A stretch of DNA of 64,000 nt from Halobacillus sp. Marseille-Q1614 (GTDB taxonomy: Bacteria > Bacillota > Bacilli > Bacillales > Halobacillaceae). The notes beneath the pieces are model-generated. The model ran no database searches, was not told the DNA's origin, and saw only the letters and a program-made list of their open reading frames with translations. The stretch is taken from positions 1,674,001 to 1,738,000 of the forward strand of contig NZ_CADDWH010000001.1 of assembly GCF_902809865.1 (NCBI RefSeq). Reading direction: 5' to 3'. How positions within the stretch are numbered: position 1 is the first letter of the stretch; each line of letters begins with the position of its first letter. Below are positions 1 to 64,000 of this stretch, in pieces. Position numbers and translations under genes: made by a program.

Positions 1-606
1 TGCCAATCGACTGAGTCGATACATATTGAACACAGAGTAAAAGCCCATTTGAACAAGAAGCATAAAAAATGCCAAACCAAGAAGTGTAAACACCGCAAAC
101 TTTAAAAACGGCAGGATGTACATGTAAAAGGATATATCCATGCCAAAATGCGGATCCTGCTGGCCGAAGGAGGCGTGGTTAAGGAACTTAAGCCAAAGCT
201 CCCAGCCTACCCCCTGGACAATACTGCTTCCCAGCAGACCAACAAAAAGTGAAATCGCCAAAATGGAAAGACGGCTCCATTTATTCGATTGGACGAGACC
301 CGGCAGCTGTTCCGGCTTAAAGTGCCCGAGATAATTTCTCCTGATCCAGGCAAATGTCCAATAAGTTACGATAAAGAATAAAAGAAAGCCTACCCCTCCA
401 AGCAGAACCTTGCTTCCTAATACGGTCATGTAGACTTGCTTAAATCCGAGCGAATCCATCCATATGTAATCTGTAATCCACGACAATGATAACCATCCAA
501 TGAAAAGGACGATTAACAGAAAGCCAAAAAATTTCCCCATAATGGATAATGTTTTTTTTTCCATTCTTTTTTGCTTTGGGTTGATTGTTTTTGTTTGTTT
601 AGCCAA
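1..606 (-). CDS. UPF0182 family membrane protein, N-terminal part
   Basis: The 202 codons present encode the N-terminus of a large integral membrane protein; the rest lies beyond the left edge. After a basic cytoplasmic start there are several hydrophobic segments, for example around GKFFGFLLIVLFIGWLSL and the later SKVLLGGVGFLLFFIVTYW, as in the multi-span N-terminal half of UPF0182 proteins, which are usually about 900 residues with a large outer domain. The start is TTG at 606: a GGGGGAG ribosome binding site lies about 6 nt upstream, whereas the nearby ATG at 611 is in another frame. Family function is unknown. It is transcribed leftward from the gap shared with sspH. Confidence 0.8.
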   Translation of the reverse strand, partial: MAKQTKTINPKQKRMEKKTLSIMGKFFGFLLIVLFIGWLSLSWITDYIWMDSLGFKQVYMTVLGSKVLLGGVGFLLFFIVTYWTFAWIRRNYLGHFKPEQLPGLVQSNKWSRLSILAISLFVGLLGSSIVQGVGWELWLKFLNHASFGQQDPHFGMDISFYMYILPFLKFAVFTLLGLAFFMLLVQMGFYSVFNMYRLSRLA

Positions 607-701
607 CCCATCTCCCCCTTTTAGTTATTTAAAAGCTATTTAATTCCTATGTTCAACTTTATGAAATAATTGCTTAATATTGCCCCGCTCTCTTTCCTAC
701 G

Positions 702-710
702 ATTATACCA
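702..710 (-). promoter_or_regulatory. Extended -10 promoter for the UPF0182 gene
   Basis: Read leftward, this is TGGTATAAT, a perfect extended -10 element, about 100 nt upstream of the TTG start. No good -35 hexamer is visible, as is common with extended -10 promoters. Inferred only from sequence. Confidence 0.4.
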
Positions 711-735
711 CCCCTTTTGTTTCACTTTTTTATTT

Positions 736-771
736 AAAAAAGCTGACCTCACTGCTGAAGATCAGCTTTTT
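736..771. terminator. Hairpin with A- and T-flanks, orphan
   Basis: AAAAAGCTGA and TCAGCTTTTT form a 10-bp stem around a 16-nt loop, terminator-like on both strands. No gene ends here: it lies between the leftward UPF0182 gene and the rightward sspH. I see no other gene or element in 772-1094. Confidence 0.45.
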
Positions 772-1094
772 AGAATGTTTCATGGGTATTTCTTGGCAGG
801 GCCCCCAGCTCATAAAGATGCAGCATTACTGTTTTGTTCTTTTACCCGCCTTCCTTCAAATACACAGAGCATAATACCTCTTTCTTTCACTTGCTTTTAT
901 GGGTGAACTTCCCCTCCATTCTGTACCTTTACTTTAACTACTTCGACCCCCTTCTCGTTTATCCCTTTATGTTTCTTTTATTGATCGAAAAGCATGTGCG
1001 AAGCTTAGTTTTAATATATGAAAACTATTCAAAAAAAGATGTAAGTACGACCAGCCGCTTGTCGGCCGTTATAAGCTTTACTGCCTTTTTTATG

Positions 1095-1123
1095 GAATAT
1101 TATTTTAAAGCTGGCTCATCCTA
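1095..1123 (+). promoter_or_regulatory. SigG/SigF-type forespore promoter of sspH
   Basis: GAATA, a 17-nt spacer and CATCCTA match the forespore sigma consensus (GHATR, N17-18, CATNNTA). It lies 28 nt before the sspH start, fitting the known SigG control of SASP genes. Confidence 0.7.
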
Positions 1124-1150
1124 TAAATATATTTTTAAGGAGGAGCTAAC

Positions 1151-1333
1151 ATGGAAGCACAAAGAGCCCAGGAAATTGCTCAATCGCCAGTAATGGTCAA
1201 TGTAACGTATAACCAGCAGCCCATTTACATTCAACATGTCGATGAAAAGAACGAAACCGCCCGCATCTATCCTTTAGAAAATCCAGAAAATGAATTAGAG
1301 GTTTCCCTAAACGAATTAAACGAACAGCAATAA
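1151..1333 (+). CDS. sspH: H-type small acid-soluble spore protein
   Basis: This 60-residue protein is a minor SASP packed in the spore core. It matches the SspH pattern along its whole length: an N-terminal QRAQEIAQS segment, then MVNVTYN, the signature YIQHVDEKNETARIYPL, and an acidic tail. AGGAGG lies 7 nt upstream of the ATG and a forespore-type promoter precedes it. The gene stands alone, closed by a strong hairpin terminator. It is good evidence that the host makes endospores. Confidence 0.93.
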   Translation: MEAQRAQEIAQSPVMVNVTYNQQPIYIQHVDEKNETARIYPLENPENELEVSLNELNEQQ

Positions 1334-1335
1334 AG

Positions 1336-1363
1336 AAAACCACCGCGTTAGCGCGGTGGTTTT
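1336..1363. terminator. Bidirectional terminator of sspH and the facing SDR gene
   Basis: A perfect 12-bp stem (AAAACCACCGCG) with a TTAG loop and T-rich ends on both strands. It abuts both stop codons, so it can serve the convergent genes on each side. Confidence 0.9.
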
Positions 1364-1891
1364 CTATGAATCCACACGGCCGACAGTAGAAGTCGCCCGG
1401 GGAGAATGCATCGCTTCATACACTCCTGCTGAAATTTCCGAATGAGTCAGCCAGCGCATATGATCCTTTTCCATAACATGCCCTAGAATTACTTGCTTAA
1501 ATGTACACATTAGACCCGTGTTAGGTGAAAAATTATGAGCCGGGTTCCCTGCTCGGCTACCTTTCACGTGAATGATTTCCCATTCTGTACGCTGTTTTGA
1601 AAAGAGGTCGCACATCTCCTGAAGCGCCTGATCACCCTTCCGATGGAACCAGGCGACTACTTTCTGTACCGGCCTCTGCTCGATCAGCTGTTCTATATCC
1701 TTAATAAAACTGTCTCTGTTAGTATAGTCGGAAGATATGAGATGAAGCTTCCCGGGATTTACAGCCAGATCTTTCACTTCTCGAAGCTTCTTTTGGTTCC
1801 TGCCAAGAACAGAGACTTCGTGCCCTTCTTTATTTAATCGAAGGGCAAGCTCGCGTAACATCCCGCTTCCGCCAATAATTAAAATATGCAC
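1364..1891 (-). CDS. Short NAD(P)-binding SDR-like protein
   Basis: A 175-residue protein opening with the Rossmann glycine motif GGSGML after strand HILII, followed by a VLGRN segment typical of NADP-binding SDR-like folds. At 175 residues it is shorter than classical SDRs (about 250) and no YxxxK catalytic pair is evident, so it may bind nucleotide without being a standard dehydrogenase. The start is GTG with GGGGGCAGG upstream. It converges on sspH and shares its terminator. The substrate is unknown. Confidence 0.7.
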   Translation of the reverse strand: MHILIIGGSGMLRELALRLNKEGHEVSVLGRNQKKLREVKDLAVNPGKLHLISSDYTNRDSFIKDIEQLIEQRPVQKVVAWFHRKGDQALQEMCDLFSKQRTEWEIIHVKGSRAGNPAHNFSPNTGLMCTFKQVILGHVMEKDHMRWLTHSEISAGVYEAMHSPRATSTVGRVDS

Positions 1892-1990
1892 TTACCTGCC
1901 CCCTATTTTTTTAATCTCCTTGAAAAAACACTAAATTATATTTCGATAGGTTTCAACTAAGTTGTTTTCCATTCCATATTCTCCGGCAAT

Positions 1991-2026
1991 AAAAAAAGCC
2001 TGAAGAAATGGCTCCTCAAGCTTTTT
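1991..2026 (-). terminator. Terminator of the 45-residue ORF
   Basis: On the minus strand the stem AAAAAGCTTGA / TCAGGCTTTTT (one G-U pair) is followed by T residues. On the plus strand the same position is a C-A mismatch, so the terminator points left. Confidence 0.7.
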
Positions 2027-2034
2027 CAAAAGTT

Positions 2035-2172
2035 CTATTCGAAATCATCAGGGTTCTTTTCATCGTTTATTCCGCGTTTAGCGTCCAGCTGATTTTTTTC
2101 TTCCTCAGTCCGAGCAGAGGAGATGACGTTTCCTTCTGCATCATATTGGATCTTACTTTTCTTATCGCTCAT
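2035..2172 (-). CDS. Small charged protein, 45 residues
   Basis: A short ORF with a strong ribosome binding site (AGGAGG, 9 nt before ATG) and its own downstream terminator, which together support it as real. The product begins MSDKKSKIQYDAEGNVIS, is rich in Asp, Glu and Lys, and has no hydrophobic segment, so it is probably soluble and partly disordered. I do not recognise a family. Confidence 0.65.
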   Translation of the reverse strand: MSDKKSKIQYDAEGNVISSARTEEEKNQLDAKRGINDEKNPDDFE

Positions 2173-2284
2173 TGTAGAGTACCTCCTGTGATTGTTGTAC
2201 TCTTAGAGTCCCAAATTGCAGTTTTTTTAATCATTAAGATATGTTAATTCTAATAAGTGAGGATGAATTCGATTCATCGATTGG

Positions 2285-2947
2285 TTAATCGTTTATTTCA
2301 ATCGTACTCGTAATTTCAACCTTATTTAATGCTTGGGATGCCAAACGGTCGGCTTCCCTGTTTTTCTTTCGGGATATGACTGTATACGTCGGGCGAAGTC
2401 CCATTTGCTCCATCTTATTTTCAATCCGATCGGCCCAGGCATTTAAATCTTCCTCCAAAGTTGGCCAGTCACCTTCAAGCTGATTTAGCACCACCTGAGA
2501 ATCTCCAACGAATTCAACAGGTATATGGTGGACGTTCATAAGCTCAAGCTCCGTTAAAGCCAGATGCAGCGCCGCATATTCAGCTTCATTGTTTGAGTTA
2601 AGCTGATCGACTAACGCATTTCTACGCAGGCGGAAAGACTTGTCGTTTTGATCATAATAGATCACACATCCTAAACCCGATTTTCTCGTTTTCAAATCAT
2701 ATCCCGCATCAAAGTAAACTTTAATGTTATGAGGCTCTGTCTGAATCCCCTTCATATATTCTTTTAGTTCTTTTACGTTCCACGTATTATGGTCTAAAGA
2801 ATCAATGAACTCTAAATGTTTAACTCGGCCCGTTTTCTCGAAGTCTTCAGCGACCACCAGTGCTTTTCCAGCCTTCATTTCCTCTGAGCTGAAAACTGCC
2901 TCCAAACCTTTTGGTGTATGATATGTGATTTCTATACGAACGTCCAT
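2285..2947 (-). CDS. RNase H-fold protein with N-terminal extension
   Basis: This 220-residue protein has an RNase HI-like domain from about residue 74 to 208 after a 70-residue N-terminal region. The four acidic active-site positions are in place: Asp80 (YFDAGYD), Glu123 (NNEAEYAAL), Asp149 (VGDSQVV) and Asp200 (READRLAS). It resembles the Bacillus YpeP/reverse-transcriptase-like group; cleavage of RNA in RNA-DNA hybrids is expected but not shown, and cellular roles differ between members. GAGGTGG precedes the ATG. It appears monocistronic. Confidence 0.8.
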   Translation of the reverse strand: MDVRIEITYHTPKGLEAVFSSEEMKAGKALVVAEDFEKTGRVKHLEFIDSLDHNTWNVKELKEYMKGIQTEPHNIKVYFDAGYDLKTRKSGLGCVIYYDQNDKSFRLRRNALVDQLNSNNEAEYAALHLALTELELMNVHHIPVEFVGDSQVVLNQLEGDWPTLEEDLNAWADRIENKMEQMGLRPTYTVISRKKNREADRLASQALNKVEITSTIEIND

Positions 2948-3054
2948 CTAAAGCCACCTCATCTCAATTAATAAGTATATAGGAATAGTCTCCCCAATTT
3001 TATGAGCGGAATAAACTTCAGGCACTTAATTAAACTGACGAATTAAGGATTTCT

Positions 3055-3085
3055 TTGTCAAACTTTAATACTTTTTAGATATAAT
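3055..3085 (+). promoter_or_regulatory. Possible SigA promoter for the 58-residue ORF
   Basis: TTGTCA and TATAAT are separated by 19 nt, slightly long. They lie about 160 nt upstream of the ORF. Weak support. Confidence 0.3.
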
Positions 3086-3244
3086 AATAATTACGAATGA
3101 TACTTTATAATTAATTTGTAAATATGGGTATTAATATATGAAATGAGTTGTTATTATTAAGATAGTCTCATTATTGTGAGATAGAAAATGATACTTCGGT
3201 AAGAGTTATCTTGCAAATTTAGAATGAGGCACTGAGGCTATACA

Positions 3245-3421
3245 ATGCTATATCGAGTCATTGGTCAAATGAAAGGCAGCAGTCCGGTGTTTTTCTGTTC
3301 TAAGAAAGAGGAATTTACCTTTTCGACTAGGGCTAAGGCTCAAGGCTTCTTAGAGGATATAAAATCTGAACAGGTTTTACCTTCCAACTATCAGCTAAAG
3401 ATCGAAAAAACGATCGAATAA
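3245..3421 (+). CDS. Small hypothetical protein, 58 residues
   Basis: The ORF encodes a basic, soluble-looking protein beginning MLYRVIGQMKGSSPVFFCSKK and ending in KIEKTIE. The ribosome binding site is weak (TGAGG about 9 nt upstream). In its favour are a plausible upstream promoter and a strong terminator 20 nt after the stop. I do not recognise a family. It could be a small conserved Bacillaceae protein or a chance ORF on a noncoding transcript. Confidence 0.5.
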   Translation: MLYRVIGQMKGSSPVFFCSKKEEFTFSTRAKAQGFLEDIKSEQVLPSNYQLKIEKTIE

Positions 3422-3440
3422 TATATAAAACATTACTCAG

Positions 3441-3474
3441 GGACGCTAGATTAAATTCTAGTGTCCTTTTTTGA
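3441..3474 (+). terminator. Rho-independent terminator
   Basis: GGACGCTAG and CTAGTGTCC pair (one G-U) around ATTAAATT and are followed by six T residues. It closes the 58-residue ORF transcript, just before the stop of the facing DUF1801 gene. Confidence 0.85.
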
Positions 3475-3477
3475 TTT

Positions 3478-3903
3478 TTAACGATCGGGATATGATTCTT
3501 GAAGAAAAATCATGGACTGACGGATTAACTCTTTTAGCACGTCCACGTTGATATCCTCTATTTTATTTATATAAACACAAGCTTTTCCTGTTGTATGCTT
3601 TCCAAAATCCTTCAGCAGTTCTTCCCGTTTTTCATCACCCGGTGCAAAATAGAGACTGATCTTGGATTTACGTGGTGAAAAACCAACAAGCGGGGCCTCC
3701 CCTTCATGGCCGGATTCATATTTATAATGGTATTTTCCAAAACCAATAACGCTCGCTCCCCACATTTTAGCTTGATAACCTGTGGTTTCCTCGAAAATCT
3801 CCAGGAGCCGGTAAGCATCTTCTTTCTTTTTTGGATGATCAACTTTTGCGATAAACTCCGTAACACTATGGTCTGTCTCTTTTGTTTTTTGCTCGTAGGC
3901 CAT
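3478..3903 (-). CDS. DUF1801 domain protein
   Basis: A 141-residue cytoplasmic protein of the DUF1801 (YdhG-like) family. Recognisable parts are the TGYQAKMWGASVIGFGKYHY core, the PLVGFSPRKSKISLYF strand region and the KHTTGKACVYINK turn. The function of the family is not established. GGAGC lies 7 nt before the ATG. It faces the 58-residue ORF and looks monocistronic. Confidence 0.85.
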   Translation of the reverse strand: MAYEQKTKETDHSVTEFIAKVDHPKKKEDAYRLLEIFEETTGYQAKMWGASVIGFGKYHYKYESGHEGEAPLVGFSPRKSKISLYFAPGDEKREELLKDFGKHTTGKACVYINKIEDINVDVLKELIRQSMIFLQESYPDR

Positions 3904-4011
3904 TTGTTTAGCTCCTTTTTCAAGAAAACGCTTTAATTATAAATACAATTATTTCAAAATCCTATGTAAAAAACAATCACTCAACTGGTAAAATTATCAA
4001 AAAATAAAACA

Positions 4012-4120
4012 AAAAATCTCGACTCCCCAAAAGGAATCGAGCTTTAGTTTATTGAGCAGAAGGAAATCTGGCCGCTGCAAACTTACCGGTATTGGCTCCC
4101 GGAACGTTTAACCTTTTCTA
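4012..4120 (-). ncRNA. Candidate small noncoding RNA
   Basis: The 360-nt gap between the DUF1801 gene and rlmN has no ORF, but on the minus strand a structured segment ends in a good terminator: CTCGATTCC / GGGGAGTCGAG (9 bp, one G-U) followed by six T residues near 4012. On the plus strand the same hairpin carries a mismatch, so the transcript would run leftward. A second hairpin uses the CCGG repeats near 4087-4102. TATATA at 4124-4129 could be a -10 box, but no -35 was found. I could not assign an RNA family. Confidence 0.3.
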
Positions 4121-4263
4121 TCCTATATATTTTTTTAGAATAGAACGGGTTTTTTGTCTACACTCTCTTAAATATGAGCCTTCCCACACAATCCCAGCTT
4201 GTGTCCACGCAGCAAATGAAGTATGATAGAAATAGCGATTTTTTTTAAAAGAGGAGCGTATTT

Positions 4264-5349
4264 ATGAAACGATCCATTTACGGATTGACCTTTGAACAAC
4301 TGACGAACTGGCTTACGGAACACGGAGAGAAGAAGTTTCGCTCTAAGCAAGTGTGGGACTGGCTCTACCAAAAAAGAGTGACTGACTTTTCACAAATGAA
4401 GAATTTAAACCAATCCTGCATCGATCTCTTAGATGAACATTTTACGATCGAAACGCTGACAGAAGAAATCAAGCAGGAATCGAAGGACGGAACGGTTAAA
4501 TTCTTATTTAAATTAGATGATGGCAATGTCATTGAAACAGTACTGATGCGTTTTAACTACGGTCTTTCGGTATGTGTAACGACTCAGGTGGGCTGTAACA
4601 TCGGTTGTTCCTTCTGCGCGAGTGGTATCCTGCGTAAAAACCGTGACTTAACGAGCGGAGAAATTGTAGAGCAGATTATGCAGGTACAGCAGCACTTGGA
4701 TAAACAAGGCAAAGATGAACGTGTCAGCCATATTGTCGTTATGGGAATCGGCGAACCATTTGATAACTATGACAACCTGATTGACTTCTTAAAAGTCGTA
4801 AACGATCAAAAAGGATTATCCATCGGTGCCCGTCACATCACCGTATCTACAAGCGGAATCGCGCCGAAAATGTACGAATTCGCGGACGAAGGCATTCAAA
4901 TTAACCTGGCACTTTCAATTCACGCGCCAAACAATGAGCTTCGCACGAAAATCATGAAGATTAACCGTGCTTATCCGTTAGAGAAGCTGATGCCGGCGAT
5001 CGACTATTATTTAGAGAAAACCAACCGCCGGATTACGTTTGAATATATTTTATTAAAAGACGTAAACGATCATAAGAAAGAAGCAGAACAGCTTGCTGAT
5101 CTGCTTAAAGATAAACGCCATTTATCTTACGTGAATTTGATTCCGTATAACCCGGTCGCTGACAACCCGTACGAACGAAGCGAAAAAGAAGCGATTCTTA
5201 CGTTCTATCAAACGCTGATGGACCGCGGGATTAAATGCGGTGTCCGTACAGAGCACGGAACAGACATCGATGCAGCATGCGGACAGCTGCGAAGCAAACA
5301 GATTGAAAAAGAAAAAGCACGCAAAAAGAAAAAACTGCAAGAAAACTAA
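4264..5349 (+). CDS. rlmN: Dual-specificity 23S rRNA A2503 / tRNA A37 C2-methyltransferase
   Basis: A radical-SAM enzyme that methylates C2 of A2503 in 23S rRNA and A37 of some tRNAs. At 361 residues it has family length. The 4Fe-4S cluster motif CxxxCxxC is at Cys111, Cys115 and Cys118; [12 protein letters not shown] follows, and near the C-terminus the methyl-carrying Cys lies in [15 protein letters not shown] precedes the ATG by 7 nt. The gene is intact, but its own terminator was split by the insertion sequence 15 bp after the stop codon. Confidence 0.96.
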
Positions 5350-5364
5350 AAGCATGGGGCCTTA
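5348..5364 (+). other. Left half of the rlmN terminator, split by IS insertion
   Basis: The arm AAAAGCATGGGGC (5348-5360) pairs over 13 bp with GCCTCATGCTTTT at 6844-6856 if the IS and one copy of TTA are removed. The loop would be CTTAA, followed by seven T residues. The element went into that loop. Confidence 0.85.
5362..5364 (+). repeat. Target site duplication, left copy (TTA)
   Basis: TTA directly precedes the left inverted repeat and recurs at 6840-6842 directly after the right one. A 3-bp duplication fits the IS3 family. Confidence 0.75.
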
Positions 5365-5390
5365 GGTAGTGCACCCCAGAAGTTAGAGTT
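5365..5390 (+). repeat. Left terminal inverted repeat of the IS
   Basis: It begins GGTAGTGCACCCC and ends GTTAGAGTT. It matches the reverse complement of 6814-6839 at 22 of 26 positions. Confidence 0.88.
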
Positions 5391-5416
5391 AATAATCTAA
5401 CTTCCGGGGTGTTTTT
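5372..5416 (+). terminator. Terminator-like hairpin at the IS left end
   Basis: Arms 5372-5387 and 5396-5411 form a 16-bp stem with one mismatch, followed by five T residues that end three bases before the orfA ATG. The GGGGTG ribosome binding site lies inside the 3' arm. Transcripts entering from rlmN should therefore stop here or be poorly translated, a known way for IS elements to resist outside transcription. It may also replace the lost rlmN terminator. Confidence 0.8.
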
Positions 5417-5418
5417 GT

Positions 5419-5982
5419 ATGTCAAAGTATAGTGAGAAATTTAAATTACAGGTGGTAACGGAGTACTTCCAAGGTCATCTAGGGTACGCTTTATTAGCTA
5501 AGAAGTACTCGATCCCTAGTGATGTTCAAATTTTACGCTGGGTTCGTGCTTATCAAGCCTTCGGAGAAGAAGGTTTAAAAAGGAAGCATTCGAAACAAGT
5601 CTACCCTGTCCAATTCAAGCTGGATGTATTAAACTTTATGAAACAGACAGGCGCTTCTCATCAGGAGACTGCGATTGCCTTCCAATTGAACAACCCTGCG
5701 TTAATTGCGAACTGGTCCAACATTTTTCGGAAGGAAGGGATCGGAGGCCTCCAAGAAAAAGCGAAAGGACGGCCCTCTATGTCAAAAAATCATAAGAAAA
5801 AGTCAACCAAATCAGATAAAGAATTAACTCGTGAAGAACAATTAGAACGTGAAAATGAACTCCTACGTTTAGAGAATTCCTATCTAAAAAAGTTAAAAGC
5901 TTTTCAGGAGAATCCGAATGCCTATCTCGAAAAGCACAAACAGCGCTGGTATTCGAACTCAAAAAAGAAGGATTCAAATTAA
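5419..5982 (+). CDS. IS3-family transposase subunit OrfA
   Basis: The 187-residue protein has two helix-turn-helix units (about residues 1-55 and 60-115, each of the KFKLQVV...LRWVRAYQAFGEEGL type) that bind the IS ends. A C-terminal coiled coil or leucine zipper follows near EEQLERENELLRLENSYLKK. This layout is typical of IS150-group OrfA. In-frame translation ends at 5982, but the heptamer A-AAA-AAG at 5961-5967 allows a -1 shift to give OrfAB, the active transposase in this family. OrfA alone usually acts as a regulator. Confidence 0.93.
   Translation: MSKYSEKFKLQVVTEYFQGHLGYALLAKKYSIPSDVQILRWVRAYQAFGEEGLKRKHSKQVYPVQFKLDVLNFMKQTGASHQETAIAFQLNNPALIANWSNIFRKEGIGGLQEKAKGRPSMSKNHKKKSTKSDKELTREEQLERENELLRLENSYLKKLKAFQENPNAYLEKHKQRWYSNSKKKDSN
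5961..5967 (+). other. Programmed -1 frameshift site (AAAAAAG)
   Basis: The heptamer is in the correct register (A AAA AAG in the orfA frame). After slipping, reading continues as KKEGFKLKDALRRVDIPEATYH, the usual IS150-group junction sequence, straight into orfB. Confidence 0.85.
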
Positions 5983-5999
5983 AAGATGCCTTACGAAGA

Positions 6000-6809
6000 G
6001 TGGACATTCCTGAAGCCACTTATCATTACCAGAGAAAGCAGTTCAAGAAGGAAGATCCGAATAAAGAGTGGAAAGAAATGATTACGAACCTCTTCCATAA
6101 GCACAACGGAACCTATGGCTATCGCCGCATTTCCTTCGAACTTAGAAACCAGGGGTATATCATCAACCATAAAAAAGTTCAACGGATCATGAGTACGCTC
6201 GGATTGAAATGTGAAAAATTCACCCGTAAATCCAGGTATAAATCGTACAAAGGTACGGTCGGGAAAGTGGCTCATAATCGATTAAAACGCAGATTCCATA
6301 CGCCCATTCGGCTCCAAAAATTAGTCACAGATGTGACGGAATTCAAATGTGCAGGAAATGAGAAACTTTATTTAAGTCCGATTATGGACTTATTCAACGG
6401 AGAAGTTGTCTCTTTTGGCATTTCCAAACGGCCAACCCTGAACTTTGTTTTAAAGCCGTTGAAGGAAGCGTTGGATACCATTCAAACGGAAGCCGAATAC
6501 CGGACAACCATCCACTCCGATCAAGGCTGGCATTATCAACACAACACGTGGGTGAAAACATTAAAGAAACATCAAATCTTTCAAAGTATGTCCAGGAAAG
6601 CAAACTGCGCAGATAATGCGGCCATGGAGAATTTTTTCGGGATCCTCAAACAAGAAATGTATTACGGAGAAGAAGTGGTTTCTTATGAAGCGCTTAAAAG
6701 AAAGCTCGAGGTCTACGTGGACTACTATAATCATGAACGCGTAAAAGCAAAATTGGCTGGTTTAAGTCCCATACAATACCGAACTCAAACCAGCCAATCA
6801 GCTGCATAA
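6000..6809 (+). CDS. IS3-family transposase catalytic part OrfB
   Basis: The DDE integrase-type domain of the transposase. With numbering from the GTG at 6000, the catalytic residues are Asp111 (TDVTEF), Asp174 (HSDQGWHYQ) and Glu210 (DNAAMENFFGILK), a DD(35)E spacing. An HTH_21-type region precedes it (HKHNGTYGYRRI). The open frame extends upstream to the slippery site, so the natural product is most likely the OrfAB fusion rather than a protein begun at GTG. No stop or frameshift damages it. Confidence 0.93.
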   Translation: MDIPEATYHYQRKQFKKEDPNKEWKEMITNLFHKHNGTYGYRRISFELRNQGYIINHKKVQRIMSTLGLKCEKFTRKSRYKSYKGTVGKVAHNRLKRRFHTPIRLQKLVTDVTEFKCAGNEKLYLSPIMDLFNGEVVSFGISKRPTLNFVLKPLKEALDTIQTEAEYRTTIHSDQGWHYQHNTWVKTLKKHQIFQSMSRKANCADNAAMENFFGILKQEMYYGEEVVSYEALKRKLEVYVDYYNHERVKAKLAGLSPIQYRTQTSQSAA

Positions 6810-6813
6810 TAAA

Positions 6814-6839
6814 AACTCTAACTTTTAGGGGTCACTACC
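6814..6839 (+). repeat. Right terminal inverted repeat of the IS
   Basis: It ends CACTACC and is the partner of 5365-5390. TTA at 6840-6842 is the second copy of the target duplication. Confidence 0.88.
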
Positions 6840-6846
6840 TTAAGCC

Positions 6847-7155
6847 TCATGCTTTTTTTGATGGGGTATTTTTAAACTGACTGGCGTGCTGCTTAGCGAA
6901 TTGAACGATTTTTGCGTACGTTTCGGGGGCCATTTCTTTTTTTGAAAGCGAATAAAGCTTGGCCGTTCCCTCATCAATAACTTTTATCCGCTCTCCTCCC
7001 CTTACATATAATGTTACATATAAGAATGGATCAAGTATATCATTCTCCACTAGAAATTCTTTTGGGAAATCTGCGGTTATAAGAACCCGGTCTTCAATTT
7101 GTTTCACAGAAAGCTGACTGTAATATTTCAGGTTTTTTATTTCTTTTAAAAACAA
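6847..7155 (-). CDS. Hypothetical protein, 102 residues
   Basis: A soluble, mixed-charge protein beginning MFLKEIKNLKYYSQLSVKQ. I recognise no family. The start is TTG with GGGAGTGGG upstream. Its stop codon at 6847-6849 lies inside the right arm of the old rlmN terminator, which originally served both convergent genes. The IS ends 7 bp beyond the stop, so the coding region is whole but its terminator is split. Confidence 0.7.
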   Translation of the reverse strand: MFLKEIKNLKYYSQLSVKQIEDRVLITADFPKEFLVENDILDPFLYVTLYVRGGERIKVIDEGTAKLYSLSKKEMAPETYAKIVQFAKQHASQFKNTPSKKA

Positions 7156-7308
7156 TGCATCCCACTCCCTAATGTAATTCTCGTTACACCCAAACTCATC
7201 GTACTACGTTTTCCTTAAAATTATTCCCTTTTGAACGAAGAGTAAATGTTAAAATTGCTTTAATTTTGATGCTCATTAAAAATTTTAACAGGATTGTCAT
7301 TGTTCTAA

Positions 7309-7338
7309 TTGGTTTCTAGACGATTTTTTCGTTATACT
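7309..7338 (+). promoter_or_regulatory. SigA-type promoter of the DUF420 gene
   Basis: TTGGTT and TATACT lie 18 nt apart, 37 nt before the TTG start at 7375. The position argues against upstream in-frame start codons such as 7309. Confidence 0.5.
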
Positions 7339-7374
7339 CTTCATGAAATAGTTTTTATGAGATGGGGAATTACT

Positions 7375-7905
7375 TTGCAGATAAATAAAGAATTTAACTA
7401 CGTACCGTGGGTGGTTGGACTATCCGTTGCAATCAATGCGATAGTTGTCGCCTTGCTGTTTGTACCTAAAGTAGACGGCGCGGCAGATTTTAATATTACT
7501 CTTCTGCCTTTGCTTAATGCTGTTCTAAACTCCTTTACTTTCGTATTTTTACTGGCTGCTTTACTTATGATCCTGCGAAAAAATATAACCTGGCACAAGC
7601 GGTTTATTTTTTCAGCTTTTACGACCACAGCCTTGTTCTTAATTTCCTACTTAACTTACCATTCGATGGCATCATCTACTTCCTATGGCGGAGAAGGCAT
7701 CTTGCAGGCGGTCTACTATTTCATTCTAATCACACACATCGTGCTTGCGGCTGTTATTGTTCCTTTAGCCTTGTTGACTTTGTTCCGCGGGTTAGCCATG
7801 AAAGTGGATAAGCACCGAAAAATTGCAAGATGGACGATGCCGCTTTGGTTATATGTAAGCTTAACTGGTGTGATCGTCTATCTGATGATCTCCCCTTACT
7901 ATTAG
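7375..7905 (+). CDS. DUF420 domain membrane protein (YozB-like)
   Basis: The 176-residue protein has about five hydrophobic segments: VVGLSVAINAIVVALLFV, a second ending LLAALLMILR, FTTTALFLISYLTY, ILITHIVLAAVIVPLALLTL and LYVSLTGVIVYLMI. The His residues near the membrane (WHKRF, YHSM, THI, KHRK) are typical of DUF420/YozB proteins, related to membrane parts of cytochrome oxidase assembly; the exact role is unproven. TTG at 7375 is preferred because GGGG lies 7 nt upstream and a promoter sits just before it. Monocistronic with its own terminator. Confidence 0.8.
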   Translation: MQINKEFNYVPWVVGLSVAINAIVVALLFVPKVDGAADFNITLLPLLNAVLNSFTFVFLLAALLMILRKNITWHKRFIFSAFTTTALFLISYLTYHSMASSTSYGGEGILQAVYYFILITHIVLAAVIVPLALLTLFRGLAMKVDKHRKIARWTMPLWLYVSLTGVIVYLMISPYY

Positions 7906-7923
7906 AATGGAAACTTGCTATAT

Positions 7924-7956
7924 AAAAAGGAAGAAACCTAGTGTTTCTTCCTTTTT
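7924..7956. terminator. Terminator of the DUF420 gene
   Basis: AAAAAGGAAGAAAC pairs with GTTTCTTCCTTTTT in a 14-bp stem with T-rich ends. It may also serve the leftward 24-residue ORF. Confidence 0.85.
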
Positions 7957-7966
7957 ACATAAATCC

Positions 7967-8041
7967 TTAAAACTTTTTAGAAAGTGATACTTTTAATGCT
8001 AGAACTAGAAAAGTAAAAAAGTTTACGTTTTTAGTTTTCAT
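7967..8041 (-). CDS. Very small hydrophobic peptide, 24 residues
   Basis: The sequence is MKTKNVNFFTFLVLALKVSL plus a basic tail: charged ends around a hydrophobic centre that could insert in a membrane. AGGAGGTGATC, a near-ideal ribosome binding site, stands before the ATG and a terminator follows the stop, so translation is likely. I know no family. It could be a membrane regulator, a toxin-like peptide or a sporulation microprotein; none of these is shown. Confidence 0.55.
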   Translation of the reverse strand: MKTKNVNFFTFLVLALKVSLSKKF

Positions 8042-8164
8042 TACGATCACCTCCTATTTGTCGTAATTTTTTGATTATTTAAAGCCTATCATCTTATTTA
8101 TTGGATTTATATCTTTGTGTTAAGTAATATGACAAAGTATTTTTTCTGATAGTCATTACCATTA

Positions 8165-8199
8165 AAAATGCCTGTTCCCTAATCGGGGACAGGCATTTT
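8165..8199. terminator. Strong bidirectional hairpin terminator
   Basis: AAAATGCCTGTTCCC and GGGGACAGGCATTTT form a 15-bp stem with one wobble. It begins 1 nt after the stop of the leftward 31-residue ORF, the only nearby candidate it could terminate. Confidence 0.8.
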
Positions 8200-8200
8200 C

Positions 8201-8296
8201 TTAAATATTTTGGAGGAGTTGGCTGAAACAGTGCAGATAGAGGGCAGCGGCCGGCGTTAGGGCACCAATCCACTGTTCATATGGGAAGAAGAGCAT
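8201..8296 (-). CDS. Possible small protein, 31 residues
   Basis: The ORF reads MLFFPYEQWIGALTPAAALY followed by LHCFSQLLQNI. It is moderately hydrophobic and ends directly at a strong terminator. No clear ribosome binding site is visible, because the catalase terminator lies just upstream. It may be translated from catalase readthrough, or the true start may differ. I recognise no family. Confidence 0.35.
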   Translation of the reverse strand: MLFFPYEQWIGALTPAAALYLHCFSQLLQNI

Positions 8297-8300
8297 TTGT

Positions 8301-8333
8301 AAAAGGCCAGCCTGAAAGTCAGGCCGGCCTTTT
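8301..8333 (-). terminator. Terminator of the manganese catalase gene
   Basis: Arms 8301-8315 and 8319-8333 pair at 14 of 15 positions. The remaining position is G-U on the minus strand but a mismatch on the plus strand, so it points left. Confidence 0.85.
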
Positions 8334-8335
8334 GA

Positions 8336-9226
8336 TTAGAGGTTCTCCATCAATTTTTTATAAATGCGCTGATAGTCATCCCTGTCGATGCCGGGAGCGA
8401 AGAATTCAGGTAAATCATCGAGATCTGGTATAGGCGCTCCCTTCGGCGCACCTTCAATTACCCGTAATCTCTCTCCATTCTCCGGATTGGTTCCTTTCCA
8501 AATCTGATTGATATCTTTATAATCCGTATCACTCCACGTGTAGAGTACATTGTTCAGTCCCTGTTCCTCGTACTTGCGGGCAGAATCAAACTGAGAGTTA
8601 TCTAAGTTTGGCACGGGCAGCATTTTCTTTAAATCTACACCTGTGGCTATTTCAACAGCTTTAGCATAAGCAAGGGCATGGGTACCGCCACGAACAAGAA
8701 GATATCCAATCATTTCCCGCGCTGTCGGATGGTCCGTCATTTCATAGACGCGCATCTTATGAGTTCTCGCTCCTATCTCTAAGAAAAAGTTGTGCATGAG
8801 ATCAAGAACCAGGTTTCCACTATTAAATACATAATCGCCTGTCCAAGCTTTCCCCATGGAATCTCCAGGCAGTGCAGTCTGAGCTGTCGCAATATAATGA
8901 TACGTATTCCGGGCATCTAACCCGCTTCTTAGAGGCGTCGTATTGGGGTCGCCTGGAAAGGTTGTTCCTCGGGTTAACAGATTAATGGTGGTATTGACTA
9001 ACTCAACATGACCGAATTCCTCAGCTGTGATGCTGGCCACCAGATCATAAAATGGCTTAAGCTTCTTTTTATTACGAAACCCAAATGATTGATACATATA
9101 GTTATTTAGCGTGGACATTTCTCCAAACCGCCCGCCGAGTAATTCCTGTACCGCAGCAGCCGCATTCACGTCACCATGTTCGGGGACTGTTAGTTCTATC
9201 GCCATCCTATTCATTCGTTTAAACAT
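8336..9226 (-). CDS. Manganese (non-heme) catalase
   Basis: The enzyme decomposes hydrogen peroxide at a dimanganese centre in a four-helix bundle. Candidate metal ligands are visible: Glu37 (RFGEMST), Glu71 and His74 (AEEFGHVE), the Glu of NFFLEIGARTHK and the His of GGTHALAYAKA. At 296 residues it has the length of Bacillus YdbD-type catalases, longer than spore-coat CotJC. The C-terminal tail (PKGAPIPDLDDLPEFFAPG) is typical of the group. AAGGAGGAAG precedes the ATG. The DUF2642 gene lies just upstream, so the two form an operon. Confidence 0.93.
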   Translation of the reverse strand: MFKRMNRMAIELTVPEHGDVNAAAAVQELLGGRFGEMSTLNNYMYQSFGFRNKKKLKPFYDLVASITAEEFGHVELVNTTINLLTRGTTFPGDPNTTPLRSGLDARNTYHYIATAQTALPGDSMGKAWTGDYVFNSGNLVLDLMHNFFLEIGARTHKMRVYEMTDHPTAREMIGYLLVRGGTHALAYAKAVEIATGVDLKKMLPVPNLDNSQFDSARKYEEQGLNNVLYTWSDTDYKDINQIWKGTNPENGERLRVIEGAPKGAPIPDLDDLPEFFAPGIDRDDYQRIYKKLMENL

Positions 9227-9237
9227 TGGCTTCCTCC

Positions 9238-9465
9238 TTAACCCTGGGAAGGAGATACCCAGACAATTTGTTGAGTCCTAATAAAAAATGGGACCTCAGC
9301 TACTTCTACTACGATATGGTCTGGCATCACTGTCTGTAAGTTCCCTCTGACTGACCCTTGAGTCGTTTCAACTACGACACCTTGTCCTATAATGGACGAT
9401 AACGTCTGATAAACATACGGATCTACCAATGTAAACCCCATTAAATTTTGCTGTTGTCCATTCAC
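9238..9465 (-). CDS. DUF2642 (YuzF-like) small protein
   Basis: The protein is predicted to have a small beta-barrel fold of the DUF2642 type: IIGQGVVVETTQGSVRGNL, then MPDHIVVEV and PFFIRTQQIVWV. Proteins of this family are often sporulation or coat associated, but the role is not known. An in-frame ATG at 9474 touches the AGGGAG ribosome binding site; the GTG at 9465 has proper spacing (9 nt) and is preferred. It ends 11 nt before the Mn-catalase start, implying co-transcription. Confidence 0.8.
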   Translation of the reverse strand: MNGQQQNLMGFTLVDPYVYQTLSSIIGQGVVVETTQGSVRGNLQTVMPDHIVVEVAEVPFFIRTQQIVWVSPSQG

Positions 9466-9557
9466 TTTTTCCATCTCCCTCTATTGTCGCTCTATAAAAA
9501 TCTATATGGTGCAAGTCCCTTAATGATTCTTAAAAATTTAGAATGAGCCCTTTATCT

Positions 9558-9657
9558 TAAGGGTCAGGGAATAGTGAACAGGGTAATCGCACTTTCTGCG
9601 GTCAGCCGCCGATCCTCCTCGCTTCACTGTGGGGCCCGCAATTTCACTGGACCCTTA
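9558..9657. repeat. Intergenic hairpin element 1
   Basis: In the gap 9475-9884 there is no credible gene. TAAGGGTC (9558-9565) and GACCCTTA (9650-9657) close a 100-nt, GC-richer segment. It looks like a mobile or repeated intergenic element of the kind scattered in Bacillaceae genomes; copy number cannot be judged here. Confidence 0.4.
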
Positions 9658-9764
9658 GCTGTTAATTGGAGAAATACTTCTTTTCTTTGATTCAATACGA
9701 CAAATCATTTTTATTAAAGTGAGAAGTTCCTCTCTTAGGAGATTCCGTTAATCTTTTTAATCAT

Positions 9765-9826
9765 AAGGGCGAGGGGAAACGGCGAGCTCCCACAAGGCAA
9801 AAGCCCGAGGGAGCTCGTCCACCCTT
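9765..9826. repeat. Intergenic hairpin element 2
   Basis: GAGCTCCC (9784-9791) and GGGAGCTC (9809-9816) pair perfectly, enclosed by AAGGG and CCCTT. The T-rich tail expected of a terminator is absent. Probably an intergenic repeat or structured RNA fragment. Confidence 0.4.
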
Positions 9827-9885
9827 GGAAAGCAGGCTCTCCAGGATCTTTCTATTTATCATGACCGGAACAAACCATTCAAAAT

Positions 9886-9915
9886 AAAAAGCTGCCGAGA
9901 AAATTTCGACAGCTT
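9886..9915 (-). terminator. Terminator of the nucleosidase-like lipoprotein gene
   Basis: On the minus strand AAGCTGTCGA and TCGGCAGCTT pair, followed by TTTTTATTTT. Confidence 0.8.
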
Positions 9916-9928
9916 GAAGCACTTGGCT

Positions 9929-10795
9929 TTATTTTACAGTGGTAGAGATATACTCTTTTACTACTTCATACACGTATTCCTGGTTGGCTTCTGCCGTATT
10001 AGGGTCATACTCGCCGCCATTTACTTTATTGTTTGAAAGAATACGAATGCTGAGGAACGGAACGTCATAGGCTTTCGAAATTTGCGCACCGGCGGCTCCT
10101 TCCATTTCTTCTAAAGATGTGCCGTATTTTTCATGAAACCAATTGATACGATCCACTTCGTTGTTCCAGACATCGGCCGATCCAATCGTTCCCTCTACTA
10201 CTTTACCTTTTTTGTGAGTATCTTTGACAGCCTTTGCAGCTGCAAGTAATTCCTGATCTCCGTCATAATAACGAATATTTTCAGCATCAGGATCCTCGCC
10301 CGCACTTCCTTCAGAGGCCATTAAGTCCATCGGAATCCATTCTTTCGGGGAGATGCCCTCACCTTCTTCTCTATGTCCTGTTTTTAAGGAGCCTATATTC
10401 GTCACTCTTTCACCAAGAACAATATCATAAACATGCAGGTCAGGATCATGACCGCCGGATGTTCCTTGATTTATAATCGCGATAGGATCATATTTTTCTA
10501 TTGCAACAGCTGTTGCTGCAGCTGTGTTTTCCATACCTTTCCCTGTTTTAGCGACTATTACTGGATAATCATTCACTGTACCTTTGTAAAATTCAAATGT
10601 TCCTGACTTCTCTTCTTCTACATTATCCAGTCGCTCAGCAAATTTTTCTGCTTCAATCGGCATAGGGCCCTGAATAATAATTGGCTGCTGTTTACTTTCT
10701 TTTTCACTTTCCCCTTGCGTAGTTGAACTGCACCCTGCAAATACGGATAGCAAAAGTAAAGTCAGGATAGCTAATAAGGCGTACTTCTTGTTCAT
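9929..10795 (-). CDS. Secreted nucleosidase-like lipoprotein (MTA/SAH nucleosidase fold)
   Basis: A 288-residue lipoprotein: signal peptide with lipobox VFAGC (Cys22), a short linker, then a PNP/UDP-phosphorylase fold like bacterial MTA/SAH nucleosidase. The counterpart of the N-terminal catalytic Glu is in PMPIEAEKF; the ribose-binding loop EEMEGAAG holds Glu232. The key Asp of MTA/SAH nucleosidase (RAISD) is replaced by Asn255 in RILSNN. That Asp recognises the adenine ring, and an Asn at this place is typical of 6-oxopurine (guanine, hypoxanthine) binding. A guanine-type riboswitch in its leader fits that reading. Likely role: splitting purine nucleosides outside the membrane for base salvage. 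AGGGAGGAAATC precedes the ATG. Confidence 0.82.
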   Translation of the reverse strand: MNKKYALLAILTLLLLSVFAGCSSTTQGESEKESKQQPIIIQGPMPIEAEKFAERLDNVEEEKSGTFEFYKGTVNDYPVIVAKTGKGMENTAAATAVAIEKYDPIAIINQGTSGGHDPDLHVYDIVLGERVTNIGSLKTGHREEGEGISPKEWIPMDLMASEGSAGEDPDAENIRYYDGDQELLAAAKAVKDTHKKGKVVEGTIGSADVWNNEVDRINWFHEKYGTSLEEMEGAAGAQISKAYDVPFLSIRILSNNKVNGGEYDPNTAEANQEYVYEVVKEYISTTVK

Positions 10796-10840
10796 TTTGA
10801 TTTCCTCCCTGTTGATCGTATGCTCGTGAAAATGGTCAAA

Positions 10841-10885
10841 AGAAAAAGGCCCAGAAAGTAGAATGATACCTACCTTCTAGACCTT
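10841..10885 (-). terminator. Riboswitch-controlled terminator
   Basis: On the minus strand the 16-nt arms at 10870-10885 and 10846-10861 pair completely (with wobbles) and are followed by a T run. The 5' arm contains GTCTAG, which can pair instead with CTAGAC in the aptamer, giving the antiterminator. It ends about 45 nt before the lipoprotein gene. Confidence 0.85.
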
Positions 10886-10953
10886 ATAAGTTAAAGTATA
10901 TGTATTAAGCATACAGCGGCAGAGGCTAAAAAGTTCGGACTGCCAAATACTTT

Positions 10954-11025
10954 AACTCGTAGTCTAGTTCTTTCATTGGGAACCAGGTAGAGACGCTCAG
11001 ACCATATTACCGAGAATATACGAGT
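10954..11025 (-). promoter_or_regulatory. Purine (guanine-type) riboswitch aptamer
   Basis: Read leftward, ACTCG pairs with CGAGT as P1. P2 is CTCGG / TCTGAG with an L2 containing TAATATGG; the J2/3 segment is GTCTCTACC; P3 is CTGGTTC / GAACTAG. J3/1 reads GACTAC, so the specificity base is C (guanine class) rather than U (adenine class). An 11-bp helix between the 3' P1 strand (AGTTAAAGTAT) and ATACTTTAACT downstream forms part of the alternative fold. Confidence 0.93.
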
Positions 11026-11052
11026 AATGAAATTTAAAATAAGTACTTTGCT

Positions 11053-11081
11053 AATATAGCAAACATACTATAGGTTATCAA
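11053..11081 (-). promoter_or_regulatory. SigA promoter of the riboswitch transcript
   Basis: TTGATA and TATATT are spaced 17 nt apart, with the start of transcription expected about 20 nt before the aptamer. Confidence 0.7.
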
Positions 11082-11279
11082 TCCAAAAACGAACTTTCTC
11101 TAAATTATCTGCTTTATTGTTCGTTTTTTATGTTGTTTTGTTTCTAATGCGCCAACATCGCACGACCCCAAATCATCCGGGACCTCTTAAAACGCGCAGG
11201 TCTCCCTTTTCTAATGATTTTGTATATTTGTGTATAGTACAATGGAGAAAGTAAAAATCTTACATGCGGGGTGAATTGA

Positions 11280-11990
11280 ATGGCAGAGCAGAGCTATGAT
11301 AAGTTAGCGACAGCGATTGACCGAAGCAAAAAAACAGCCGGAGAAAAAGCAGTCGACTACATAGAGGACGGTATGACAATCGGTTTAGGATCGGGTTCTA
11401 CCGTTTACTGGATGATGAAGAAGCTTGGGAATAGAGTGAAAGAGGGATTAAGCGTCAGAGGCATTCCTTCTTCAATAAGGACAGAAAACTGGGCAAAGGA
11501 GTTCGGCATTCCTTTAACTAATTTTGAAGAGGTTCAGGAGCTTGATCTCGCGATAGACGGTGCCGACGAGGTTGACCCTCATTTTCACCTTCTAAAAGGA
11601 GCTGGAGGTTCACTGGTCAGGGAGAAAATCGTAAATACCGCCTCAAAAAAAGTGATTATTATTGCCGATGACACGAAGTTTGTCCAGCAGCTGGGCAAGA
11701 CTCCGCTTCCCATTGAAGTCATCACTTTCGGCTGGCAAGCGGCAGCCAAGCAGATCTCAGGCCTTGGAGGGAGCATCCAATTAAGAGAAGCATGTAACCA
11801 GCCGTTTGTGTCTGATAATGGCCATTATATTTTAGATTGCAAATTCGAAAGCATTGCGGATCCAAAGACTTTCCACGAAAAGTTAATCCAAATCCCAGGA
11901 ATTGTTGAAACGGGGATATTCATCGACCTAGCCGACCTCCTCATACTAGGGGATGATCAAAACGTTAAAACCTTTCATAAGCCACAATAA
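11280..11990 (+). CDS. rpiA: Ribose-5-phosphate isomerase A
   Basis: It interconverts ribose 5-phosphate and ribulose 5-phosphate in the pentose phosphate pathway. Family motifs are intact: GLGSGSTVYWM (phosphate loop, residues about 37-47), IDGADEVD with the catalytic Asp residues, and KGAGGSLVREK with the catalytic Glu. The 236-residue length is normal. GGGGTG lies 8 nt before the ATG. It is a single gene between the riboswitch region and a strong terminator. Many Bacillaceae rely on RpiB, so this may be a second, RpiA-type isomerase; the rest of the genome is not visible. Confidence 0.95.
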   Translation: MAEQSYDKLATAIDRSKKTAGEKAVDYIEDGMTIGLGSGSTVYWMMKKLGNRVKEGLSVRGIPSSIRTENWAKEFGIPLTNFEEVQELDLAIDGADEVDPHFHLLKGAGGSLVREKIVNTASKKVIIIADDTKFVQQLGKTPLPIEVITFGWQAAAKQISGLGGSIQLREACNQPFVSDNGHYILDCKFESIADPKTFHEKLIQIPGIVETGIFIDLADLLILGDDQNVKTFHKPQ

Positions 11991-12020
11991 AAAATGAACC
12001 CTTACACGGGTTCATTTTTT
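11991..12020 (+). terminator. Terminator of rpiA
   Basis: AAAATGAACCC and GGGTTCATTTTTT form an 11-bp stem with a TTACAC loop, directly after the stop codon. It is T-rich on both strands and may also serve the facing gene. Confidence 0.9.
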
Positions 12021-12028
12021 AAATTGCT

Positions 12029-12307
12029 TCACTTTTTTTCAACTTGCCCTTCAAATAAATCAGGTTCATCAAACAAATCAGTAAATTTGGCTACATTTTC
12101 ATAGCTGAATTCAAACGCCATTCTAACTTCGCCGAACTCCGGCTGATAAAAATAGCCTTGCACTTCATAGCTGCTCTTATTTTCTCTAACTTTAGTAAGA
12201 TGAAAATAACGACGGAAATATTGTGCCATTTCTTCCAGTTTCCTGTTCCGTACTTTTATCCATTGCTGCTTTAATTCTTCTGTGGGAAAGTCAGATTCTT
12301 TTAACAT
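12029..12307 (-). CDS. Hypothetical protein, 92 residues
   Basis: A soluble protein with an N-terminal helical half (EELKQQWIKVRNRKLEEMAQ) and a C-terminal strand-rich half (SYEVQGYFYQPEFGEVRMAF). I recognise no family. GAGGAGTG precedes the ATG by 6 nt. It converges on rpiA and appears to share its terminator. No promoter stands out in the 245-nt gap to the next gene. Confidence 0.65.
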   Translation of the reverse strand: MLKESDFPTEELKQQWIKVRNRKLEEMAQYFRRYFHLTKVRENKSSYEVQGYFYQPEFGEVRMAFEFSYENVAKFTDLFDEPDLFEGQVEKK

Positions 12308-12552
12308 TAGTTCACTCCTCTACGGAATTCAAATCGCTGAAACTGTATATCACCATTATAATAAGACCTTCCACCTATTTTCAACTGCTAAACGTCCAAA
12401 GTTTTTCACACGGCATTGTTGACTTTTATACTAAAGGCTTTGGTAATAGTTTAATGTTGAATTTTAATAAATCAACAATGACGTCAAACAGCACTAATTA
12501 AAAGAAGTCCTATTGAGTCAGCTTCCCTAAGCGATTGCTCACCAACAGTATA

Positions 12553-13584
12553 TTATTGAACGCCGCTTTCTAGAATCGAGAATGTTTTTTTGCTGCAATT
12601 TATCTCAGCCCGTACGCCATAAGGCAAAACGAGCTTAGGTTCTGTGTGGCCGAAATTCAAGTTGTAAAGAACCGGCAAATTCTCTACTTCATATTCCTTC
12701 ATAACTTCAGAAATCACTGCTTTATACTCTTCATAATACTTTTCATCTTGAGGTTTACCGAAAATCATGCCGTTCGCCTTCTGCAGAATTCCTTGTGTTC
12801 CGTAATTGCGCAGCCAACATTTTACAAGAAAAGGATCAGGCTTTTCCTCTGACGTTTCAAAGAATAGAATGCTGTCTTCCCAATATTTATGATCAGGCCA
12901 AATCTCTGTACTTTTAGCAAACTCAAGGACTTCGATACAGCCGCCAATCAGCCGTCCCTGAACAACTCCTGAACCTTGCAGGACTTCATAACCTGAGTTA
13001 AGCTGCATCTTCCGGGACTGGGTTTTGTTCTCTTCTTTCCATTCTAAAAACTCACTCGTCCATTCCTCAGCCGGCGGAATTTCTCCCACAGGTTCATTTG
13101 AAAAAAGGATCCGCTTTATTTGATCCACCGTGTAAGAATGCATACGAACATTTTCAGCAAAGTCCGTCATTACCGCTGGCCCATAAAAGGAAGAAACTCC
13201 CGCCTTGTGACAAAACAAATGAGATACAGTCACGTCGGAATATCCCATTAATATTTTTGGATTCTCGCGGATCACGTTAAAATCGATATAGGGAAGCAGG
13301 CGAATACTCTCATCTCCACCAATGTTTGCAAATATTCCTTTAATGCCTGGATCTTTAAAGGCCATCATCATATCATCCGCACGAGCCTGCGGGTTTCTAT
13401 AAAGATAGTCTGCCCCTTTTAAACTGTTCGGCATTGGAACAACTTCGAGTCCAAAAACCGATCGAAGCCTTTCCACTCCCTGTTCATATCTCCACCTTAG
13501 ATCCGGTTCACCGGCTCCTCCAAAGGAAGGGCTGATGGTGGCAACTTTGTCTCCCGGCTGCAATTTTTCAGGTTTTATCAGCAT
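12553..13584 (-). CDS. S66 family serine peptidase (LD-carboxypeptidase / MccF-like)
   Basis: A cytoplasmic serine hydrolase of peptidase family S66, which holds LD-carboxypeptidases that trim muropeptides and the MccF immunity enzymes that cleave microcin C-type compounds. The nucleophile Ser lies in LMGYSDVT (about residue 116); the IGGDESIR loop and C-terminal GHTEPK with the catalytic His are present. Its 343 residues and the GYSDVTVSHL context are closer to MccF-like proteins than to typical muropeptide enzymes. ATG at 13584 is preferred over ATG at 13590, which touches the AAGGCGGG site. Whether it recycles peptidoglycan or detoxifies peptide-nucleotides is open. Confidence 0.85.
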   Translation of the reverse strand: MLIKPEKLQPGDKVATISPSFGGAGEPDLRWRYEQGVERLRSVFGLEVVPMPNSLKGADYLYRNPQARADDMMMAFKDPGIKGIFANIGGDESIRLLPYIDFNVIRENPKILMGYSDVTVSHLFCHKAGVSSFYGPAVMTDFAENVRMHSYTVDQIKRILFSNEPVGEIPPAEEWTSEFLEWKEENKTQSRKMQLNSGYEVLQGSGVVQGRLIGGCIEVLEFAKSTEIWPDHKYWEDSILFFETSEEKPDPFLVKCWLRNYGTQGILQKANGMIFGKPQDEKYYEEYKAVISEVMKEYEVENLPVLYNLNFGHTEPKLVLPYGVRAEINCSKKTFSILESGVQ

Positions 13585-13651
13585 GTCCATCCCGCCTTAT
13601 GTAAATGGTTTCTTGTTAGTAACTTACTACTTTTATTCAATTATTACCAGT

Positions 13652-13683
13652 AAAAAAACACTTATCATAAAGTCGATAAGTGT
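13652..13683 (-). terminator. Terminator of the long fatty-acid operon
   Basis: On the minus strand CACTTATC and GATAAGTG pair and are followed by seven T residues. It follows the last thioesterase gene and closes the run of genes that begins at 24590. Confidence 0.85.
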
Positions 13684-13694
13684 CGGGGAGGGAA

Positions 13695-14099
13695 CTATCT
13701 ATCTCGAATTAATTTAAACGTGCCTATTCCTTTGGCAATCAGGTTGTCTTCCTGATCATAGATTTCTCCTTCAGCCGTTACGACTCGATACCCTTGCTGC
13801 AAAATACGTCCTTTCGCCGCGAGATTTCCATCTGAAACAGGAGCCATATAATTGATGTTTAGATTCATAGTCGTACAGCGTGTTTTCGTCGTCGAGCGAA
13901 TAGCCATCCCGAGGATTAAATCAAGCATAGACGCATGCACACCTCCGTGAAGCGTACCATTGACGTTAAATAAATTCTCTTGAACAGGCAGGTGTAATAA
14001 TACATTCCCTTCTTCAAAACGAATAATTCTAAATCCGATATGAGAAAAGAACGGACTTGCCTCAAAGCTTTTACGCACTTCGTCAATTGTTTTTGTCAT
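13695..14099 (-). CDS. PaaI-family hotdog thioesterase
   Basis: A 134-residue single-hotdog protein likely to hydrolyse an acyl-CoA thioester. The family motif NGTLHGGVHASMLDLILG contains HGG and the candidate catalytic Asp. It is the last gene of the operon; the preceding gene is a diverged paralogue 29 nt upstream. In a catabolic operon such enzymes often release CoA from dead-end intermediates. AGGAGGTGTGG precedes the ATG. Confidence 0.88.
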   Translation of the reverse strand: MTKTIDEVRKSFEASPFFSHIGFRIIRFEEGNVLLHLPVQENLFNVNGTLHGGVHASMLDLILGMAIRSTTKTRCTTMNLNINYMAPVSDGNLAAKGRILQQGYRVVTAEGEIYDQEDNLIAKGIGTFKLIRDR

Positions 14100-14128
14100 C
14101 TATTCCACACCTCCTAAAAAGGTCTAAT

Positions 14129-14497
14129 TCAATATAGTATTTTAAACGTACCGATTCCTTTGGCGACCACTTGATCATCATTATCAAGGACGATGCCTTC
14201 TCCAGTAACAAACTTGCCGTCCCTGTGAGCTATCGCCGCAGAAGAAGTGAAGGGCCCTCTATTTGTAAGATCGAAAAAATTAAAAGAAAGGTGAATCGTA
14301 CTTGTTGATTTCTGGACTTCTTCGGCAATCATTGATCCGATAACAATATCCAGCATACTTGAAAATAATCCAGAAGGAATGTCACCTGATTCCGTAACTA
14401 TTTCTGAAGTTACCGGCAGAGTCAGGATGATATTTCCTTGTGAATCCAAACTCTTTTCAAATCCGATGTGTGCAAAGTAAGAAGAGGAATTTCTCAA
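14129..14497 (-). CDS. Diverged PaaI-like hotdog protein
   Basis: A 122-residue relative of the next gene, sharing the AHIGF start, the SMLDIVIGSM helix and the VVAKGIGTFKIL end. The HGG motif is missing, with IPSG in its place, although the Asp of MLD is kept. It may be a weak or non-catalytic subunit, possibly pairing with the intact paralogue. TTG start with AAGGAG 8 nt upstream. Tandem duplication followed by divergence is the simplest explanation. Confidence 0.8.
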   Translation of the reverse strand: MRNSSSYFAHIGFEKSLDSQGNIILTLPVTSEIVTESGDIPSGLFSSMLDIVIGSMIAEEVQKSTSTIHLSFNFFDLTNRGPFTSSAAIAHRDGKFVTGEGIVLDNDDQVVAKGIGTFKILY

Positions 14498-14526
14498 ACA
14501 GACACTCCTTCCTATTAATTTTTATA

Positions 14527-15711
14527 TTAGACCCTCTCCATCATGAGGGCCATTCCCTGTCCGCCCCCTGCACACAATGTGGCAATTCCCAAGTTATCCT
14601 CTCTTTTTCTCATTTCATGCAGGAGAGATACTGCAATTCTCGCGCCACTCGCCCCAACCGGGTGACCCAGGGCAATCGCTCCTCCATTTATGTTGACGAG
14701 CTCAGGGTTTAAACCAAGTTCCCGGATAACAGCCAGTGATTGAGAGGCAAAAGCTTCATTTAATTCAAACAAGCCGATATCCTCCACCTTTCTTGACGTC
14801 TTTTCTAACAGTTTCTGTACCGCCGGCACCGGACCAATCCCCATTACTTCAGGAGATACACCTGAAACAGCCCAGTCCACAATTCGCGCCATTGGAACCA
14901 ACCCTAACTCTCTTGCTTTCGACTCTTTCATAATGGTAAGAGCAGCTGCTCCATCATTTCGTCCGCAGGCATTTCCAGCAGTCACTGTCCCATTTTCTTT
15001 AAAAGCCGGCCTTAAAGCCGCCAGTTTTTCCATAGTTGTACCAGGACGAGAATGTTCATCCGTATCGAAAGTAAAAGAATTCTTTTTATCTTGGATCTCT
15101 ACCGGAACGATTTCATCTATAAATCTTCCTTCATCAATAGCGGCCGATGCACGCCTCTGGCTTTCTGCAGCAAAAGCGTCCTGATCTTCTCTAGAGACAG
15201 AATAACGCTCGGCCACATTCTCAGCGGTTATCCCCATTCCAAGATTCGGACCATAGATTTCTTTAGGCTGCTGTCCTGCTTCTGAATTCGAGTCCACCAG
15301 CTCAGGTTTATCTCCGCCAAAACGAGAGTTTCTTAGATAAATAGGAGATCTGCTCATGCTTTCGGTTCCACCAGCCACTACAACTTCTGCCTGGTCAAAA
15401 GCGATTTGCTGGACTGCAGAAGCGATGGACTGCATGCCCGACGCACACAGACGGTTAATCGTATAAGCAGGGGAAGCTTCGGGTATGCCGGCTCTTAGTG
15501 CAGCCACTCTAGCTACATTTGATGATTCCGTCGTCTGCCGCACTTCTCCCATAATGGTTTCATCAATTTGTTGAGGCGATAACCCCGCCCGTTCAATCGA
15601 TGCCTGTATAGCTAATGAAGCCAGGTGCCCGGAAGATAATTTTTTTAATGATCCGCCGTAGCGTCCGATAGGCGTTCTTACTGCACTGACAATCACAACC
15701 GATTCATTCAT
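14527..15711 (-). CDS. Acetyl-CoA C-acyltransferase (thiolase)
   Basis: The enzyme cleaves a 3-oxoacyl-CoA with CoA, releasing acetyl-CoA. Nucleophile Cys89 (NRLCASGM), the His of GGAIALGHPVGASGAR and the second Cys of CAGGGQGM are all in place; the 394-residue length is normal. ATG at 15711 has AAGGAGGAGGA correctly spaced, so the upstream in-frame codons are not used. It lies 19 nt after the broken acyl-CoA dehydrogenase gene. No enoyl-CoA hydratase or 3-hydroxyacyl-CoA dehydrogenase is encoded in this operon, so those steps must come from elsewhere. Confidence 0.92.
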   Translation of the reverse strand: MNESVVIVSAVRTPIGRYGGSLKKLSSGHLASLAIQASIERAGLSPQQIDETIMGEVRQTTESSNVARVAALRAGIPEASPAYTINRLCASGMQSIASAVQQIAFDQAEVVVAGGTESMSRSPIYLRNSRFGGDKPELVDSNSEAGQQPKEIYGPNLGMGITAENVAERYSVSREDQDAFAAESQRRASAAIDEGRFIDEIVPVEIQDKKNSFTFDTDEHSRPGTTMEKLAALRPAFKENGTVTAGNACGRNDGAAALTIMKESKARELGLVPMARIVDWAVSGVSPEVMGIGPVPAVQKLLEKTSRKVEDIGLFELNEAFASQSLAVIRELGLNPELVNINGGAIALGHPVGASGARIAVSLLHEMRKREDNLGIATLCAGGGQGMALMMERV

Positions 15712-15730
15712 TTCTGTCCTCCTCCTTATG

Positions 15731-16888
15731 TTACACACTATATTCTTTTTTCAATTGTCCGGAAATGATATTCTTTTGAATCTCTGATGTACCTTCATAA
15801 ATCCTCGTAATTCTAGCATCTCGGAAAAATCTTTCAATTGGATAATCAGATATGTAGCCGATCCCTCCATGTACTTGAACCGCTTTATCTGCCACACGAT
15901 TATAGACTTCAGATCCGTAGAGTTTGAGCATCGCTGCTTCTTTGATCACTTTTTTCCCCTGGTCCACCATCCAGGCGACGCGATAAGTAAAGGACCTTAA
16001 CGCTTCGGTTTCAACAGCCATTTCCGCCACCATATGAGCGACGGCCTGATGATCTATAATTGGAACCCCAAACTGCTCCCGTTCCTGTGTATATTCCATC
16101 GATAAGTCCAGCAGCTTTTGGCATGAACCCAGATTACGGGCCGCTAATCCGGCACGTCCGTTAGCTAATATTTTTAAAGCATTCACATAGCCCTGGCCCT
16201 CTTCTCCAAGAACATTCTCTAGGGGAACCTCACAATCTTCTAAAATAATTTCAGCTGAATGAGAGCCGTGCAGTCCCATTTTTGGTTCTACTGCGCCCAC
16301 GTGGAATCCGGGAAAATCTTTTTCCACAATAAAAGATGTGATGCCCTTCGCTCCTTTACTAGCATCAGTTACAGCCATAACGGTAAAAACATCGGCTTCT
16401 GTAGCGTTTGTAATATAATGCTTCGTACCATTTAAAATATATTTGTTTCCCTGCTTTACGGCGGTCGTCTTTTAGTTCGTGGCGTTTGAACCTGCGCTAG
16501 GTTCCGTGAGGGCAAAAGCACCGATTGAATCGCCGGATGCTAAGGCAGGCAGGTATTTTTGCTTTTGTTCTTCATTCCCAAGCTCTACAATGCCTACTGT
16601 CCCAATTCCTGTATGCGCACCAATCAGGGTCGTATACCCATTATGGGTAGCCCCGATCTCCTCATAAAGAGCACACTTACCCACCATGCCAATCCCAAGA
16701 CCTCCATATTCTTCAGGAATGCTTAAACCGAACAACCCCATCTCTTTAGACATTTGAATAATGCGGTCCGGGATTTTGTTTTCTTTTTCAATGTCCATTG
16801 CCGCTGCTTCTACTTCCGTTTGAACAAAGTCTCGGACACTTTCCTTTAATAATTGAATATCTTCATCTAATTGAAAATCCACAGTCAT
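15731..16888 (-). pseudogene. Acyl-CoA dehydrogenase interrupted by an in-frame stop
   Basis: The frame would encode about 385 residues of a typical short/medium-chain acyl-CoA dehydrogenase. The first 138 residues run to ALTEPSAGSNATN and then meet TAA at 16472-16474, where relatives have a Leu (TTA); the same frame continues with KTTAVKQGNKYILNGTKH and runs to the end, including the catalytic-region IYEGTSEIQ. A single T-to-A change explains it. The cut lies in the middle beta-barrel domain, so the fragments should not fold as a normal enzyme. The intact paralogue at 23442-24590 in the same operon could compensate. Sequencing error or recent mutation are both possible. Confidence 0.85.
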
Positions 16889-16908
16889 CTCTCCTCCTTC
16901 GTCAGTAG

Positions 16909-17886
16909 TTAGACACCGACCTTTAATTGTTTCAGTTCTTCTGTTAGAGCTGGCACCACATCAAACAGGTCACCTACGATTCCGTAATCCGCTACTTTAA
17001 AGATGTTAGCTTCCGGATCCTTATTAATCGCTACAATCACTTTAGAATTGGACATCCCGGCCAGATGCTGAATCGCTCCGGAAATTCCGCAAGCTATGTA
17101 AAGGTCAGGGGTTACCACTTTACCGGTTTGTCCGATTTGCAGTGCATAGTCGCAATATCCCGCATCACAGGCTCCTCTTGAAGCTCCGACGGTTCCACCT
17201 AACACGTCAGCGAGTTGCTGAAGGGGTACGAATCCTTCTTCGCTTTTCACACCACGCCCCCCTGCCACGATGACCTTGGCTTCAGATAAATCGATGCCGC
17301 CGCTCGTGTTGCGGATGACCTCTTTAAGAGTCGTTCTTAACGTTTCAACTTCAATATTTACCGAGCTGACTTGCCCTGTGCGGTTTTCGTCTTTATCCAA
17401 TGGCTTAATATTATTTGGTCGGATGGTGGCTAGCAGCAATCCTTCCGTAATCTCTTTTTTCTCGAAAGCCTTCCCCGAATAAATCGGTCTCGTAAAAATG
17501 ACCTTTTCTCCTTGCATATCTATAGAGGTAACATCTGAAACCAGTCCGGCCTCCAGTCTGCTTGCGATTCTGGGAGCCAGATCTTTCCCAATAGCTGTGT
17601 GGGCCATTATGATCCCATCAGGCTGCTCATCTTCAACAATTTTAAAAAGAGCTTGGGCGTAACCATCCGATGAGTAATTGGCCAGATTTTCATGTTCTGC
17701 CGTCAGGACCCGATCGGCTCCATAATGAAGGAGGTATTCAGCTAAATGCTTAACGTTTTCCCCTATCAAAACAGCGGCGACCTCACCGTTTCCTGCGGCT
17801 TCTTTTGCTGCGGCTATGGCTTCATAGGACACATGCCGTAAACTTCCCCCGCTCATTTCTGCTACAACTAATAGGTTTTTATCCAA
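16909..17886 (-). CDS. etfA: Electron transfer flavoprotein alpha subunit
   Basis: With EtfB it takes electrons from acyl-CoA dehydrogenases and passes them towards the quinone pool. The C-terminal FAD-binding half is clear: VIVAGGRGVKSEEGF, GGTVGASRGACDAGY, QIGQTGKVVTPDLYIACG and SGAIQHLAGM. The 325-residue length is normal. TTG start with AAGGAGTGACC upstream. It lies 17 nt after etfB and 20 nt before the acyl-CoA dehydrogenase gene, so a dedicated ETF serves this operon. Confidence 0.95.
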   Translation of the reverse strand: MDKNLLVVAEMSGGSLRHVSYEAIAAAKEAAGNGEVAAVLIGENVKHLAEYLLHYGADRVLTAEHENLANYSSDGYAQALFKIVEDEQPDGIIMAHTAIGKDLAPRIASRLEAGLVSDVTSIDMQGEKVIFTRPIYSGKAFEKKEITEGLLLATIRPNNIKPLDKDENRTGQVSSVNIEVETLRTTLKEVIRNTSGGIDLSEAKVIVAGGRGVKSEEGFVPLQQLADVLGGTVGASRGACDAGYCDYALQIGQTGKVVTPDLYIACGISGAIQHLAGMSNSKVIVAINKDPEANIFKVADYGIVGDLFDVVPALTEELKQLKVGV

Positions 17887-17903
17887 TTAAGGTCACTCCT
17901 TCG

Positions 17904-18680
17904 TTAAATTACTTTGGCTTCTTGATGAAGTAAGGAGATCAGTTCTCTTACTTGATCATTGGTTTCACCTTCAAGAACCCTGCCTGCCTGTTTTTCTGGG
18001 GGTAAATACACATCTAAAGTTTTTGTTTTTGGGTACACGTCCTCTTCTTCAATCTCAAGATCATCTAACTCAAGCTCTTCCAGAGGCTTCTTTTTCGCCT
18101 TCATAATACCAGGCAGAGAGGGGTAGCGCGGTTCATTTAAACCTTGCTGGGTAGTTACAAGAAAAGGAAGAGATGCTTCTATAACTTCGACATCTCCTTC
18201 AATATCGCGTTCGATCGTTGCTTTTCTGCCTTCTATATCCAGACGAGTGATCGTCGGAAAAGCCGGAATTCCTACCAGCTCGGCCAATCGAGGTCCAACC
18301 TGGCCAGACCCTTCGTCTATCGCTACATTCCCGGCAAGAATCATGTCGGCGTCTACACTTTTAAAATAGTGAGCCAGTATTTGTGCTGTCGTAAAAGCAT
18401 CGCCATCTTCAAGATCTTCTTCCGTATTGATCCAGACCGCTTTGTCGGCTCCCATCGCTAGTGCTGTCCGAAGCTCTTTATCTGCTTCGTCTCCGCCTAC
18501 CGTGATGATGGTAACTTCGCCTCCATGCTGATCTCTTAACTGGACCGCTTCTTCTATAGCGTAATCATCATAAGGATTGATAATGTATTCTGCATTTTCC
18601 TTGTTGATCCTACCATCAATAATCATGACTTTTTCTTCCGTATCAAAGGTGCGCTTCATTAATACAAATAACTCCATCAT
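17904..18680 (-). CDS. etfB: Electron transfer flavoprotein beta subunit
   Basis: The AMP-binding partner of EtfA. Recognisable regions are NPYDDYAIEEAVQLRDQHGG, VTIITVGG and the AGNVAIDEGSGQVGPRLAEL segment, in which most EtfB proteins have a D-x-x-T pattern. At 258 residues it is normal. Two adjacent ATG codons (18680 and 18677) follow GGAGGGGT; either may be used. Co-transcribed with etfA. Confidence 0.94.
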   Translation of the reverse strand: MMELFVLMKRTFDTEEKVMIIDGRINKENAEYIINPYDDYAIEEAVQLRDQHGGEVTIITVGGDEADKELRTALAMGADKAVWINTEEDLEDGDAFTTAQILAHYFKSVDADMILAGNVAIDEGSGQVGPRLAELVGIPAFPTITRLDIEGRKATIERDIEGDVEVIEASLPFLVTTQQGLNEPRYPSLPGIMKAKKKPLEELELDDLEIEEEDVYPKTKTLDVYLPPEKQAGRVLEGETNDQVRELISLLHQEAKVI

Positions 18681-18744
18681 ACCCCTCCTATTCAGCTGTA
18701 TAGGTATAACCCTTTCCCCGTTTTTCTTACTAGTCCGCCTTTAT

Positions 18745-20361
18745 TTACTCTTGAGCATGGTTTTTCCCCTCAAGCTCTGCTTCAACGAGTTTTCTTTTCA
18801 ATAATTTTCCTACCGTATTTCTAGGCAGTTCATCCGTAATTTCAAACTGTTTCGGTACTTTGTAACGAGTGAGATTACGGTAGCAATGGCCTTTTAATTC
18901 CTCAAGGTCGATCGTGTGATTATCTTTTGGCACTACATAAGCTTTTACGATTTCTCCGAGCTCTGAATCGGGAATGCCAACGACTGCCGATTCTTTAATA
19001 TCGGGATATTCGTATAAAACGCTTTCAATTTCCTGCGGATAAATATTAAAGCCGCCGTTGATAATCATTTCTTTTTTTCTCCCTACGATATAAAAATAAC
19101 CGTCTTGATCTGTCATCGCTAAATCGCCTGTGTTCAGCCAGCCATCTTTTATAGCATGATGGGTTTCATCTTCATTCCGCCAGTACCCTTTCATAATTTG
19201 CGGTCCCTTAATAATTAATTCTCCTACACTGTTTGGGGGCAGTTCGATGCCATCTTCGTCGATCACCTTGCTGTCCGTTCCGGGAAGCGGAATTCCTATG
19301 CTTCCTACTTTTCTTATGCCGCTGGTCGGATTTCGATGGGTGGAAGGCGAGGCTTCGGTCAAACCAAACCCTTCACCAATGACCGCACCGGTTAAACCTT
19401 CGAATCTTTTAATGACTTCTATCGGGAGCGGTGCAGAACCGCTTGAACAAAACTTCAAACAGTTAAGGCCATAAGATTCAACATTCGGGTGATTGACAAA
19501 TGCGTTGTACATGCGCGGAACCCCTGGGAAAAAGCTCGGCTGATGTTGTTTAATTTTTTGCAGGACATCTTCAACATCAAATTGTTGGATTAATAGGTTC
19601 GTGGCTCCGATATACATTCCCAGATTCATTGCGCTCGTCATCGCGTAAACGTGATATAAAGGGGTAGCTGTAAGCACAGTCTCCTCACCTTTAACCATTC
19701 GCTCTCCATACATAGCGTAACTCTGGATGACGTTCGACATCAGGTTAAAATGAGTCAGCATAGCACCCTTCATCTTTCCAGTCGTTCCGCCGGTATATTG
19801 AATGACGGCCACATCTTCTTTGGGCGATATTTTGACTTCTTTTGTAATCGGTGAAGAACTATGAATAAGGAATTCCAGCGAACAGGATTTTTCGCGTCCC
19901 CGTCCTGAAACAAATACATGGTGTAACGCATAAATCTCTTGTACTTGTTCAACGGTTGAAACCTGACCAGTTTCTGTTACCAGATGATTCATTTCGGAAT
20001 CCCGAACAATTTGCAGCAGCTCACGCGAAGTATAGCGAGGGTTGATCTGGACAACAATTAACCCCAGCCTCTGAGCCGCATAATAAGAGATGATATAGTC
20101 GGGATGATTGGAAATCATCAAACCAATACGCTCCCCTTTAGTTAATCCAAGAGCATTCCAGGCACCCGCCAGCCGATCAACCTTTTCTTTTAATTCCTGG
20201 TAAGATATTTTTTCCTTCTGTAAAATAACAGCTGTTCGATTGCCGTATTTCTCGGCTGCATTTTGAAGAAGAGTATATAGAGGCAGCTCTGGATACTGAA
20301 TGGCTTGTTTCATTTCCGGTGTGTAGGATTGATACCACCTGCGTTCTTTTAAATGGCTCAC
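18745..20361 (-). CDS. Acyl-CoA synthetase (fatty-acid-CoA ligase family)
   Basis: An adenylate-forming enzyme that activates a carboxylic acid to its CoA thioester using ATP. The P-loop-like motif YTGGTTGKMKGA, the GEGFGLTEASP core, the NTGDLA(M) Asp and the C-terminal PRNTVGKLLKRKL with the catalytic Lys are all visible in 538 residues. GTG start after GGGAGGG. It lies between the TAXI-TRAP importer and etfBA, so the importer's substrate is probably activated here. Chain length cannot be read from sequence. Confidence 0.9.
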   Translation of the reverse strand: MSHLKERRWYQSYTPEMKQAIQYPELPLYTLLQNAAEKYGNRTAVILQKEKISYQELKEKVDRLAGAWNALGLTKGERIGLMISNHPDYIISYYAAQRLGLIVVQINPRYTSRELLQIVRDSEMNHLVTETGQVSTVEQVQEIYALHHVFVSGRGREKSCSLEFLIHSSSPITKEVKISPKEDVAVIQYTGGTTGKMKGAMLTHFNLMSNVIQSYAMYGERMVKGEETVLTATPLYHVYAMTSAMNLGMYIGATNLLIQQFDVEDVLQKIKQHQPSFFPGVPRMYNAFVNHPNVESYGLNCLKFCSSGSAPLPIEVIKRFEGLTGAVIGEGFGLTEASPSTHRNPTSGIRKVGSIGIPLPGTDSKVIDEDGIELPPNSVGELIIKGPQIMKGYWRNEDETHHAIKDGWLNTGDLAMTDQDGYFYIVGRKKEMIINGGFNIYPQEIESVLYEYPDIKESAVVGIPDSELGEIVKAYVVPKDNHTIDLEELKGHCYRNLTRYKVPKQFEITDELPRNTVGKLLKRKLVEAELEGKNHAQE

Positions 20362-20399
20362 TGTAAACCCTCCCGTTCAACTTCTCTAATAAACCTTCT

Positions 20400-21413
20400 C
20401 TATTCGAGAGCCCCTGCTTCTTCATAGTATTTTTTAGCTCCCGGATGCAGCGTCTCTGCATCAATGCCGTCTAAAGCTGTATCTATGGTGAAATGCTTTG
20501 CTCTTTCAGGGATTTGGTCTTCAAATGCGGAAAGATTCTCCCAGAACATTTTTGTAATGTTATATACGTACTCTTCTTCCATGTCACTTCTCGCACTAAG
20601 CATAGTCACCATTGTATAAGTAGGAATGGCTTCACTTTGATTTTTATAGGTTTCAGCAGGGATTTCACCTGAAGCAATACCCAAACCTTTATCTTGAATA
20701 CTGTTTAATTTATCATCATCAATTGGTATTACCTTAACTGGCTTAGTAATCTCAATCTCTTGTAAAGCCGGGATAAATGGCGCTCCCCCTCCAACAAAAA
20801 TGTCTACATTATTGTCTTTTAACATGGATGCGCCGTCTGAGTAGTTTCCATAAGACACTTTGCCTCCTGCTTCTTCGATCGTTGTTTCATCAATACCATA
20901 CTCTTTCATCATATTCCAAAAAGCTACCGGACCTCCGCCGCCTTTAGGTCCTAGAAAAATGTGTTTATCTACAATATCTTCAATTGTGTTTATATCATCA
21001 CGATCAGCTGTGGTGGCAATGGTTTGATAGACGGGGTACAGGGAGGCTACAGATGAAATCTCTTTTAAGGTCTCATCAAAGCCGTCTCCTCCCTCTAGAG
21101 CAGCAGCGAAGTCAGATGTGTAGTTTAAACCTAATTGAATGTCACCAATTTCAAGGGATTTCAAATTAGCCGTTGATCCTCCTTCTACCTGTGAAACATT
21201 CAATCCTGCGAACCCATCCATATACACATCGAGCATTACCGTCGTAATCGGATACCAGCCGGATCCCATAGGTCCACTGCCTATTTCCAAAAACTTATCC
21301 GGTGCTGATGGCTTGTCACCAGATTCATTAGAAGCGGCCTCATTATTCCCACACGCTGTCAATATGCCCACAAAAGATATCAAAATCGCTAAAAGCACGC
21401 TTATTTTTTTCAT
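20400..21413 (-). CDS. TAXI-family TRAP transporter substrate-binding lipoprotein
   Basis: It captures a solute outside the membrane for the TRAP permease encoded just upstream. A signal peptide ends in the lipobox ILTAC (Cys21), followed by a Ser/Asp-rich linker; the mature domain starts with FLEIGSGPMGSGWYPITT and contains the VEGGSTANLKSLEIGDIQLG region typical of TAXI proteins. AAGGTGG precedes the ATG. Known TAXI ligands are dicarboxylates such as 2-oxoglutarate, or glutamate, but the ligase and beta-oxidation genes here suggest a monocarboxylic or other degradable acid. Confidence 0.92.
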   Translation of the reverse strand: MKKISVLLAILISFVGILTACGNNEAASNESGDKPSAPDKFLEIGSGPMGSGWYPITTVMLDVYMDGFAGLNVSQVEGGSTANLKSLEIGDIQLGLNYTSDFAAALEGGDGFDETLKEISSVASLYPVYQTIATTADRDDINTIEDIVDKHIFLGPKGGGGPVAFWNMMKEYGIDETTIEEAGGKVSYGNYSDGASMLKDNNVDIFVGGGAPFIPALQEIEITKPVKVIPIDDDKLNSIQDKGLGIASGEIPAETYKNQSEAIPTYTMVTMLSARSDMEEEYVYNITKMFWENLSAFEDQIPERAKHFTIDTALDGIDAETLHPGAKKYYEEAGALE

Positions 21414-21433
21414 AAAATTTCCACCTTTCTTAG

Positions 21434-23398
21434 TTACCCGCTCATTTGCTTAGTGTTTTCAGATACAAACTTAGTTTTTTTCTTTTGTATAACAAATATT
21501 GCTGCTCCAATGGCTAATCCACTTAAATCTCCTAAAAGGCCGGGAATGACAAGTAATACCGCACTCGAGAACAGAAGTAATCTTTTCCATACTCCCAATG
21601 GTCCGGAAAAGTAATTTTCTAAAGCTCCAGCAAAAAACACACAGCTGATTAACGCACTAATAACTGCGATAGTAATTCGTGTCGTATCTCCTCCTTGAAG
21701 AAGCAGTTCGGGATTATACACAAATATAAAGGGAATAAAGAACCCGCCTAAGCCGATTTTTATGGCATATAAAGCTGTTTTTGTTGGATTAGATCCTGCA
21801 ATACCTGCGGTTGTATAGGCTGTTATTGCCACAGGTGGAGTTAAGCCTGACAGGACCCCAAAATAAAATACAAACATATGGGCAGCTACTAAATTTACTC
21901 CAAGGTCTACTAATGCTGGAGCTCCAAGAACTGAGAGGATAACGTAAGCAGAAACGGTAGGCATCCCCATCCCCATAATGATGGAGGCTGCCGCAACTAA
22001 GATTAACAGCAGCAGCATTGACCCGCCCGCTACCTCAATCACGAACCTGGAAAACGTTATGCCGAGCCCAGTTAAGGAGACAGCGCCTACAATGATACCA
22101 GCTGTCGCACAAGCAGCGATTACGATTAATGCATTCCTTGCCCCATTTTCAAGTGCAGCTAAAATATCCAGCAAGTTCATTCTTGTTGCTTTTCGTATCC
22201 AGCTCAGCAACACAGTCGCTATTAGCGCATAGAATCCTGACTTCATCGGGCTGTATCCATAGATCATCAAACCAATGATTAATAAAATCGGCAGGAATAA
22301 ATAGCTTTGTTTCAGTAAAACAAGCTTAAGATCAGGCAGCTGTGACTTTGGAATTCCCGCCATTTTTAATCGCTTGGCATGGAAGTAAACGACCATACCG
22401 GCAATGAAAAAGTATATAACCGCCGGGATCAGCGCAAAGAGGGCGATTTGTATATAAGGAAGACCGATAACCTCAGCCATAATAAATACTGAAGCTCCCA
22501 TAATCGGCGGCATAATTTGTCCGCCTTGAGACGCTACTGCTTCCACTGCGGCGGAAAACCTTTTGCTGTAACCAAGTTTCTTCATTAGTGGAATCGTAAA
22601 AGACCCAGTGATTGCTGCATTGGCCGCTCCGTTTCCAGTAATCGTCGCTACCAGCGCACTCGAACCAACGGCTGATAAGGCGGGTCCTCCCGTTTTATTA
22701 CCAAACAATCCAAAGGCAAAGTCCGTAAAAAATTGTCCCCCTCCTGATTTCATTAAGAACGACCCAAAGATTACAAACAGTATAAGAACCGTTGAACTTA
22801 CATAAATCGGTTCACTAAATATTCCTAGAGTCCCATTGAACATATGATCGACCATTTTTTCATACCTGGCACCAGGGTGCGCCAGGGCGCCGGGAAAGTA
22901 CCTTCCTAGAAATATGTAAGCTAGGAATACGACACCAATGGCAGCCATAAGAATACCATTCGTTCGTCTTGTTGCCTCAAGAACTAATGCGATAAAAACA
23001 GTTCCAAAAACCACATCATTGTTGCTGATATCTCCTTGTCGACCTTGAATGGCTTCGGCCCCTGAGATCATATAAAAAGCAGTGACCAGAGTCAGGATTA
23101 CGATTAACATGTCTATCAGGCCGAACTTCTTACCTTTTTTAAAAGGAAATAAAAGAAAGATTAATAACAACGCCCAGAGGACATGGATACTTCTCTGCTC
23201 CCACGAAGGTAATGTACCGAATCCTGCAGTGTACACGTGGAAAATCGATAAGCCAATCGCTAGTAAACTAACAATGAGAATGAAGATTCTTGGACCGTTC
23301 CACTTTTCTTTCCTGCTTTGCCACAACTCTTCGATCAAAGCTGGCTTTTCTTTAACGGTTGTATCTAATTTTTTAGTATTTATCCTCTCATCAGCCAT
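21434..23398 (-). CDS. TRAP transporter fused permease (DctQM-type)
   Basis: A 654-residue membrane protein combining the small (4TM) and large (12TM) TRAP subunits. Many hydrophobic spans are visible; the DctM signature region includes MKSGGGQFFTDFAFGLFGN, TGNGAANAAITGSFTIPLMK and ASQGGQIMPPIMGASVF. It uses an ion gradient, commonly sodium, to drive uptake of the solute bound by the TAXI protein. AGGGGTGAATC precedes the ATG. The gap to the acyl-CoA dehydrogenase gene upstream holds a near-consensus cre site. Confidence 0.93.
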   Translation of the reverse strand: MADERINTKKLDTTVKEKPALIEELWQSRKEKWNGPRIFILIVSLLAIGLSIFHVYTAGFGTLPSWEQRSIHVLWALLLIFLLFPFKKGKKFGLIDMLIVILTLVTAFYMISGAEAIQGRQGDISNNDVVFGTVFIALVLEATRRTNGILMAAIGVVFLAYIFLGRYFPGALAHPGARYEKMVDHMFNGTLGIFSEPIYVSSTVLILFVIFGSFLMKSGGGQFFTDFAFGLFGNKTGGPALSAVGSSALVATITGNGAANAAITGSFTIPLMKKLGYSKRFSAAVEAVASQGGQIMPPIMGASVFIMAEVIGLPYIQIALFALIPAVIYFFIAGMVVYFHAKRLKMAGIPKSQLPDLKLVLLKQSYLFLPILLIIGLMIYGYSPMKSGFYALIATVLLSWIRKATRMNLLDILAALENGARNALIVIAACATAGIIVGAVSLTGLGITFSRFVIEVAGGSMLLLLILVAAASIIMGMGMPTVSAYVILSVLGAPALVDLGVNLVAAHMFVFYFGVLSGLTPPVAITAYTTAGIAGSNPTKTALYAIKIGLGGFFIPFIFVYNPELLLQGGDTTRITIAVISALISCVFFAGALENYFSGPLGVWKRLLLFSSAVLLVIPGLLGDLSGLAIGAAIFVIQKKKTKFVSENTKQMSG

Positions 23399-23417
23399 CT
23401 TGATTCACCCCTCACTT

Positions 23418-23431
23418 TTAAAGCGCTTTCA
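23418..23431 (-). promoter_or_regulatory. Possible cre (CcpA) site
   Basis: On the minus strand it reads TGAAAGCGCTTTAA, a near-palindrome; read on the plus strand it matches 13 of 14 positions of TGWAANCGNTNWCA. It lies between the first two genes of the sigma-54 operon and could act as a catabolite-repression roadblock. Confidence 0.4.
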
Positions 23432-23441
23432 TAAAACGGGA

Positions 23442-24590
23442 TTAATTTTCCTCAAGAACCTTTCTCGCTACAAGCAATCGTTGAATTTCATTTGTACCTT
23501 CATAGATTTTCGTAATTCTCGCATCTCTGTAGAACCTCTCTACTGGGTATTCAGCAATATAACCGATGCCTCCATGAATTTGTACTGCTTTGTCCGCTAC
23601 TTTGTTGAAAACTTCAGAAGCGAACAGCTTCGCCATCGACGCTTCTTTAATCACTTTTTTACCTGCATCAACCTTCTCAGCCGCCATCATAGTAAGTGTA
23701 CGAGCCGCTTCTGTTTCTGTCGCCATATCGGCTAGCATCCACTGAATGGCCTGATTATCTGCGATCGGCTTGCCAAACTGAATCCGTTCCTTCGCATAGC
23801 TGGCTGACAGCTCAATCAGCTTGTCACAGGAACCAACCGCCCTTGCGGCAAGTCCAATCCTTCCTTCTCCAAGGATCCTTAGTGCATTAATGTAGCCCAT
23901 ACCGACTTCTCCGATGACGTTTTCTTCTGGAACCATACAGTTTTCAAAAATAACCTGTGCTGTGTAAGAGCCCCGGAGCCCCATTTTTTTATCTTTTTTA
24001 CCAACGATGAGACCTGGAAAATCCTTTTCTATTAAAAAGGCTGTAATTCCCCCTTTGGCTCCTTTCTCTCTGTCTGTTAAAGCAAAAACGGTAAACACGT
24101 CCGCTACAGGAGCATTTGTAATAAAATGCTTTGTACCATTCAGCACCCAGCAGCCGCCTTTTTTCTCAGCCACTGTTGATAGATTGGTAGCGTCAGAGCC
24201 TGCCCCTGGTTCCGATAAAGCAAAAGCGGCAATCTTTTCACCGGTGGCCATTGATGGAAGATACTTTTGTTTTAGCGGCTCAGAGGCCAGCTTTACTAAC
24301 CCTGTGCTGCCGATTCCTGTGTGAGCACTTATAAGTGAAACGAACCCATTGTGTGTCCGTCCTAACTGCTCAAGCACGATTGTCTTTCCAACTGCATTGA
24401 GCCCGATCCCGCCGTATTCTTCTGGAATGCTTATACCAAACAAACCCAGCTCTTTTGCTTTTTCAACGAGATGCGGTGGAAGAGCATCCTCATCTTCAAT
24501 TTGCTGGGCGTAAGGCTCAACTTCCTTATCTGCAAAGTTTTTGATCATTACTTTCATTGCTTGAATTTCATCAGTTAAAGTCGCAGTCAT
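23442..24590 (-). CDS. Acyl-CoA dehydrogenase
   Basis: An FAD enzyme forming a 2,3-double bond in an acyl-CoA. Intact family features in 382 residues: FALSEPGAGSDATN, WVLNGTKHFITNAPVAD, ERIQFGKPIADNQAIQW, VQIHGGIGYIAEYPVERFYRDARITKIYEG and the catalytic Glu in IYEGTNEIQRL. It is the first gene of the sigma-54-driven operon and closely resembles the interrupted dehydrogenase at 15731-16888. Relatives act on short- or medium-chain substrates, such as butyryl-CoA. Confidence 0.93.
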   Translation of the reverse strand: MTATLTDEIQAMKVMIKNFADKEVEPYAQQIEDEDALPPHLVEKAKELGLFGISIPEEYGGIGLNAVGKTIVLEQLGRTHNGFVSLISAHTGIGSTGLVKLASEPLKQKYLPSMATGEKIAAFALSEPGAGSDATNLSTVAEKKGGCWVLNGTKHFITNAPVADVFTVFALTDREKGAKGGITAFLIEKDFPGLIVGKKDKKMGLRGSYTAQVIFENCMVPEENVIGEVGMGYINALRILGEGRIGLAARAVGSCDKLIELSASYAKERIQFGKPIADNQAIQWMLADMATETEAARTLTMMAAEKVDAGKKVIKEASMAKLFASEVFNKVADKAVQIHGGIGYIAEYPVERFYRDARITKIYEGTNEIQRLLVARKVLEEN

Positions 24591-24630
24591 TCAAATCATC
24601 CTTCCCATTTTTAGTTCTCACTTATATACA

Positions 24631-24647
24631 TGCAATTTCCATGCCAA
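24631..24647 (-). promoter_or_regulatory. Sigma-54 (-24/-12) promoter
   Basis: On the minus strand it reads TTGGCATGGAAATTGCA: GG and GC are separated by exactly 10 nt, matching TGGCAYRN4TTGCW throughout. It lies 41 nt upstream of the acyl-CoA dehydrogenase start. The gap 24591-24830 contains no gene. Confidence 0.88.
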
Positions 24648-24765
24648 GCTGAGCTAAAAATAATAAAAGACAGTAAAAAAAGGCCTGCATAGGCAGCCCT
24701 CATAACGTTTTTAAATTTTTATTAATTTTCCCAGCGTTCTTTTTAAAAATCTTGTCAAACTTCAG

Positions 24766-24781
24766 GATTCAAAAATGAATC
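24766..24781. promoter_or_regulatory. Upstream activator palindrome 1
   Basis: GATTCAAAAATGAATC, a perfect GATTCA-N4-TGAATC palindrome about 120 nt upstream of the sigma-54 promoter. Probably a binding site for the adjacent sigma-54 activator. Confidence 0.65.
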
Positions 24782-24808
24782 ACTCAAAGCGCTTCTTCCT
24801 TTATTTTC

Positions 24809-24824
24809 GATTCATAAGTGAATG
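24809..24824. promoter_or_regulatory. Upstream activator palindrome 2
   Basis: GATTCATAAGTGAATG, one base off the GATTCA-N4-TGAATC pattern. It lies 43 bp from site 1 and 19 bp from site 3, close to whole helical turns. Confidence 0.6.
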
Positions 24825-24827
24825 AAC

Positions 24828-24843
24828 GATTCAAATTTGAATC
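24828..24843. promoter_or_regulatory. Upstream activator palindrome 3
   Basis: GATTCAAATTTGAATC, a perfect 16-bp palindrome overlapping the last codons of the reductase gene downstream of the activator gene. Confidence 0.65.
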
Positions 24844-25760
24844 AATTCACTTGTTTCGTTTTTTTGATTGATAAAATTTAAGAGGCTGTATATCGATTGC
24901 AAAGCAGGAGTAGATATCCCGTGATTTTCTCCCTGCCTGACGAGATAGCCACACATCGCTTCAACCTCCATCGATTTCCCACACAGCCGGTCTTGCAGCA
25001 TTGACGTTTGATGATCTCTTGCATACTCTGCCCGTGCAAATACTTTATCAATCGTTGAATGTTTTTCAAATGGAAAGCCGAGTCTGATCGCTACTTCTAC
25101 GGATTCCGCGCAAATTCCACGAGCAGTCTTTCTAAGCTGTTCATCGTTTAGTATCTGCCCGACACGAGCCATAGACACAGCGGATAACGGATTAAACGTC
25201 GCATTCCATAACAATTTACTCCACTTTCGAAATAATATATTTTCCGAGTGCTCCGAATCTATCCCTGCTTGTTGAAACAGCTTTACGGCCTCGAAGCTCC
25301 GGCCGATCGATTCTAATTCCCCGATGACAAGTTTCACCCTCCCCTGCTGGCGGATAATGCCTGGTGATTCGACGGCTGCCTGTACGTAAGTAACCGCTGA
25401 TAAGACGCGTTCAGGTGAAAAGATTTCTTTCAAAATTTCTTCATTCTCCACACCATTTTGGATCGTAAGAATGAATGCCTGATCAGACAGGAAAGGTTTT
25501 AGCTTTTCAGCCATATTGCGTGTATCATTCGATTTAACGCAAAAGAGGACAAGCTCACATGAACCTAAGTCCTGGATTTCGTCTGTAAAAGATCTTTCTA
25601 CAAAAAACTGCTGCTTATCTCCCTTAATGTACAAACCATCCTGCTTCATTTTAGCCAAATGGCTGCCCCTGGATAAGAAGGTGACCTCATGACCTGCTTG
25701 AGCTAAAGTACCCCCAAAAAAACATCCGACCGCTCCCGCACCAGCGACAGTTATTTTCAT
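24831..25760 (-). CDS. Ketopantoate reductase family protein
   Basis: An NADP-binding reductase of the 2-dehydropantoate 2-reductase (PanE/ApbA) family, 309 residues. The N-terminal GAGAVGCFFGGTLAQAGHEV Rossmann motif and the central FRKWSKLLWNATFNPLSAV catalytic-helix region with its conserved Lys are present. It may make pantoate for CoA, but its overlap by 4 bp with the sigma-54 activator gene and its catabolic surroundings suggest a different 2-oxo acid as substrate. A panE symbol is therefore not assigned. AAGGAGGAG precedes the ATG. Confidence 0.82.
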   Translation of the reverse strand: MKITVAGAGAVGCFFGGTLAQAGHEVTFLSRGSHLAKMKQDGLYIKGDKQQFFVERSFTDEIQDLGSCELVLFCVKSNDTRNMAEKLKPFLSDQAFILTIQNGVENEEILKEIFSPERVLSAVTYVQAAVESPGIIRQQGRVKLVIGELESIGRSFEAVKLFQQAGIDSEHSENILFRKWSKLLWNATFNPLSAVSMARVGQILNDEQLRKTARGICAESVEVAIRLGFPFEKHSTIDKVFARAEYARDHQTSMLQDRLCGKSMEVEAMCGYLVRQGENHGISTPALQSIYSLLNFINQKNETSELIQI

Positions 25761-27445
25761 TCACTTTCTCCTCCTTTTGTAATTCTCAAATTATATTTTT
25801 TCATCTTTCTTACGACTGTCGGCTGGCTTGTCTCTAAAGCTGTTGCGATATCATAAGTGTTTGAGTATTTTTCTGCAGCTAACTTCAGCACCCTGGCTTC
25901 CGCTGTTTCTGCCGCTTCTTTTAAAGAAACAATGCTGGCCGGTGCAGCCTTAAATTCCCCGCCGCCTTGATATTCATCAGGTAAATCTTTTAATTTGATG
26001 ATTTCTTTTGGAGTCGTAACGACTAACCTTTCCATCAGATTCGAAAGCTCACGGATATTCCCAGGCCAATCATGGGAGAAAAAGAAATCCTTCAGCTCTG
26101 TATCTATTTTTTTATTCATCTGATACTTTTCATTGGCTTTGGTAAGATACATCTCCATTAAAGGTAAAATATCATCACGGCGATGTTTTAATGACGGGAT
26201 GGAGATCGGCAGCACGTTCAATCGATAGTACAGATCTTCTCGAAACTCTCCAGATTCCACCATTTCCTTTAAGTTTCGATTTGTAGCCGCAATGATACGG
26301 ACATCCACTTTTTTCGGCTGGGTGCCGCCGATCCGCTGAATTTCATTTTCCTGAAGGACTCGAAGCAGCTTCACCTGAAGCATTAATGGCAATTCGCCGA
26401 TTTCGTCTAAGAAGAGTATGCCTTTGTCTGCCATCTCAAATAGGCCGGGTTTCCCACGGGTATTTGCTCCGGTAAAAGCTCCTTTCTCATAACCGAACAA
26501 TTCCGATTCCAGCAGGTCTTTAGGAATCGCCCCGCAGTTGACTTTAATAAATTCCCCTTCTTTCGAGCGTGCACTTTCGTTGTAAATATACTTGGCCAGC
26601 ACGTCTTTCCCAACACCAGTCTCTCCTAATATCAGCACAGTCGCGTTTACATTGGAAATTCTCTCTGCCGTATCATAAATCATTTGTATTGATTCGCTAT
26701 TAATGACGATTCCATCCAGCTGGCTCGTTTTATTTTTTAACAGCTCGAGTTCTCTTTTGTACCTGTCATTTAATAGATTCATCTTACTGAGCTTAGCCTG
26801 TAATTCATTTAAGTCAGAGAGGTCCCGGATGTTCGTAACGACTTTTTCAACTTCCCCTTGTTCATTAAATACAGGAACACCGGTGATTAAAGTCTCTTTC
26901 CCCTGGTAATTATTTTGTACAAGGGAGACGGTTCGTTTCTGTTTTACGACTCTATGTGTAACTGAGTTTTCCAAAATCCCGCGTTTCATAAGAGAGTCCA
27001 CATTTTTGCCAATGTAATACTCTTTTGGAATGCCCGTAATCCGCTCAATCGCTGAGTTTGTCTTCCAGGTGACCCCTTTATGATCTGTGATATAAATCCC
27101 GTCATACGAATTCTCAATAATCGCATCTAACTCCCAAGTCCGCTTTTTCAGTTCGATGTTTTCATCCATTAATTCAGAAAGCTCAGCAGACTCAATCCCT
27201 AAAAATAAAAACGCATCCTCTTCTTGTGAAGGACAGGACAAAAACAGCCATCGGTTATCCCCGGACTCTGTCATTTTCACTTGGGATTGGCTGTCCCATT
27301 GAGGAACAATTTCTTGAATGGCCACGCCTGTTTTTATATCTTTTACCGTTTTAATCATTAATTCATTAAAAGAGAGAACGATTCCCTGCTTATTTAAAAG
27401 GAGGGCTGGAACGGGGATTTGATCAACTGCATCGGTTATCACCAT
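25757..27445 (-). CDS. PAS-domain sigma-54-dependent transcriptional activator
   Basis: A bacterial enhancer-binding protein of 562 residues. Parts in order: an N-terminal PAS-like sensor (about 5-90), a PAS domain (about 105-215), a coiled linker, an AAA+ domain with Walker A GETGVGKD (274-281), the sigma-54-contacting GAFTGA loop (322-327) and Walker B ILFLDEIGELP, and a C-terminal helix-turn-helix near IATALETSQPTVVRKMKKYN. No phosphoacceptor receiver domain is present, so it probably senses a small molecule through PAS. The sigma-54 promoter at 24631 and three palindromes lie just downstream of its operon, making the fatty-acid operon its likely target. Confidence 0.93.
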   Translation of the reverse strand: MVITDAVDQIPVPALLLNKQGIVLSFNELMIKTVKDIKTGVAIQEIVPQWDSQSQVKMTESGDNRWLFLSCPSQEEDAFLFLGIESAELSELMDENIELKKRTWELDAIIENSYDGIYITDHKGVTWKTNSAIERITGIPKEYYIGKNVDSLMKRGILENSVTHRVVKQKRTVSLVQNNYQGKETLITGVPVFNEQGEVEKVVTNIRDLSDLNELQAKLSKMNLLNDRYKRELELLKNKTSQLDGIVINSESIQMIYDTAERISNVNATVLILGETGVGKDVLAKYIYNESARSKEGEFIKVNCGAIPKDLLESELFGYEKGAFTGANTRGKPGLFEMADKGILFLDEIGELPLMLQVKLLRVLQENEIQRIGGTQPKKVDVRIIAATNRNLKEMVESGEFREDLYYRLNVLPISIPSLKHRRDDILPLMEMYLTKANEKYQMNKKIDTELKDFFFSHDWPGNIRELSNLMERLVVTTPKEIIKLKDLPDEYQGGGEFKAAPASIVSLKEAAETAEARVLKLAAEKYSNTYDIATALETSQPTVVRKMKKYNLRITKGGESE

Positions 27446-27476
27446 CTTTTCACCGCCTTATTTGTTATGTATATAA

Positions 27477-27506
27477 ACGGGATGAGCTCTTGTGCGCTCA
27501 TCCCGT
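27477..27506 (-). terminator. Terminator of the 27515-28726 gene
   Basis: ACGGGATGAGC pairs with GCTCATCCCGT in an 11-bp stem. The T-run is poor (TTTATAT on the minus strand), but the position, directly after the stop, supports termination. Confidence 0.65.
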
Positions 27507-27514
27507 AATTCTTT

Positions 27515-28726
27515 CTATACTTCTTCTTTTACTTCCTCGTAAGGCCAGGCAGGAAGCATGCTTGACAGCGGATTATCCGAACGGTAGCCGAGCACATATT
27601 CAGCCTGCATAACGGTATGAATCTCTCTAGTCCCTTCATAAATTACAGGAGCTTTCGAGTTTCTTAAAAAGCGCTCGACAGGATATTCGCTTGAGTAGCC
27701 GTAAGCTCCGTGAATTTGCACGGCATCATTAGCAGCTTCGTTAGCAAAATCACAAGCCTGCCATTTGGCGAGAGAAGTCTCTCTTGTATTTCTTTTTCCT
27801 TGGTTCTTTAACTCACCGGCCCGAAAAACGAGCAGCCGTGACATTTGATAACCTGCTTCCATTTTCGCTAACATTTGCTGAACCAGCTGGTGCCTGCCGA
27901 TTTCTTTGCCAAACGTCTTTCTTTCATGGCAGTATTTCACGCTTTCCTCAAGACAAGCGAGAATTTGACCGCATGCGCCGGCAGCTACTGTAAAGCGTCC
28001 ATTATCAAGGGCCGACATGGCGATTTTAAAGCCTTCTCCTTCTTTCCCGAGCAGATTTTCTTTCGGCACTTTTACATTGTCAAAAAACAGCTCTCCCGTG
28101 TTGCCGGCTCTGATTCCAAGCTTACCTTTAATAGCTTTTGAAGCGAATCCCGGCATCGTGCGCTCAACGATAAAAGCTGAGATCCCTTTATGCTTTTTCG
28201 ATTTATCTGTGTAAGCAAATACGAGAAAATGATCGGCATGGTCGCAAAGGGAAATCCACGTTTTCTGACCATTTAAAATGTAGGAGTCCCCGTCTTTTTC
28301 CGCTGTCGTCAAAAGAGATGCCACATCAGAGCCTGCGTTTGGTTCCGTTAAACCAAAAGCCCCGACTTTTTCACCCTTCGCCTGTGGGATTAAGTATTTC
28401 TGTTTCTGAAATTCATTGCCCCATTGCAGGAGAGTCATACTGTTTAACCCTGTATGAACAGAAACTGCTGTACGAAAGGCCGTATCTCCACGCTCAAGCT
28501 CCTCGCAGACAATGGCTAAAGTGTTATAATCCATTCCGCTTCCGCCATATTGTTCTGGAATACATACTCCCATTAAATCGAGTTCGGACATCCGTTTCAT
28601 AATCGAAGCTTCAAAGTGCCCCTGCTCATCCCACTCTTGTATGTAAGGGTTGATCTCGTTATCAACAAACTTCCGCACGACTTTTCTAACCATGTCCTGT
28701 TCTTCACTTAGTGTAAAATTCATCAT
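27515..28726 (-). CDS. Acyl-CoA dehydrogenase (glutaryl-CoA dehydrogenase-like paralogue A)
   Basis: A complete 403-residue acyl-CoA dehydrogenase: FGLTEPNAGSDVAS, ILNGQKTWISLCDHADHF, ERKTFGKEIGRHQLVQQ, HGAYGYSSEYPVERFLRN and the catalytic Glu of VIYEGTREIH. It carries Arg in DTAFRTAVSVHTG at the place where glutaryl-CoA dehydrogenases hold the substrate carboxylate. It is very similar along its length to the enzyme at 50868-52052, with a longer charged tail (EEVKEEV). It stands alone with its own terminator. The substrate is not certain; a dicarboxyl- or branched-chain acyl-CoA is possible. Confidence 0.9.
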   Translation of the reverse strand: MMNFTLSEEQDMVRKVVRKFVDNEINPYIQEWDEQGHFEASIMKRMSELDLMGVCIPEQYGGSGMDYNTLAIVCEELERGDTAFRTAVSVHTGLNSMTLLQWGNEFQKQKYLIPQAKGEKVGAFGLTEPNAGSDVASLLTTAEKDGDSYILNGQKTWISLCDHADHFLVFAYTDKSKKHKGISAFIVERTMPGFASKAIKGKLGIRAGNTGELFFDNVKVPKENLLGKEGEGFKIAMSALDNGRFTVAAGACGQILACLEESVKYCHERKTFGKEIGRHQLVQQMLAKMEAGYQMSRLLVFRAGELKNQGKRNTRETSLAKWQACDFANEAANDAVQIHGAYGYSSEYPVERFLRNSKAPVIYEGTREIHTVMQAEYVLGYRSDNPLSSMLPAWPYEEVKEEV

Positions 28727-28874
28727 TCATTATCCTCCTCTTTGGATTATTAACTTGTTATTCGTTATGAATGGGAAGGAAACTTACTCACTTTTCCCTC
28801 GCTTATGGGTCAACCCCATCCATCATAGGAGTCTGGCAAATTCCCTTCCCTTCAGCCTTTATATAATGAGCCAG

Positions 28875-30095
28875 TTATTCGTCAGCATCCATGGTGACTA
28901 CTTCTTCGTTTTCGACGGCAGCCACACGCAGTTCTGTACTAAAACCGCCGTTCTCGTCAACCTCCTGAATGGTATATACTTGCTTATCTTCAGGAACGGC
29001 ATCTAAACCTTCCTGCATATGGTCACGAATTGCTTTAGGATCATCCACTGTTCCAGCTGCCTTCATCGCCTCCATAAAGGCATACATGGCTAAGTAGTTA
29101 TATCCGGATTCAGAGCCGGGATCCTCGCCGTGTTCTTCTCTGTATTTTTCAATAAATTCATCAGTTCCAGGGTAATCCGAATGAATCAAAGGCGTTACCC
29201 CTACAGAACCTTCGAACGTTTCATAGGTTCCGGTTATTTTTTGCATTTCATCAAGCTTGGCCTGGTCCATGACGATAAATCCTCCTTCAAAACCAAGCTC
29301 TCTCGCCTGTTTAGCCAGTTTAGCTGTCGGTTCAGATGGACCGCCGATGAACATTACATCCGGATCTTCTTTCAACGCGTTCGTTACGAATGTGAAAAAG
29401 TCGGTATCTTTCGAGAAGTCAATCGAAGAATTGTGGACCACTTCTCCGCCTTGTTCTTCCCAGTAAGGTACGAGAGCTTCTGTCCAGTCTTTCCCGTATT
29501 GAGAGGCTGTCGGCAGCGCCGCTAATTTGGTGCCGTGGTTTTCCATCGTATACTTCGTAAATGGTTCTAAGTATCCTGCATAGCTCGGAGGAATTCTTAC
29601 AGTTAATTCATTACCAGCCTCTGTCACTGCTGGCTCACTTGAATAACCGCCAATTATAAAGTTTTCCTGTTCATTGAACACCTGCATGGCTTGAATACCG
29701 CCGCTGTGAGGAGTGAAAATAATCGGTGTATCGTTTTCCTGAAGCAAGCGCTTAGCGTTGGCTGCTGTTTCATTTGGAAGATATTTATCATCTAACGCCA
29801 CTAATTGAAACTTGTATGTCTGGCCATCGACTTCAAAGCCGCCATTTTTGTTGATTTCTTCAATAGCCATTTCAACGCCATTCATCGTCCGCTCCCCGTA
29901 GTAAGCAGCCGCACCGCTTAAGGGTCCGCTGTAGCCAATGTTTACAACTTCTTCGCCTTCTTCCACTTCAGGCGCTTTTGTTTCCTCACTCTCCCCTTCG
30001 CTTGCCGCCTCATTATCAGGATTTTCGATACACCCTGTTAAAACAAGTAAAAATGCCGCCATCACCAAAAAAGCAGATAACTTAATAATTTTCAT
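28875..30095 (-). CDS. Branched-chain amino acid-type ABC transporter substrate-binding lipoprotein
   Basis: A periplasmic-binding-type I (LivJ-like) lipoprotein: signal peptide with lipobox LVLTGC (Cys22), an acidic linker, then the mature domain beginning VNIGYSGPLSGAAAYYGER. ATG at 30095 follows GAGGAGGATATC; upstream in-frame codons lack a site. It is the last gene of the transporter operon, following livF by 42 nt. Such importers carry Leu/Ile/Val but also aromatic and other carboxylates. The acyl-CoA ligase at the head of the operon suggests an organic acid here. Confidence 0.9.
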   Translation of the reverse strand: MKIIKLSAFLVMAAFLLVLTGCIENPDNEAASEGESEETKAPEVEEGEEVVNIGYSGPLSGAAAYYGERTMNGVEMAIEEINKNGGFEVDGQTYKFQLVALDDKYLPNETAANAKRLLQENDTPIIFTPHSGGIQAMQVFNEQENFIIGGYSSEPAVTEAGNELTVRIPPSYAGYLEPFTKYTMENHGTKLAALPTASQYGKDWTEALVPYWEEQGGEVVHNSSIDFSKDTDFFTFVTNALKEDPDVMFIGGPSEPTAKLAKQARELGFEGGFIVMDQAKLDEMQKITGTYETFEGSVGVTPLIHSDYPGTDEFIEKYREEHGEDPGSESGYNYLAMYAFMEAMKAAGTVDDPKAIRDHMQEGLDAVPEDKQVYTIQEVDENGGFSTELRVAAVENEEVVTMDADE

Positions 30096-30137
30096 TGATA
30101 TCCTCCTCAATAATTGGTGTTCTTTCAACCCTTGCGA

Positions 30138-30845
30138 TCAGGCACCGATGTACGCCTTTCGAACGGTGTTATTGGCCAGCAATTCATCCGATGAGCCTTG
30201 AACTACGATCGAGCCGCTTTCAAATACATAACCTCTGTCCGCAATCTTCAAAGCCGCAAAAGCGTTTTGCTCAGCCAGCAGTACCGTAGTTCCATCCCTA
30301 TTAATCTTTTGGATGACTTCAAACATCTGCTCAACAATTAAAGGTGCCAGCCCGATCGATGGCTCATCTAACAGCATCAGCTTCGGCTTGGACATTAAAG
30401 CCCGGCCAATTGCAAGCATTTGCTGCTGGCCGCCGCTTAAGGAACCGGCCGCATTTTCCCTTTTTTCATGTAAAATCGGGAATAGGTCATACACGCTGTC
30501 CACAGACTGTTTTACCTGCTTACGCTTTCTTCGATGTATGTAAGCCCCCATAATCAGGTTTTGATGAACCGACATTTGTGGAAACAGTTTGCGGTCCTCG
30601 GCACACTGCACAATTCCAGATTTTACGATCTTATCAGGAGCAAGGCTGTTTATCGGCTTGCCTTCAAATAAAATATTCCCCCCGCTCGGTTTTTGCAGCC
30701 CGCTGATCGCGTTAAACGTTGTACTCTTACCTGCTCCGTTTGATCCTAACAGGACGACAAGTTCGCCTTCTTCAACATTAATGTCTAACCCTTCTACAGC
30801 TGTAAAACTCCCGTACTGGACTGATACACCTGAGAGTTTAAGCAC
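30138..30845 (-). CDS. livF: ABC transporter ATP-binding protein, LivF type
   Basis: One of two ATPases of the importer, 235 residues. Walker A GSNGAGKST (about 35-43), the signature LSGGQQQM and Walker B LMLLDEP are intact. GTG start, overlapping the end of livG by 8 bp, so translation is likely coupled. The symbol is by family similarity; the substrate may not be a branched-chain amino acid. Confidence 0.9.
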   Translation of the reverse strand: MLKLSGVSVQYGSFTAVEGLDINVEEGELVVLLGSNGAGKSTTFNAISGLQKPSGGNILFEGKPINSLAPDKIVKSGIVQCAEDRKLFPQMSVHQNLIMGAYIHRRKRKQVKQSVDSVYDLFPILHEKRENAAGSLSGGQQQMLAIGRALMSKPKLMLLDEPSIGLAPLIVEQMFEVIQKINRDGTTVLLAEQNAFAALKIADRGYVFESGSIVVQGSSDELLANNTVRKAYIGA

Positions 30846-31602
30846 TGGCGTTCCCTCCTAAATAGGCTTCAATGACCGCCTGATTATTCATAACTTCTTC
30901 AGACGTACCTTCTGCGATCTTTTCGCCGTAGTTCAATACCATAATCTTATCGGCCAGCTCCATAATCATCTTCATTTTGTGTTCAATCAAGCAGACGGTA
31001 ATTCCCTGATTGACCATTTTCTTCATTAAGTCTGCCAGCCCGGCCGTTTCTCCCGGATTGATGCCAGCTGTCGGCTCATCCAGGAAGATTACTTCCGGGT
31101 CCGTAGCAAGGGCCAGCGCAAACGCCACGCGCTTCTTTTCTTCCTGTGTCGTGTTGGCGGCTAACTTGTCCTGTACATGAGCCAGCCCGACAAAGTCGAG
31201 AACCTCCAGCGCTTTATCCCTGCATTTTTCCTCTTCTTTTTTGTAGCGCTTTGTTCGTAATACGGCATCGAACAGGTTGGAATGAGTTCGCAGCCTGTGA
31301 CCGACAATGACATTATCAAGGACAGTAGACTGTTCAAAAAGGTTTGTCGTCTGAAAGGTACGGGCGACACCGAGTTTGGCAATTCTATTGGGAGGCAGCT
31401 TTGTAATGTCTTTGCCTTTATAGAAAACCTGGCCTGAGCTTGGGGTATGGGATCCGCTTACAAGATTGAAAAAAGTGGACTTCCCTGCACCATTAGGTCC
31501 GATGATCGCATTGATCTTTCCTTTTTCAATCGAGAAATCCACCTCGTTCACAGCGACAAGCCCTCCAAATTTTTTCGTAAGCTTTTTCGTTTCTATGAAC
31601 AC
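30838..31602 (-). CDS. livG: ABC transporter ATP-binding protein, LivG type, unusual signature
   Basis: The second ATPase, 254 residues from a GTG at 31602 placed 8 nt after AAGGAGGG; an upstream in-frame ATG overlaps livM and lacks a site. Walker A GPNGAGKST and Walker B VIFLDEPTAGINP are normal. The ABC signature, usually LSYGQ in LivG proteins, is replaced by NTTQEEKKR, keeping only the Gln. This could weaken or alter ATP hydrolysis at one site. The neighbouring LivF has a standard signature. Confidence 0.88.
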   Translation of the reverse strand: MFIETKKLTKKFGGLVAVNEVDFSIEKGKINAIIGPNGAGKSTFFNLVSGSHTPSSGQVFYKGKDITKLPPNRIAKLGVARTFQTTNLFEQSTVLDNVIVGHRLRTHSNLFDAVLRTKRYKKEEEKCRDKALEVLDFVGLAHVQDKLAANTTQEEKKRVAFALALATDPEVIFLDEPTAGINPGETAGLADLMKKMVNQGITVCLIEHKMKMIMELADKIMVLNYGEKIAEGTSEEVMNNQAVIEAYLGGNASA

Positions 31603-31606
31603 TCCA

Positions 31607-32632
31607 TCATCCCTCCTTGATTTTTTTCTCATCATCGGTTTGCGAATCGAAATATTGATTTGCCCGGACAGGTTTGCTCTTTTTCTTAGACACCAGCTTC
31701 ATGCGCCAGTCCATTAAGGCCCCGGCAATTCCTCTTGGATAGAATATGATCAGCAGCGTTAATAGTGGTCCAAAGATAAGCATGCGGTAATCCTGTAAAA
31801 ATTGAAGCGACTGGGAAACCGTCACGATAAGGAATGTTCCTACAACCGGGCCGGCTAATGTACCGATTCCGCCAACCAATAAGTACGTAAGCAGATCAAA
31901 GATGACCGTGACGTAAGCAATTTCCGGACCGAGGAACCGGATAAATGATGCGTACAGTGCGCCCGCCAGCCCGGCAAAAAAAGTAGAAATGACAAAGACG
32001 AGCAGCTTATTTTTCATTGTGGAAATACCGATAGTCTGAGCCAGATCTTCACTATTTCTAATCGCAATAAATGTACGTCCCGTCAGAGAGTGAACAATTC
32101 GGTACATAATAAACACTGTAAATACTAAGAAAAATAAAATGAGATAATATTGGGAAAGAGTTGTTTCGAATGAAATAGGCCCGATATTAGAAGGCGCCGG
32201 AATTCCAATCAAACCGCGAACCCCTCCTGTTAAACTGTCCCATTTATCAATCACTAAGTAGATGATATAACCGACACACAATGTGTAGATCGCAAAGAAA
32301 TGCTCACGCGTCCTTAAAGCAACTAATCCTACAAGACAGCCGATGGCACTTGTAATCACACAAGCGAGAAATAAAGCTGCCCAGTAATTCATTCCTGCTT
32401 TTACCGTTAATAGACCTAAAGTATAAGCACCAATTGCGAAAAAACCTGCATGAGCCAGGGATAGATAACCCGTATACCCCGCTAATAGGTTCAGTCCGTA
32501 TACCGCGATCATCCAGACAAAAGCGAGCGTCAGCACATGTAGAAAATATTCATTTTGTGAAAGAAACGGGAAGATGACAGCAAGAAGTACTAGGCCGAAG
32601 ATCCAGCCTCTTTTTTTTAGGAGTGTTCCCAA
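31607..32632 (-). CDS. livM: ABC transporter permease, LivM type
   Basis: A 341-residue permease with about ten hydrophobic segments and the family regions NLLAGYTGYLSLAHAGFFAI, EHFFAIYTLCVGYI and FAGLAGALYASFIRFLGPE. The C-terminus is basic and charged. TTG start immediately after the livH stop, with GGAGGGG upstream. It forms the channel with LivH. Confidence 0.9.
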   Translation of the reverse strand: MGTLLKKRGWIFGLVLLAVIFPFLSQNEYFLHVLTLAFVWMIAVYGLNLLAGYTGYLSLAHAGFFAIGAYTLGLLTVKAGMNYWAALFLACVITSAIGCLVGLVALRTREHFFAIYTLCVGYIIYLVIDKWDSLTGGVRGLIGIPAPSNIGPISFETTLSQYYLILFFLVFTVFIMYRIVHSLTGRTFIAIRNSEDLAQTIGISTMKNKLLVFVISTFFAGLAGALYASFIRFLGPEIAYVTVIFDLLTYLLVGGIGTLAGPVVGTFLIVTVSQSLQFLQDYRMLIFGPLLTLLIIFYPRGIAGALMDWRMKLVSKKKSKPVRANQYFDSQTDDEKKIKEG

Positions 32633-33496
32633 TTAAAACCCCTCCCTCGTAAAAAGACCTTTTGGCTTAATGGATAAGATAGCTACGAGCAGCAAGAAAG
32701 CGATGATGTCTTTATAGTCAGCCGAAATATACGTCGCACCAAGGCTTTCTGTAAAGCCGAGGATATATCCTCCTAAAATTGCACCCGGCACGCTTCCCAT
32801 ACCGCCGATAATGATAATGACAAAAGCTTTCAAAATAACGAGATGGCCCATTCCGGGAAAAACGAGATTGATCGGTGCTGACAATGAAGCCGCAATCGCT
32901 GCCAGGCCGCCGGAGATTAGAAAAGTCAGCATCGCCACTTTGTTTGTATTAATGCCGACTAAATGCGCACCTTCCCGGTTTTGTGCCATTGCAATAATCG
33001 TTGAACCGACGTACGTCTTTTTCAAGAACAAGTAAAGTAAAATCATGACGGCCACGGCTCCAACGTTTATTAATAATCGCTGCATCGTCAGTGTCATTCC
33101 CATTACTTCGATCACTTGTCCATAAGGTGTCGCCATTGAGCGGTAATCCGCTCCCCAGATTAACTGGGCCAAAGCTTCAAGAAACAATAAAATTCCGATG
33201 GCCGCGATTTTGTCATGAATCGGCGGGGCATTGCGAAGCGGATGAAAAACTAGTCTATCCATCGCTACACCAAGCAAACCAACTACGAGTATCGAAATGG
33301 CCATAGCGATCCAATAGTGAATGCCCCATAGAAGCATCATGGTCAGGGTGACATAAGCGCCTAGCATATAAAGAGCTCCATGGGCGAAGTTCGGAATGTG
33401 CAGAATCCCGTATACAAGCGTAAGCCCGAGAGCGACGAGACTATACACACTTCCAACCGTTAACCCGTTGAAAAGCTGCTGAATTAAAATATCCAT
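32633..33496 (-). CDS. livH: ABC transporter permease, LivH type
   Basis: A 287-residue permease with family motifs QQLFNGLTVGSVYSLVALGL, NFAHGALYMLGAY and the C-terminal GGMGSVPGAILGGYILG loop that docks on the ATPase. AAAGGGGAAG precedes the ATG. It follows the acyl-CoA ligase gene by 73 nt and abuts livM. Confidence 0.91.
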   Translation of the reverse strand: MDILIQQLFNGLTVGSVYSLVALGLTLVYGILHIPNFAHGALYMLGAYVTLTMMLLWGIHYWIAMAISILVVGLLGVAMDRLVFHPLRNAPPIHDKIAAIGILLFLEALAQLIWGADYRSMATPYGQVIEVMGMTLTMQRLLINVGAVAVMILLYLFLKKTYVGSTIIAMAQNREGAHLVGINTNKVAMLTFLISGGLAAIAASLSAPINLVFPGMGHLVILKAFVIIIIGGMGSVPGAILGGYILGFTESLGATYISADYKDIIAFLLLVAILSIKPKGLFTREGF

Positions 33497-33569
33497 TTAA
33501 CTTCCCCTTTAACCATTTTTTTAAAGCTCACACGTTTGTTACACAAGGGGTATGAACTTTTGCCTTTGA

Positions 33570-35240
33570 TCAGCTGTCCTCGACTTTTTCCCGCTCCTCT
33601 TCCTGCAGTTTCCGCCATAAAATTTTACCGCTGCTTGTCTTAGGGAATTCTTTTTTAAATTCAATTATCCGCGGATACTTATAAGCCGCCATCTTTTCCT
33701 TGGACCATTCTTTAATTTCCTCTTCGGTAATTTGTCCTTCATAATCTGCATTTAAGATGACGAATGCTTTAATGTTCTCCCCTTTTCTCGGATCAGGCAC
33801 GCCGACAACGCAAGCCTGCTGGACAGCCGGATGATCATACAGAGCGGTTTCTACCTCTGTCGGCCACACGTTGTATCCAGAAGCATTAATCATACGTTTC
33901 ACACGATCAACGATGAAGAAATACCCTTCTTCATCCACCCGGCCAATATCTCCTGTCCTAAAAAATGATTTACCTTCGATATCAATAAAGGAATGCTCGT
34001 TTTCATCCTCCCGGTTATAATAACCGACCATAACCTGCGGCCCATTGACGACGATTTCTCCAAGTTCCCCTGTTTTCACTTCTTCATTTGTGGCAGGATC
34101 TATAATTCTCGCATCGACATCAAAAGACGGGATTCCAAGACACTGAAGCTTCGGCCGATCTGGTGGATTAAAGTGAGTCTGAGCAATCGTTTCCGACAGC
34201 CCGTACCCCTCGACGAATTCAAGCCCTGTCAGCTTGTAAAGCTTCTCGCCTAACGCTTTAGGAAAAGCTGCCCCGCCTCCTGAAATCGCGGTTAACGAAC
34301 TTAAATCTTCTGCCTTCACTTCAGGGTTGGCCAGAAAATCGACGAGCATCGTACTGATCGTGACCCAGTGGGTACACTGCTGATTACGGATCAGCTGGCG
34401 TGCCGCCTCGCGATTCCATCTCGTCATAATCACCATTGTATTTCCGCTGTAAATCGGCATGTGCATGCTATGAACCATTCCTGTTACATGAAAGAAAGGC
34501 AATGTCGCAAGAGACCTTGAATTCATCGTGGCCCGCGCCCAGTAAAAGGCACCGATGATATTTGCCTGTACCGTACGGTTTGTATGCATACACCCTTTTG
34601 GCAGTCCTGTTGTACCAGATGTATAAGGCAGAACCGCTAAGTCATCTGCATAAATCATCGAATCTTTAGGTTCGGACCTAAGCTTCAGTGCATCCGCCCA
34701 CACATGGAAATGAGGGTCCGCAAACGCTTCTCTCCCAGCCGCTGCTTCTTGTGGTAAATATTCATCCATGTCTTTTCCTTTATAGTCCGAATAGGCGGCA
34801 GCCAATATATTTTCCAATGTAGTCGTTTCTACAAGCGGTCCTACGACATCCTTGAATTCCTGGCCGATAATTGCATTGCGGATCGCACAGTCCTTAATGT
34901 AGAACTCAAGCTCGTTCGTTTTCAGCATGGGATTGATCGGGACGACTACTCCTCCTGCCCGTAAAATGGCATAGTAGCCAATAATGAATTGAGGCGAGTT
35001 TTGCATGAATAATAAGATTTTCTCGCCTTTCGTAACTTCTAAGTATTGCTGCAGATAGCCCGCCATATATTCGACTTCTTCTAAAAGTTCACGGTATGTT
35101 ATTGTATGACCATAATAATAAATTGCTTGGTGATTGGGATATCGCGCTGCGGAAACTTTAAGATTATCGTAAATCGAAGTTTCCGGAACTGTGATTGATT
35201 TCGTAAGCTTCGGCCAAAACTCGTAATGCTTAGTTTGCAT
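33570..35240 (-). CDS. Acyl-CoA synthetase (AMP-binding)
   Basis: A 556-residue adenylate-forming ligase: LPYTSGTTGLPKGCMHTN, VEGYGLSETIAQTHFNP, FFRTGDIGRVDEEGY and the C-terminal PKTSSGKILWRKL with the catalytic Lys. The YTSGTTGLPKG form is typical of acyl- or aryl-CoA ligases. ATG at 35240 has AAGGAGAGG 7 nt upstream. It precedes the liv-type genes, so it may activate the imported acid as it enters the cell. A cre site lies about 155 nt upstream. Confidence 0.9.
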   Translation of the reverse strand: MQTKHYEFWPKLTKSITVPETSIYDNLKVSAARYPNHQAIYYYGHTITYRELLEEVEYMAGYLQQYLEVTKGEKILLFMQNSPQFIIGYYAILRAGGVVVPINPMLKTNELEFYIKDCAIRNAIIGQEFKDVVGPLVETTTLENILAAAYSDYKGKDMDEYLPQEAAAGREAFADPHFHVWADALKLRSEPKDSMIYADDLAVLPYTSGTTGLPKGCMHTNRTVQANIIGAFYWARATMNSRSLATLPFFHVTGMVHSMHMPIYSGNTMVIMTRWNREAARQLIRNQQCTHWVTISTMLVDFLANPEVKAEDLSSLTAISGGGAAFPKALGEKLYKLTGLEFVEGYGLSETIAQTHFNPPDRPKLQCLGIPSFDVDARIIDPATNEEVKTGELGEIVVNGPQVMVGYYNREDENEHSFIDIEGKSFFRTGDIGRVDEEGYFFIVDRVKRMINASGYNVWPTEVETALYDHPAVQQACVVGVPDPRKGENIKAFVILNADYEGQITEEEIKEWSKEKMAAYKYPRIIEFKKEFPKTSSGKILWRKLQEEEREKVEDS

Positions 35241-35310
35241 GGACACCTCTCCTTTTCTAGCGGCTTTGTATAACTCTCCCTGTTAATTCCGCTCGCTTTT
35301 TCGCGGACGA

Positions 35311-35356
35311 ACGGTCAAGCCTTCTCGTGAACCCAATGGTGCGGAGGCTCGACCGT
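35311..35356. terminator. Hairpin between SDR and ligase genes
   Basis: ACGGTCAAGCCT and AGGCTCGACCGT pair at 11 of 12 positions. No clear T-run follows on either strand. It may attenuate readthrough from the SDR gene or stabilise RNA ends. Confidence 0.4.
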
Positions 35357-35393
35357 ACGTTTATTTAGCAGTAGTCTCGCAGAAAGCCAGAAC

Positions 35394-35407
35394 TGTAAGC
35401 GCTGTCA
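35394..35407 (-). promoter_or_regulatory. cre (CcpA) site
   Basis: Read on the plus strand, TGTAAGCGCTGTCA fits the consensus TGWAANCGNTNWCA at every position; a cre acts in either orientation. It lies between the SDR stop and the ligase gene, where it could repress the ligase-liv operon in the presence of glucose. Confidence 0.6.
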
Positions 35408-35427
35408 TAAATGCCGGTACTTTTTGC

Positions 35428-36195
35428 CTAAGTAATCAGCCACCCGCCATCTACCAATAAATCCGACCCAGTCATATATGAAGCTTCCTTGGAGGCGGCG
35501 AAGGTAATTACGCGGGCAATTTCTTCTGGTTTTCCTACCCGACTTAATGCCGTGTTTCGCTGGATCGCTTCTTCAAAACGCTTATTTTTCAAACCTTCTT
35601 CAGTTAACGGCGTTTCTGCAAAACCTGGTGAAACAGAATTCACGCGAATTCCATAAGGAGCGAATTCAAGAGCCAGTGAGCGGGAAAAATTAATGACTGC
35701 CGCTTTTGATGAGCTGTAATGCGGGATTTTGGCTCCCGCTTTATGGCCTGATAAAGACGCCACGTTAACAATGGCTCGATCTGTTGTTTCTTCTCCATTC
35801 ATCATCAGTCGGCCAAGCGTCTTCGATACGAGAAAAACACTTTTCAAATTCGTATTTTGGATCCGGTCCCACTCGGAGTCTTCCATGTCCATAATCGAAG
35901 ACTTGCCCGAAGTGCCCGCATTGTTGACCAGCACATGGAGATCGCCAAAAGTTTGCTGAATGAATTGGGCGAGGCTTTTCACATCCTCTTCCTTTGTTAC
36001 ATCTGCCTGAAAACTGACAGCTGCCGGCTGGCCTAATCCTTCATTGATCTCGTCTGCTGCCTGATCAATTTTCGATTTTGTCCGGCCCGCCAACACAACT
36101 TTCGCTCCATCTTCAGCTAGCTGAACGGCTGTCTGTTTTCCGATCCCGCTGCCGGCACCAGTGACGACAGCTACCATATTGTCAAATCTGCTCAA
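35428..36195 (-). CDS. Short-chain dehydrogenase/reductase
   Basis: A 255-residue classical SDR: TGAGSGIG nucleotide motif, NNAGTSGKS, catalytic Ser in VNVASLSGHKAG and YSSSK with the Tyr-Lys pair, then PYGIRVNSVSPGF and a C-terminal TGSDLLVDGGW. AGRTKS after strand 2 suggests NADP(H). TTG start with AAGGCGGG 7 nt upstream. It follows the thioesterase gene by 22 nt. Likely a 3-hydroxyacyl-CoA or alcohol dehydrogenase; the substrate is unknown. Confidence 0.88.
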   Translation of the reverse strand: MSRFDNMVAVVTGAGSGIGKQTAVQLAEDGAKVVLAGRTKSKIDQAADEINEGLGQPAAVSFQADVTKEEDVKSLAQFIQQTFGDLHVLVNNAGTSGKSSIMDMEDSEWDRIQNTNLKSVFLVSKTLGRLMMNGEETTDRAIVNVASLSGHKAGAKIPHYSSSKAAVINFSRSLALEFAPYGIRVNSVSPGFAETPLTEEGLKNKRFEEAIQRNTALSRVGKPEEIARVITFAASKEASYMTGSDLLVDGGWLIT

Positions 36196-36217
36196 GATTA
36201 TGCCCGCCTTTCTATAA

Positions 36218-36637
36218 TTAATTAGGAACTAAGTGGCTTTCTAAAACTTCCCTCAGCTCCAAAGAAATAGGTTCACTCTTCTGCTCCTCATAATTAAAAT
36301 TGACGATGACCGCATCTGCTTCAGCGATCAGATCTCCGGTATCCTCGGCCGTAATGCTGTGGCCAAAACTGAAGCTCTTATTTCCAATTCGGGATACCCA
36401 GGTGGAAATCTTTAAAGACTGACCGTAATAAGCCTGATTCACATAATCACACTTTGTGGAAGCAAGAATGAACCGACCAAATGAGTTTAATGGTTTAGGA
36501 ATTCTTTCTTCAAAAAACTTCCCACGCGCTTCTTCTAAGTAGATGAAATAACTCGTATTATTTACATGGCCGGCCATATCAGTTTCACAATATCTGACTC
36601 TGACATTTGCTTCATGAATCAATATTTTCACATCCAT
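36218..36637 (-). CDS. 4-hydroxybenzoyl-CoA thioesterase-like (YbgC/FadM) protein
   Basis: A 139-residue hotdog thioesterase with the signature RYCETDMAGHVNNTSYFIYLE, including the catalytic Asp and the GHVNN segment. It probably hydrolyses acyl-CoA. No ribosome binding site precedes the ATG, because a palindrome, CATTCTAACC-GGTTAGTATG, overlaps the start codon; translation may be leaderless or begin at the GTG two codons on. It leads a two-gene unit with the SDR. Confidence 0.85.
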   Translation of the reverse strand: MDVKILIHEANVRVRYCETDMAGHVNNTSYFIYLEEARGKFFEERIPKPLNSFGRFILASTKCDYVNQAYYGQSLKISTWVSRIGNKSFSFGHSITAEDTGDLIAEADAVIVNFNYEEQKSEPISLELREVLESHLVPN

Positions 36638-36654
36638 TCTAACCGGTTAGTATG
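36635..36654. promoter_or_regulatory. Operator palindrome at the thioesterase start
   Basis: CATTCTAACCGGTTAGTATG, symmetric at 18 of 20 positions, overlaps the ATG. The 16-bp stretch ACCGGTTAGTATGTTA is repeated exactly at 43420-43435, upstream of the acyl-CoA dehydrogenase operon. It probably binds a TetR-type repressor. Confidence 0.65.
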
Positions 36655-36691
36655 TTAACAGTTGAATCCTCCAGCGATGGAGGCAGTTTCC

Positions 36692-37261
36692 TTATTTTTT
36701 CTTATTGATTCCGTTTAAAATCATTTCGAGATAGATGTTTGCCAGTTCCTCTTCAGTAACTTCTCCATCAGGATCGAACCAATAATAGCTCCAGTTCGTG
36801 ATTCCAAGAATACCTCGAGTAACCATATCAGAGTTGAGACCTTCCTCAAATTCGCCTTTATGGATGCCTTCTTCCACGAGAGTCTGCAGGTTTTTGCGGA
36901 ACTGGTCTCGTTTTTGAACGTTTTGGTCCAAATATCCCGGGCCGAGGTTGCGCATTTCTCTAAAGAAAATACGGGCACTCTTTCTCCGGCCTTTAATACT
37001 TGTTAAGACCATATAGATCATCTCCCGCAGCTTTTCCTTGGTGTCTTTAGAAGCATCCTGCAATATTTCATCCTGATTTTTTAATAAGAATTCAATAAAA
37101 TTGAGATGTATATCAGTCAGCAATTCTTGTTTGTTTTTAAAATAATAGTAAAAGGTCCCTTTAGTAACACCGAGTTCATCTACGATTTCCTGGATCGATG
37201 TCTCTGTAAATCCTTTTTTATCAAATAGGTGAATACTCGTATCCATTATCTTTTGTTTCAT
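36692..37261 (-). CDS. TetR/AcrR-family regulator
   Basis: A 189-residue repressor-type protein. The N-terminal helix-turn-helix is FTETSIQEIVDELGVTKGTFYYYFKNK; the rest is an all-helical ligand-binding domain ending ANIYLEMILNGI. Similar regulators (FadR/PaaR-like) sense acyl-CoAs. ATG at 37261 follows GAGAGGACA. It lies 72 nt after the thiolase operon and near the ACCGGTT operators, so it may control the fatty-acid genes on both sides. Confidence 0.88.
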   Translation of the reverse strand: MKQKIMDTSIHLFDKKGFTETSIQEIVDELGVTKGTFYYYFKNKQELLTDIHLNFIEFLLKNQDEILQDASKDTKEKLREMIYMVLTSIKGRRKSARIFFREMRNLGPGYLDQNVQKRDQFRKNLQTLVEEGIHKGEFEEGLNSDMVTRGILGITNWSYYWFDPDGEVTEEELANIYLEMILNGINKKK

Positions 37262-37278
37262 AGTACATTGTCCTCTCA

Positions 37279-37312
37279 TTTAGGGATGATATAACATTAT
37301 AACATTCCTAAA
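37279..37312. promoter_or_regulatory. Inverted repeat over the tetR -10 region
   Basis: TTTAGGGATG and CATTCCTAAA, 9 of 10 bases symmetric, flank 14 nt containing a leftward TATAAT (37296-37301). The placement suits autoregulation, but the half-site differs from the ACCGGTT operators. Confidence 0.5.
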
Positions 37313-37332
37313 CTCTCAAAAAGCGGGAGATT

Positions 37333-38505
37333 TTACTCACGTTCGACAATCATCGCTATTCCCTGCCCGCCGCCAATACAAGCAGTGATCAAAGCATACC
37401 TTCCTTCACGGCGCTTAAGCTCATAGACCGCTTTTGTCGCAAGTATGGCACCTGTCGCTCCGAGTGGATGACCGTGGGCAATCGCTCCACCGTTTACATT
37501 TACTTTTTCCATATCCAAATTCAGCTCTTTATCACAGGCAAGCACCTGGGCGGCAAAAGCTTCGTTGATTTCGATAATATCCATTTCATCAAGGGTTAAG
37601 CCGGTTTGCTGTAACACTTTATGTGTCGCCGGCACAGGGCCGATTCCCATAATATGAGGATCTACACCGGCTACGGTACAGGCAAGGACCTTCGCTAAAG
37701 GAGTCACGCCTGTTTTTTCAGCTTTTTCTCTCGACATTAATGTCAGAGCTGAAGCTGCATCATTTAAACCAGAGCTGTTTGCGGCAGTTACACTTCCTCC
37801 TTCTCTAAAAGCCGGACGAAGCTTTGCCATCCCTTCGATCGTAGACTGCGGTCTTGGATGTTCATCAGTCTTAAACTCGAACGGCTCTCCTTTTCGAACA
37901 GGAATGGAAAGCGGCACAATCTGGTCATCGAACCGTCCTTCGTTCATCGCCTGAGCCATTCTTTCCTGGCTGCGCTGCGCAAATTCATCCTGTGCTTCTC
38001 TTGCAATCTCGTATTTTTCCACTAAATTTTCCGCTGTAATCCCCATGGGTGGATCACCGATTTCTGAAGGAGAAAGCTGAGATTTTCTAAACGACGGCGG
38101 TACAGGGCTGTATGGACGCTCCGGCCGGTCCATTAAATAAGGCGCTCGGCTCATGCTTTCCGTTCCTCCTGCTACGTACACATCCCCCTGGCCGGCCTTG
38201 ATAGCCTGGGCTGCCAGGTGAATCGCATTCAGTCCTGATCCGCACTGGCGGTCGACGGTCAAACCTGGAAGATTAATAGAAAGACCTGTCTGCAGTGCTG
38301 AAAGCCGGGCAATATTTCCACCTCCGCTTAACACATTTCCCATAATTACATCTTCAATTTCTTTCGGGTCTACACCTGCCCGCTTCACTGATTCTTTAAT
38401 AACCTCGGCTCCTAACACATGTGCCGGCACCTGTGCTAAAGCTCCTCCCTGCCTGCCAATTGCTGTTCGTACGGCCGAAACGATCACTGCTTCTCGCTCT
38501 CTCAT
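37333..38505 (-). CDS. Acetyl-CoA C-acyltransferase (thiolase)
   Basis: A 390-residue thiolase with nucleophile Cys88 ([11 protein letters not shown]), [15 protein letters not shown] and CIGGGQGIA. It would cleave 3-oxoacyl-CoA in the final step of the pathway encoded by this operon. It is the last of seven genes; the SDR gene lies 17 nt upstream. It differs from the thiolase at 14527 in the active-site context (RQCGSG versus RLCASG), so substrate range probably differs. Confidence 0.93.
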
Positions 38506-38522
38506 TCTTTCACTCCTTTGCT

Positions 38523-39296
38523 TTACATCGCATGGGTGCCGCCATCAACAATGATGACATCACCGGTAATATGGTCGGAGGCGCGTGAACTTAAAAAGAT
38601 GGCTGTTCCTTTTAAATCATCCTCTCCTCCGAACTTCCTTAATGGGGTCCCCTGCAGGAATGAATCCTCCCCTTCTTCCATCAGGACTTTAGACATTTTG
38701 GTAGGGAAAAAGCCTGGTGCAATCGCATTTACACAAATACCGCGCGGTCCCCATTTCACGGCCAGATCCTTTGTAAAAGTAAGGACTGCACCTTTGCTTG
38801 AGTTATAGCCTATCGTATCCATAAGCTTAGGATCAGAGCCTTTAAGCCCTGCCACCGAAGCAATATTAATTATTTTTCCTGAACCCTGCTTTAGCATCAC
38901 TTTTCCAGCGATTTGGGACATAAGAAACGTTCCAGTTACGTTTACGTTAAAAACTTTCTGCCAGGCTTCAAGCGGCATTTCCTCTACAGGAGCGCCCCAG
39001 GTAGCACCGCTGTTATTGACTAAAATATCGATCCGGCCAAAATGTTCAACCGTCTGATCGACGACTCTCTGAATATCCTCCCGTTTCGTCACATCACATT
39101 CAAAAGCGAGGGAATCGACTCCGAGCTCCTTTAACTGGTCGCTCACTTCCTGGCAGGGCTGTAGTTTTCTCGAGCAGACGACGACATGGGCACCGGACTC
39201 GGCAAATCCTTTGGCAATCTGCTCGCCAAGCCCCCGGCCGCCTCCTGTAACGATCGCGACTTTACCTGTTAAATCAAACAGTTCTTTAGCGTGCAT
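38523..39296 (-). CDS. Short-chain dehydrogenase/reductase
   Basis: A 257-residue [20 protein letters not shown] in place of the usual NNAG, Ser in [18 protein letters not shown] with Tyr and Lys, and the end [19 protein letters not shown] after the second strand favours NADP(H). Within this beta-oxidation operon it is a candidate 3-hydroxyacyl-CoA dehydrogenase. Its start overlaps the end of the acyl-CoA dehydrogenase gene by 11 bp. Confidence 0.9.
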
Positions 39297-40515
39297 AGGA
39301 GCTCCTCCTGTTAGGCGTTTTCTTCAGTTCGTGCTTAGCTACCGCCCGGCGGTGTACTTCATCCGGCCCGTCTGCGAGCCTGAGTGTTCGAATGTTCGCC
39401 CAATTGGCGGCTAAAGGTGTGTCATTGCTTACACCGGCTGCCCCAAAGGCCTGGATCGCACGGTCGATCACCTTTAAAGCAATATTAGGTGCAACGACTT
39501 TAATCATTGCAATTTCAGCTTTTGCTTCTTTATTGCCGACTGTATCCATCATGTAGGCTGCCTTTAATGTAAGAAGCCGGGCCTGTTCAATTTCAATTCG
39601 GGAATCAGCAATCCATTCACGAATGACCCCTTGATCGGCAAGTTTTTTACCAAATGTCTCCCGCTCTTTCACACGGGCGCACATTTCTTCAAGTGCCCGT
39701 TCGGCAGCGCCAATCGTTCTCATACAGTGGTGGATTCTCCCTGGTCCAAGCCGGCCTTGAGCAATCGCGAAGCCTTTTCCTTCTCCCCAAATCAGGTTGG
39801 AAGCTGGGACTCGTACATCTGTAAACTCGATTTCAGCATGCCCATGAGGAGCATGGTCATACCCGAACACGGGCAGTGTTCTCTTAATATGCACGCCTGG
39901 TGTATCAAGCGGAACGAGAATCATCGACTGCTGATCATACTTCGGAGCGTCCGGATCATTTTTTCCCATGACGATACTGATTTTGCATCTCGGATCGCCA
40001 GCTCCAGAAGACCACCATTTCGTTCCATTGATGACATATTCATCTCCGACTCTTTCGATGCTTGTATTGATATTTGTTGCATCCGATGAGGCAACTTCCG
40101 GTTCAGTCATTGAAAAGCAGGAGCGGATTTCACCGTCGAGAAGCGGCTGGAGCCACTTTTCCTTTTGCTCCTGGGACCCGTAGCGGACGAGTACCTCCAT
40201 ATTTCCTGTATCAGGAGCCGCACAGTTAAAAACTTCAGGAGCGATCGCCGACCGGCCCATTATTTCGCAAAGCGGGGCATATTCCATATTTGTCAGACCT
40301 GCTCCATACTCACTTTCCGGTAAAAATAAATTCCACAGCCCGGCTTCCTTCGCTTTATTTTTCAATTCATCCATAATCGGAGGTATATCAGCAAAACGAT
40401 TTTGAGCATTCAGCTGCTCTCCATATAAAGCTTCATTTGGATAGATATGCTCTTCCATAAACTGGCTGAGTCTTTCTTGAAGATCTTTCACTTTTTCTGA
40501 GTAGGCAAAGACCAT
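39286..40515 (-). CDS. Acyl-CoA dehydrogenase, ACAD10/11-like
   Basis: A 409-residue dehydrogenase of the ACAD10/11 subgroup, distinct from the other enzymes here: [66 protein letters not shown] and [11 protein letters not shown]. The usual YEGT...E motif near the end is replaced by LADGPDE, as in the subgroup. ACAD10/11 enzymes have been linked to long-chain and 4-hydroxy acyl-CoAs, so this operon may handle substituted acids. AAGGAGG precedes the ATG. Confidence 0.88.
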
Positions 40516-40537
40516 AAGGTTTCCTCCTTAGTTTCAA

Positions 40538-40963
40538 TCATGCGTATGTAGATTCATAGGTGAAACGCTTGCTGAATACAACCTCGCCTTTTATGACATC
40601 TTTTCCATCCTGATTCACAGCGTTTACTTTAAATTTTAGTTCCTCCCCGTCTGCTTCATCAAGAACCGCGTGTAATGTGATGACATCATTCAAAAAGACC
40701 ATCCCTCTAAAGCGAATCGCATAATCCTGGATAAATCCTTCTCCGTAATAAGGAGTGAAAAGCTTCGCTAAATTTCCCATCGTCCACATACCGTGAGCAA
40801 TTATTCCGGGAAGCCCGGCTTTTTCTGCTTCTTCATCAATGGTGTGAATCGGATTATAGTCTCCCGAAGCCCCTGCATATTTGATTAAATCCAGCCGGGA
40901 AACAGGAGCGAGAGTTACCGGTTCCAATTCTTCACCGGCTTGAAGGTTTGATAAGAAAGTCAT
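40538..40963 (-). CDS. MaoC-like hydratase
   Basis: A 141-residue hotdog protein carrying the (R)-specific hydratase 2 motif: ASGDYNPIHTIDEEAEKAGLPGIIAHGMW, with catalytic Asp and His. It likely hydrates an enoyl-CoA. Its start codon overlaps the stop of the preceding MaoC-N gene (ATGA), pointing to a heteromeric pair in which this subunit supplies the active site. Confidence 0.88.
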   Translation of the reverse strand: MTFLSNLQAGEELEPVTLAPVSRLDLIKYAGASGDYNPIHTIDEEAEKAGLPGIIAHGMWTMGNLAKLFTPYYGEGFIQDYAIRFRGMVFLNDVITLHAVLDEADGEELKFKVNAVNQDGKDVIKGEVVFSKRFTYESTYA

Positions 40964-41394
40964 ACGGTCATCCCCTTTCGAACCGCCTCCGTAATGATAA
41001 CGACTTGTTCTTCTGAAAATATTAAATTGCCATTTACGTCATTACCGCAGCGCTTTACTTTTAAAAATCCCATACTTCCGCTTTTTCCGCTTTTCTCATA
41101 GTAATCTTTCACTTCCGCGGAGCAATAAATCTCTTCCCCTACAAACAGCGGCCGCTCATAATGATAGATTTGTTCACCGTGGATCAGCCCTTTGCCCGGC
41201 AGGTTGAGCTCCTCGATCACACCGTAATCAAAGACTCTCGGAAAGGTAGGCGGAGCGATATTCCGGCTGTATTTTTCTTCATCGCAAAAAATAGGGTGAG
41301 GGTCCCCGATTGCTTCCGCAAATTTTTTCACTGCGCCTCGTTCTACTATGTTTTTTACTTTATTGGATCGTTTGCCAATCGTATGTTCAAACAT
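40960..41394 (-). CDS. MaoC N-terminal-type dehydratase subunit
   Basis: A 144-residue FAS1-type dehydratase-N domain. The hydratase motif is degenerate (AIGDPHPIFCDEE lacks the catalytic His position), so it is probably the non-catalytic partner of the following MaoC protein, as in heterodimeric enoyl-CoA hydratases. The 4-bp gene overlap supports stoichiometric synthesis. Confidence 0.85.
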   Translation of the reverse strand: MFEHTIGKRSNKVKNIVERGAVKKFAEAIGDPHPIFCDEEKYSRNIAPPTFPRVFDYGVIEELNLPGKGLIHGEQIYHYERPLFVGEEIYCSAEVKDYYEKSGKSGSMGFLKVKRCGNDVNGNLIFSEEQVVIITEAVRKGMTV

Positions 41395-41411
41395 AAAAAG
41401 CCTCCTTGTGA

Positions 41412-42176
41412 TTAGTCTTTTGGACCGCCGGCCACGTATATGACCTGCCCATTTACAAAAGAAGATCTTTCGTCCGCATAGAAAGCAACGGCATTCGCAA
41501 TATCTTCCGGTTTGCCGCTTCGGCCGACTGGGATTTTCTCAACACTTGCTTTAATAAGGTCATCAAAAGAAATCCCGATTCTTGCAGCGGTTTCTTTCGT
41601 CATGTCTGTTTCGATAAAACCTGGAGCCACAGCATTAGCGGTAATGTTGAATTTTCCTAATTCAATAGCTAATGTTTTCGTAAATCCCTGCAAGCCTGCT
41701 TTCGCTGTCGCATAGTTAGCTTGTCCGCGGTTTCCTAAAGCAGAAGTAGAGGAAATATTAATAATTCTTCCGTATTTTTGATCAACCATAAACTTCTGGC
41801 AGGCTCTTGCAGCGTTAAAGGATCCTTTTAGGTGAACGTCCATGACAGTATCCCAGTCAGAGTCAGTCATCTTAAACAGCATATTATCACGGATTACACC
41901 GGCATTGTTCACTAATATATCAAGGGAACCGAACTGTTCGTGAACCTCGCGGGCCGCATTCTCCACCTGTTTAAAGTCCACGACATTCGCTGTCTTACAG
42001 AAAATATCAAACCCTTCTTCTTTGAATTCACTTTCTATTTCATTTAAGGCTTCCTCGTTCACGTCAATGACGGCCACCTTCGCTCCATCTTCCGCAAAAC
42101 GGCGGGCAATGCCTTTTCCGATTCCTCGGCTTCCACCAGTAATTAATGCTGTTCGATTTTTAAATGATTTTCCCAT
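41412..42176 (-). CDS. FabG-like short-chain dehydrogenase
   Basis: A 254-residue 3-oxoacyl reductase-type SDR: TGGSRGIGKGIA, NNAGVIRDNMLFKM, INISSTSALGNRGQANYATAK, VAPGFIETDM and VNGQVIYVAGG. VIDVNEE (an Asp after strand 2) suggests NAD rather than NADP, which fits an oxidative 3-hydroxyacyl-CoA dehydrogenase role. It lies between the first acyl-CoA dehydrogenase gene and the MaoC pair, supporting beta-oxidation. Confidence 0.9.
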   Translation of the reverse strand: MGKSFKNRTALITGGSRGIGKGIARRFAEDGAKVAVIDVNEEALNEIESEFKEEGFDIFCKTANVVDFKQVENAAREVHEQFGSLDILVNNAGVIRDNMLFKMTDSDWDTVMDVHLKGSFNAARACQKFMVDQKYGRIINISSTSALGNRGQANYATAKAGLQGFTKTLAIELGKFNITANAVAPGFIETDMTKETAARIGISFDDLIKASVEKIPVGRSGKPEDIANAVAFYADERSSFVNGQVIYVAGGPKD

Positions 42177-42198
42177 ATTGAAACACTCCTTCGATTAG

Positions 42199-43368
42199 TT
42201 ATCCGATTTTTACATGTCCTTTTAATAGATTTCTGGAAATAATTAAACGCTGAATCTCATCTGTTCCGTCGTAAATTCTCCATAAACGAGCTTCACGGTA
42301 CCAGCGCTCAATCGGAAGCTCTCTCGTATACCCCATACCTCCGTGGATTTGCAGCACACGGTCGACCACATTGTTCCCCATGTTAGATCCATAAAGTTTC
42401 GCCATAGAAGCATAATGACGGTTATCTTCTCCTTGATCTAAAGTAAATGCTGCATTGAGGACGAGCCATTTGGCTGCTTCAATTTCTACCGCTGAATCGG
42501 CAATCTGCCACTGAATAGCCTGGCGGGTCGAAATCGGCTTCCCAAACGTTTCGCGTTCATTAGCGTAATCAATTGCCATATTGAGAAGACGCTCCGCAGA
42601 ACCAACTGCACGCGCTCCGACGATCCAGCGGGCAAAGCCAATCCATTCAAGGCCAAGGTCATAGCCTTTATTGATCTCGCCTAAAATATTCTCTTCTGGA
42701 ACTCTTACATTATCGAAAACCAGTGCCGCCGGTCCCCATTCGCCCATTGTATGGATATATTCTGATTTCCAGCCCATAGAACGGTCGGCAATAAAGCAGG
42801 TCACACCTTTTCTTCCGCCCGAAGACTTATGCATCTCTTTATCAGTAATCGCGATTACCATTACAAAATCAGCTTCATTTCCACCGGTGATAAATGTTTT
42901 TTCTCCATTTAGCACCCACTCATCTCCGTCTTTCACTGCGGTCATCCGAAGATTTCTCGTGTCAGACCCTGCTCCCGGTTCCGTCATCGCAAAACAGGAT
43001 TTTTTCTCACCATTAATCGTTGGAATAAGATACTTTTGCTTCTGCTCTTCATTTCCGTAATATAAAATGTTATCAGCAGAACCGCCGAACTGAAACGGAA
43101 CGAACGTGCGGGCGACCTCCATCTGCACGATCGCCAGCATCATCTGACCAAGATCTGCGCCCCCATATTCTGCAGGTGTATTGATGCCCCAAAACCCCGC
43201 TTCTTTTGCTTTAAGCTGCAATTCCTTCATTTTTCCTTCCGGGAGGCTGGGCCTTCCTTCTCTTTCATTTCTAAGTACATCATTTTCTAAAGGAATTAAC
43301 TCTTTCTCCACGAATTTACGGATTGTTTTTTTCACCATTTCCTGTTCATCCGTTAAGCGTAAATGCAT
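42199..43368 (-). CDS. Acyl-CoA dehydrogenase
   Basis: A 389-residue dehydrogenase: FAMTEPGAGSDTRN, WVLNGEKTFITGGNEADF, ERETFGKPISTRQAIQWQ, LQIHGGMGYTRELPIERWYREARLWRIYDG and DGTDEIQRL, in which Asp replaces the usual Glu of YEGT. It is the first gene of the seven-gene operon, with an ACCGGTT palindrome 44 nt upstream. Paired with the ACAD10/11-like enzyme, it implies two dehydrogenation steps or two chain lengths. Confidence 0.9.
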   Translation of the reverse strand: MHLRLTDEQEMVKKTIRKFVEKELIPLENDVLRNEREGRPSLPEGKMKELQLKAKEAGFWGINTPAEYGGADLGQMMLAIVQMEVARTFVPFQFGGSADNILYYGNEEQKQKYLIPTINGEKKSCFAMTEPGAGSDTRNLRMTAVKDGDEWVLNGEKTFITGGNEADFVMVIAITDKEMHKSSGGRKGVTCFIADRSMGWKSEYIHTMGEWGPAALVFDNVRVPEENILGEINKGYDLGLEWIGFARWIVGARAVGSAERLLNMAIDYANERETFGKPISTRQAIQWQIADSAVEIEAAKWLVLNAAFTLDQGEDNRHYASMAKLYGSNMGNNVVDRVLQIHGGMGYTRELPIERWYREARLWRIYDGTDEIQRLIISRNLLKGHVKIG

Positions 43369-43411
43369 ATTTCTATCTCCAATCTATTAAGTATTTTAGT
43401 TTCCGGCTTTT

Positions 43412-43433
43412 ACATACCTACCGGTTAGTATGT
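43412..43433. promoter_or_regulatory. Operator palindrome upstream of the seven-gene operon
   Basis: ACATACCTACC-GGTTAGTATGT, symmetric at 9 of 11 half-site positions. It overlaps a leftward CATACT/TATAAC -10-like sequence and shares 16 identical bases with the site at the thioesterase gene. Confidence 0.65.
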
Positions 43434-43710
43434 TATATTTTATACTATTTTAAATTTTGCGAAAATACAACCTTAAATTAGAAGATTTTTGTAGTTCGCT
43501 GTCAGCCGGTACTTAGTATGTGGAGGAAGAAGCCGGGAACCTGGTTTCAAAAGAACTGCATGACCTGCGTTATTGTCTCTTTTCGTGGAAAAGAAAAAAT
43601 CAAGGAACAGGCGCTGATGACGGCTGCCTGTCAAAATATGAAAAAGATTGCCCTTCATCTTAGTGTGAGCTAGGTGGAGGAGAGTCTTTTTCTGTCTTAA
43701 GGAACTTCCA

Positions 43711-43818
43711 AGGAGCGAGGCCCCTTCCACTCCTGCGGAAGAACGAGTCAGCCGAGATCGCCAAGCGTGGGTTTTGCGAGAAACTCGGGCGCTTAAAAGG
43801 GAAGGGTCCTTCGCTCCT
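43711..43818. repeat. Large intergenic hairpin element
   Basis: Arms 43711-43728 and 43800-43818 form about 17 pairs, enclosing GC-rich sequence. The whole stretch 43434-43865 has no gene I trust: a 51-codon frame at 43518-43673 starts MWRKKPGTWF but looks like part of a repeat. The segment resembles repeated intergenic elements of Bacillaceae. Confidence 0.5.
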
Positions 43819-43867
43819 GGCGGCAAGAAAAAAGCTTGCGGAAAACCAGGGGTTTCTCCACAAGCTG

Positions 43868-43900
43868 AAGACTGTCGAGAGAATTTCTCGACAGTCTTTT
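43868..43900 (+). terminator. Terminator-like hairpin, plus-strand oriented
   Basis: AAGACTGTCGAGA and TCTCGACAGTCTT pair around a short loop and are followed by T-rich sequence on the plus strand only. It lies next to the stop of the leftward lysine dehydrogenase gene, yet its T-run is on the plus strand, so a rightward transcript across 43450-43865 seems to end here. Confidence 0.65.
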
Positions 43901-43903
43901 TCT

Positions 43904-45052
43904 TTATATTCTCTTTTCGTTAATCACTACGCCGCGCTTCGCCATCTCCACTATATAAAGATTTCCCGGCACGATTTGTTCTGGCGGGCAGACGCCTTTT
44001 TTCGTAATTGCCTGGCTTCCGATCATTTGAGCGACAACGGAGATCGTGTTAGCGGTCGCCCGCGCCATCGCTGTAACTTTATTTTCCCTATCTTTATATG
44101 TGACCATTTCGTACTGATAGGTAGTATCTGCGCCGTTTTTCATTCCGCCGACACAGACACGAAGCAGGACCGCATCGTCTTTATCTTTTAAGTCTACAAT
44201 CGGATCTAACGTCTTCAGCAATACTTCCCGCGGCTTTACTTTAACACCGCCGACTTCTACTTCATAATCATTGCGGGTCAGCTGTAAGTCGACTAACAGC
44301 TTCATTTTTTCCGCATGTCCGCGGTAACGGATCGTTTTATATTCCAGCGTATCAATGGCTGGATAAGATTTCAGTAAAGTAGATGTTCCTCCAGACGTGT
44401 GAAAAGCTTCCAAGGGGCCAAAACGCTCGAAGTGGAGTTGTTCCACTTCTGTAAGTGACGGAACCTCTGCCAATCGGCCGTTTCTAATAATTGTCGATGG
44501 ATCGGTATAATGATCGAGCAGCCCTTCCATAGAGAACACGTGGTTGTATTCTAAGGGAGGTTCGGGCTGAACGGGAATTCCGCCTACGAAAAGGCGAATC
44601 GATTTGAGCTCATCCAGCTTACTTGCTCCATAACCGGACAGGATATTAATCATCCCCGGAGCCACACCAAGGTCCGGGATAATCGTTACCCCTGCAGCTT
44701 TGGCCTCCTCATCAAGCTCCAGCACTTGATCGGTGATGTGGCCGATATGTCCTCCTAAGTCTACAGAGCTTATTCCTACTTCAATAGCAGTCTCTGCTAC
44801 TATTTTATTAAAAGAATAAAATAATGCATTAATGACAACATCAAACTGCTTAATAAATGCGGCTAATTCAGCTGAATTCCCTGCATCTACTTTATAGGCT
44901 TTAATCTTCGGTGAATGGATAGATTGGCACACGGCTTCGGCTCGGTTGAAATCGATATCCGCCAGTCCTACTTTTTTTACACCTTTACTTCTGACTAAAT
45001 CTCGCGCTGCTTCTTTCCCCATTAAACCAGATCCTAGAACAGCTACTTTCAT
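43904..45052 (-). CDS. L-lysine 6-dehydrogenase
   Basis: A saccharopine-dehydrogenase-fold enzyme that oxidises the epsilon-amino group of lysine with NAD to give allysine (2-aminoadipate 6-semialdehyde, in equilibrium with piperideine-6-carboxylate). Residues 1-382 follow the known Geobacillus lysine dehydrogenase closely: [61 protein letters not shown] and [18 protein letters not shown] at 45052 has GGGGTG upstream; an earlier GTG overlaps that site. It ends the four-gene lysine operon. Confidence 0.92.
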
Positions 45053-45085
45053 AGTCCGCACCCCTTTATTACGTAATCTCTCCCT

Positions 45086-46588
45086 CTACTCCACGTCGAT
45101 TTGCGCGCGCTGCAGCCTGCCGCTGAAATCGACATAGACGGCTTTCCATTCGGTAAACACATCAAGCGCTGCTACACCAGAATCACGGTGTCCATTCCCA
45201 GTTCCTTTTGTTCCGCCAAAAGGAAGATGTATTTCCGCCCCTGTTGTTCCTGCGTTTACGTAAACAATTCCTGTATCTAAATCGCGTTGAGCCGCGAATA
45301 CTTTATTAACGTCCCTCGTAAAAATGGAGCTCGATAATCCATACTCCACACTGTTGTTAATTTCGATCGCTTCTTCCAGGCTTTTCACAGGAATCAAGGA
45401 AACGACCGGACCAAATATTTCTTCCTGGGCAATCCGCATATCTCCTCGAACATCCGTAAACAGCGTCGGCGCAAAATAATGACCATTGGCGTGCGTTCCG
45501 TTTTCCATAATGTAGCCGCCTGTTAAAAGCTTGGCCCCTTCTTCTTTACCAACTTGTATATAAGCTTTGATTTTCTCTAGGCCGCTGCGGTTAATAATCG
45601 GTCCTACTTTAACTGATTCGTCTAACCCATTTCCGATTGACAGTTTCGCAATTTCTGTAAGCAGACGTTTCTCCAGTTCTTCCTTTACGCTCTCATGAAC
45701 CATCACCCGGCTGCAGGCGGTGCAACGCTGGCCGCTCGTTCCATAGGCGCTCCATAGAATTCCTTCGACAGCTAATGAAAGATCGGCATCATCCATGACA
45801 ATCACCGCGTTCTTCCCGCCCATTTCAAGTGAAACTTTTTTCAGGCGCTGGCCGCATTTCCCGGCAATATTTCGGCCGACTTCATTTGAACCTGTAAAAG
45901 AGATCACGCGGATTGTATCCTGCTCAATCATCGCTTCGCCTACTGTAGATCCTGAGCCAAACACGACGTTGATGACACCCTCAGGCAGTCCGGCTTCTTC
46001 AAAAATTCTCGCCAGTTCAAAAGCCATGATCGGTGTTTCTGTCGCCGGTTTCCAGACGACTGCATTTCCGGCAACAATGGCAGGGAACGACTTCCACGTT
46101 GCAATCGCTATTGGAAAATTCCATGGTGTAATGATGCCGACTACACCAACAGGAGCACGAACGCTCATCGCAAACTTATCTTTCAACTCAGAAGGAGTCG
46201 TCTGGCCGAATAACCTGCGCCCTTCCCCAGCCATATAAAAGGCCATATCAATGCCTTCCTGTACTTCACCGCGCGCTTCTTCAATGACTTTTCCATTTTC
46301 CATCGTCAGGAGCTGCGATAAATATTCTTTACGCTCCTTCATAATCATTCCGACGCGGTACAGCACTTCAGCTCTTTGGGGAGCCGGAACGAGTGCCCAG
46401 TTTTTTTGCGCTTTTTTCGCAGCTTCTGTAGCTGCTTCGACGTCTCCTGCGGTCGATAAAGGAACCTTCACAAGCGTTTCTAAATTAGCCGGGTTTGTTA
46501 CGTCTGTGTACTTTCCGCCCGATGGTTCCTGCCAGTTTCCATTAATAAAATTTTTCAGCTTGTCATCTTGAATCACTCTGCGACTCAT
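45086..46588 (-). CDS. Aldehyde dehydrogenase (probable aminoadipate- or glutarate-semialdehyde dehydrogenase)
   Basis: A 500-residue NAD(P)-dependent ALDH: TPWNFPIAIATWK, FTGSNEVGR, general base Glu in LEMGGKNAV, nucleophile Cys in GTSGQRCTACSR, and EEIFGPVV. The tail TTGAEIHLPFGGTKGTGNGHRD recalls ALDHs acting on amino- or oxo-acid semialdehydes. Directly upstream of lysine dehydrogenase (33-nt gap), it most simply oxidises allysine to 2-aminoadipate. It might also oxidise glutarate semialdehyde later in the proposed pathway. AAGGAGG precedes the ATG. Confidence 0.88.
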   Translation of the reverse strand: MSRRVIQDDKLKNFINGNWQEPSGGKYTDVTNPANLETLVKVPLSTAGDVEAATEAAKKAQKNWALVPAPQRAEVLYRVGMIMKERKEYLSQLLTMENGKVIEEARGEVQEGIDMAFYMAGEGRRLFGQTTPSELKDKFAMSVRAPVGVVGIITPWNFPIAIATWKSFPAIVAGNAVVWKPATETPIMAFELARIFEEAGLPEGVINVVFGSGSTVGEAMIEQDTIRVISFTGSNEVGRNIAGKCGQRLKKVSLEMGGKNAVIVMDDADLSLAVEGILWSAYGTSGQRCTACSRVMVHESVKEELEKRLLTEIAKLSIGNGLDESVKVGPIINRSGLEKIKAYIQVGKEEGAKLLTGGYIMENGTHANGHYFAPTLFTDVRGDMRIAQEEIFGPVVSLIPVKSLEEAIEINNSVEYGLSSSIFTRDVNKVFAAQRDLDTGIVYVNAGTTGAEIHLPFGGTKGTGNGHRDSGVAALDVFTEWKAVYVDFSGRLQRAQIDVE

Positions 46589-46602
46589 GGGTAAATTCCT
46601 CC

Positions 46603-48258
46603 TTAATTATTATTTTTGCCGTTTTGTCTTAATTGCTCGATCGTTGATGTGAGTGAAATCTGTTCAGGATCACTTTCTACTTCAATCACAGCGGGCTTTC
46701 CTTCTTTTAACACCTGTAAAAGAGCCTGCTCGAATTCTTCCGGCTCCCTCACGTAAATGCCTAAAGCACCAAATCCTTGAGCGATTTTGTAAAACGGCAC
46801 ACTGCCTAAATCAGTGCCGATTGTTTTATATGGAAAATGGATTTCCTGATGCATTCGGATGGTTCCATACATTCGGTTATTAAATACGATGCTGATGACA
46901 GGAATCTGATAGCGTACGGCTGTTTCCAGCTCCTGCATCGTCATCATAAAGCCGCCGTCTCCTGACAAAGAAACGACCGTCCGGTTTGGCCAGGCCAGTT
47001 TCGCACCTAAAGCAGCAGGCATGCCGTAGCCCATTGCCCCTGAGGTAGGGCCAATGTATGTGTTTTTTTGATTAAATTGATAATAGGCATGAAGCCAGCC
47101 GGCAAAGTTCCCGGCATCGTTTGTCAGAATGGCATCTTTAGGCAGATGCTTTTGTAAAAGGGCGATAATCTTTTTGTTTACTGACTCTTCCTTCTCAGGC
47201 TTAAGTAATGCTTGGTAAGCCTCTCTCCCTGCCTTCCCCCATTCTTCAAAGACTACAGGAAGCTTCATTTCCATAAGCGCTGTCAGTCCCTCTTTGGCAT
47301 CTGCGACTATACCAATGTCCGGGGCGTAAACTTTTCCAAGGGTGTTAGTATCGATATCGATATGGATCAGCGTCTGGTCATTACGAATAAGCGAGTAATC
47401 CTGGGTCGTTACTTCAGAAAGTCTTGTTCCAATAGCAATGATCGCATCGGCTTCCTTAACGGTTTTTAGAATCTCTGGATTTGTCCCTAAGCCAAGATGG
47501 CCGGCGTACAGGGAATGATTGTTCGGAAAAACATCATGTCTGCGAAAAGCCGCCATAACGGGAAGACTGAATTTTTCAGCGAATTGCACGAGAGTTTTTT
47601 CCGCACCGGCATTCTTTACTCCCCCGCCAGCAATCACAAGCGGACGCTTTGCCTTCAAAAGCAGCTTTTCGGTTCCCTGCACCTCACGTAAGGAAGGACA
47701 CGGAGAAGGCCTATCCACCGGCTTTCCAAACTCCATGGCGGCACTTTTTTTTAATAAATCCTCAGGCAGGGAGATGACTACAGGACCAGGACGCCCGGTT
47801 TGTGCGATACGCAAAGCTCTTTGAACAATTTCTGGTACTCTCTTTGCTTCCTGAATCTCTACTGTCCACTTCGCAATCGGGGCAAAAAATCGGTCTAAGT
47901 CCACTTCCTGAAACCCTTCTCTTCCTCTAAACCGGCTGTCCACTTGCCCTAGTAAAACGATCATCGGCGTTGAGTCCTGATAGGCGGTGTGAACGCCTAT
48001 AGCCAGGTTAGATCCCCCGACTCCCCGTGTTGCCATTACCACTCCCGGCTGTCCACTTGCTTTAGCAAATCCTTCGGCCATAAAGGAAGCTCCGCCTTCA
48101 TGCCTTGTGGAAATAAGCTTAATGCTCGGTTCATCGTAGATGGCATCCATGACGGGAAGATAGCTTTCACCCGGCACGCAGAACACTTTTTGAATGCCTT
48201 CGATCTTCAGGCATTCAATAATCGCCTGTGCACTCGACATTTGCTCAGTCTGCTTCAC
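46603..48258 (-). CDS. ThDP-dependent decarboxylase / acetolactate synthase-like enzyme
   Basis: A 551-residue thiamine-diphosphate enzyme of the acetolactate synthase family. The cofactor-activating Glu is in TRHEGGASFMAEGFAK; a central FAD/NAD-like domain carries LVIAGGGVKNAG; the ThDP-Mg motif is GDGGFMMTMQELETAVRY...FNN. GTG start with GAGGGAG; it overlaps the aminotransferase gene by 14 bp. No ilvN-like regulatory subunit is near, so valine synthesis is unlikely. In this cluster a 2-oxoadipate decarboxylase role (giving glutarate semialdehyde) is the best guess. That is inference from context only. Confidence 0.82.
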   Translation of the reverse strand: MKQTEQMSSAQAIIECLKIEGIQKVFCVPGESYLPVMDAIYDEPSIKLISTRHEGGASFMAEGFAKASGQPGVVMATRGVGGSNLAIGVHTAYQDSTPMIVLLGQVDSRFRGREGFQEVDLDRFFAPIAKWTVEIQEAKRVPEIVQRALRIAQTGRPGPVVISLPEDLLKKSAAMEFGKPVDRPSPCPSLREVQGTEKLLLKAKRPLVIAGGGVKNAGAEKTLVQFAEKFSLPVMAAFRRHDVFPNNHSLYAGHLGLGTNPEILKTVKEADAIIAIGTRLSEVTTQDYSLIRNDQTLIHIDIDTNTLGKVYAPDIGIVADAKEGLTALMEMKLPVVFEEWGKAGREAYQALLKPEKEESVNKKIIALLQKHLPKDAILTNDAGNFAGWLHAYYQFNQKNTYIGPTSGAMGYGMPAALGAKLAWPNRTVVSLSGDGGFMMTMQELETAVRYQIPVISIVFNNRMYGTIRMHQEIHFPYKTIGTDLGSVPFYKIAQGFGALGIYVREPEEFEQALLQVLKEGKPAVIEVESDPEQISLTSTIEQLRQNGKNNN

Positions 48259-49432
48259 CCGCGCTCCCTCCCTTCATGATTTTTCTCATCCGGCAGGCCG
48301 CTTCCTCCAACCGCGCCGATGGAACAGATAAGGACAGCCGGACATATCCTTCTCCCCCGGCACCGAAGGCTGTCCCTGGTGTAAGAATGACACCGGCTTC
48401 TTCGAGTATTTTCTGTGAAAAAGACTGTGATGTATAGCCATCTGGCACTTTCGCCCAGAGGAAAAACGTCCCCTTCGGCCTTGCTGCTTTCATGCCGATT
48501 TCTTCAAGAGCGGGAAGCAGTTTTCCCATCCTTTCTTCATAGACGGCATTATTAGCCTTAACCGTTGAAAAATCACTGGTTAATGCGGCTGCGGCAGCTT
48601 TTTGGATGGCTAAAAACTGACTCGTATCCATATTGCTTTTAACAATGGATAACGCCTGAATTAATTCTTTGTTTCCAACGACGTAGCCGATTCTCCAGCC
48701 TGTCATATTAAAACTTTTCGACAGCGAGCCGAATTCGACGCTTATGTCCTTCGCTCCTGGAACCTGCAAAATACTTGGAGCTTTATAGCCGCCAAACGTG
48801 ACTAAATCATATGCCGCATCCTGTACGACCAACAGCTGGTGCCGTCTTGCAAACTCGACCGCTTCTTTAAAAGCATTAAGATCAACTGTGCCTCCTGTTG
48901 GATTACTCGGATAATTCAGCAGCATCAGTTTCGCATCTGCAAGCTCAAAATCTGAGAGTTCATCAAACTGAGGAACATATCCTTTAGCTTCATCAAGCGG
49001 AAGCGGGATCATGGATCCATACGCTAAGTGAATGGCAGACTGATAAACGGGATAGCCAGGGTCCGGCACGAGTACACCATCCCCGGGATCAAGAACCGCG
49101 CTGATCATATGGGCAATCCCTTCTTTAGAACCAATCAAGGCGAGCACCTCTGTATCTGGATCTAAAGAAACGTCGTAATGCCTTTTATAAAAAGAGGCCA
49201 CAGCTTGTCTAAATTCAGAACAGCCTCCATAAGGCGAGTATTTGTGGTTGGACGGCTTTCGGGCTTCCTCACTAAGGCGTTGAATAATAAAAGACGGGGT
49301 TGGCAGATCCGGTGCCCCAATCCCTAAATCAATGACGTCGACTCCCTTTTCCTGAAGTTTCTTCTTCTTTTGATGAAAAACAGAAAACAGATAAGGAGGC
49401 AGACTATTCACCTGTTTTGAACCATATTTCAT
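48245..49432 (-). CDS. PLP-dependent class I/II aminotransferase
   Basis: A 395-residue fold-type I aminotransferase. IDLGIGAPDLPTP, YSPYGGCSEFRQA, the NYPSNPTGG segment, the Asp of VVQDAAYDLV, the PLP Lys in FGSLSKSFNMTGWRIGY and the substrate Arg near YVRLSLSVP are all visible. It is closest in pattern to LL-diaminopimelate- or aminoadipate-type enzymes. First gene of the leftward lysine operon, so transfer of the amino group of 2-aminoadipate to 2-oxoglutarate is the likely role. Confidence 0.87.
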   Translation of the reverse strand: MKYGSKQVNSLPPYLFSVFHQKKKKLQEKGVDVIDLGIGAPDLPTPSFIIQRLSEEARKPSNHKYSPYGGCSEFRQAVASFYKRHYDVSLDPDTEVLALIGSKEGIAHMISAVLDPGDGVLVPDPGYPVYQSAIHLAYGSMIPLPLDEAKGYVPQFDELSDFELADAKLMLLNYPSNPTGGTVDLNAFKEAVEFARRHQLLVVQDAAYDLVTFGGYKAPSILQVPGAKDISVEFGSLSKSFNMTGWRIGYVVGNKELIQALSIVKSNMDTSQFLAIQKAAAAALTSDFSTVKANNAVYEERMGKLLPALEEIGMKAARPKGTFFLWAKVPDGYTSQSFSQKILEEAGVILTPGTAFGAGGEGYVRLSLSVPSARLEEAACRMRKIMKGGSAGEAD

Positions 49433-49467
49433 TTAAACAACCCCCAAATCAGATGGTACCTAATAAC

Positions 49468-49478
49468 GGGTTTGTCCC
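49468..49478 (-). promoter_or_regulatory. GGGACAAACCC element upstream of the aminotransferase
   Basis: An 11-nt stem-loop motif (GGG, ACAAA, CCC) in the leader of the leftward operon. A matching element, AGGACAAACCT, lies at 49578-49588 on the opposite strand before the divergent operon. The placement suggests shared control, but this is unproven. Confidence 0.3.
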
Positions 49479-49575
49479 ATTGTTCTATCCTATTAAGGCA
49501 AAATCCAATTCATGATAGTCTTTTAAATAGCGCAAAGATATTCATATTTTCAAAGCATCTGGAATAACTTGTAGT

Positions 49576-49590
49576 GTAGGACAAACCTAC
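49576..49590 (+). promoter_or_regulatory. GTAGG-ACAAA-CCTAC stem-loop in the CoA-transferase leader
   Basis: A 5-bp stem with the same ACAAA loop as the element at 49468-49478. It is followed by the long hairpin at 49603-49646. Confidence 0.3.
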
Positions 49591-49602
49591 GAAGCAGATC
49601 CC

Positions 49603-49646
49603 AAGCCAGTTGGATTCATACATCGTATGGGTTCGGCTGGCTTTTT
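49603..49646 (+). terminator. Long leader hairpin/attenuator before the CoA-transferase gene
   Basis: AAGCCAG... and ...CTGGCTT pair over 19 positions with wobbles around an ATC loop, followed by a T-run. It ends only 17 nt before the start codon, and no rightward gene lies upstream, so it may be an attenuator in the gene's own leader. Confidence 0.6.
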
Positions 49647-49662
49647 CCTATAGTGAAAGGAA

Positions 49663-50856
49663 GTGATTGAACTGACAGCACTAAAAGGAATCCGCGTGCT
49701 CGACTTAACACGCGTGCTGGCCGGACCCTATTGTTCGATGATCCTTGGTGATCTTGGGGCGGAAGTAATTAAAGTGGAGGCTCCCGGCGGAAGCGATGAT
49801 ACGAGAAAATGGGGACCACCCTTTCAGGAAGGCGTAAGTGCTTATTATTTATGCGCGAACCGCAGCAAAAAAAGCCTCACCGTAAACTTAAAAACAAATG
49901 AGGGCAGGCAAATTATAGAAAAACTCACAGCTAATAGTGACGTCGTTCTTCATAATTTCAAAACCGGCACGATGGAGCGGCTCGGCCTTGATTATTCGTC
50001 ATTAAAAGAGATTAATCCCCGGATTGTCTACTGTTCGATCACGGGATTTGGGGAGACCGGACCTTATAAAAACCTGCCGGGCTACGATTTTATTATCCAG
50101 GCGATGAGCGGGCTGATGAGCATTACAGGCGATGAACAATCGGGTCCGCAAAAACTTGGCGTTGCGATTACCGATATTTTAACGGGATTATATGCGTGTA
50201 TTGGAATAGAGGCTGCCCTGCTTGAAAGAAATCAATCCGGTCTCGGGCAGAAAATCGACCTATCCCTCTATGATTCTGCGGTCAGCTCGCTCGTTAATAT
50301 TGGCAGCAATTATTTATTGTCAGGGCAGCTTCCAAAGAGACTTGGAAATCATCATGCCAACATCGTTCCTTACCAGACCTTTTGTGCAAGCGACGGTGAA
50401 ATGGTCATAGCTGTCGGCAATGATAAGCAGTTTGCCGCACTGTGTGGAATCATCCAACAGCGGGCCTTAGCGTTAGATGAACGATTTAAGACTAACCCTG
50501 ACCGGGTTGCCTGCCGAAATGAGCTTATTCCGATTTTGCAGCGAGCTCTTTTGAAAAATCCGACCGCTTATTGGAAGGAAAAATGTCAGGAAGCCGGCAT
50601 TCCGTTTGGAGCGATTCAGACAGTCGAAGATCTCGTTAAAGATGAACAGCTCAACGCTCGCGATATGTTTGTTTCTGCGAAGCATCCAAAAGCCGGCGAG
50701 GTCAAGATGATCGGCAGCCCTTTAAAGCTGGTGCGCACCCCTCCATCTGTCAGCAGCCATCCTCCTGAACCCGGGGAGCACACCGAACAAATTTTACAGT
50801 CGATAGGTTATTCCAGCGCCGAGATTAAAGATCTGAGAAAAACGAACACGATATAA
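49663..50856 (+). CDS. CaiB/BaiF CoA-transferase, SUGCT-like (glutarate CoA-transferase candidate)
   Basis: A family III CoA-transferase of 397 residues with catalytic Asp171 in VAITDILTGLYA. The N-terminal LDLTRVLAGPYCSMILGDLG, GGSDDTRKWGPPF and NIVPYQTFCASDGEMVIAVG regions closely resemble human SUGCT, which makes glutaryl-CoA from glutarate using succinyl-CoA. Start assignment is uncertain: GTG at 49663 is very close to AAAGGA, and CTG at 49672 is better spaced. It is the first of two rightward genes, divergent from the lysine operon. Confidence 0.88.
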   Translation: MIELTALKGIRVLDLTRVLAGPYCSMILGDLGAEVIKVEAPGGSDDTRKWGPPFQEGVSAYYLCANRSKKSLTVNLKTNEGRQIIEKLTANSDVVLHNFKTGTMERLGLDYSSLKEINPRIVYCSITGFGETGPYKNLPGYDFIIQAMSGLMSITGDEQSGPQKLGVAITDILTGLYACIGIEAALLERNQSGLGQKIDLSLYDSAVSSLVNIGSNYLLSGQLPKRLGNHHANIVPYQTFCASDGEMVIAVGNDKQFAALCGIIQQRALALDERFKTNPDRVACRNELIPILQRALLKNPTAYWKEKCQEAGIPFGAIQTVEDLVKDEQLNARDMFVSAKHPKAGEVKMIGSPLKLVRTPPSVSSHPPEPGEHTEQILQSIGYSSAEIKDLRKTNTI

Positions 50857-50867
50857 GGAGTGGTTTT

Positions 50868-52052
50868 ATGAACTTTGAATATAACGATGAACAAGCGCTG
50901 CTGCGTAAAACGGTCCGCGACTTTACCGATAAAGAGATTATGCCATATATCGGCGAGTGGGACGCTAAAGGTTACTTTAATAAAGATCTGATGAAAAAGC
51001 TGGCGGATTTAGGGGTGATGGGAGTCTGCATTCCGGAAAAATACGGAGGAAGCGGGATGGATTATAATTCGCTGGCTATCGTTTGTGAGGAATTAGAGCG
51101 TGGCGATACCGCTTTTCGAACAGCGGTTTCTGTACACACCGGCTTAAACAGCATGTCCCTTCTGCAATGGGGAACAGAGGAACAGAAACAGAAATATCTT
51201 GTACCGCAGGCAAAAGGCGAAAAAATCGGAGCCTTTGGGTTAACCGAGCCGGGAGCCGGTTCTGATGTAGCGGCTCTGCAGTCAACCGCCAAACGAGAAG
51301 ACGATTATTATATTTTAAATGGACAAAAAACGTGGATTTCGCTATGTGACACAGCCGATCACTTCCTCGTTTTCGCTTACACCGATAAATCAAAAAAGCA
51401 CCACGGCATCTCAGCTTTTATTGTAGAACGAGCGATGGAAGGTTTCTCATCAAAAGCAACAAAAGGAAAGCTCGGCATTCGAGCCGGTAATACAGGAGAG
51501 CTGTTTTTTGACCAGGTGAAGGTACCCAAAGAAAACCTTGTCGGAAAAGAAGGCGAAGGATTTAAAATTGCGATGGCCGCCCTCGATAACGGCCGCTTTA
51601 CCGTAGCTGCAGGAGCGTGCGGGCAGATTATGGCCTGTCTTGAAGCAAGTGTCGAATACTGCCATGAGCGCCAGACGTTTGGAAAAGAAATCGGCCGCCA
51701 CCAGCTCGTCCAGCAGATGATTGCCAAAATGGAAGCCGGGCTGCAGATGAGCCGACTGCTCGTTTTCCGGGCCGGTGAGCTGAAAAATAAAGGGGTGCGC
51801 AATACTCGGGAAACTTCTTTGGCGAAATGGCAGGCCTGTGATTTCGCTAACCAGGCCGCTGATGACGCTGTCCAAATCCACGGCGCCTATGGCTATTCCA
51901 ATGAGTATCCGGTGGAGCGCTATTTGCGCAACTCAAAAGCCCCGGTGATTTATGAAGGAACACGGGAAATCCATACGATCATGCAGGCGGAGTACGTGCT
52001 CGGCTACCGTAAAGATAAACCATTAAATAAAATGCTGCCGGCCTGGGAGTAG
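50868..52052 (+). CDS. Acyl-CoA dehydrogenase (glutaryl-CoA dehydrogenase candidate, paralogue B)
   Basis: A 394-residue acyl-CoA dehydrogenase 11 nt after the CoA-transferase gene. Arg84 in GDTAFRTAVSVHTG lies where glutaryl-CoA dehydrogenases have the Arg (SGYRSAMSVQSSL in human) that binds the distal carboxylate; FGLTEPGAGSDV, ILNGQKTWISL and catalytic Glu in VIYEGTREIH are present. With a SUGCT-like partner, oxidative decarboxylation of glutaryl-CoA to crotonyl-CoA is plausible. The paralogue at 27515-28726 has the same Arg, so the residue alone is not decisive. AAGGAGTGG precedes the ATG. Confidence 0.87.
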   Translation: MNFEYNDEQALLRKTVRDFTDKEIMPYIGEWDAKGYFNKDLMKKLADLGVMGVCIPEKYGGSGMDYNSLAIVCEELERGDTAFRTAVSVHTGLNSMSLLQWGTEEQKQKYLVPQAKGEKIGAFGLTEPGAGSDVAALQSTAKREDDYYILNGQKTWISLCDTADHFLVFAYTDKSKKHHGISAFIVERAMEGFSSKATKGKLGIRAGNTGELFFDQVKVPKENLVGKEGEGFKIAMAALDNGRFTVAAGACGQIMACLEASVEYCHERQTFGKEIGRHQLVQQMIAKMEAGLQMSRLLVFRAGELKNKGVRNTRETSLAKWQACDFANQAADDAVQIHGAYGYSNEYPVERYLRNSKAPVIYEGTREIHTIMQAEYVLGYRKDKPLNKMLPAWE

Positions 52053-52063
52053 TAATTTTCAAG

Positions 52064-52097
52064 GGGCAATTCTACTTTGGGCAGAATTGTTCTTTTT
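52064..52097 (+). terminator. Terminator of the CoA-transferase/dehydrogenase operon
   Basis: GGGCAATTCT pairs with AGAATTGTTC and is followed by TTTTT, 11 nt after the stop codon. Confidence 0.85.
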
Positions 52098-52105
52098 AAA
52101 ATTTA

Positions 52106-52139
52106 AAGGAATTCTGCACGTGGAGAATTCCTTCTTTTT
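52106..52139. terminator. Second hairpin, shared by convergent genes
   Basis: AAGGAATTCT and AGAATTCCTT form a perfect 10-bp stem followed on the plus strand by CTTTTTC. It lies 3 nt before the end of the leftward lipoprotein gene. Confidence 0.75.
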
Positions 52140-52142
52140 CGT

Positions 52143-52712
52143 CTATTTACTTCTCTCAGCATTTATTTTTTCAATTAATCTATCGTCATCAAAGTAGAGC
52201 ATTCTCTCAATTTTCTTATCCTCATTCACGTTAGCTTTTCCGGTTACCTCCGCCGTATAAGCATCGTTCTCATTTTCAAAAAGCACACGTGCCGTGAAGA
52301 AGTAGGCATCTTCCGTATCCACATCTTCTCTTATATCCGCCTCTACTAAATTTATCGTATAGCTGCTGTCCTCAACCTCGAAATAGTAGCTCATAGCGTG
52401 GAGTAGAACAAACTTTTCATACATATTTTCCGTAAAATACTCTCCATAGGTATCTTGCAAGTATTGATCTAATGGCGTAGATTTTTTCGGAGGCTTCGTT
52501 TCTCCATCAATTCCAATAACGGTGGCGATGCCCGGATCCTTTAAGTGTTTAAGCAGCTCTTGGTCAGGTCCTGTAAATTGATGTTCTAATACCTTTTTTA
52601 TATTCGTTTCTGCCTCACGGTCGGCAGACTCAGCAGGCTGTGAAGAAGAACAGCCAGCCACCAAAAAAGCAAAACACATGAACAGAAGACTGGCCGGCGT
52701 GATTTTTCTCAT
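52143..52712 (-). CDS. Hypothetical lipoprotein
   Basis: A 189-residue lipoprotein with signal peptide and lipobox LVAGC (Cys21), then Ser-rich linker and an acidic soluble domain that looks like a small alpha/beta fold (AMSYYFEVEDSSYTINLVEA, AYFFTARVLFEN). I do not recognise the family. ATG at 52712 follows GTGGAGGGG; upstream in-frame codons are unlikely. Single gene. Confidence 0.78.
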   Translation of the reverse strand: MRKITPASLLFMCFAFLVAGCSSSQPAESADREAETNIKKVLEHQFTGPDQELLKHLKDPGIATVIGIDGETKPPKKSTPLDQYLQDTYGEYFTENMYEKFVLLHAMSYYFEVEDSSYTINLVEADIREDVDTEDAYFFTARVLFENENDAYTAEVTGKANVNEDKKIERMLYFDDDRLIEKINAERSK

Positions 52713-52730
52713 AAAACCCCTCCACCACAA

Positions 52731-53043
52731 AAGATCTGTTACCTATCTTTACGTGTTGAGATGCTCCCGAGTTTCAACTTTCTTACAATTCCGCCGGGAA
52801 GTAATTTTGCTGGTGGAAATTGTTTTGGAAACGAGAGGTTCGTCGGTAAATGTTCGCTTTCCACAAATATTACATGGCCGTAAAGAGATTATTAATTCAG
52901 CTTAATACGATTGCAACCTGCTGTAAGTTCTTCTCTGTTAGACTTGGCATTAGCTTGAAATTCAGACGACATAACCTGACAATTTTCAAGCTGAATCTAC
53001 AGAAATCCGATAATCGGGTTATTTAACATAGGAGGATTTTTTT
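52731..53043. other. Intergenic region before the NlpC/P60 gene
   Basis: No ORF with a ribosome binding site was found in these 313 nt. A short stem, CCGAT-AAT-CGG, lies near 53008-53020, and AGGAGG starts about 53030 for the next gene. I could not pick a convincing promoter. Confidence 0.4.
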
Positions 53044-53814
53044 ATGAGAAAGTCACCAATGAGAAAGTATGTAGTCTCTTCAGCTTTAGTTACCTCACTT
53101 GCGCTTACACCGTTATTAAATGACAAAGTGTCTGCGAATGCGGATCCTGATTCAGCGGATTCCACTTCACCAAGTGTTTCCGTTCAGGACAGCAGTCTGT
53201 TAATTAACGGAGATAAAGGTCCAGCCGTGGAAACTTTACAGGAGGATCTAGAAACGCAAGGTTATTATACATATAATCTTGATGGTATTTTTGGTCCTAT
53301 TACAGAAGAAGCGGTTAAAGACTTCCAGGCCGATCACGGTCTTACGGTTGATGGTATTGTAGGTCCTAATACAAAAAATGCTTTATCCGCTGCCCCAGTA
53401 GAAACCGAAGATGAAGCTTCTTCTGGTGAAGATGCGGCAGATGAAGCGGCATCTCAATCTGATGTTGTTTCTATTGCAGAAGATCTAATTGGAACTCCAT
53501 ATGTATGGGGCGGAACCACTCCTGATGGTTTTGACAGCAGTGGGTTCATCCAGTATGTATTTGAGCAGGTTGGGGTTGAACTTGACAGAAAAGAAAGTGA
53601 TATGTGGTTAAATAATGGTGAACAAGTTGATTCACCAGAAGTTGGCGACGTTATTTTCTTCGAAGGAACGTATGATACAGAAGGCGCTTCTCACAGTGGA
53701 ATCTATATTGGCGATAATAAGATGATTCATGCGGGAAGTGACGGTATAGAAGTTGCTGACATTACAATTGACTATTGGCAGGATCATTATTTAGGAGTTA
53801 AATCCTTTCAATAA
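53044..53814 (+). CDS. Secreted PG-binding and NlpC/P60 protein with Ser in place of catalytic Cys
   Basis: A 256-residue exported protein: signal peptide (about 1-32, ending SANA), a peptidoglycan-binding domain 1 (about 52-115, GPAVETLQEDLETQGYYTYN), an acidic linker, and an NlpC/P60 (C40) domain (about 140-256). The family motif D-C-S-G is D-S-S-G here: Ser165 (codon AGC, 53536-53538) replaces the nucleophile Cys. The two other positions, His in ASHSGIYIG and the MIHAG segment, remain. A single base change separates AGC from TGC. It probably binds the wall without cleaving it, or is much weaker. Confidence 0.9.
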   Translation: MRKSPMRKYVVSSALVTSLALTPLLNDKVSANADPDSADSTSPSVSVQDSSLLINGDKGPAVETLQEDLETQGYYTYNLDGIFGPITEEAVKDFQADHGLTVDGIVGPNTKNALSAAPVETEDEASSGEDAADEAASQSDVVSIAEDLIGTPYVWGGTTPDGFDSSGFIQYVFEQVGVELDRKESDMWLNNGEQVDSPEVGDVIFFEGTYDTEGASHSGIYIGDNKMIHAGSDGIEVADITIDYWQDHYLGVKSFQ

Positions 53815-53823
53815 GGACTAAAC

Positions 53824-53857
53824 AAAGCCAGTGCTTACCATTAAGCACCGGCTTTTT
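53824..53857. terminator. Bidirectional terminator
   Basis: AAAGCCAGTGCTTA pairs with TAAGCACCGGCTTT at 13 of 14 positions. It serves the C40 gene and touches the end of the facing hydrolase gene. Confidence 0.9.
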
Positions 53858-55058
53858 ATTTGTTTAAAAATCCCCTGATTAGTTCTAAAGTTCTCTCCGG
53901 GCTGTCCTGATAGACGTTGTGACCCGAGTTGTACAAATAGATGAGCTCCGATTTTGCTATAGATTCTTCGTAATCCTCAGCGGACTCTTTAGATAGATAA
54001 TCTTCAGTTCCTTTAATAATCAGACCTTCTCCATTCCAGCTTTTTAATTCTTCCCTCGGATCTTCAGAATGCGGATACAGCCGGGATTGAGGGGTCTGAT
54101 TAGCATAGAAACCTAAACCGAAGATAGGATAATCAAAGTCTTTTCCTTCTGCGTGCAAAGCTGGCTGGGTAAGACGATAGACGTCATCAAACCTTGAATC
54201 CGTCTCTTCATCTCCAGCAAAATTATGTGCAGCTTCCGGATTCATTTGCAGCAGCATATAAGTAAATAATACCCGGGGCTGAAGCAATTCTTTATACAAA
54301 GCGATTTTTCTTGAGATGGTGAGCTTATTTTGCAATGTGGCATCACTCGTATCCTTGGGATTGATAGCCCCTGGTGATAGAAAAACTGCCTGAGAGACAT
54401 GCCTGCCATAAGAAGCGATATAGCTGGCTGCAATTTCACTGCCGTACGAATGGCCGATTAAAATAATTTTCTCCTCGCCTAATATCTGTCGTATGCTTTC
54501 TAGATCATGTACATCTCTTGCTATCGAATAATCAGCCGGGCTCTCTAAACGTATAGAATGACCCGAACCAATTTGATCATAAACATACACATCATAACCA
54601 TCTTCTGACAGCTGACCGAAATATTCTGAATCCCGCTTCATATCAGGGGTACCCGGTCCTCCATGTAAAAATATAATTACTTGTTTGTCTTCACTATTTT
54701 CCTTTGCTTTCTTATGGACATATGCGATAATATCTCCATTTGGCAAATCCCAATCATTCATTCCCTCTACTTCCGAAGGAATCGATTGTTCAGAGGCAGG
54801 AGTGAGTAAGACAGCTCCATAACCAGCAAACACTATCCCCCCTATAATTAACGGCTTGTAAAAGTTCGCTCTGTTTCTCAATCTTAATAGAAGCAGGAAA
54901 CCGATGTAGCAGACAATATATACTAAAGCACCCGATGCTAAAAATAAATACGGACGAGCTGTTAGTGTAGAAAAATACAAACTCATTCCTATTCCTGCTA
55001 ATAGGGATAAAAGCGCCGCGATTAATGCAACACTGTTAATAAATATTTTTTTAATCAT
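53856..55058 (-). CDS. Membrane-anchored alpha/beta hydrolase (proline iminopeptidase-like)
   Basis: A 400-residue protein with three N-terminal hydrophobic segments (residues about 7-95) before an outward hydrolase domain. Features: oxyanion-region FLHGGPGTPDMKRDS, nucleophile Ser in LIGHSYGSEIAASY and the C-terminal His in NSGHNVYQD. The HGGPG motif is typical of prolyl aminopeptidases and related family S33 enzymes. The substrate is unknown; an extracytoplasmic peptide or ester is likely. AGGACC precedes the ATG. Confidence 0.85.
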   Translation of the reverse strand: MIKKIFINSVALIAALLSLLAGIGMSLYFSTLTARPYLFLASGALVYIVCYIGFLLLLRLRNRANFYKPLIIGGIVFAGYGAVLLTPASEQSIPSEVEGMNDWDLPNGDIIAYVHKKAKENSEDKQVIIFLHGGPGTPDMKRDSEYFGQLSEDGYDVYVYDQIGSGHSIRLESPADYSIARDVHDLESIRQILGEEKIILIGHSYGSEIAASYIASYGRHVSQAVFLSPGAINPKDTSDATLQNKLTISRKIALYKELLQPRVLFTYMLLQMNPEAAHNFAGDEETDSRFDDVYRLTQPALHAEGKDFDYPIFGLGFYANQTPQSRLYPHSEDPREELKSWNGEGLIIKGTEDYLSKESAEDYEESIAKSELIYLYNSGHNVYQDSPERTLELIRGFLNK

Positions 55059-55196
55059 CGCTTTAAGGTCCTTTAGGCAAAATATTTATTTTTAGTTTAT
55101 CCTAATTTATTCCTCCAAGCTAACGGAATTTTTATATCAAGGCAACTTCATCCTGCCGCTGTCATATGTTTTAGAAAAATGGAAGAGGTGGCAGCT

Positions 55197-55586
55197 ATGC
55201 ATAATTTTCAGACATTATGTTATCTATTTGCTCAAATTCTAAATGGAACACCAAGCATTAAACACGGCGTATGCTCAGTAGAGCTCGATCGTGAGCTTGA
55301 CGTGACAATTCAAGGCCGGCCAAGTAAAGGTGAGCTTCATGCCGAGCTTATGTTTGAATCACTCGATCAGAAGGGCTATGCTCTAAACCTTGGAGAAACC
55401 GTACTTTTGGAAGAAGAGGTTCCTTACTTTGCAAATATTCTTATAAAAAACGGGATTATCATCAGCGCCCTCCATAATCACTGGCTGTATACAAACCCGA
55501 CGATCTTATATATCCATTTCCAATCGGTAGAACCTCCTTTAAGTTTTGCCCACAAAGTGGCCGAAGCTTTTAAAGGACTGAAATAA
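55197..55586 (+). CDS. DUF1259 (LppY/LpqO-like) domain protein
   Basis: A 129-residue cytoplasmic protein covering about half of the usual LppY/LpqO domain: GVCSVELDRELDVTIQGRP, NLGETVLLEEEVPYFANIL and SALHNHWLYTNPTILYIHF, the last a conserved block of the family. ATG at 55197 follows GAGGTG by 6 nt; the earlier in-frame ATG at 55179 lacks a site. Many members carry two such domains; this is a single-domain form. The role is not known. Confidence 0.82.
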   Translation: MHNFQTLCYLFAQILNGTPSIKHGVCSVELDRELDVTIQGRPSKGELHAELMFESLDQKGYALNLGETVLLEEEVPYFANILIKNGIIISALHNHWLYTNPTILYIHFQSVEPPLSFAHKVAEAFKGLK

Positions 55587-55612
55587 AAAACACCGCCCTT
55601 GAGGCGATGTGC
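55585..55612 (-). terminator. Terminator of the leftward hydrolase operon
   Basis: On the minus strand the stem ACATCGCC / GGCGGTGT with one wobble is followed by six T residues. Confidence 0.75.
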
Positions 55613-55616
55613 ACTA

Positions 55617-56537
55617 TTATTTTTCCAGCCAAGTTTTTAAGGAATGAAGCAGCTCAGGATGTAGTTTTTCCTCTGCCAAACTCTTCTTATAAATCTTCTT
55701 CAGATTAAGCAGCGACCCTTGTTCTGTCTGTTTGCGGAGGACGTGATTCATATCGGGAATTTCCTTTAGCTCGGCTCCTGTCTGCTCGGATAGCTGACGA
55801 GCGGAACCAAGTTCAACCTGGACATCCATTCCTCCTTCGATCGCGATCGTTTTCTCAGGAATACAGCTGAAATAAGATCTCATGTCATACGCTTTAATTT
55901 CCCTCATCCATTTGGCGTTCAGGCGGATTCCCCGGTAACGTACGACCGGTTCTGTCGTAGCATTAATTTTACTTTCAACTTGGGCAGATTGTTTTTTAAT
56001 CTTGTTTTCCACTTTAAGCGTGCGAAACAGCCACCCTTTAAATCCTTTCGTTTCCCTTACTTCTTTACGTATCCTTTCATTTTGGTAGGCAATCAGTTCT
56101 TCACCCGTACCGATCGAACCGCAGAGAAACACAAATCCGTCTGCGGGCTCTTTTTCAAAAATAGCAGGTCCCATGATCGCACCTTCGCTGTGTCCAAGCA
56201 GATAAACACGTTCTATTCCTTCCTGCTGTTTTAAAAATCTCAGGGCGCTTGCTGCATCTTCGATAAAATCTGATAATCCTGCTTCGGCGTATGAACCTTT
56301 ACTTTCCTTTACTCCTCGCTTATCGTAACGAAGTACGGCTGCTCCTTGTTCATTAAAAAATTCGGCAAGGTCTTTATAAAGGTCGGCTTTAAATTTTTTA
56401 GCATTCCCATCACGGTCCACTTCTCCTGAACCCGCCACGATTAATACTGCATCTCCCGACGGCTGCTCGGGTACAGAATAGGTACCGGCAAGCTGAATGC
56501 CTGCTGATTCGATTTTAACGTATTGCTTTTTAGTCAT
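55617..56537 (-). CDS. Alpha/beta hydrolase
   Basis: A 306-residue cytoplasmic hydrolase of the DUF-type esterase group: IVAGSGEVDRDGN (oxyanion loop), VLRYDKRGVKESKG and nucleophile Ser in LLGHSEGAIMGPAI; the His near MNHVLRKQ probably completes the triad. It is the second gene after the ArsR-type regulator (2-nt gap), so its expression is probably controlled by that regulator. Substrate unknown. Confidence 0.85.
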   Translation of the reverse strand: MTKKQYVKIESAGIQLAGTYSVPEQPSGDAVLIVAGSGEVDRDGNAKKFKADLYKDLAEFFNEQGAAVLRYDKRGVKESKGSYAEAGLSDFIEDAASALRFLKQQEGIERVYLLGHSEGAIMGPAIFEKEPADGFVFLCGSIGTGEELIAYQNERIRKEVRETKGFKGWLFRTLKVENKIKKQSAQVESKINATTEPVVRYRGIRLNAKWMREIKAYDMRSYFSCIPEKTIAIEGGMDVQVELGSARQLSEQTGAELKEIPDMNHVLRKQTEQGSLLNLKKIYKKSLAEEKLHPELLHSLKTWLEK

Positions 56538-56539
56538 AA

Positions 56540-57082
56540 TTAATCCTCTCCTTTAGTACGAGCTTCAGGAATAAACACTTGCGCCATTGTAACTCTTCGT
56601 GTATTCTCTCTTTTCTTTTTCGATCCGTATTTGATCATCAAAGTTTTTATGTCCTGTCGCATTTCTGTCCATTCGTCAGAAGTAAGGTGAAGATCAACTT
56701 GACTGAATCCGTAGATATCCTTCGTTAAGTCGACCTCTCCGTCAAAGTAGTTTTCAGTCTCACGAAGCAGGTTCACAAAGAAAGTCATAAACATTTGAAG
56801 GTGCTCATCATTGCTCATTTGCACAGCTTCATCTGCAGTGATCCATGCTCCATCTTTTTCGAGCATGTACGTACGCTCAACTGTTCCCCGAACCTTTCGC
56901 TCTGTATCTACTTTTATCACTTTTCCCTTTTTGAGTTCATTCAAATGCCGGTATAACGTCGCCTGGGGCACATCTTCTATCATCTCAAGGAGCTCATAGA
57001 CGGTGGCTGAATCCTTCGCTAAACACTGAATAATCCGCATTCGTACTGGGTGCATAATTAAATCTGCTTTTGATTTTTTCAT
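56540..57082 (-). CDS. ArsR-type winged-helix regulator
   Basis: A 180-residue regulator. The N-terminal winged helix is HPVRMRIIQCLAKDSATVYELLEMIEDVPQATLYRHLNELKKGKVI; the C-terminal half (residues about 95-180) is an acidic helical effector or dimer domain, as in Bacillus YdfF-like proteins. AAGGAGG precedes the ATG. It heads an operon with the hydrolase. An AT-rich near-palindrome at 57096-57133 in front of the gene could be its operator. Confidence 0.85.
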   Translation of the reverse strand: MKKSKADLIMHPVRMRIIQCLAKDSATVYELLEMIEDVPQATLYRHLNELKKGKVIKVDTERKVRGTVERTYMLEKDGAWITADEAVQMSNDEHLQMFMTFFVNLLRETENYFDGEVDLTKDIYGFSQVDLHLTSDEWTEMRQDIKTLMIKYGSKKKRENTRRVTMAQVFIPEARTKGED

Positions 57083-57095
57083 CGCAGCCTCCTTT

Positions 57096-57133
57096 ATATA
57101 TTATTATCATTATCAATAATAATAACAATAAAA
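57096..57133. promoter_or_regulatory. AT-rich inverted repeat upstream of the ArsR-type gene
   Basis: The region carries ATTATTATCATT followed by AATAATAAT, with repeated GATAAT half-sites on the minus strand that resemble Fur-box halves. Either autoregulation by the ArsR-type protein or Fur-type control is possible. Confidence 0.35.
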
Positions 57134-57164
57134 CAAAAAAATGTCACGATTGAATCATGAGGAT

Positions 57165-57190
57165 AAAAAATACCGGCTTTAAAACCGGAG
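57165..57190 (-). terminator. Possible terminator of the DUF4260 gene
   Basis: On the minus strand CCGGTTTTAAAGCCGG is followed by TATTTTTT. The stem is short. Confidence 0.5.
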
Positions 57191-57203
57191 CCCCTTTAAA
57201 TAT

Positions 57204-57551
57204 TTATACCTTCTGCAAATGAGTATCTTTAAAATCGCTCGGATACTTTAATCCATAGCCTATCGTCCGGTCCATCCCAATATGAGCTATCCAAATCAGA
57301 CTTAAAGCCAATAACAAATCATGAGAGGCTATGAAGGCAAATACACTTAGCAATAATGGAATTATGTAAGTATGTCCAATATTGTAAATGCCGGCTCCCC
57401 ATCTTTTATTTTTTAAATAACCTAACATGCTTAAATCCGGGACTAGTAAACAAAGGAAAAACAACACCCAGCTTCCCCCTGTTTGAGTATAAAAATAAAC
57501 AGCTATAAGAAGCACGATTAACCCTTCCAGCTGCAATATCAGCTTATTCAT
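57204..57551 (-). CDS. DUF4260 membrane protein
   Basis: A 115-residue protein with three or four hydrophobic segments (LEGLIVLLIAVYFY, SWVLFFLCLLVPDLSMLGY, YIIPLLLSVFAFIAS, LALSLIWIAHIGMD) and the DUF4260 landmarks GAGIYNIGHTY and HIGMDRTIGYGLKYP. The function is not known. AGGGGGGAGTG precedes the ATG. Single gene. Confidence 0.88.
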   Translation of the reverse strand: MNKLILQLEGLIVLLIAVYFYTQTGGSWVLFFLCLLVPDLSMLGYLKNKRWGAGIYNIGHTYIIPLLLSVFAFIASHDLLLALSLIWIAHIGMDRTIGYGLKYPSDFKDTHLQKV

Positions 57552-57624
57552 ATAATCACTCCCCCTTTAGATACTGCCATCGCTATTATACGTCTGCCAT
57601 TAGAAAAAGTTTCTCTTTTGTCAC

Positions 57625-57658
57625 TTAAAAAAGGTGCGATCATAATGATTGCACCTTC
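57625..57658 (-). terminator. Terminator of the exporter-like gene
   Basis: On the minus strand AAGGTGCAATC pairs with GATCGCACCTT (one wobble) and is followed by six T residues. Confidence 0.85.
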
Positions 57659-57661
57659 CCG

Positions 57662-58741
57662 TTAATTATTCACATAACATTTTTCCACCATTTGATGGCG
57701 CGACTTGCACATCTCTTCTAATTCCTCCAATACGTCATGAAAGCTGAGCAGCTCATAAATGAGGATCGTCTGGGGCGGCAGGTGCTGTCTAAAATGATTC
57801 TCCTGCACTACATGATCCTCTTTCCATTTCCAAAACAATTGATCGAGCTTCTTCACTTTGTCGAAGTGGTTTTCACTAATTTGATGAGCCGGATCTTTTA
57901 ATATTTGAATATAGGAATGCGTAATCTCTTCCATCAATTCCCGTTCGGATTTTTTAAAATCTGCCAGCGTTGTCTGCACATACTGTAAATTCCCTAAATG
58001 ATAGGCGATTTGCTGCAGTGCCCCTAATTTCTTTTGGGCAAATTGAAAGAATCTCATTTCTTCGTTCGTATGGCGGTGATATTTCCATTCTGCCCGCTGG
58101 AACTGTGACAGTTGATACGTTCGTTCCAAATGGGCGGTCAATAGACGATAGGAGCGTCCGATACTGCGGCTGCCTTCTTTGTCTTGACTGTCCGCATTTA
58201 ATACGATTCGCTCAAGCAGTTGGGCAGCATGTCCAAATAAATCATTGATACTTCGAAAAATCCTCGGTGTGTAGTTGGGCGGCAGAAGAAAAAAGTTGAC
58301 TCCGGTAGACACTACAATTCCTATCGAAGTTGTCCCAAGCCTTGTAAGAAACGAAAGGATATAATGGTCCTGAAAATCAGGGATCATCGCAACGGCCGTT
58401 ATCGTCGCAACTAAGATACCAGCATCTAACCTTAATTTATGACAGATCGCAATCGTCAGCATAGCTGCTAGAGCAAACGTAATCGCACTTTTCCCAAAAA
58501 CCGCATAGCAGGTTGTCGCCAGCAGAGCACCGATGGCCGAAGCCGGAAATCGAACGGCTGCTTTTTTTATTGAATCTGCCGCTGTATGTTCGATCGTGAC
58601 AATCGCCGTAATCACTGCAAAAACGACCGGCCAATTAAAAAGCCCGCATACGAGTGCGGTCAAAAAGACTGAGATTCCAGTTTTAAGCGTACGGCTGCCT
58701 AAAATATTAAATTTTTTAAGTAAATCAATTAGCTTTATCAC
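57662..58741 (-). CDS. Aromatic acid exporter family (ArAE/DUF939) protein
   Basis: A 359-residue protein with an N-terminal membrane half of five to six spans (TALVCGLFNWPVVFAVITAI, IGALLATTCYAVF, LRLDAGILVATITAVAM, GIVVSTGVNFFLLPP) and a C-terminal helical cytoplasmic half. It matches the family of proton-driven aromatic-acid exporters; the actual substrate is unknown. GTG at 58741 is placed 6 nt after GGAAGTGA and preferred over the TTG at 58747. Monocistronic. Confidence 0.85.
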   Translation of the reverse strand: MIKLIDLLKKFNILGSRTLKTGISVFLTALVCGLFNWPVVFAVITAIVTIEHTAADSIKKAAVRFPASAIGALLATTCYAVFGKSAITFALAAMLTIAICHKLRLDAGILVATITAVAMIPDFQDHYILSFLTRLGTTSIGIVVSTGVNFFLLPPNYTPRIFRSINDLFGHAAQLLERIVLNADSQDKEGSRSIGRSYRLLTAHLERTYQLSQFQRAEWKYHRHTNEEMRFFQFAQKKLGALQQIAYHLGNLQYVQTTLADFKKSERELMEEITHSYIQILKDPAHQISENHFDKVKKLDQLFWKWKEDHVVQENHFRQHLPPQTILIYELLSFHDVLEELEEMCKSRHQMVEKCYVNN

Positions 58742-58897
58742 GGACAATCACTTCCAAGTAGTGTAAGAATAACAATTACTCTTATCGTATCATCTTTCTG
58801 AAAACGATTGGAAAAAAATTATCATGGGTATTCCTCCATGTTTTGAATAAACATCTACTATACGGTTTATGGACATAACTACAGAAAGGGGTTCAGT

Positions 58898-59740
58898 ATG
58901 ATATATATTTCCGGGTCACCCTTTCAGCTAAATGATAATGATACAAATAGTGATGAGAAAATGATTATTCAAGCGATGCATGATTCTCCTGCTGTTTTTT
59001 CATATCCTTCGCGCAATGAGTTTAATTTCGAAGTCAAAATGAGAAAAAATATAATGCTGAGTGCTGATGCAATGAATCAGAGCAAAGCCAGTTTTACCGA
59101 CTTTGCTAATTCAGTTGCGAATCCTCAATATTGGAGTGTTACACCATTTGGAGGATTTCAGCTTCTGCCCGGTGTCAGCCCGTCTGCTGCTATTCTCGAT
59201 ATTTTCAACAATGGTTCGCGTTATGCCTTCGAATGTGCAGGAGCCATGCTCATGATTTTTTACCGGGCAGCTCTATTATCCATCGGTGAACGAAACTTTA
59301 ACCGGCTCTTTCAAGGTCTTTATATATATTCCTGGCATGCCGATTCCGACCTCGGCTTAAATCCCGTGAACACAAGACACCTTATCCCAGGAGATGTTGT
59401 CTATTTTGACAACCCGCAATTCGACCCAGCGGCTCCCTACTGGAGAGGGGAGAACGCCGTATTTCTCGGCAATGATTCATACTTCGGCCATGGCCTAGGA
59501 GTTTTATCATCTAAGGGAATCATTGATATTCTCAATGATTTAAGAGCACCAGGTGCTTTTCAATCAGCGTACTTAACCGAATTAGTCGTACGGCCTTCCT
59601 TCAGCCACCTAGCCAGGTTTGCTGTACGGGTTCACAATTTCCAAAAAATCCAGCTTCCTGTTATTCTGCATAATGAAAGTTCTATTCCATTCAACCGTTA
59701 TCATGGCCTTTTATTTGGAGGGTTCCCTCTTTACTTATAA
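58898..59740 (+). CDS. tgl: Protein-glutamine gamma-glutamyltransferase (spore coat transglutaminase)
   Basis: It cross-links spore coat proteins by joining Gln and Lys side chains. Catalytic Cys116 lies in FECAGAMLMIFYRA; downstream LNPVNTRHLIPGDVVYFDNPQ and NAVFLGNDSYFGHGLG hold the other active-site region. The 280-residue length is that of Bacillus Tgl (about 245) plus a short C-terminal extension. AAAGGGG precedes the ATG. A clear SigK promoter was not found in the 150-nt gap. Confidence 0.93.
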   Translation: MIYISGSPFQLNDNDTNSDEKMIIQAMHDSPAVFSYPSRNEFNFEVKMRKNIMLSADAMNQSKASFTDFANSVANPQYWSVTPFGGFQLLPGVSPSAAILDIFNNGSRYAFECAGAMLMIFYRAALLSIGERNFNRLFQGLYIYSWHADSDLGLNPVNTRHLIPGDVVYFDNPQFDPAAPYWRGENAVFLGNDSYFGHGLGVLSSKGIIDILNDLRAPGAFQSAYLTELVVRPSFSHLARFAVRVHNFQKIQLPVILHNESSIPFNRYHGLLFGGFPLYL

Positions 59741-59766
59741 AAAGCTTGTTAGAATAGTAGAAAGCT

Positions 59767-59810
59767 AAGGTCAGTCTTCTGCTTTTATTAAGCATTAGAC
59801 TGACCTTTTT
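59767..59810. terminator. Bidirectional terminator after tgl
   Basis: AAGGTCAGTCT and AGACTGACCTT pair over 11 bp with T-rich ends. It overlaps the last codons of the facing WYL regulator gene, whose stop codon lies at 59788. Confidence 0.85.
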
Positions 59811-60768
59811 GTTTATAGAGCGACACGGCATCTTCCGCCATCTTCATAATTTTTTCAGGTAAACCCACTGGCTTTCTTACTTTTATCTGGTCTGCAAATC
59901 CAAGGATATAACCTAAGGCTTCCGCTTCGGTATTAAAGGTAAGTTTCACAGGAATCCAGACATTCCCGCTTTGATCAGTGGCTTCTTCTACTTCAACGAA
60001 TCGGTCAGTAAATCTCATTCTCGGTAAAATACCCGGGCGCACGTCCGCAAGCACTTCATAGGTCGGAAGGTTTTCAACGAAAGCTTTTGTCGATGATTTC
60101 CAGTATTCAGCAAGGCTGAAATTCTTTGGCCTCTCAAAAGTCTCCTTCTGTTCAACTGCTGATTGGATACGTGAAGCTCTGAATGTGCGAATTTCTCCGT
60201 TTTCTTTCTCCGCTACAAAATACCAACGGCTTCCTTTTGCTACAAGCCCTAATGGGTTTAAGAGTCGATTCGTCGTCTCACCATCCACTCGCTCGTATAT
60301 AACAGCAAGCTTACTGTCTTTCCAGATGGCATTTTTTAAAGTTTCGAATGTCTCAACTTTCTCTTTTCTCATTTTCCAAGTACTTGTGTCCACATAAATT
60401 CTATCCCACACACTCTTGGCATTGGAGCGGTAAATCGAAGGCAGCGACGCCGCCAGTTTATTTCTGGCTTCTTCTGAGGTGCGGGCCAGTCCTAAATCCT
60501 CGAGTAATTGTTCTGATGGAGAAACAAATAATGCTCTAATTTCCGATTCTTTTAACCCTGTTAAGTTAGTCTCATAATTCTCAAGTAGCGCCCATCCCCC
60601 ATTCTTTCCACGCTCGGCAAAAACCGGAATGCCGCTTCCGCTTAAGGCTTCCATATCCCGATGAATCGTCCGCTCTGAAACCTCCAGCTTCTCTGAAAGT
60701 TCTTTAGCCGTCATCCGTCCATGAGACTGAAGCAGCATTAATATTGAAACTAGACGATCTCCTCTCAT
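59788..60768 (-). CDS. YafY-type HTH/WYL-domain transcriptional regulator
   Basis: A 326-residue regulator: N-terminal HTH_11 (RLVSILMLLQSHGRMTAKEL, SERTIHRDMEALSGSGIPV), a middle WYL-like domain with SRWYFVAEKENGEIRTFRASR and a C-terminal extension (WCX-type). Such proteins usually sense ligands or nucleic acid ends and control adjacent genes. ATG at 60768 follows AGGTGA; an upstream in-frame GTG overlaps that site. It is divergent from the SDR at 60878, its likely target. Confidence 0.87.
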   Translation of the reverse strand: MRGDRLVSILMLLQSHGRMTAKELSEKLEVSERTIHRDMEALSGSGIPVFAERGKNGGWALLENYETNLTGLKESEIRALFVSPSEQLLEDLGLARTSEEARNKLAASLPSIYRSNAKSVWDRIYVDTSTWKMRKEKVETFETLKNAIWKDSKLAVIYERVDGETTNRLLNPLGLVAKGSRWYFVAEKENGEIRTFRASRIQSAVEQKETFERPKNFSLAEYWKSSTKAFVENLPTYEVLADVRPGILPRMRFTDRFVEVEEATDQSGNVWIPVKLTFNTEAEALGYILGFADQIKVRKPVGLPEKIMKMAEDAVSLYKQKGQSNA

Positions 60769-60877
60769 AACTCTCACCTGCTTAAGTTTAGATTATTTTT
60801 ATTAAATAAAATATGACAAAGGATGTCAAGAATACGGGTGTAAAATAGAAACAGAACATATGGAGGGACTGTGAGAT

Positions 60878-61714
60878 ATGGAAGCATCACTAAAAGGAAA
60901 AATCGCTCTCGTAACTGGAGCAAGCCGGGGAGCCGGACGAGGGATAGCTGTTGAACTCGGCAAAGCTGGAGCCACGGTATACGTGACAGGCCGCAGTACA
61001 AGAGGGAAATCGACTAACGGCTGGCCCGGAACAATTGATGATACAGCAGAGCAAATTGAAGCTGCCGGGGGCAAGGGGATTGCCGTTCGATGTGATCACA
61101 CGAATGACTCGGAAACAGCGGGGGTCATCGAGCAAATACGAAGAGAACATGGAAAGTTAGATATATTAGTGAATAACATCTGGGGGGCCCATGATCATTC
61201 CATTGATGATAAACCTTTTTGGGAATTGTCGTTAAAAAACTGGGATACGATGTTTACAGCAGGAGTGCGGGCTCAATTAGCCACAAACCACTTTGCAATC
61301 CCGCTCCTTCGCGAAAATTCTCAAGCACTTATCATTCATACGACGTTCTGGGACGAATATAAATACACCGGCCATTTTTATTATGATTTGGCGAAAAACG
61401 CTCTGACCCGTATGTCTTATGGGGTGTCAATTGAATTAAAACAAGACAACATTGCCGTTATAGCCGTCTCTCCGGGTTTTATGCGAACTGAGCTTGTATT
61501 AAACTATCACCAAACGGATGAAGACCATTGGCAGGAGGATGAAGATTTAAAACATACAGAAACACCTTATTACATCGGACGCGGTATTCAAGCATTAGCC
61601 CGTGACCCTGAAGTAATGAAGAAAAGCGGACAAATTATTACTGCCGGAGACCTTGCAAAAGAGTATAGGTTTACGGATATAGACGGGCGGGTGATTCCCC
61701 CTTTCAAACTGTGA
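60878..61714 (+). CDS. Short-chain dehydrogenase, atypical
   Basis: A 278-residue SDR: TGASRGAGRG, VNNIWGAHDHS in place of the usual NNAG, YYDLAK with catalytic Tyr and Lys, then ELKQDNIAVIAVSPGFMRTE. The Ser usual before the Tyr is not obvious (IIHTTFWDEY), so the chemistry may be altered. GGAGGGA precedes the ATG. Divergent from the WYL regulator gene, which probably controls it. The substrate is unknown. Confidence 0.87.
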   Translation: MEASLKGKIALVTGASRGAGRGIAVELGKAGATVYVTGRSTRGKSTNGWPGTIDDTAEQIEAAGGKGIAVRCDHTNDSETAGVIEQIRREHGKLDILVNNIWGAHDHSIDDKPFWELSLKNWDTMFTAGVRAQLATNHFAIPLLRENSQALIIHTTFWDEYKYTGHFYYDLAKNALTRMSYGVSIELKQDNIAVIAVSPGFMRTELVLNYHQTDEDHWQEDEDLKHTETPYYIGRGIQALARDPEVMKKSGQIITAGDLAKEYRFTDIDGRVIPPFKL

Positions 61715-61790
61715 CACTTGAGGGAGATGCTGAATAGACCTTCCTTTTTAACAAATACTTAAATTAATCGTATTTAAGGAGGTTATCATC

Positions 61791-61919
61791 ATGACTAACG
61801 AACAATACCATCTCGCTCAGCTTACGGATGAAGAGCGCGAAAAACTGACGAATCTCGAAAACGAGTTTGGAAAAGTTTTGATTGCGTGGGAAGACGAAAG
61901 AGCAGCTGACCAAAAGTAA
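61791..61919 (+). CDS. Small conserved-looking protein, 42 residues
   Basis: An ORF with an excellent ribosome binding site (AAGGAGG) and its own terminator. The product, beginning MTNEQYHLAQLTDEEREKL and ending EDERAADQK, is acidic and helical. I recall similar short Bacillaceae proteins but can give no name or role. It is a separate unit from the SDR gene upstream. Confidence 0.72.
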   Translation: MTNEQYHLAQLTDEEREKLTNLENEFGKVLIAWEDERAADQK

Positions 61920-61924
61920 TCAAT

Positions 61925-61963
61925 ACAGCTTGGCCCCGTTATCTCTCGAGGTCAGGCTGTTTT
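61925..61963 (+). terminator. Terminator of the 42-residue ORF
   Basis: ACAGCTTGGCC pairs with GGTCAGGCTGT over 11 positions with wobbles, followed by TTTCCTTTT. Confidence 0.8.
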
Positions 61964-61987
61964 CCTTTTCAAAGAACAAAGGCTTAA

Positions 61988-62087
61988 AGCGCCCTGGTAG
62001 ACACGAAACGCATAAGCAAAACGGCCGGAGGAAGGTGGCCTTCCCTTTTAGCAGGCCGGATGGCTTATGACGCGAGTGTCTGGGCGC
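61988..62087. repeat. Bacillaceae intergenic hairpin repeat
   Basis: A 100-nt imperfect inverted repeat: AGCGCCC, AGACAC and GCATAAGC on the left pair with GCTTATG, GTGTCT and GGGCGCT on the right, with an inner CCGG/CCGG and GGAAGG/CTTCC stem. It ends in GGGCGCTGGAGCT, a string that recurs between genes in many Bacillaceae. No gene lies in 61964-62185. Confidence 0.65.
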
Positions 62088-62185
62088 TGGAGCTGGATGT
62101 CGCTCTTTTAAACATATATATCCACAGCTTGGAATTTTATAATTTCCTAGACAATAAAAAAGGAAAGTTCAAAAACCTCCCTCAT

Positions 62186-62668
62186 TTATTGGTCATAAGC
62201 TCTATTAAGTTCATCAATATTTAACTTCTTCATTTGCAGCATAGCCTCTGTCACGTTTTTCACTTTTTTGGGATCTGAGTCATTCAGATATTCCCGCAGC
62301 ACCTTCGGAACGATTTGCCAGGAAACTCCGTACCTATCTCTCAGCCAGCCACATTGCTCAATTTCTCCATTTTTTGAAAGCTTTTCCCAGAGGTTATCGA
62401 CTTCCTTCTGAGATTCACAATCGACGGAAAAAGAAATCGCAGGCGTAAATGAGAAATGAGGCCCCCCATTAATGGCAACAAACGTCTGGCCTTCCAATTC
62501 AAAGGAGACAGTTACTACGCTTCCTGCTGGGCCGTTACCAGCTTCTCCATAGCGCGTCGTCTCTAGTATCTTGGAATTTTCAAATACCGAGCAGTAAAAA
62601 CAGGCGGCGTCTTCGGCTTGTTGGTCGAACCATAAACTAGGACTGATTTTGGAGAGAGACAAACTCAT
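62186..62668 (-). CDS. VOC-superfamily PhnB-like protein
   Basis: A 160-residue protein of the PhnB/3-demethylubiquinone methyltransferase-like branch of the vicinal-oxygen-chelate superfamily. Typical are LWFDQQAEDAACFYCSVF near the N-terminus, FVAINGGPHFSFTPAISF, and LRDRYGVSWQIVPKVLREYL. Members bind a metal or ligand in a beta-barrel, and most are of unknown function. GGGAGTG precedes the ATG. Monocistronic. Confidence 0.88.
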   Translation of the reverse strand: MSLSLSKISPSLWFDQQAEDAACFYCSVFENSKILETTRYGEAGNGPAGSVVTVSFELEGQTFVAINGGPHFSFTPAISFSVDCESQKEVDNLWEKLSKNGEIEQCGWLRDRYGVSWQIVPKVLREYLNDSDPKKVKNVTEAMLQMKKLNIDELNRAYDQ

Positions 62669-62733
62669 ACTTTTTCACTCCCATTTTTAGTTATCATTCA
62701 TTAAGTTCGACTTCTGCAGGAAATATCCTGCTC

Positions 62734-63264
62734 TTAGCTCTTCAATAGATCCACTTTTGCTGACTTTGCATTTTTCTCAATCAGTTCACGCAGCTGTTCT
62801 ACTTCCTCTTCTGATTTAAAAAACCTTTTTGGTAAAATCATCGCATGGTTGCGTGCCACATATAACTGAAAGAGCTCTTCCTGTTCAAACGCTGCAATAA
62901 TATCCGTCCATTGGTAATCATTCGTTGAGTTCTTCAGCTTCTGCTTAATGTTGCCGGCCCGGAAAGTATACTGAATTTCATGCTGCGAAACCGGATCATT
63001 TTTATAATCCCTCGTCGCTCGAATGCTGATCATTCCTGAGAGGAAAAAAGACATTGCTATCGCAAGCAGCAGTGCAATAATCATTGTCAGTCCCATCACA
63101 AAGAGCAGCGGGCCTTCTAATGACTGAAAAATGACAAAGAAAAACATTAAGAGGGAAGCAATAAAATATATGTTTTTCATTTTTTTGCGATTATAGTTGC
63201 TGTGCCTTCGATAATCACTGGCGGTTAACGTGCCTCTCACTTCTAATTTCTGATTCCCCTTCAT
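62734..63264 (-). CDS. YcxB-like membrane protein
   Basis: A 176-residue protein with a basic N-terminus, two adjacent membrane segments (NIYFIASLLMFFFVIFQSL and a long one after GLTMIIALLLAIAMSFFL) and a C-terminal YcxB domain with DYQWTDIIAAFEQEELFQLY and HAMILPKRFF. The family has no known activity. GGAGTGATG precedes the ATG. Confidence 0.85.
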   Translation of the reverse strand: MKGNQKLEVRGTLTASDYRRHSNYNRKKMKNIYFIASLLMFFFVIFQSLEGPLLFVMGLTMIIALLLAIAMSFFLSGMISIRATRDYKNDPVSQHEIQYTFRAGNIKQKLKNSTNDYQWTDIIAAFEQEELFQLYVARNHAMILPKRFFKSEEEVEQLRELIEKNAKSAKVDLLKS

Positions 63265-63405
63265 GACATCACTCCTAGAAACACTTTACAGTAACAGCTT
63301 ATCATGAAGGGATTGGTTTTGGGGGAAGATTTGCTGCTTTGCAGATCGATTTCAATAGTATTTCTGCTGGGTTAATACCCCGCAAGTAAGTCTCTGACGC
63401 GCCTT

Positions 63406-64000
63406 TTACGCTCCAATAAAACGCTGGTACATCTTTCTCGCTTCTGCCACATCAGCAGCTCCATGAATTAATGTTCTCCCATCTTTGAAAACGACAAACC
63501 GGACCCCCTCTATATAGCAGACGATCAATTCTTTGTTTTCTCTTACCTTTTGAGCGACTGGTTTCAGCCGATGGGCGAGGTCTTTTAAAGAAATCGGCTT
63601 AGAGGCGTCTGGTCTCACTTGTACAGTATCCCGGCCGCAAAGCACGGCCGTTCGTAAGCCTTTTTGTTTTCGCAAATATGGGTAGTTGGCTTGAGGGGAA
63701 CACGAGGCACAATCCGGATTCAGTAATCCCGATACAATCATGGAAGAATACTCGCGCCCCCATACATCAAAATAGAGCATTTCCTTCGATGGCTCCTGGT
63801 TTGTAAGGATTTTTAAGGCTTCTGTTGTTTGGTGCGCTGCGGTCATCTGAACAGCGGGTCCAATAATCCCAACGCTGTCACACGTTTCTCCTTCCTGAGG
63901 AATGACATCCATTAAGCATTGCAGGCACGGCGTTTCTCCAGGCAGAATTGCAAGGCAGACTCCATGACTTTTTACACATCCTCCATAGATCCACGGCATT
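63406..64000 (-). CDS. ThiF/MoeB-family adenylyltransferase, C-terminal part
   Basis: The C-terminal 197 residues of an E1-like enzyme that adenylates the C-terminus of a sulfur carrier (ThiS, MoaD or similar); the ATP-binding N-terminal part lies beyond the right edge. PWIYGGCVKSHG continues the family core. Two CxxC pairs (CLQC and CASC) form the zinc site, and a candidate Cys lies in GETCDSVGIIGPAVQM. After the zinc site an extension with a small C-terminal domain (SLKDLAHRLKPVAQKVR) replaces the usual end. MoeB or ThiF cannot be told apart here. Confidence 0.85.
   Translation of the reverse strand, partial: MPWIYGGCVKSHGVCLAILPGETPCLQCLMDVIPQEGETCDSVGIIGPAVQMTAAHQTTEALKILTNQEPSKEMLYFDVWGREYSSMIVSGLLNPDCASCSPQANYPYLRKQKGLRTAVLCGRDTVQVRPDASKPISLKDLAHRLKPVAQKVRENKELIVCYIEGVRFVVFKDGRTLIHGAADVAEARKMYQRFIGA

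Follow-up and report, generated by a model that had tools for sequence, protein, structure and literature searches.

A divergent gene cluster in Halobacillus that probably carries lysine to crotonyl-CoA through ThDP-dependent decarboxylation and free glutarate

Layout of the cluster and its intergenic region

We analyzed a 64,000-nt window from Halobacillus sp. Marseille-Q1614 (NZ_CADDWH010000001.1, positions 1,674,001 to 1,738,000), in which an initial annotation had described a divergent cluster of six genes. All six open reading frames were found in place. When the spacing was reread from the sequence, four genes ran leftward with overlaps or short gaps and two ran rightward from a 230-nt gap, as described. 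The features are as follows.

43904 to 45061, minus strand: L-lysine 6-dehydrogenase (LysDH; PF03435 and PF16653)
45086 to 46588, minus strand: aldehyde dehydrogenase (ALDH; PF00171, Aldedh)
46603 to 48258, minus strand: ThDP enzyme, PRK08199 subfamily (NF006052; three ThDP-enzyme domains)
48245 to 49432, minus strand: aminotransferase (AT; PF00155, class I/II)
49433 to 49662, no strand: divergent region of 230 nt, read from sequence, with a predicted control function
49603 to 49643, plus strand: conserved leader hairpin with a U run after it, candidate attenuator (terminator-like scan)
49663 to 50856, plus strand: family III CoA-transferase (CoAT; PF02515)
50868 to 52052, plus strand: acyl-CoA dehydrogenase (ACAD; acyl-CoA dehydrogenase domains and diagnostic residues)

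The AT and ThDP genes overlap by 14 nt, and the remaining gaps are 14 nt (ThDP-ALDH), 24 nt (ALDH-LysDH), and 11 nt (CoAT-ACAD). A synteny search, which the initial annotation had proposed as a check, showed that these genes recur together in many genera, so the grouping is not due to chance. Our synteny set comprised 80 ThDP loci (the best 80 of 82), 52 of which held LysDH in the same stretch.

The divergent gap contains an inverted motif (49469-49477 and 49579-49587) that is largely preserved in most of 13 aligned sequences. Just upstream of the CoAT start, the hairpin and U run (folding z = -6.05) form a candidate attenuator. The hairpin core was present in 14 of the 131 loci examined, the window's own included, and only one of its 17 pairs had changed on both sides (12 sequences). 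Rfam models had no match at 36000-60000, and promoter-like sites were not in excess over shuffles (10 versus 14.5).

Predicted roles of the enzymes

The assignment of lysine 6-dehydrogenase was borne out by domains, a solved relative, and active-site residues. The protein carries the saccharopine-dehydrogenase NADP-binding and C-terminal domains (PF03435, 82.6 bits; PF16653, 147 bits), and its closest solved structure is 3abi/PH1688, called L-lysine 6-dehydrogenase in PMC10413350. Residues V130, V172, F173, H181, Y238, T240, and R242 were modelled in the active site of LysEDH from Geobacillus (PMC6697735). All seven occur in LysDH at the same numbers when counted from an internal ATG, and all seven were kept in 67 of 67 LysDH loci (at least 55% identity). 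Because the numbering then equals that of the published Geobacillus enzyme, the true start is probably this ATG, which lies 9 nt (three codons) downstream of the listed GTG. Most likely, the enzyme converts lysine to allysine/piperideine-6-carboxylate (P6C).

In a profile search, ALDH, AT, CoAT, and ACAD all scored under the curated cut-offs of the models named here. ALDH, whose nearest curated models gave 544 of 770 bits (GucD-type) and 423.8 of 730 bits (P6C dehydrogenase, NF050084), was at least 60% identical in all 52 LysDH loci; we propose that it oxidizes allysine/P6C to 2-aminoadipate. AT resembles LL-DAP-aminotransferase, although membership is not confirmed since its 506.5 bits fall below the cut-off of 507. 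It was found at 50% identity or more in 47 of the 52 LysDH loci, and its proposed role is that of a 2-aminoadipate aminotransferase yielding 2-oxoadipate.

The ThDP enzyme belongs to the PRK08199 family (NF006052, 755.1 bits against a cut-off of 539). Its closest solved chains are acetolactate synthase and BbmA, which share its fold family, and it could accordingly be read as an acetolactate-synthase-like carboligase, with the amino-acid and acyl-CoA genes around it forming a loose assembly. However, the enzyme scored far above the PRK08199 cut-off and stayed under every acetolactate synthase cut-off in the matches listed (25 of 58 families), the best being TIGR00118 with 429.6 bits against 538.35. 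Furthermore, Glu31 was present in 77 of 77 rows compared, whereas the three paralogues in the same genome have Gly (two) or Asp (one), and the linkage is too conserved for a loose assembly. An acetolactate synthase or other carboligase was thus rejected on model scores and linkage, and we regard this reading as scarcely credible. Glu54 and Asp434 were invariant across all rows compared. The active site of ThDP enzymes spans two chains, and a monomer model would miss it.

We also rejected the idea that a PRK08199 protein signals the same function wherever it occurs. One relative, on a Rhizobium plasmid, neighbors hydantoinase/oxoprolinase genes; another, in Azospirillum, is accompanied by ALDH alone; and others lie near enolase-superfamily or methionine-transporter-like genes (judged by eye from sequence starts). 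Given these unrelated settings, the family is not restricted to one substrate. Within it, all 52 LysDH-linked rows (51 loci plus the window) fell into one group of 57 rows (SH-aLRT 82), together with five rows that lack LysDH in their stretch (L024, L049, L052, L068, and L069). With L024, L049, L079, and the own-genome paralogues set aside, 27 positions separated the LysDH-linked rows (52) from the others (25), including Glu282, Trp340, Ala386, and His390. L098 and L099 each encode a second ThDP protein in which these four residues also occur; the stretch of L099 has no CoAT. We propose that the enzyme is a non-oxidative 2-oxoadipate decarboxylase that would release glutarate semialdehyde. Its placement between 2-oxoadipate and glutarate, as the initial annotation had it, is supported by linkage and co-occurrence, from which the substrate is predicted.

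CoAT contains the CoA-transferase family III domain (PF02515, 437.6 bits). It had been described as SUGCT-like, and the best of the seven models matched was indeed succinate-glutarate CoA-transferase (NF052585), although its 435.3 bits stay under that model's cut-off of 750. The four closest solved chains include 9br6/9br7, which are named succinate--hydroxymethylglutarate CoA-transferase and which we take to be human SUGCT. A succinyl-CoA:glutarate CoA-transferase of the GcdG/SUGCT type is the role we propose.

ACAD has Glu77, Arg84, Tyr362, and Glu363 at the places of Glu87, Arg94, Tyr369, and Glu370 in human glutaryl-CoA dehydrogenase; the human positions were placed by the motif of that enzyme, which includes Glu87. 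For the human enzyme, substrate-carboxylate Arg94, Tyr369, and catalytic Glu370 are given in PMC3169403. In the aligned 3mpi, the Arg is kept, but Val replaces Tyr and Ala replaces Glu87. Every one of the 61 matches with at least 74% identity carried the four-residue set, compared to 0 of 7 less similar ones. ACAD obtained 374.6 of 470 bits with GlutCoADH_Des, an NCBIfam equivalog model of a relative. With the arginine typical of glutaryl-CoA enzymes and the tyrosine of the decarboxylating type both in place, the earlier assignment held, and we propose a decarboxylating glutaryl-CoA dehydrogenase that forms crotonyl-CoA and CO2.

Co-occurrence and competing routes

Taken in order, lysine 6-dehydrogenase would convert L-lysine to allysine/P6C, ALDH would yield 2-aminoadipate, and AT would yield 2-oxoadipate. 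The ThDP decarboxylase would then produce glutarate semialdehyde and CO2. If this step replaces the 2-oxoadipate dehydrogenase (OADH) complex, free glutarate would arise, through either the cluster's ALDH or an SSADH-like one encoded elsewhere, and a CoA-transferase would therefore be needed. Succinyl-CoA:glutarate CoA-transferase would form glutaryl-CoA, which glutaryl-CoA dehydrogenase would convert to crotonyl-CoA and CO2, passing electrons to ETF. Comparative genomics lends strong support to this lysine catabolic pathway, and we hold it probable that the cluster encodes it. Gene content, protein families, diagnostic residues in LysDH and ACAD, conserved linkage, co-occurrence, and co-absence were observed directly; the substrates of AT, the ThDP enzyme, ALDH, and CoAT are predicted. 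In further support of the pathway, four Anoxybacillus loci have additional ETF- and FixC-type genes after LysDH (identified in L043).

The claim that six genes make a complete route stood in part. A second ALDH adjoins ACAD in 13 of the 52 LysDH loci, and two relatives of this protein (54% and 52% identity) are encoded in the window's genome, unlinked to the cluster, so a seventh gene may be needed. The second ALDH of L007, the one tested, is SSADH-like. Perhaps the window's ALDH oxidizes glutarate semialdehyde as well. One genome (G156) has AT, ALDH, LysDH, GCDH, and the second ALDH, with neither ThDP nor CoAT seen; the link of AT and the second ALDH to the ThDP step is therefore not strict.

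CoAT and ACAD were both present in 38 of the 52 LysDH-holding ThDP loci and in none of the other 28 (best 80 of 82), while 14 of the 52 had no CoAT within the stretch examined. Because CoAT takes four placements relative to the ThDP gene, their linkage outlives rearrangement. In a family sample of 44 genomes, ThDP and LysDH occurred in the same 32. In an order sample of 150 genomes, 22 had both, 3 had ThDP only, and 8 had LysDH only, at a single author-chosen setting (E ≤ 1e-140 for ThDP, 1e-60 for LysDH, 1e-110 for CoAT, and 1e-190 for ACAD) and with statistics that ignore kinship among genomes. Among the 30 order genomes with LysDH, 8 of which lacked ThDP at this threshold, CoAT was found in 20 of 22 with ThDP versus 1 of 8 lacking it, a pattern that production of free glutarate by the ThDP enzyme would predict. 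G082 and G121 have LysDH and ThDP with no CoAT or ACAD matches, and G053 has LysDH, CoAT, and ACAD with ThDP absent.

Alternatively, the 2-oxoglutarate dehydrogenase complex might oxidize 2-oxoadipate directly to glutaryl-CoA; CoAT would then serve glutarate that is imported or of other origin, and a different 2-oxo acid would be the substrate of the ThDP enzyme. The mammalian OGDH complex oxidizes 2-oxoadipate in vitro (PMC7002488), E1o is encoded in the window's genome and in 19 of 20 LysDH genomes searched, and 11 of 17 CoAT-ACAD loci read in other genomes lacked ThDP and LysDH. Against this stand the tracking of ThDP by CoAT among LysDH genomes and the shared presence of ThDP and LysDH in the family sample. 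Moreover, operons in L098 and L123 join ThDP, CoAT, and ACAD without LysDH, and G161 has all four cluster genes with no E1o match at E ≤ 1e-50. We consider this alternative improbable. A route without the OADH complex, as first suggested, is consistent with the single E1o-type E1 of the window's genome, where a TIGR00239 search gave one match over cut-off, three weak ones far below, and no dedicated E1a for OADH besides E1o.

In the arginine transaminase pathway, an aminotransferase gene adjoins a ThDP-enzyme gene, a plan that matches that of the cluster. In an AruH/AruI-like scheme, AT would transaminate lysine at its alpha position, the ThDP enzyme would decarboxylate 6-amino-2-oxohexanoate to 5-aminopentanal, ALDH would form 5-aminovalerate, and an omega-transaminase would give glutarate semialdehyde. 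In four Anoxybacillus loci, the neighbors of ThDP include a second ALDH and a class III aminotransferase of GabT-like type (identified in L043). However, the GabT-like member was found in only those four LysDH loci among the ORFs named, and the same four have no class I AT (at least 50% identity) in their stretch, so that the alpha-transaminase would be missing there. The scheme also leaves no role for LysDH, despite its presence with ThDP in 52 of the 80 loci (best 80 of 82). We judge it very unlikely and favor decarboxylation of 2-oxoadipate.

Relation to known lysine pathways

A cluster on Agrobacterium plasmid pRiA4b (L134) encodes a LysDH-like protein, P6C dehydrogenase, AT, HglS, and YdiJ. 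It has the same three upstream roles as the Halobacillus cluster, up to 2-oxoadipate, but leaves 2-oxoadipate through HglS, which is Fe(II)- and O2-dependent (PMC7286885), and then the D-2-hydroxyglutarate dehydrogenase YdiJ. No ThDP enzyme, CoA-transferase, or glutaryl-CoA dehydrogenase was annotated in the stretch read, and the HglS domain (DUF1338/PF07063) had no match among the six Halobacillus proteins. The upstream proteins are distant (LysDH 31%, ALDH 36%, and AT 27%). The one Agrobacterium LysDH-like relative compared kept 3 of the 7 LysEDH residues, a point against the proposed reading, and the Agrobacterium ALDH reached NF050084 (810.6 bits; cut-off 730). The gene content supports a module swap, in which like upstream steps would feed a different 2-oxoadipate enzyme.

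The chemistry of the proposed ThDP and ALDH steps is also that of lactococcal KivD acting with GabD. In engineered E. coli, these two enzymes, named as native to E. coli in PMC12861294, convert alpha-ketoadipate to glutarate; unlike a lysine pathway, that route is artificial and fed by homocitrate-type chain extension (PMC12861294). Pseudomonas putida shares free glutarate, the CoA-transferase GcdG (PMC7645780), and then glutaryl-CoA dehydrogenase GcdH, but its 5-aminovalerate route obtains glutarate semialdehyde from DavB/DavA/DavT (PMC12861294) rather than from 2-oxoadipate. In Agrobacterium tumefaciens, biotin synthesis draws on lysine, 2-oxoadipate, and glutarate, in each case via glutaryl-CoA, and CaiB (Atu2127) is a glutarate CoA-transferase for which succinyl-CoA:glutarate transfer was shown (PMC7645780). 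There, CaiB serves biotin synthesis.

The mammalian saccharopine pathway (DHTKD1/OADH, GCDH, SUGCT) shares 2-aminoadipate, 2-oxoadipate, glutaryl-CoA, crotonyl-CoA, and GCDH/SUGCT-type enzymes with the proposed route. SUGCT is a side enzyme there, whereas the main pathway of Halobacillus would include its CoA-transferase. In mammals, a dehydrogenase complex turns 2-oxoadipate directly to glutaryl-CoA (PMC7002488).

Salt-loving Bacillus relatives share this conserved gene set, which most likely degrades lysine by a new variant route, with a ThDP enzyme that would give free glutarate for later activation in place of the usual dehydrogenase complex; titles and abstract openings of the open-licence literature searched yielded no account of natural lysine catabolism by way of a ThDP-dependent decarboxylase of 2-oxoadipate. 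We think it likely that a natural decarboxylase of this kind, a clade of the PRK08199 family, defines an O2-independent route from lysine to crotonyl-CoA through free glutarate that is widespread in Bacillaceae and their kin, that is evolutionarily interchangeable with the OADH and HglS exits, and in which CoAT is kept or absent together with the ThDP enzyme. Such an enzyme would be useful for glutarate production, which has so far used a borrowed keto-acid decarboxylase (PMC12861294). If true, the pathway that starts with lysine 6-dehydrogenase would continue beyond 2-aminoadipate, the OADH complex and HglS would be joined by a third enzymatic exit from 2-oxoadipate, the position of a SUGCT-type enzyme next to glutaryl-CoA dehydrogenase in these genomes would be explained, and one clade of the broad "thiamine pyrophosphate protein" family would gain a function.

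Organization of the cluster and its divergent region

All six ORFs of the divergent cluster that the initial annotation had proposed to carry lysine to crotonyl-CoA through glutarate are present in the window. Two runs of genes diverge from a 230-nt gap (49433-49662). The ORFs of the aminotransferase (AT) and the thiamine enzyme (ThDP enzyme, the proposed 2-oxoadipate decarboxylase) overlap by 14 nt, and the remaining intergenic gaps in the cluster are 11 to 24 nt.

Features of the cluster and its flanks
43866-43833, - strand, terminator-like site just beyond the LysDH end
43904-45061, - strand, lysine 6-dehydrogenase (LysDH)
45086-46588, - strand, aldehyde dehydrogenase (ALDH)
46603-48258, - strand, ThDP enzyme
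48245-49432, - strand, AT
49603-49643, + strand, hairpin of 19 pairs followed by a U run, directly 5' of the CoAT start
49663-50856, + strand, family III CoA-transferase (CoAT), rightward of the gap
50868-52052, + strand, acyl-CoA dehydrogenase (ACAD), rightward of the gap
52106-52133, + strand, terminator-like site just beyond the ACAD end

The scan for terminator-like sites found 19, compared with 12.3 in shuffles. The core of the CoAT leader hairpin was seen in 14 of 131 loci, the window's own counted, and its fold scores z = -6.05, with weak covariation in a 12-row fold that excluded locus L003, which has a different hairpin there. The hairpin sequence is nearly invariant, including its G-U pairs. 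Because AT is transcribed in the opposite direction, a terminator at this position would affect CoAT and ACAD, making the hairpin a candidate attenuator. The divergent region also holds a nine-base motif in inverted copies, one per side (49469-49477 and 49579-49587). Mostly retained in the majority of 13 aligned relatives, these copies may form an operator pair.

Assignment of the enzymes

The LysDH protein contains both saccharopine-dehydrogenase domains. Among its relatives of solved structure, the top score goes to 3abi/PH1688 (135.9 bits), termed L-lysine 6-dehydrogenase in a passage of PMC10413350. An excerpt of PMC6697735 names seven residues in a model of the Geobacillus enzyme (V130, V172, F173, H181, Y238, T240, and R242). 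The window protein has all seven, with identical numbers if counted from an internal ATG, and they are invariant at 67 of 67 loci (at least 55% identity), a set in which a few loci are probably the same genome labeled twice (e.g., L065 and L102, with contigs of equal length). At locus L103 (genome G034), two ORFs share the LysDH sequence and the search for an ALDH ORF came up empty, while AT, ThDP enzyme, CoAT, and ACAD look intact; this would reflect decay or sequencing error.

Of the enzymes in the middle of the route, the ThDP enzyme exceeds the cutoff of PRK08199 model NF006052 (755 bits; cutoff, 539) and that of no acetolactate synthase model among the matches listed (25 of 58 families). 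Its Glu54, Asp434, and Glu31 were found in all 77 compared rows; the first two have roles in ThDP and metal binding, and position 31 is Gly, Asp, and Gly in the paralogs from the same genome. For CoAT, the best curated model is succinate-glutarate CoA-transferase, under its cutoff (435 of 750), and chains 9br6 and 9br7, named succinate--hydroxymethylglutarate CoA-transferase, rank among the closest. ALDH and AT reached no cutoff among the families listed, so their substrates are predictions.

Residues Glu77, Arg84, Tyr362, and Glu363 of ACAD occupy the places of Glu87, Arg94, Tyr369, and Glu370 in human glutaryl-CoA dehydrogenase. Aligned chain 3mpi, named glutaryl-CoA dehydrogenase and of the nondecarboxylating type, shares the Arg, whereas its residues at the Tyr and Glu87 places are Val and Ala, respectively. 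The Arg is absent from two aligned chains named only acyl-CoA dehydrogenase. The four-residue set was identical in 61 of 61 matches with at least 74% identity and in none of 7 less similar ones. Roles for human Arg94, Tyr369, and Glu370 are given in a portion of PMC3169403. A second glutaryl-CoA-dehydrogenase-like gene (27515-28726, - strand), 83% identical to the cluster ACAD and with identical diagnostic residues, adjoins a branched-chain-type ABC transporter and a sigma-54 activator.

Linkage and co-occurrence of the cluster genes

The synteny search suggested by the initial annotation showed that the cluster genes recur together. A scan with the ThDP protein gave 80 loci, the best 80 of 82 relatives, and LysDH (at least 50% identity over more than 250 residues) was present in 52 of them. 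These 52 loci contained ALDH (at least 60%) in 52, AT (at least 50%) in 47, ACAD (at least 75%) in 39, and both CoAT and ACAD in 38; the count for CoAT (at least 50%), 38 of 52, is a lower bound, since some of the 14 loci without it end early (e.g., L012, L031, L038, and L048). In the 28 ThDP loci without LysDH, we found neither CoAT (at least 50%; 0/28) nor ACAD (at least 74%; 0/28). CoAT lay upstream opposite (17), downstream opposite (17), upstream in the same direction (3), or downstream in the same direction (1): the linkage outlasts rearrangement. In a ThDP tree of 83 rows, all 52 LysDH-linked rows (51 loci plus the window, as L030 gave no ThDP ORF) fell inside one group of 57 (SH-aLRT, 82), which also takes in the rows of five loci that showed no LysDH (L024, L049, L052, L068, and L069).

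The same association appeared across genomes. Of 44 genomes from the window's family, an identical set of 32 contained the ThDP enzyme (E ≤ 1e-150) and LysDH (E ≤ 1e-80), and the remaining 12 had neither. CoAT at 67% identity or more was found in those 32 and in one of the 12 others (G020, about 1000 contigs); with paralogs counted, CoAT (E ≤ 1e-80) and ACAD (E ≤ 1e-150) each occurred in 37 of 44. Among 150 genomes of the order, 25 had the ThDP enzyme and 30 had LysDH (both, 22; ThDP only, 3; LysDH only, 8). CoAT accompanied LysDH in 20 of 22 genomes that have ThDP versus 1 of 8 that do not (Fisher P = 1.3e-4, kinship ignored), and in 19/19 versus 1/5 when ACAD was also present (P = 4.7e-4, kinship ignored). 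This association is not a single lineage effect, because both states were found within families f2 and f21. The absence of CoAT where ThDP is missing would be expected if the ThDP step alone makes free glutarate. Four genomes (G063, G139, G156, and G183) have a glutaryl-CoA dehydrogenase gene near LysDH, with ThDP and CoAT both under threshold. The fit is imperfect: G053 has CoAT and ACAD without ThDP, G156 retains AT and a second ALDH, G082 and G121 have LysDH and ThDP with no CoAT or ACAD matches, and G098, G122, and G131 have LysDH with no ThDP, CoAT, or ACAD matches.

Other genes recur as partners. A second ALDH adjoins ACAD in 13 of 52 LysDH loci; that of L007, the only one tested, is SSADH-like (TIGR01780, 616 of 646 bits). 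The window cluster is without it, and the same genome has two unlinked SSADH-like relatives of this second ALDH (54% and 52%), at C1:32549-33955 and C1:3350745-3352145. Of the 80 ThDP loci, 25 carry members of one cluster of regulators (of the IclR type in L007) and 23 members of a DUF3870 protein cluster (PF12986 in L007, L007:13267-13587). In four Anoxybacillus loci (L043, L045, L046, and L072), the class I AT is missing, and a class III AT is present together with a further ALDH (GabT-like and GucD-like in L043). These loci also have genes 3' of LysDH, in L043 of ETF beta, ETF alpha, and FixC types, which are expected electron acceptors of glutaryl-CoA dehydrogenase.

The CoAT-ACAD pair was present in 12 of 17 loci read, with no ThDP within the stretch except at L123. 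DUF3870 proteins occur in 10 of these 12 (L115-L123 and L126), pointing to an uncharacterized partner of glutarate metabolism, and some loci (L121 and L125) also have GabT-like and ALDH genes in the vicinity of the pair. At L123 (G077), ThDP (51%), DUF3870, a 501-residue protein, CoAT (45%), and ACAD (79%) run in one direction. Genome G041 has its own lysine cluster plus a separate one-direction run (L098:7247-13419) that contains neither LysDH nor the cluster ALDH and consists of an IclR-like gene (by eye), AT (54%), ThDP (54%), CoAT (58%), and ACAD (84%). Because pairs occur without ThDP and LysDH, CoAT-ACAD gives the impression of a portable module for glutarate, with the ThDP enzyme as one of the steps that feed it.

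Exits from 2-oxoadipate and the proposed route

The E1 component of 2-oxoglutarate dehydrogenase (E1o) was searched for in 20 of the 30 LysDH genomes, comprising all 8 without ThDP and 12 of the 22 with it; exactly one was found in 19 of the 20. The Halobacillus genome has one above the TIGR00239 cutoff. G161, in which ThDP, LysDH, CoAT, and ACAD are all present, had no E1 match at E ≤ 1e-50. An Agrobacterium Ri plasmid cluster found via LysDH (L134:7995-16462) encodes a LysDH-like protein, piperideine-6-carboxylate (P6C) dehydrogenase, AT, HglS, and YdiJ, with P6C dehydrogenase (810.6 of 730), HglS (750.8 of 550), and YdiJ (1465.5 of 1350) at equivalog level. Its upstream roles are those of the window cluster, but its exit from 2-oxoadipate, HglS, is different. 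This parallel was found in one of four plasmid neighborhoods read (Agrobacterium alone). Of the seven LysDH residues, the LysDH-like protein has just three (Y238, T240, and R242), so the resemblance between the clusters lies more in their roles than in close common ancestry.

Our working model rests on gene content, residues, linkage, and co-occurrence; the substrates of its four middle enzymes (AT, ThDP enzyme, ALDH, and CoAT) are inferred. Lysine would be converted to allysine/P6C, then to 2-aminoadipate and 2-oxoadipate. Decarboxylation would yield glutarate semialdehyde and CO2, and the semialdehyde would be oxidized to glutarate, either by the cluster ALDH or by an unlinked SSADH-like ALDH. 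Glutarate would then become glutaryl-CoA and, finally, crotonyl-CoA and CO2. The parts consulted of a 2026 glutarate review describe 2-oxoadipate-to-glutarate chemistry engineered using KivD and GabD, and natural 5-aminovalerate and cadaverine routes (PMC12861294). In Agrobacterium tumefaciens, according to portions of PMC7645780 that include sections 11 and 12, glutaryl-CoA is supplied from lysine and from 2-oxoadipate, and a CoA-transferase acting on glutarate is required; these portions give no enzyme for the step between 2-oxoadipate and glutarate. No natural ThDP route was found among the titles and abstract openings of the open-license papers listed. We regard the proposed route as a new form of lysine catabolism, assembled from known enzyme families.
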